From Actinomycetota bacterium (lineage in GTDB: Bacteria; Actinomycetota; Actinomycetes; Nanopelagicales; Nanopelagicaceae), in the NCBI GenBank assembly GCA_009703165.1, contig WLGP01000006.1:1-14330 (forward strand): a stretch of 14,330 nt of DNA. Direction: 5' to 3'. The notes under the pieces are model-generated. The model did not search any database and was not told the DNA's origin. It saw only the letters and a program-made list of their open reading frames with translations. Every line of letters starts with the position of its first letter. Position 1 is the stretch's first letter. Shown here piece after piece: positions 1-14,330 of this stretch. The translations under genes were made by a program, and so were the position numbers.

Positions 1-481
1 ACTCTGAATCTCTTATCTCCTTCATCGCCGATTTGCGCAGATCAGATGGCATGCGATCTATAAAGAGAATCCCATCTAAGTGATCGTTCTCATGTTGCAG
101 AGCCCGAGCTAGAAATTCACTTCCCTCGACAGTGATGGGCTCTCCATGCATGTTAAATCCTTGAGCAACTGCCCGAAGTGCGCGTGGAGTTTCGTAACGA
201 AGTTCGGGAAACGAGAGGCATCCCTCTTCACCATCTTGAAGTTCACTGCTGAGCGTCAGCGTTGGATTAACGAGATGGCCAAGAACATCATCTACATGCC
301 AGGTGAAGACTCTGAGCGGGACACCGATCTGAGGAGCGGCAAGACCTGCTCCAGGAGCATCCAACATCGTATCGATGAGATCGCTGACTAGGTTTCGCAA
401 CTCTTTATCAAAATCGAGTACCGGCGATGCTGGGGTCACCAGAACGGGATCACCAAATAGTCGAATCTCTTGAATTGCCAT
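1..481 (-). CDS. def: Peptide deformylase, 3' end cut by window edge
   Basis: Removes the N-terminal formyl group from nascent proteins in the cytoplasm. I translated the reverse strand from the ATG at 481-479 and obtained 160 residues without a stop before the edge. All three family motifs are present: GAGLAAPQIG (residues 44-53), EEGCLSFP (85-92, metal ligand Cys88) and QHENDHLDG (129-137, metal ligands His130 and His134, catalytic Glu131). The family is usually 165-190 residues, so only a short C-terminal tail is missing. It starts 20 bases after the priA stop, probably as the last visible member of the same transcript. No convincing Shine-Dalgarno precedes the ATG. Instead TAAGAT sits exactly 6 bases upstream, compatible with a leaderless start. 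In many bacteria def is followed by fmt, which may lie just off the left edge (inference). Confidence 0.95.
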   Translation of the reverse strand, partial: MAIQEIRLFGDPVLVTPASPVLDFDKELRNLVSDLIDTMLDAPGAGLAAPQIGVPLRVFTWHVDDVLGHLVNPTLTLSSELQDGEEGCLSFPELRYETPRALRAVAQGFNMHGEPITVEGSEFLARALQHENDHLDGILFIDRMPSDLRKSAMKEIRDSE

Positions 482-487
482 GAGGCT

Positions 488-493
488 ATCTTA
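488..493 (-). promoter_or_regulatory. Possible -10 box for leaderless def transcript
   Basis: TAAGAT on the minus strand fits the actinobacterial -10 pattern TANNNT. It is followed by six bases and then the def ATG, so a transcript starting 6-7 bases downstream would begin at the start codon. The def ATG lacks a good ribosome binding site, which fits. No recognisable -35 lies 16-18 bases upstream, and six-base TANNNT matches are common by chance. Confidence 0.22.
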
Positions 494-501
494 ACTCACA
501 A

Positions 502-2403
502 CTAAGATTGCGAAGGGTTAAGTGAGTATGGATCAATACGCATATGCGGCAAAGACTTCTTTGATGTTGCGCGTTTCTTGCGATATGTAACGACGAAATC
601 TGCAAGTTCTTCTCCGCCTTCTTGATCTACCGTGAGTATCACCCGCGATTGTGATGGGCTGAACTTATTCGGTCCCAAGATTCTGGCACTAGGTGGAAGT
701 CGGCCATCTCGGATTGCGCCATTGATGCCGGTGATAAAGGTGGAGACTTCGCTATCTTCAAAATCAAGGGTTATCGCCCGTACATACGGCGGAAGAAGCG
801 CTTGTTCACGCTCTCTCAACTCTCGTGAAAGTAAGGGAGATAGATTCCAACGCGATAAGGCAGCGACGATGGGGTGAGCGCTATCGATAACAACGCAGAT
901 CTTTCCCTGCGGATTGCTCAAAGATGAGGTTTGCATAATCGACTCGCGAGCACGTTCTTGAGCTCGAAGATCAAGTTGAGCAAAGAGGCCATCTCCATCA
1001 ATGATGACAACCGCCTGATATCCCCCGGCAATGGCCGGTGCCATGCCTGCTGTTGCAAGAACAAGAGAGTGCTTTTCTGATACTTCTTTGACGGGATGTT
1101 CGGCATCTGACGTGTAGATTGCAAAACCGGGAAAGGCTCTGCCTATCTCTTGCGCAAACCGGATACTGCCTCGTCCAAGGAGAACTGATTGCGTAGATTT
1201 GCACCAGGCACAACTCCATGTTGAACTCTTAGCGCTGCAGAGTGAACAGATGAATCCGGAATCTGCCGATGGTTGAGAGATCTTTCCGCCGCACTGGCAG
1301 AGTGCAATATTTCGACATGACTTGCAGGCTACGGCATGGGCATAACCTTTGCGTGGAACAAGGAAGAGGACGCTCCCCTTGCTGAGGGCTTTACGAATCG
1401 GAGCGAAGATGCGATCGGGCAAGAGCTCGCCGTAACTTTGTGGAAATGCGGTGGCATCCATCTTTGCGCGTTTCCCAGAGAGCGTTACGAAGCCGCGTTC
1501 GATCAGTAACGAAACCTCAGATGATGGAGAGAACCCCGCAAAGGTGAGATCTATCCCCGAGATCTGAGAGCGAATGATCGAGACGTCACGAGTGTTCCAG
1601 CCTGGCGATCTGACCTCGTAGTGAGATTGGGATCCTTCTCTATAGATCACCATCGTCTGCAAGTTTTGAATAGGCGCAAAGATTGCCCCACGAGTTCCGA
1701 TAACGACCTGCGAAGCACCTGTTGCAACCTGAAGATAGTTGGAATATCTGGCACTACGTGGAAGAGATGCATCCAAAATCGTATGTTCAATACTGCGTTT
1801 AGTCAGTACCTCTTGCAGGAGGGCCACTTCTCTGGCTTCAGGTAGAACGATAAGAACTCCACCTAATGATCTACGTTTTTCAATCCATGTCGCCATCGTC
1901 TCAAATGGATCTTCAGATGGCGTGAAGAGGTAGTACGAATGGGAAGATCCTCGCTTCTTGCTCTTCTGCGAGGAAGTATCGGTCACTGAAAAATTTAAGG
2001 TTTTCTCCACAGTCGCCACTCGTGGTGGTACCGCAGATGTAGCAACATCCATCACCGAGCCACCCCAACGCCCGGCTGTGGCGTTGATTAAGGCAATGAC
2101 TTCTGCGTTCAGTAATGGAACCGGCGAGAGCACCTTCTCAATGAATTTAAGTTCTCTGCTCTGACTAGAGGCGGTCCTCTGGATTACGAAACCATCGACT
2201 AGACGCCCTGCGAAATTGACCGAAACCCTTACTCCGAGAGTGATCTTTGAATCAAGATCGCTCGGAACAAGGTAATCATAGATCGGCTCTAGATGAGGCA
2301 CTCCAGTATCAACCCAGATGCGAGCAACCGGTTCAATCGATGCAGCATCATGGTGCGGCCTTGAACTCTCTTGAACCTTCAAACGCAATTTCGCTGAGGC
2401 CAT
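502..2403 (-). CDS. priA: Primosomal protein N' PriA, helicase-degenerate actinobacterial type
   Basis: Replication-restart protein thought to recognise stalled forks and help reload the replisome. The protein is 633 residues from the ATG at 2403-2401. The N-terminal DNA-binding region (about 25-130) and C-terminal domain (LPPY near 537-540) are recognisable. The helicase core is decayed: where Walker A (GxTGSGKT) belongs, around residues 155-189, there is only a stretch containing FTPSEDP. The GTR motif (236-238) is kept, but the DEEH box is replaced by YREGSQSHY (254-262). Eight cysteines form the zinc region (360, 363, 369, 371, 386, 389, 398, 401). The second pair is C-x-C rather than the usual C-x2-C. 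Loss of the ATPase motifs is known in actinobacterial PriA, so this is probably a structural rather than unwinding protein. The ATG is preferred to a TTG at 2409 because AGGG lies 7 bases before it. The gene follows metK by 21 bases. Confidence 0.9.
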   Translation of the reverse strand: MASAKLRLKVQESSRPHHDAASIEPVARIWVDTGVPHLEPIYDYLVPSDLDSKITLGVRVSVNFAGRLVDGFVIQRTASSQSRELKFIEKVLSPVPLLNAEVIALINATAGRWGGSVMDVATSAVPPRVATVEKTLNFSVTDTSSQKSKKRGSSHSYYLFTPSEDPFETMATWIEKRRSLGGVLIVLPEAREVALLQEVLTKRSIEHTILDASLPRSARYSNYLQVATGASQVVIGTRGAIFAPIQNLQTMVIYREGSQSHYEVRSPGWNTRDVSIIRSQISGIDLTFAGFSPSSEVSLLIERGFVTLSGKRAKMDATAFPQSYGELLPDRIFAPIRKALSKGSVLFLVPRKGYAHAVACKSCRNIALCQCGGKISQPSADSGFICSLCSAKSSTWSCAWCKSTQSVLLGRGSIRFAQEIGRAFPGFAIYTSDAEHPVKEVSEKHSLVLATAGMAPAIAGGYQAVVIIDGDGLFAQLDLRAQERARESIMQTSSLSNPQGKICVVIDSAHPIVAALSRWNLSPLLSRELREREQALLPPYVRAITLDFEDSEVSTFITGINGAIRDGRLPPSARILGPNKFSPSQSRVILTVDQEGGEELADFVVTYRKKRATSKKSLPHMRIDPYSLNPSQS

Positions 2404-2410
2404 AGTCAAG

Positions 2411-2414
2411 CCCT
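2411..2414 (-). promoter_or_regulatory. Ribosome binding site deciding the priA start
   Basis: AGGG on the minus strand is followed by seven bases and then ATG (2403-2401). The in-frame TTG at 2409-2407 is only one base from AGGG, too close for normal initiation, so the ATG is the better start. Confidence 0.55.
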
Positions 2415-2424
2415 ACAAACTGAT

Positions 2425-3612
2425 CTAGATCGCAGCTCGAAGAGCATCCACTCGGTTAGTTGCTTCCCATGTGAAATCTGGAAGTTCGCGACCAAAGTGT
2501 CCATACGCAGCGGTCTGAGAGTAGATCGGGCGCAAGAGATTGAGATCTGCAATGATCGCAGCAGGGCGAAGATCAAAGACTGATGTCACAGCGCTCTGGA
2601 TCTTTGCAACGGGAACAGTCTCTGTACCAAATGTCTCAACGAAGACACCAACTGGATGAGCCTTTCCAATTGCATATGCAACCTGAACTTCACAGCGCGT
2701 TGCAAGACCTGCTGCAACGACATTCTTTGCAACCCATCGCATCGCATATGCAGCAGATCGATCAACCTTTGAAGGATCCTTGCCGCTAAATGCGCCTCCA
2801 CCATGGCGAGCCATGCCGCCATATGTATCGACGATAATCTTTCGACCAGTGAGACCGGCATCTCCCATAGGTCCACCGATGACAAATCGACCGGTTGGGT
2901 TGATAAGCACGCGCAGATCCTTCTGAGGAAGATCAATCTTTGAGAGCACTGGCTTGATGACATGCTCGATAATCTCTGGGGTTAACTTCTTGGCAACATC
3001 TACATCTTCGGCGTGCTGGCTTGAGATCACAACGGTATCGAGAGCGATCGCCTTTGCGCCGTCGTATTCGATAGTTACTTGAGTCTTTCCATCTGGACGA
3101 AGGTATGCGAGTGCACCGCTCTTGCGAACAGCTGTGAGCTGCTGCGCCAATTGATGTGCCAGGTAGATCGGAAGCGGCATGAGCTCTTTTGTATCATCGC
3201 ATGCATAGCCAAACATCAGACCTTGATCACCGGCTCCTTGTAGATCAAGCGGATCAACGGCTGAGTCAACGCGATGCTCAACAGCATCATTGACACCCTG
3301 GGCAATATCTTGCGATTGCTGACCAATTGAGATTGAGACGCCACAGCTATTTCCATCAAAACCTTTAACTGAAGAGTCATAACCAATATCAATGACGGTA
3401 TCGCGAACGATCCCCATGACATCTGCATAACCATCAGTTGTTACTTCACCTGCGACATGCACCTGACCGGTGGTAATCAGCGTTTCAACAGCTACGCGGC
3501 TCTTTGCATCCTGCGAAAGGAGCGAGTCGAGGATCGCATCAGAGATCTGATCTGCAATCTTGTCTGGATGACCTTCGGTCACTGATTCTGAGGTAAAGAG
3601 GCGTTTTGACAT
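2425..3612 (-). CDS. metK: S-adenosylmethionine synthetase
   Basis: Makes S-adenosylmethionine from methionine and ATP in the cytoplasm. It is full length at 395 residues (family about 380-410). Signature elements are the N-terminal GHPDK (14-18, ATP binding), [12 protein letters not shown] (126-137), the glycine-rich [10 protein letters not shown] loop (271-280) and a C-terminal [15 protein letters not shown] segment (361-375). The ATG at 3612 lies only four bases after the coaBC stop. AGG lies eight bases before the ATG, and it falls inside the end of coaBC, so translation of the two is probably coupled. There is no room for a SAM riboswitch or a private terminator upstream. The coaBC-metK-priA order is standard in actinobacteria. 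Confidence 0.97.
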
Positions 3613-3616
3613 TGTC

Positions 3617-4807
3617 CTAACCTAACTTATCTAGAGCCTGATCAAGGAGAAGATCGGCGAGCGTGTCTTTGCTTATGCGTTCAATCTCATGGTGGCTGAT
3701 CACATCGTGGGACGATCTCACCAAGATAACACCTTGGGTCTGACCGCTTCCAAAGATCTCACTACCTGCAACATCGTTGAGGAAGAGGATATCGGCGCTC
3801 TTAGCAAGAAGCTTTCTCTCCCCTTCTGCAAGATCAAGTGAAGTCTCTGCCGCAAAGGCGATAACAATCTGATTCTTCTTTCGAGAGGCAACCGTTGCGA
3901 TGATATCTGGATTTGCAGTTAACTCAATCGCTGTGAGTGCACCCTTCTTAATCTTAGCCGCACTCACCTGCGAAGGTTTTGCATCAGCAACGGCTGCACT
4001 CATTACGAGAACATCTGTTCCATCAAAGTATTTATCAACGTTGCTAAACATCTCTTCGGCTGTCTCAACATTGATGACTGTTAGTCCAGGCAACTCACTC
4101 GTCTGACCATTTGCGCTAATTAAAGTGACTTCTGCACCTCGCTTTGCTGCAGCGCGTGCTACGGCCAAACCCTGTCTGCCTGAAGAGCGATTACCGATAA
4201 AGCGAATCGGATCCAGCGGTTCGCGAGTTCCACCTGCGGTGACGAGCACTTTCTTGCCTGCAAGATCTAGAACGGGATCAGTAATCGCCTTGAACTCTTT
4301 TACGATGCGAGCAGTCTCAGGAAATCTTCCAACACCCACATCACTTCCAGTAAGTCGACCGTGATCGGGCTCCATCACGTGATAACCACGCTCGCGCAGC
4401 AGCTCAACATTGGAGACAGTTGCCGGATTTGCCCACATTGCCGGATGCATCGCCGGAACGATCAACGTTGGAGCGGTACTTGCAAGAAGAGTATTTGTCA
4501 GAAGGTCATCTGCTCGACCGTGGGCAATACGCGCAATGAGATCAGCCGTTGCTGGAGCAATAATGTTGAAGTCGGTCTCTTTACCCAGACGCACATGCCT
4601 GACTTCATCTACTCGCTCCCACACCGTGGTGGTAACAGGCCGACCAGAGAGCGCTTCCCACGTGGCTGCGCCGACGAAGTTGAGGCTTGATGGAGTAGGG
4701 ATGACTGTGACTGCAAAACCTTCATCTTGAAGGCGTCGCAGAAGATCGCATGATTTATATGCGGCAATACCTCCGCCTACGCCAAGAACAACCTCGCGCG
4801 CAGACAC
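3617..4807 (-). CDS. coaBC: Bifunctional phosphopantothenoylcysteine decarboxylase / phosphopantothenate-cysteine ligase
   Basis: Carries out two consecutive coenzyme A steps: CoaB joins cysteine to 4'-phosphopantothenate, and CoaC decarboxylates the product using FMN. The protein is 396 residues. The N-terminal flavoprotein CoaC domain (about 1-178) has GGGIAAYK (11-18), a His in VRHVRLG (His71, candidate catalytic base), PATAD (85-89, in the place of the PASANT motif) and PAMHPAMW (118-125). The substrate-clamp segment reads [12 protein letters not shown] (150-161), so the Cys found there in E. coli Dfp is not conserved; from memory other actinobacterial enzymes share this. The CoaB domain (about 184-396) has [12 protein letters not shown] (189-200), [12 protein letters not shown] (202-213), SAAVAD (270-275) and IKKG (286-289). 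The start is GTG at 4807, with AGG eight bases before it, 16 bases after rpoZ. Confidence 0.96.
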
Positions 4808-4823
4808 GACTACTACCTAGAAT

Positions 4824-5078
4824 TTACTTTGCAGCAGGATCGAGGTTTTCGATTGTAAGTAAACCTTCGTTAATTTCGCGAAGTGCAATCGATAATGGCT
4901 TCTCATGAACATGCGTCTCAACAAGAGGTCCAACGTATTCAAGGAGACCTTCGCCAAGTTGTGAGTAATAAGCGTTAATCTGACGTGCGCGCTTTGCAGC
5001 GTAGAGAACGAGGCTGTACTTAGAGCCGCTCTTATCTAGCAGTTCATCGATTGGTGGATTGGTAATTCCGTCCATCAT
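4824..5078 (-). CDS. rpoZ: DNA-directed RNA polymerase omega subunit
   Basis: Small subunit that helps fold and hold the beta' subunit in RNA polymerase. It is 84 residues, within the family's usual 80-110. The diagnostic block runs from [20 protein letters not shown] (7-26) into [12 protein letters not shown] (27-38). The C-terminal [10 protein letters not shown] (65-74) also matches the family. Two ATG codons lie in tandem at 5078-5073. AAGG sits 5 bases before the first and 8 before the second, so either may be used. It follows gmk, as in most bacteria, after a 53-base gap that is the largest between genes here. Confidence 0.95.
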
Positions 5079-5090
5079 TGCCCCCTTGAG

Positions 5091-5096
5091 ATTTTA
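5091..5096 (-). promoter_or_regulatory. Possible -10 box of an internal rpoZ promoter, within a 12-base palindrome
   Basis: TAAAAT on the minus strand matches TANNNT and lies 12 bases before the rpoZ ATG, upstream of AAGGGGG. It is part of the perfect palindrome GATTTTAAAATC (5090-5101), the most AT-rich spot in the gmk-rpoZ gap. A TTGTGG lies 19 bases upstream, which is longer than ideal for a -35. The 53-base gap (5079-5131) is the only intergenic space here able to hold a promoter. It contains no convincing hairpin terminator. Confidence 0.25.
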
Positions 5097-5131
5097 AAAT
5101 CAAACGCGTGAGCCGCCACAATCTATGGCCG

Positions 5132-6007
5132 CTACGAATGAGCCAATCTTATCAGGCTGGCGACCACGTGTTCGACCTGATCATTGACCAGGATATGGTC
5201 GAAAAAGGGCGACTGAGCCATCTCTTCTTGGGCTAGAGCAAGTCTTTCTGCACGCCGCTCAGGAGAATCAGTTGCCCGCCCCTCTAGGCGAGAGACCAGC
5301 TCTTCCCATGTAGGAGGTTCGAGAAAGACAAGAACGGCATCGGGCCAATTGGCCTTCACCTGCTTCGCGCCTTCAATATCAATCTCAAGGAGGACATCAC
5401 GACCATGCGAGAGAGCATCGAGAACTGGTTGACGTGGTGTTCCGTATCGAGCACCAGCAAAAGATGCCCACTCAAGGAAATGTCCATTAGATATCGCGCG
5501 ATCAAACTCTTCATCACTCATAAAGATGTAATCATGTCCATGTGATTCAGTATGTCGAGGCGAACGGGTTGTTGCAGATACGCTCACCCAGAAATCTTCA
5601 CGTTTGCGAATCTCTTGCGAGACGGTGCTCTTTCCTACTCCCCCTGGGCCGCTGAGAACTACCAGCCTGCCATCGTGGAGATCATGACGTGGAATAGCAA
5701 ACTCCTTGATGAGTGATTGTCGCTGATGAATTCCAAGACCCAAGAGTCGACGCGTATGAGAGATTGCAAGTCTATCTAAGATCGCAACAGCTCTCACTTT
5801 TCCCACACCGCTAATTGATTCAAGTAGCTCTGCAATTCGCATCTTAGATACCGCTTCGTCGTTCTCTGAAAGATCGAGTACCTCTTTGATCGTTAACTCA
5901 CCAGATCGAATCGCAGCTTTTACCTCTGCTCTCCGTGTACGGGAGCGCTTTGCTTTCTCAAGGGCTTGGGCCCTCTGCGCATCAGTGAGTACTGGCGGGC
6001 GATTCAT
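5132..6007 (-). CDS. gmk: Fusion of mIHF-type nucleoid protein with guanylate kinase
   Basis: A continuous 291-residue reading frame holding two proteins normally encoded by adjacent genes. Residues 1-104 match actinobacterial integration host factor (mIHF): LTDAQRAQALEKA near the start, a basic helix (17-31), SKMRIAELLESI (54-65) and the helix-turn-helix ISGVGKVRAVAILDRL (65-80) followed by THTRRLLGLG-like residues (84-92, HTRRLLGLG). Residues 114-291 are a complete guanylate kinase, which phosphorylates GMP to GDP: P-loop GPGGVGKST (120-128), GMP-binding SATTRSPR (144-151), FAGARYGTP (183-191), LEIDIEGAKQV (207-217) and lid GRATDSPERRAERL (243-256). Ordinary Gmk is about 185-210 residues. 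The ATG at 6007 is 20 bases after pyrF and lacks a clear Shine-Dalgarno; TAGATT lies 6 bases upstream. The joint carries a perfect AAGGAG, suggesting a once-separate gmk start. Domain identity is confident; the biological effect of the fusion is unknown. Confidence 0.92.
   Translation of the reverse strand: MNRPPVLTDAQRAQALEKAKRSRTRRAEVKAAIRSGELTIKEVLDLSENDEAVSKMRIAELLESISGVGKVRAVAILDRLAISHTRRLLGLGIHQRQSLIKEFAIPRHDLHDGRLVVLSGPGGVGKSTVSQEIRKREDFWVSVSATTRSPRHTESHGHDYIFMSDEEFDRAISNGHFLEWASFAGARYGTPRQPVLDALSHGRDVLLEIDIEGAKQVKANWPDAVLVFLEPPTWEELVSRLEGRATDSPERRAERLALAQEEMAQSPFFDHILVNDQVEHVVASLIRLAHS
5693..5707 (-). promoter_or_regulatory. Perfect Shine-Dalgarno and in-frame ATT at the mIHF/Gmk joint
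   Basis: Codons 101-102 of the fusion read AAG GAG (5707-5702), identical to the consensus ribosome binding site. Six bases later, in frame, comes ATT (codon 105, 5695-5693), just before the guanylate kinase domain. No in-frame ATG lies near the joint (Met56 and Met163 are the nearest). ATT is a rare start codon in bacteria. The site may be the relic of a separate gmk start, a weak internal start giving a Gmk of about 187 residues, or coincidence, because Lys-Glu codons readily give AAGGAG. Confidence 0.35.
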
Positions 6008-6013
6008 GGATGT

Positions 6014-6019
6014 AATCTA
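6014..6019 (-). promoter_or_regulatory. Possible -10 box for leaderless mIHF-gmk transcript
   Basis: TAGATT on the minus strand is followed by six bases and then the ATG at 6007, the same geometry as at def. The ATG has no recognisable ribosome binding site. No good -35 is seen 16-18 bases upstream, so the call rests on spacing and on the missing Shine-Dalgarno. Confidence 0.25.
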
Positions 6020-6027
6020 GACGAAAA

Positions 6028-6729
6028 CTATCCTTTAATGGAGTCGACGATCTGCGCAGCGCGAGATGCCATAGCCGCTGCTCCCTGACTCCATCTTGAA
6101 GTTATCGGACGGCCAATCACAAGATAGTTAGCACCGAGGGCTATAGCCTGCGCTGGTGTCATCGTTCGAACTTGATCGTCAGTGACTGATTCATCGGAGG
6201 GCCGAACCCCTGGAGTAATGATCTCAACCGTGGATGGGACAACCGCGCGTATGGCCTCAATTTCATAGGGTGAACAGACAATCGATGTGGCACCTGCATC
6301 GGTTGCTACTCGAGCCAAGTTGGTAGCGGTTTCAAGAGAGCCACTCGAGTATCCAAGCTGGTTGAGATCGTCATCAGAAAGTGATGTAAGAACTGTTACC
6401 GCAGTTATCGATGTCTGCGTTACCGCTTCAACTGCTGCCGCAACTATCGCTGCACCTCCTGTCGCATGAACCGTAAGGAATCGAGGATGCAGATGGTCGA
6501 CTACCCCGGCAGCCTTCTTCACGGTATTGGGGATGTCATGAAGCTTGAGGTCAAGGAAGATCGATGCGCCACTTTCCTTAGCGATCGCCTCAATTCCTTG
6601 GCTGCCAAATGTTAAGTAGAACTCGAGCCCTAACTTATAGATATCAATACTTTCGCGAGTTGCATCTATCCATGCACGCGCGGTGTCAAAATCTGATGTA
6701 TCTACGGCGAGAATAATTGGACTTGTCAT
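6028..6729 (-). CDS. pyrF: Orotidine 5'-phosphate decarboxylase, type 1
   Basis: Final step of UMP synthesis: decarboxylates OMP to UMP. It is 233 residues, a TIM barrel of normal length for the type 1 (E. coli/B. subtilis) subfamily. The catalytic set is visible: Lys32 in YKLGLE, then Asp60, Lys62 and Asp65 in LDLKLHDIPNTV. The phosphate-binding parts are TPGVRP (172-177) and IGRPIT (205-210). Well-known actinobacteria such as Mycobacterium and Streptomyces carry the longer type 2 enzyme of about 270-280 residues, so the subtype is notable. The start is ATG at 6729 with AAGGAAG seven bases before it, 20 bases after the pyrD stop. Confidence 0.96.
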   Translation of the reverse strand: MTSPIILAVDTSDFDTARAWIDATRESIDIYKLGLEFYLTFGSQGIEAIAKESGASIFLDLKLHDIPNTVKKAAGVVDHLHPRFLTVHATGGAAIVAAAVEAVTQTSITAVTVLTSLSDDDLNQLGYSSGSLETATNLARVATDAGATSIVCSPYEIEAIRAVVPSTVEIITPGVRPSDESVTDDQVRTMTPAQAIALGANYLVIGRPITSRWSQGAAAMASRAAQIVDSIKG

Positions 6730-6749
6730 CGTTTAACTTCCTTCATCAC

Positions 6750-7694
6750 TTACATTCCTTCATCTCGATGGGCATAGCCAACGGCATCCTTGATCGACGA
6801 GAAACCACGGGCAAGAAGAAGCGCTGCAAGCTCTCGTTGAATACGTGGAATTGCGGTGGGATCTCCAAAACTTGCAGTTCCGACGGAGACTCCAGATGCA
6901 CCGGCAAGTATCAGCTCTAGCGCATCGCGACCGGATGAAACCCCACCCATACCTAAGATTGGAACATCCGGCATAGCGCTATGGACTTGATAGATAGCGC
7001 GGACAGCAACTGGTCGAATGGCAGGGCCAGATAAGCCACCAGTTTTTCCACCTAAATGCGGCTTCATTGTGTCGAGATTAATCACCATTCCAAGCACTGT
7101 GTTGATAAGTGCAAGTCCATCTGCTCCAGCATCGACAACAGCGCTAGCGATACTGGTGATATCTGTAACGTCAGGGGTTAACTTTGCGATAATGGGAATC
7201 TCTCCCCCGATAATCTTTCGTACACCATCGATTGCTCGCGCCGAACTCTCTCTTTCGCAGGCAAAGACCATTCCGCGATTTTCAACATTGGGACAAGAAA
7301 TATTTACTTCTAAAGCGCTAATTCCAGGCACTGCACGAACTTTTCTCGCCAGCATTGCGTATTCATCGGTTGTTTCACCCGCAATAGAGACGATTACCTT
7401 TGCGCCTCGCTCCAGAAGCCATGGGACATCATTGGCAAGGAAGTGATCAATTCCAGGACCTTGTAGACCAATCGAATTCAACATTCCTGAGGGCGTTTCA
7501 GCCATTCTCGGAGTTGGTCGCCCGTGGCGAGCCTTATTCATAACCGACTTGGTGACTACTGCACCTATTTCGCGAAGATCAAAGAATTGCGAGAGCTCTT
7601 TACCCGAGCTGGCACAACCACTTGCCGTAAATATTGGTGCAGGAAACCAAGCGTTACCTAGCGTCGTTGATAGATCTATGACCTGATTGCTCAT
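6750..7694 (-). CDS. pyrD: Dihydroorotate dehydrogenase B (NAD+), catalytic subunit
   Basis: FMN-containing subunit that oxidises dihydroorotate to orotate and passes electrons to PyrK. It is 314 residues from the ATG at 7694, a typical class 1B length. Visible motifs are VVTKS (47-51), LNSIGLQGPG (72-81), NISCPNV (131-137, with Cys134 as the class 1 catalytic base where class 2 has Ser), KLTPDVTDI (171-179), INTVLGM (197-203), GGLSGPAIRP (219-228) and the phosphate-binding LGMGGVSSGRDA (247-258). The ATG overlaps the pyrK stop in ATGA, which fixes the start; the frame is open up to 7772 but that stretch is inside pyrK. No N-terminal membrane helix is seen, as expected for the soluble class. 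The catalytic Cys and adjacent pyrK both support class 1B. Confidence 0.96.
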   Translation of the reverse strand: MSNQVIDLSTTLGNAWFPAPIFTASGCASSGKELSQFFDLREIGAVVTKSVMNKARHGRPTPRMAETPSGMLNSIGLQGPGIDHFLANDVPWLLERGAKVIVSIAGETTDEYAMLARKVRAVPGISALEVNISCPNVENRGMVFACERESSARAIDGVRKIIGGEIPIIAKLTPDVTDITSIASAVVDAGADGLALINTVLGMVINLDTMKPHLGGKTGGLSGPAIRPVAVRAIYQVHSAMPDVPILGMGGVSSGRDALELILAGASGVSVGTASFGDPTAIPRIQRELAALLLARGFSSIKDAVGYAHRDEGM

Positions 7695-8542
7695 GAATGA
7701 ACCGCCGGCGGTACTTTGCCCACAACATCCCAGGCGACGGTACTTCCATCCATTACAGGGCCATCGATACATGAGCGCAGCATCGAGATCGAGTCGTCAT
7801 CGTTCTTCACAGGAAGAACGCAGGTCATACAGATACCAATTCCGCACGCCATTGATTCTTCAACTGCGCATTGATGGACAACATCGGTACCTTCAGTCAA
7901 TTCTGAGATAGCCCGTAACATCGACATAGGGCCACAGGAATAGATCACATCAACGGCGCCTTGAGCAAGAAGATCCCTAATTGGTGCAGTTACTCGACCA
8001 CTCTCACCCATCGACCCATCTTCGGTATAAATCTTCAGTGTGGAGGCGCTTCGCTTACCTTCGAGCGGAGCATAGATCTTGCTTCCGGTACTAGCACCGA
8101 GCAACATATCGACTCTACAACCGCGAGCTTTAAGAACCTCTGCCAATCCAAAAAGGGGTGCAGATCCATAACCACCACCAACTAGAAGTGCATTTACAGG
8201 CTGAGTTGGAATGCCAAATGGCTTTCCAAGAGGGGCGACGATATCAATCTCGCTTCCTTCGCTCTGTTCACATAACCAACGCGAACCAGAGCCATGAGGG
8301 GCGACGATCAACTCCATCGCTCCACCTGATGCGCTGCCATGAGTAATTCGAGAGATTGCAAACGCTCGTCGTAGAACCATTCTGGAAGAGTCCCCGCCGA
8401 CTGAGATGGCGACGAAGTTTCCTGGCTTACAGACTGAGGCAAGATCGCCGATCGCTAGCAGTATCTGGTGATAAGCACCCACGCGTTTATTGCTCAGAAT
8501 GGTCGCGTTGATCTGCGTTGCGCTCTTATTGATCGTGCTCAT
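7691..8542 (-). CDS. pyrK: Dihydroorotate dehydrogenase B (NAD+), electron transfer subunit
   Basis: FAD and [2Fe-2S] subunit carrying electrons from PyrD to NAD+. It is 283 residues. A ferredoxin-reductase-like FAD barrel occupies about 8-110, with RRAFAIS (58-64) as the flavin-binding motif and APLGKPFG (103-110). The nucleotide-binding fold begins at [12 protein letters not shown] (119-130), and YSCGPMSML (201-209) is the usual C-terminal NAD-site element. The iron-sulphur ligands are Cys233, Cys238, Cys241 and Cys258 (C-x4-C-x2-C-x16-C) in [11 protein letters not shown] and the following loop. The ATG at 8542 overlaps the carB stop in ATGA, and its own TGA overlaps pyrD, so all three are probably translationally coupled. 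PyrK is absent from the pyr clusters of Mycobacterium and Streptomyces, which use the quinone-linked class 2 enzyme. Confidence 0.96.
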
Positions 8543-11500
8543 TGCGTTACAGGCCTATCGCTTAACCAATCTTGGATGGGACGAACCCCTAATTCTCCAG
8601 ACTGTAACACTTTGATTCCTTCAACTGCTGCGCTAAAGCCAGCTGTCGTTGTAATACATGGAATAGAGCGTTGAATCGCCGCAGTGCGAATCGCCCACCC
8701 ATCTGCACGTGTTCCACGCCCAACTGGGGTGTTGATTACTAAATCAATCTCTCCCCCATTGAGAAGATCAACGATCGTCTTCTCTCCGTAAGGTCCGAGC
8801 CCTTCAGATGCTTTACGGACTCGACTTGTGAGAACGCCATGGAGGGCAAGGAAATCGGCAGTTCCTGCTGTTGCAAAGAGTGTGAATCCAAGTCGAGAGA
8901 GCGCCTGCGCTGGTGCGATCCCATCATTCTTATCTTTATCGGCAAGGGAGATAAAGATAGTTCCAGACTTTGGAAGTGAGCCAAATGCGCTGATCTGGCT
9001 CTTGGCATAACTTGCGCCAAATGTTGCCGAAATGCCCATTACCTCACCTGTGGATCGCATCTCTGGACCAAGTACTGCATCAACGCCACGTCCATCACTA
9101 CGTCTAAAGCGATTCCAAGGAAGAACAGCCTCTTTGACTGAGATTCCCTTAGCAACTCCATCGCCTGTGGCAGGAAGAGTTCCATCCTCACGGAGAGAGG
9201 CGATCGTTGAGCCAAGTGAGATGCGCGCAGCAGCTTTGGCTAAAGGAACACCTGTTGCCTTTGAAACAAAGGGTACGGTTCTAGATGCACGTGGATTTGC
9301 TTCCAGCACATAAAGTTGATCTGCGGCAAGAGCGAATTGAATATTGATCAAGCCACGAACACCGACGCCCTGAGCAATCTTAAGTGTTGCTTCGCGGATC
9401 GCGATGGCTTGCTGGGAAGTTACGGTCATTGCGGGGAGCACACACGCGCTATCTCCTGAGTGAATTCCCGCCTCTTCAATATGTTCCATCACTCCACCAA
9501 GAAATAGCTCATCTCCATCGTAGAGTGCATCAACATCGATTTCAATTGCGCTATCCAAGAATCTATCAACTAAGACCGGATGATCTGGAGTGATATCTGT
9601 AGCGCGAGAGATAAATGATGAGAGCGCGGCATCGTCGTAGACGATCTCCATTCCCCGACCACCGAGCACAAATGATGGACGAACTAGGACGGGATAGCCG
9701 ATCCTGCTTGCAATCTCTAGCGCCTGCATCTGCGATGAGGCCATGCCGAATTCAGGGGCAACAAGTCCCACAGATGCGAGAACTTCACCGAAGGCTCCGC
9801 GCTCTTCTGCAAGGTTAATTGCTTCTGGACTTGTTCCCAGAATTGTTACACCTGCAGCTTTGAGCCCGGCGGCAAGTCCGAGAGGAGTCTGTCCGCCCAA
9901 TTGTGTAATAACGCCTAAGACAGGACCAGCTATTGTCTCAGCGTGAATAACTTCAAGGACATCTTCAAGTGTGAGTGGTTCAAAATAGAGACGATCGCTC
10001 GTGTCGTAATCGGTCGAGACAGTCTCTGGATTGCAATTGATCATAATCGTCTCATACCCAGCCTCACGCAAAGTAAATGATGCATGTACGCAGGAATAAT
10101 CAAATTCAATTCCTTGGCCGATACGGTTCGGACCACTTCCTAAGATGATAACTGCCGGCTTTGTCCGGCTCTTTACTTCACTCTCTTCTTCATAACTTGA
10201 GTAGTAGTAAGGCGTAAACGCTTCAAACTCTGCCGCACACGTATCGACGGTCTTATAGACAGGTCGAACATTCAAATGTGTTCTAATTTTTCGGACATCT
10301 TCTTCAGTGCTTCCTCGAAGGGCGGCGATCTGGGAATCTGAGAAGCCAAATTCCTTTGCAAAACGAAGGGCCTCTGTTGTCAGTTCACCAGGTTGAGCGA
10401 TCTCTCTAGCAGCATCGTTGATCGCGCAGATTTGTGTGAGGAACCAACGATCAATCTTGGTGAGGGCGTAGACCTCTTCGACACTTTTGCCGGCCCATAA
10501 AACTTGCTGTACTTGTTGCAATCGATACTCAGTAGGGGTTGCAATTTTGCTCATCAACGCTTGGGTCTTCACTTCGGTTACATCAAGTGGGAAGGTAAAG
10601 ATCGCCTCTTTCCGCTCGAGAGAACGCAGGGACTTCATCAGAGCCTCAGGGAAAGATCGTCCGATAGCCATCGCCTCTCCGACAGATTTCATGGTCGTAG
10701 TCAGGCGTGGATCGGCATCTTGGAACTTCTCAAAGGCAAAACGCGGGGCCTTAACCACAACGTAATCAAGGGTTGGCTCAAAGGATGCTGGAGTTACCTT
10801 CGTAATGTCATTTTGAATCTCATCGAGTGTGTAACCGATCGCTAACTTCGTCGCAATCTTCGCGATGGGAAAACCTGTCGCTTTTGAAGCAAGTGCGCTC
10901 GAACGCGAGACGCGAGGATTCATCTCGATAACGATGATTCGACCATTATCTGGATTAACGGCGAATTGGATATTGCAACCACCTGTTGCTACACCCACCT
11001 CTCGAATAATCGAGATTGAGAGATTGCGCAACTTCTGAAATTCAACATCGGTCAGCGTCAGCGCTGGAGCCACAGTGATTGAATCGCCGGTGTGCACTCC
11101 CATTGGATCAATGTTTTCAATGGAACAGACAATGACGACGTTATCGCGTGAGTCACGCATAACCTCGAGCTCGTATTCTTTCCAACCAATAATTGACTCT
11201 TCTAGGAGAACTTCAGAGGTTGGACTATGTCGCAAACCTGCGCCAGCAATCTGATGGAGCGCCGCCTCATCAAAGGCGATTCCCGAGCCAAGACCGCCCA
11301 TTGTGAAGGAAGGTCGGATCACCACAGGATAGTTAAGAATCTTTACCGCTTCCAAAACTTCATCCATGGTGTGGCAGATGACTGATTTAGCCGACTCTCC
11401 CCCGACCTTCTCAACAATTGTTCTGAAGATTTCGCGATTTTCTCCGCGCTCAATCGCATCAACATCTGCGCCAATGAGCTTTACTCCATAGCGATCAAGA

Positions 11501-11820
11501 GTTCCTGCTTGGAATAGTCCAATTGCGGCATTGAGAGCAGTCTGTCCACCTAAGGTGGCAAGAACTGCATCTGGGCGCTCTTTGGCGATAATGCGCTCGA
11601 TAAATTCAGGAGTGATCGGTTCGATATATGTTGCATCTGCAAACTCTGGATCGGTCATGATTGTCGCTGGATTAGAGTTAACAAGAACGACGCGGATTCC
11701 TTCTGCGCGTAGAACGCGACAAGCCTGTGTACCTGAGTAATCAAACTCGCAGGCTTGGCCGATAACGATCGGACCAGAACCGATGACGAGAACGCTCTTA
11801 ATCGATGGATCTAAAGGCAT
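8539..11820 (-). CDS. carB: Carbamoyl phosphate synthetase large subunit
   Basis: Makes carbamoyl phosphate from bicarbonate, two ATP and the ammonia passed from CarA; the product feeds pyrimidine and arginine synthesis. It is 1093 residues, close to the E. coli length of 1073. The first half has [18 protein letters not shown] (13-30) and an ATP-grasp with GGLGSGIAF (175-183) and [12 protein letters not shown] (299-310). An oligomerisation region spans roughly 400-550. The second, duplicated half begins at [17 protein letters not shown] (560-576). A C-terminal MGS-like regulatory domain (about 952-1093) has [10 protein letters not shown] (982-991 approx.) and [12 protein letters not shown], the region that binds UMP in known enzymes. 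The ATG at 11820 is two bases after the carA stop, with AGGG seven bases upstream inside the end of carA. Confidence 0.98.
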
Positions 11821-11822
11821 GT

Positions 11823-12947
11823 CTACACCCTGCCTTTCTGAGGATATTTCTCCATGATTGCTACAAATTGATCGAAGAGATAGGCAGCATCATGCGGACC
11901 GGCTGCTGCCTCTGGGTGATACTGAACGCTGAAGGCTCCACGTTCAAGCAGCTCAAGACCTTCAACAACATCGTCATTGAGACATGTGTGCGTTACCCGT
12001 CCAGGACCAAAGACAGTTGTGAACTCGCCATCGATAGGCGCTTTAATTGCAAAGCCGTGGTTATGAGAAGTGATCTCAACCTTGTTATTGCGACGATCGA
12101 TCACTGGTTGGTTGATTCCGCGATGACCAAATTGCAACTTATATGTTTCAAAACCAAGTGCGCGACCGAGGATCTGGTGACCAAAGCAGATCCCAAAGAC
12201 TGGAATTTCTTCTGTCAGGATCTCACGTACAAGGTTGACGGTATCTGTCATCGTTGCAGGATCGCCAGGGCCATTCGATAGGAAGACTCCATCAGGCTGG
12301 AGGGCCATAATCTCTTCAAAGGTCGTCTTATAGGGAAGCACATGGGTTGTAATCCCACGTTCTGCCATGGCCCGCGGAGTTGCTCCTTTAATTCCAAGAT
12401 CGATCGCGGCTACGGTAAATCTCTTCTCTCCAATTGCATGCACTACATATGGGACAGGTGTGGAGACATCTTCGCTTAAGAATGCGCCGGTCATTTGAGC
12501 GCTCTTTCGTACCTCAATGACCATCTCTTCACGCGTGAGATCTAGATCAGAGAAGATGCCAACTCGCATTGCACCGCGATCACGTAGATGGCGAGTAATG
12601 GCACGCGTATCAACCCCGGAAATTCCAACAATATTCTGTTCAACCATGACATCGGCAAGAGTTGCCTCGCTTCGCCAATTGCTTGTAATCGGTGAAGGAT
12701 TTCTCACAACAAAACCTGCAACCCAGATCTTTGAACTCTCGTTATCGAAGGTATTCATGCCGGTATTTCCAATATGCGGAGCGGTCATGACAACAACCTG
12801 GCGGTGGTACGACGGGTCTGTCATGGTCTCTTGATATCCAGTCATACCTGTTTGAAAGACCGCTTCACCGAAGGTGCGACCAGTGGCGCCCCAACTCTTT
12901 CCCTCAAAGATCCGACCGTCATCGAGTACGAGATATGCCTTACTCAT
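11823..12947 (-). CDS. carA: Carbamoyl phosphate synthetase small subunit (glutaminase)
   Basis: Hydrolyses glutamine and channels ammonia to CarB. It is 374 residues. The N-terminal CarA-specific domain (about 1-150) has [14 protein letters not shown] (34-47) and [15 protein letters not shown] (108-122). The C-terminal class I glutamine amidotransferase domain has FLSNGPGDP (222-230), the nucleophile Cys254 in GICFGHQ (252-258), SHNHGFAI (294-301), and His344/Glu346 in QYHPE, completing the catalytic triad. The ATG overlaps the pyrC stop in ATGA. AAGGGA lies seven bases upstream inside pyrC, a strong ribosome binding site. Mycobacterium and Streptomyces carry an extra small gene between pyrC and carA; here it is absent. 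Confidence 0.98.
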
Positions 12948-14257
12948 GCACTCTTCCCTTCTGGACGGATCGAGTCAGAGTAGACCAAGCGACCGTGGAA
13001 GAAGGTAGCAACCACTGCTGCCGAAAACTCCATTCCATGGAAGGGAGTATTGCGGGATTTAGAGAGTAATTGATCGCGATCCACGCGGTAAGGCGCCTTG
13101 GGGTTGATCACAGTGATGTGAGCTGGAGCGCCAACAGCCAGCTCGCGGCCATGGTCTGCATATCCACCTATCCGTGCAGGAGCCGTACTCATGCGATTCT
13201 GGAGATCGCTCCAGCTCATCAATCCTGTCTCGATCATGGTTGCATAGACGATAGAGAGTGCATGTTCCAAACCAAGCATGCCAAATGCCGCTACTTGCCA
13301 TTCACACTCTTTGCTCTCAACAGGATGTGGCGCGTGATCTGTTGCCACGATATCAATCGTGCCATCTGCAAGGCCTTGGCGAAGTGCCATTACATCTTCT
13401 TGCGTACGCAGTGGTGGATTAACTTTGAATATCGGATCGTAAGAGCGCGCGCTCTCATCAGTGAGTAGTAAGTGATGTGGAGTTACTTCTGCAGTGACAT
13501 CGATCCCACGTGCCTTTGCCCAGCGAATAATCTCTACACCGCCGGCTGTAGTCAGGTGGCAGATATGAAGTCTGGCGCCTACATGCTCTGCAAGCAGGAC
13601 ATCGCGAGCGATAATCGCCTCTTCAGCAACAGCGGGCCAACCTTTTAAGCCAAGGATCGAACTGACGATTCCCTCATTCATCTGTGATCCAGCAGTCAGC
13701 GCTGGTTCTTGTGCATGCTGGGCTATAACTCCGCCAAACTTCTTTACATACTCAAGTGCCCTGCGCATCACCAATGGATCGCTCACGCAATTACCATCAT
13801 CGCTAAAGACACGAACACGAGCTGCAGAATCTGCCATCGCGCCAATTTCAGCAAGCACCTTTCCTTCAATACCTTGCGTTACAGCGCCGATAGGAAAGAC
13901 ATCAAGCAGGCCAGCGCTCTCTCCTAATCGGAAAACTTGCTCAACGACACCTGCGGTATCGGCTACTGGTGATGTATTTGCCATCGCAGAGAGGGCAACA
14001 TAGCCACCCTTAACTCCTGCACGTGAACCAGAAAGCACGGTCTCTGAATCTTCACGACCAGGTTCGCGTAGATGGGTATGCAGATCTACAAGTCCTGCCA
14101 TTACAATCATGCCTTGCGCATTGATGACATGCGCATCTGCGGCATTGAGTTTTTCACCGACTGCTGTGATTACGCCATCTTCAATCAGAATATCGCGCAG
14201 GGTTCCATCAGCCAGTGTTCCTCCGCTGATGATTGTTCTCTTCATCTCAGTACTCAT
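12944..14257 (-). CDS. pyrC: Dihydroorotase, class I
   Basis: Cyclises carbamoyl aspartate to dihydroorotate. It is 437 residues in the amidohydrolase superfamily. The metal ligands are readable: His60 and His62 in DLHTHLREPG, Asp153 in FSDDG (bridging Asp of class I enzymes), His181 in AQHAQ, His234 in HICHLT, and the catalytic Asp307 in ATDHAPH. TPHHLLLTD (259-267) and FKVNPPLR (277-284) also match class I. The ATG at 14257 directly abuts the pyrB stop (TAAATG), with GGG seven bases upstream. A second in-frame ATG lies at codon 5 (14245), so the start could be four residues later. Both reading order and motifs support a role with the adjoining pyrB. Confidence 0.97.
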   Translation of the reverse strand: MSTEMKRTIISGGTLADGTLRDILIEDGVITAVGEKLNAADAHVINAQGMIVMAGLVDLHTHLREPGREDSETVLSGSRAGVKGGYVALSAMANTSPVADTAGVVEQVFRLGESAGLLDVFPIGAVTQGIEGKVLAEIGAMADSAARVRVFSDDGNCVSDPLVMRRALEYVKKFGGVIAQHAQEPALTAGSQMNEGIVSSILGLKGWPAVAEEAIIARDVLLAEHVGARLHICHLTTAGGVEIIRWAKARGIDVTAEVTPHHLLLTDESARSYDPIFKVNPPLRTQEDVMALRQGLADGTIDIVATDHAPHPVESKECEWQVAAFGMLGLEHALSIVYATMIETGLMSWSDLQNRMSTAPARIGGYADHGRELAVGAPAHITVINPKAPYRVDRDQLLSKSRNTPFHGMEFSAAVVATFFHGRLVYSDSIRPEGKSA

Positions 14258-14330
14258 TTATGCACCCGCTTCAATCGAGGTATCGCCGGCAAGGAGAAGG
14301 TAGAGAATTGCCATGCGTACGCTTACGCCA
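14258..14330 (-). CDS. pyrB: Aspartate carbamoyltransferase, C-terminal end only
   Basis: Only the last 23 codons and a TAA stop are inside the window. The reverse-strand reading ends with GVSVRMAILYLLLAG and a short tail, which resembles the C-terminal helix of the PyrB catalytic chain (typically with VxVRMAxL). PyrB joins aspartate and carbamoyl phosphate and is the usual upstream neighbour of pyrC in actinobacteria. The identification rests on this short match and the position; the active site lies off the right edge. Confidence 0.8.
   Translation of the reverse strand, partial: GVSVRMAILYLLLAGDTSIEAGA

Follow-up and report, generated by a model that had tools for sequence, protein, structure and literature searches.

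The nucleoid proteins mIHF (Rv1388) and sIHF (SCO1480), which share the family model NF041260, are free proteins of about 105-107 aa, and the guanylate kinase Gmk (TIGR03263; Rv1389 in M. tuberculosis, structures 1s4q and 1znw) begins with a short N-terminus. The actinobacterial integration host factor (IHF) is reported to be both essential and abundant in mycobacteria, and two reports place mIHF among the most abundant proteins of M. tuberculosis (PMC3724605, PMC6155035). Here we analysed a stretch of 14,330 nucleotides of DNA, hereafter the window, in which mIHF and Gmk are encoded as a single chain. A description of a mIHF-Gmk fusion was not found in the literature searched for it, most subscription journals lying outside the coverage of that search. 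The initial annotation of this DNA proposed that the two domains are both complete and joined in frame with no stop, and this is borne out by the ORF and by the passing of both curated cut-offs. The coordinates given there, 5132..6007, were right, and the strand had to be corrected to minus. The features of the locus are:

5132..6007, minus strand: fused gene mIHF-gmk, a single ORF of 291 aa with its ATG at 6007-6005 and its stop at 5134-5132
5699..5995, minus strand: mIHF/sIHF domain, residues 5-103 (NF041260, 114.7 bits; PDB 4itq and 6tob by sequence)
5672..5698, minus strand: linker, residues 104-112, the span between the two NCBIfam matches (pLDDT <50 at residues 106-111)
5144..5671, minus strand: guanylate kinase domain, residues 113-288 (TIGR03263, 208.3 bits)
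5627..5650, minus strand: P-loop GPGGVGKS, residues 120-127, read from the sequence
5702..5707, minus strand: AAGGAG, a Shine-Dalgarno-like motif in the sequence of codons K101-E102
6014..6019, minus strand: TAGATT, 6 nt upstream of the ATG, by sequence a candidate leaderless-promoter -10 box
6028..6729, minus strand: pyrF, upstream neighbour (an ORF; relatives matched at the same place by BLAST)
4824..5078, minus strand: rpoZ, downstream neighbour (an ORF; conserved neighbour)

The names pyrF, rpoZ, coaBC, metK, priA, def and pyr/car for window ORFs are those of the families to which we take them to belong. The pyrF-type ORF lies 20 nt upstream of the fused gene and pyr/car genes are also found upstream, while the rpoZ-type ORF downstream is followed by coaBC-, metK-, priA- and def-type ORFs. 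Most of the 80 other loci compared have mIHF and gmk between these same neighbours, and pyrF, pyrD or def was undetectable at some of them. The listed start of the window PyrD ORF (7772-6750, minus strand) is upstream, within the PyrK gene, and the true start is probably further in.

The N-terminal domain matches the actino_IHF model NF041260 over residues 5-103 (profile positions 3-101 of 102) with 114.7 bits against a curated cut-off of 60, and residues 113-288 match the guanylate kinase model TIGR03263 with 208.3 bits against a curated cut-off of 160.45. Nine residues separate the two NCBIfam matches, close to the linker of about 10 residues first suggested. Pfam is concordant, assigning H2TH_5 and Guanylate_kin to the 291 aa protein, and both Pfam domains are present in all 120 listed homologues (the best 120 of 6276, the first being the window's own protein). 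The database name of the fused protein is 'guanylate kinase'. Since NF041260 is a model of the equivalog_domain type, chain length is no bar to membership in the actinobacterial IHF family. The domain departs from that family in not being a free small protein, as no stop follows it and no other copy was found. In the predicted structure, the mIHF half has the sIHF fold with its S13-like H2TH domain and superposes on DNA-bound sIHF (6bek_D) with an rmsd of 0.7 over 89 residues; the fold-match lists are dominated by Gmk and match the mIHF half via two rows only. Modelling of the whole chain, which the initial annotation had called for, gave a low-confidence linker and no sign of a fixed interface (pTM 0.64). 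The P-loop and GMP-binding residues are intact, as judged from conserved columns in the fused proteins and from alignment to solved Gmk, and we presume that the residues of the window's Gmk have their customary roles. Across 34 fused proteins, P-loop residues G120, P121, V124, G125 and K126 are invariant, and R86, R87, G90, G92 and Q95 in the mIHF half are invariant or nearly so. The mIHF half is basic (pI 10.6, net charge +7) and the kinase half acidic (pI 5.3).

The window genome is a draft of 968 kb that is 65% complete and fragmented into 153 contigs, which might raise the suspicion of an assembly or annotation error. We give this explanation a negligible chance, and an assembly error is refuted by the same uninterrupted ORF in single-contig genomes, e.g. 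G014, G015, G189, G280 and G125-G127. Among 36 other genomes of the same genus, 32 gave one full-length, stop-free match and 4 gave no match; therefore the fusion is not a product of chance or assembly error. Its recurrence in at least three lineages of the class is a further reason to regard it as real. A stop or frameshift in close relatives, which would have spoken against the fusion, was looked for and none was seen there; a stop or change of frame was found only in other genera. The mIHF-Gmk fusion is thus confirmed as real, conserved and encoded as one chain in several lineages, and what had been treated as a property of one genome is a lineage-wide character.

A second free mIHF or Gmk was detected neither in the window genome nor in the tested near-complete fused relatives. 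In the window genome, 65% complete, the full protein has one place only, with no further place at E up to 10. Eleven fused genomes of the genus each hold exactly one match to the IHF model over its cut-off, with a few weak ones below, and the H2TH model found one match each in 12 fused genomes, all near-complete except G000. The absence of a second copy is good evidence in the near-complete relatives and is not proof in the window's own draft. HU (PF00216) was present in 16 of 16 genomes tested.

Fusion occurs in 11 of the 17 genera of the window's family, f1 (g1, g25, g26, g27, g32, g33, g34, g35, g36, g39 and g40), and the genes are split in the other six (g28, g29, g30, g31, g37 and g38), as read from the listed genomes, including the 36 of the same genus and a set of 68. 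The order search covered 296 genomes, all of family f1 and its 17 genera, and gave a match in 271 and none in 25. An open match was found in 68 of 68 genomes of the further set, nearly full-length in 67 and shorter in G060. In G064, G071 and G075 (g25), G138 (g32) and G175 (g34) the match is divided between two contigs, for the most part where a contig ends, and these genomes were left out of the split tally. A second match in G229, on a different contig, is partial. The g1 rows are the closest to a Candidatus Planktophila record (73.7%), and a g32 protein shares 80% identity with one named Candidatus Nanopelagicus sp.; from these two matches f1 would be Nanopelagicaceae (freshwater acI), with g1 near Planktophila and g32 near Nanopelagicus.

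Outside f1, a search of 393 genomes of the class with at least 90% completeness gave stop-free, full-length hits, among the matches listed, only in family f35 and in genus g93 of family f33. A closer look at 74 genomes found the fusion in 21 of 22 f35 genomes, the remaining one being cut by contig ends, whereas f33 comprised 2 fused genomes (g93, 2 of 2), 10 split genomes and 7 with Gmk only. The Gmk-only genomes belong to g63 and g104 (e.g. L172 = G450 and L159 = G496), where gmk lies behind pyrF and no mIHF domain was detected anywhere in 7 of 7 genomes; an H2TH match was likewise not found in these seven. With relatives that have mIHF, g63 and g104 are a candidate case of its natural loss. 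In 296 genomes of the phylum, none of the matches listed was stop-free outside f35 and the window, and at least 41 genomes align both domains in frame through one to three stops.

A scan of named genomes with an f33.g93 and f35 query gave 35 fused and 45 split loci among the best 80. The fused ones comprised 25 Microbacteriaceae (including Curtobacterium, Microbacterium, Leucobacter, Frigoribacterium and Cryobacterium), 3 Candidatus Nanopelagicales and 7 other actinobacteria, and the split ones included Streptomyces, Rothia, Arthrobacter, Nocardia, Blastococcus and Corynebacterium. Because 25 fused named records are Microbacteriaceae, f35 is presumably that family. The Gmk P-loop of f35 loci L148-L153 reads GPTAVGKG and not GPxGVGKS. 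Two database labels seem erroneous: L216, which carries an actinobacterial mIHF-gmk pair, is filed under Bacillus sp. (UNVERIFIED_ORG), and L183, whose protein is nearest to the g1 rows (69%), under Streptomycetaceae.

The ancestral state had been proposed to be two adjacent genes, in agreement with split relatives, in which mIHF and gmk adjoin, lie close together and are often in frame. The fusions in f35 and f33.g93 are always at the locus where split relatives have the adjacent pair. At the junction, three g31 loci read AAG GGA AGG TAG ATG, and distant f1 genera have a stop or a change of frame. The P-loop pattern was without a match at 13 of 81 loci, for the most part in f35 and in distant families, and the linker reading covers the rest.

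A neighbour-gene tree was built from up to ten neighbour proteins, with mIHF and Gmk excluded, for 80 rows, one locus being dropped as too short. At least five changes between the fused and split states are required overall. Within f1, the genes are separate in the basal genera g28-g30 and g37, and g31 and g38 (split) cluster together with g36 (fused) beside the Nanopelagicus-like fused genera. A two-residue gap in mIHF that is common to g25, g26, g27, g31, g32, g33, g34, g36 and g38 agrees with this grouping. One clade of all fused f1 members is disfavoured by the AU test (p 9.5e-5 with 26 rows; 0.036 with 24 rows, without g36), for which groups were chosen after inspection of the trees and G150, whose branch is long and poorly filled, was excluded. 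Linker length is the same as in the window in 14 of 20 other fused f1 rows, and equal lengths fit one f1 fusion followed by fission in g31 and g38. Inside f1 the history was either several fusions or fusion plus fission. Overall there are at least three fused lineages, f1, f35 and f33.g93, and linker length and sequence differ between them. Genome compaction, also offered as an origin, is weakened as the sole cause, and with it a pure by-product of streamlining: the fusion is found in a family with genomes of 2.8-4.3 Mb, and six streamlined f1 genera are split.

The ratio of mIHF to Gmk distances was 1.60 and 1.65 in fused groups, 0.99 in the basal split genera and 1.46 in split g31. A higher evolutionary rate of mIHF relative to Gmk where the two are fused could indicate that the mIHF half is decaying into an N-terminal extension without DNA binding. 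H2TH_5 scores of 41-60 bits in fused g32, f35 and f33.g93, versus 109-118 in split basal genera, point the same way, as does the lack of detectable mIHF in 7 of 7 genomes of the two f33 genera described above. However, the window protein scores well above the NF041260 cut-off with its charge kept, and the five residues of the mIHF half named above stay (nearly) invariant in the 34 fused proteins. Moreover, HU in the same genomes would have made loss of mIHF tolerable, yet no tested fused genome has lost the mIHF domain, and we consider degeneration very improbable. Relaxed selection on mIHF caused by fusion is likewise unsupported, since split g31, at 1.46, is nearly as fast as the fused groups; relaxation is therefore not tied to fusion.

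The Shine-Dalgarno-like motif near the end of the mIHF domain bears on whether the gene has a second product besides the long chain, a free Gmk from an internal start. An in-frame ATG, GTG or TTG preceded by a Shine-Dalgarno match of 4 nt or more was sought in the linker region of 174 distinct genes from 193 loci, the genes being related and the counts not independent events. Such a site is present in 20 of 20 g32 genes and 25 of 29 g34 genes, counts that none of 1000 synonymous shuffles attained (shuffle means 7.3 and 12.3), and in g32 TTG and ATG alternate at neighbouring codons and are never absent. In contrast, AAGGAG in the window is followed 6 nt further on by ATT (5695-5693), with no ATG, GTG or TTG, for an internal-start score of 0. 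The window's group has the site in 15 of 69 genes (shuffle mean 9.1, reached by 24 of 1000), g25 in 5 of 22 (shuffle mean 5.2) and Microbacteriaceae in 2 of 24 (mean 1.5). At a threshold of at least 5 nt the window's group retains 6 of 69, a count attained by 1 of 1000 shuffles (mean 1.2), and a minority of its genes may thus keep an internal site. The Glu codon at the site is GAG in 22 of 22 g25 genes, compared with 45% elsewhere in the gene. Two products are quite improbable for the window, which, because ATT follows AAGGAG and the score is 0, most likely makes the long chain only, to judge by its sequence; the sister genera g32 and g34 may also make free Gmk. L120-L122 and L259-L288 (g32 and g34) have a putative internal ribosome site and start codon inside the fused gene, a candidate gene within a gene.

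Upstream of the fused gene, TAnnnT lies 5-8 nt before the mIHF start at 11 of 14 loci of the window's group, compared with about 3% of random positions, and elsewhere at 4 of 7 basal split loci, 2 of 12 in the other fused group and 0 of 14 in g31/g38. Judged by this motif, a leaderless transcript may begin at the fused gene. The signal before metK is stronger, with 14 of 14 loci in the window's group and 9 of 9 basal split loci. The window metK (3612-2425, minus strand) has TAnnnT upstream as a candidate leaderless promoter.

Taken together, the results are best explained by one bifunctional chain, with two independently working domains on a short flexible linker, born by the loss of a stop, and we place the probability of this reading at roughly 0.74. 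The chain is one ORF with complete domains and no second copy detected, it occurs in three lineages, and it has in-frame relatives separated by a stop; the activity of both halves, their independence and an origin by stop loss are what we infer. At the old mIHF-gmk-rpoZ locus, a stop between co-directional, closely spaced genes would have been lost, joining an N-terminal DNA-binding domain of mIHF/sIHF type to a C-terminal, catalytically intact guanylate kinase. The fused chain would be the cell's source of both activities. Its mIHF half would bind and bend DNA as a monomer, carrying the kinase as cargo, and the kinase would make GDP. The fixed consequence would be 1:1 dosage and co-localisation of mIHF and Gmk. 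Given the reported abundance of mIHF in M. tuberculosis, a 1:1 ratio of mIHF to an enzyme is odd unless demand for mIHF fell or Gmk is overmade.

A further question is whether the joining itself was selected, either to tether Gmk to the nucleoid or to let a nucleotide or (p)ppGpp on Gmk alter DNA binding by mIHF, or the reverse. The initial annotation had raised tethering to the chromosome and a DNA binding sensitive to GMP/ATP as possibilities. This would accord with fusion in at least three lineages and its near-universal presence in the large family f35 (21 of 22, the last cut by contig ends), with a basic mIHF half (pI 10.6) on an acidic kinase half (pI 5.3), and with Gmk as a (p)ppGpp target in several phyla, via the lid and C-terminal helix, as stated in PMC6783271. 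Nevertheless, six f1 genera live without the fusion, and no benefit has to be assumed for a single stop separating neighbouring in-frame genes to be lost several times. Additionally, the linker is predicted to be disordered with no fixed interface (pTM 0.64), and its length and sequence vary by lineage. We therefore find selection for joining doubtful. It is also unlikely that the lineages separately made Gmk nucleoid-resident, so that GDP is supplied at the chromosome, GMP/ATP/(p)ppGpp tunes bending, and free kinase buffers the pool in some sister genera.

The fused lineages seem to be without any free actinobacterial IHF, their sole version making up the front half of an enzyme of metabolism, which challenges the view that this protein is a free architectural factor present in high copy number. 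If Gmk is indeed nucleoid-resident and its ligands tune bending, one protein would couple the structure of the chromosome to the state of the guanine nucleotides; even a neutral joining would make the locus a clear example of stops lost repeatedly at a single conserved gene pair. Natural experiments are provided by relatives that are fused, that have an in-frame stop between the genes, that may make two products or that lack mIHF. Whether guanine-nucleotide supply is linked to the nucleoid can be tested directly in Microbacteriaceae, which include culturable members, and in freshwater acI bacteria, which are abundant.

In comparison with mIHF and sIHF, the N-terminal 103 residues of the window protein match the whole NF041260 profile, but as the N-terminal part of a 291-aa chain. 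Similarly, the kinase differs from M. tuberculosis Gmk in carrying a mIHF domain in front. The Microbacteriaceae 'guanylate kinase' proteins (e.g. of Leifsonia, Curtobacterium, Frondihabitans and Homoserinibacter) share the domain order, a length of about 300 aa and the locus with the window protein. They differ from it in sequence (f35 proteins, 43-47% identity), P-loop (GPTAVGKG) and linker, and their fused loci are separate from the window family in the neighbour-gene tree. MAGUK proteins, present in the fold-match list, likewise hold a GK fold inside a multidomain protein. The GK domain of MAGUK proteins is a binding module; these proteins are eukaryotic and without a mIHF domain, whereas the window protein keeps its kinase residues intact.
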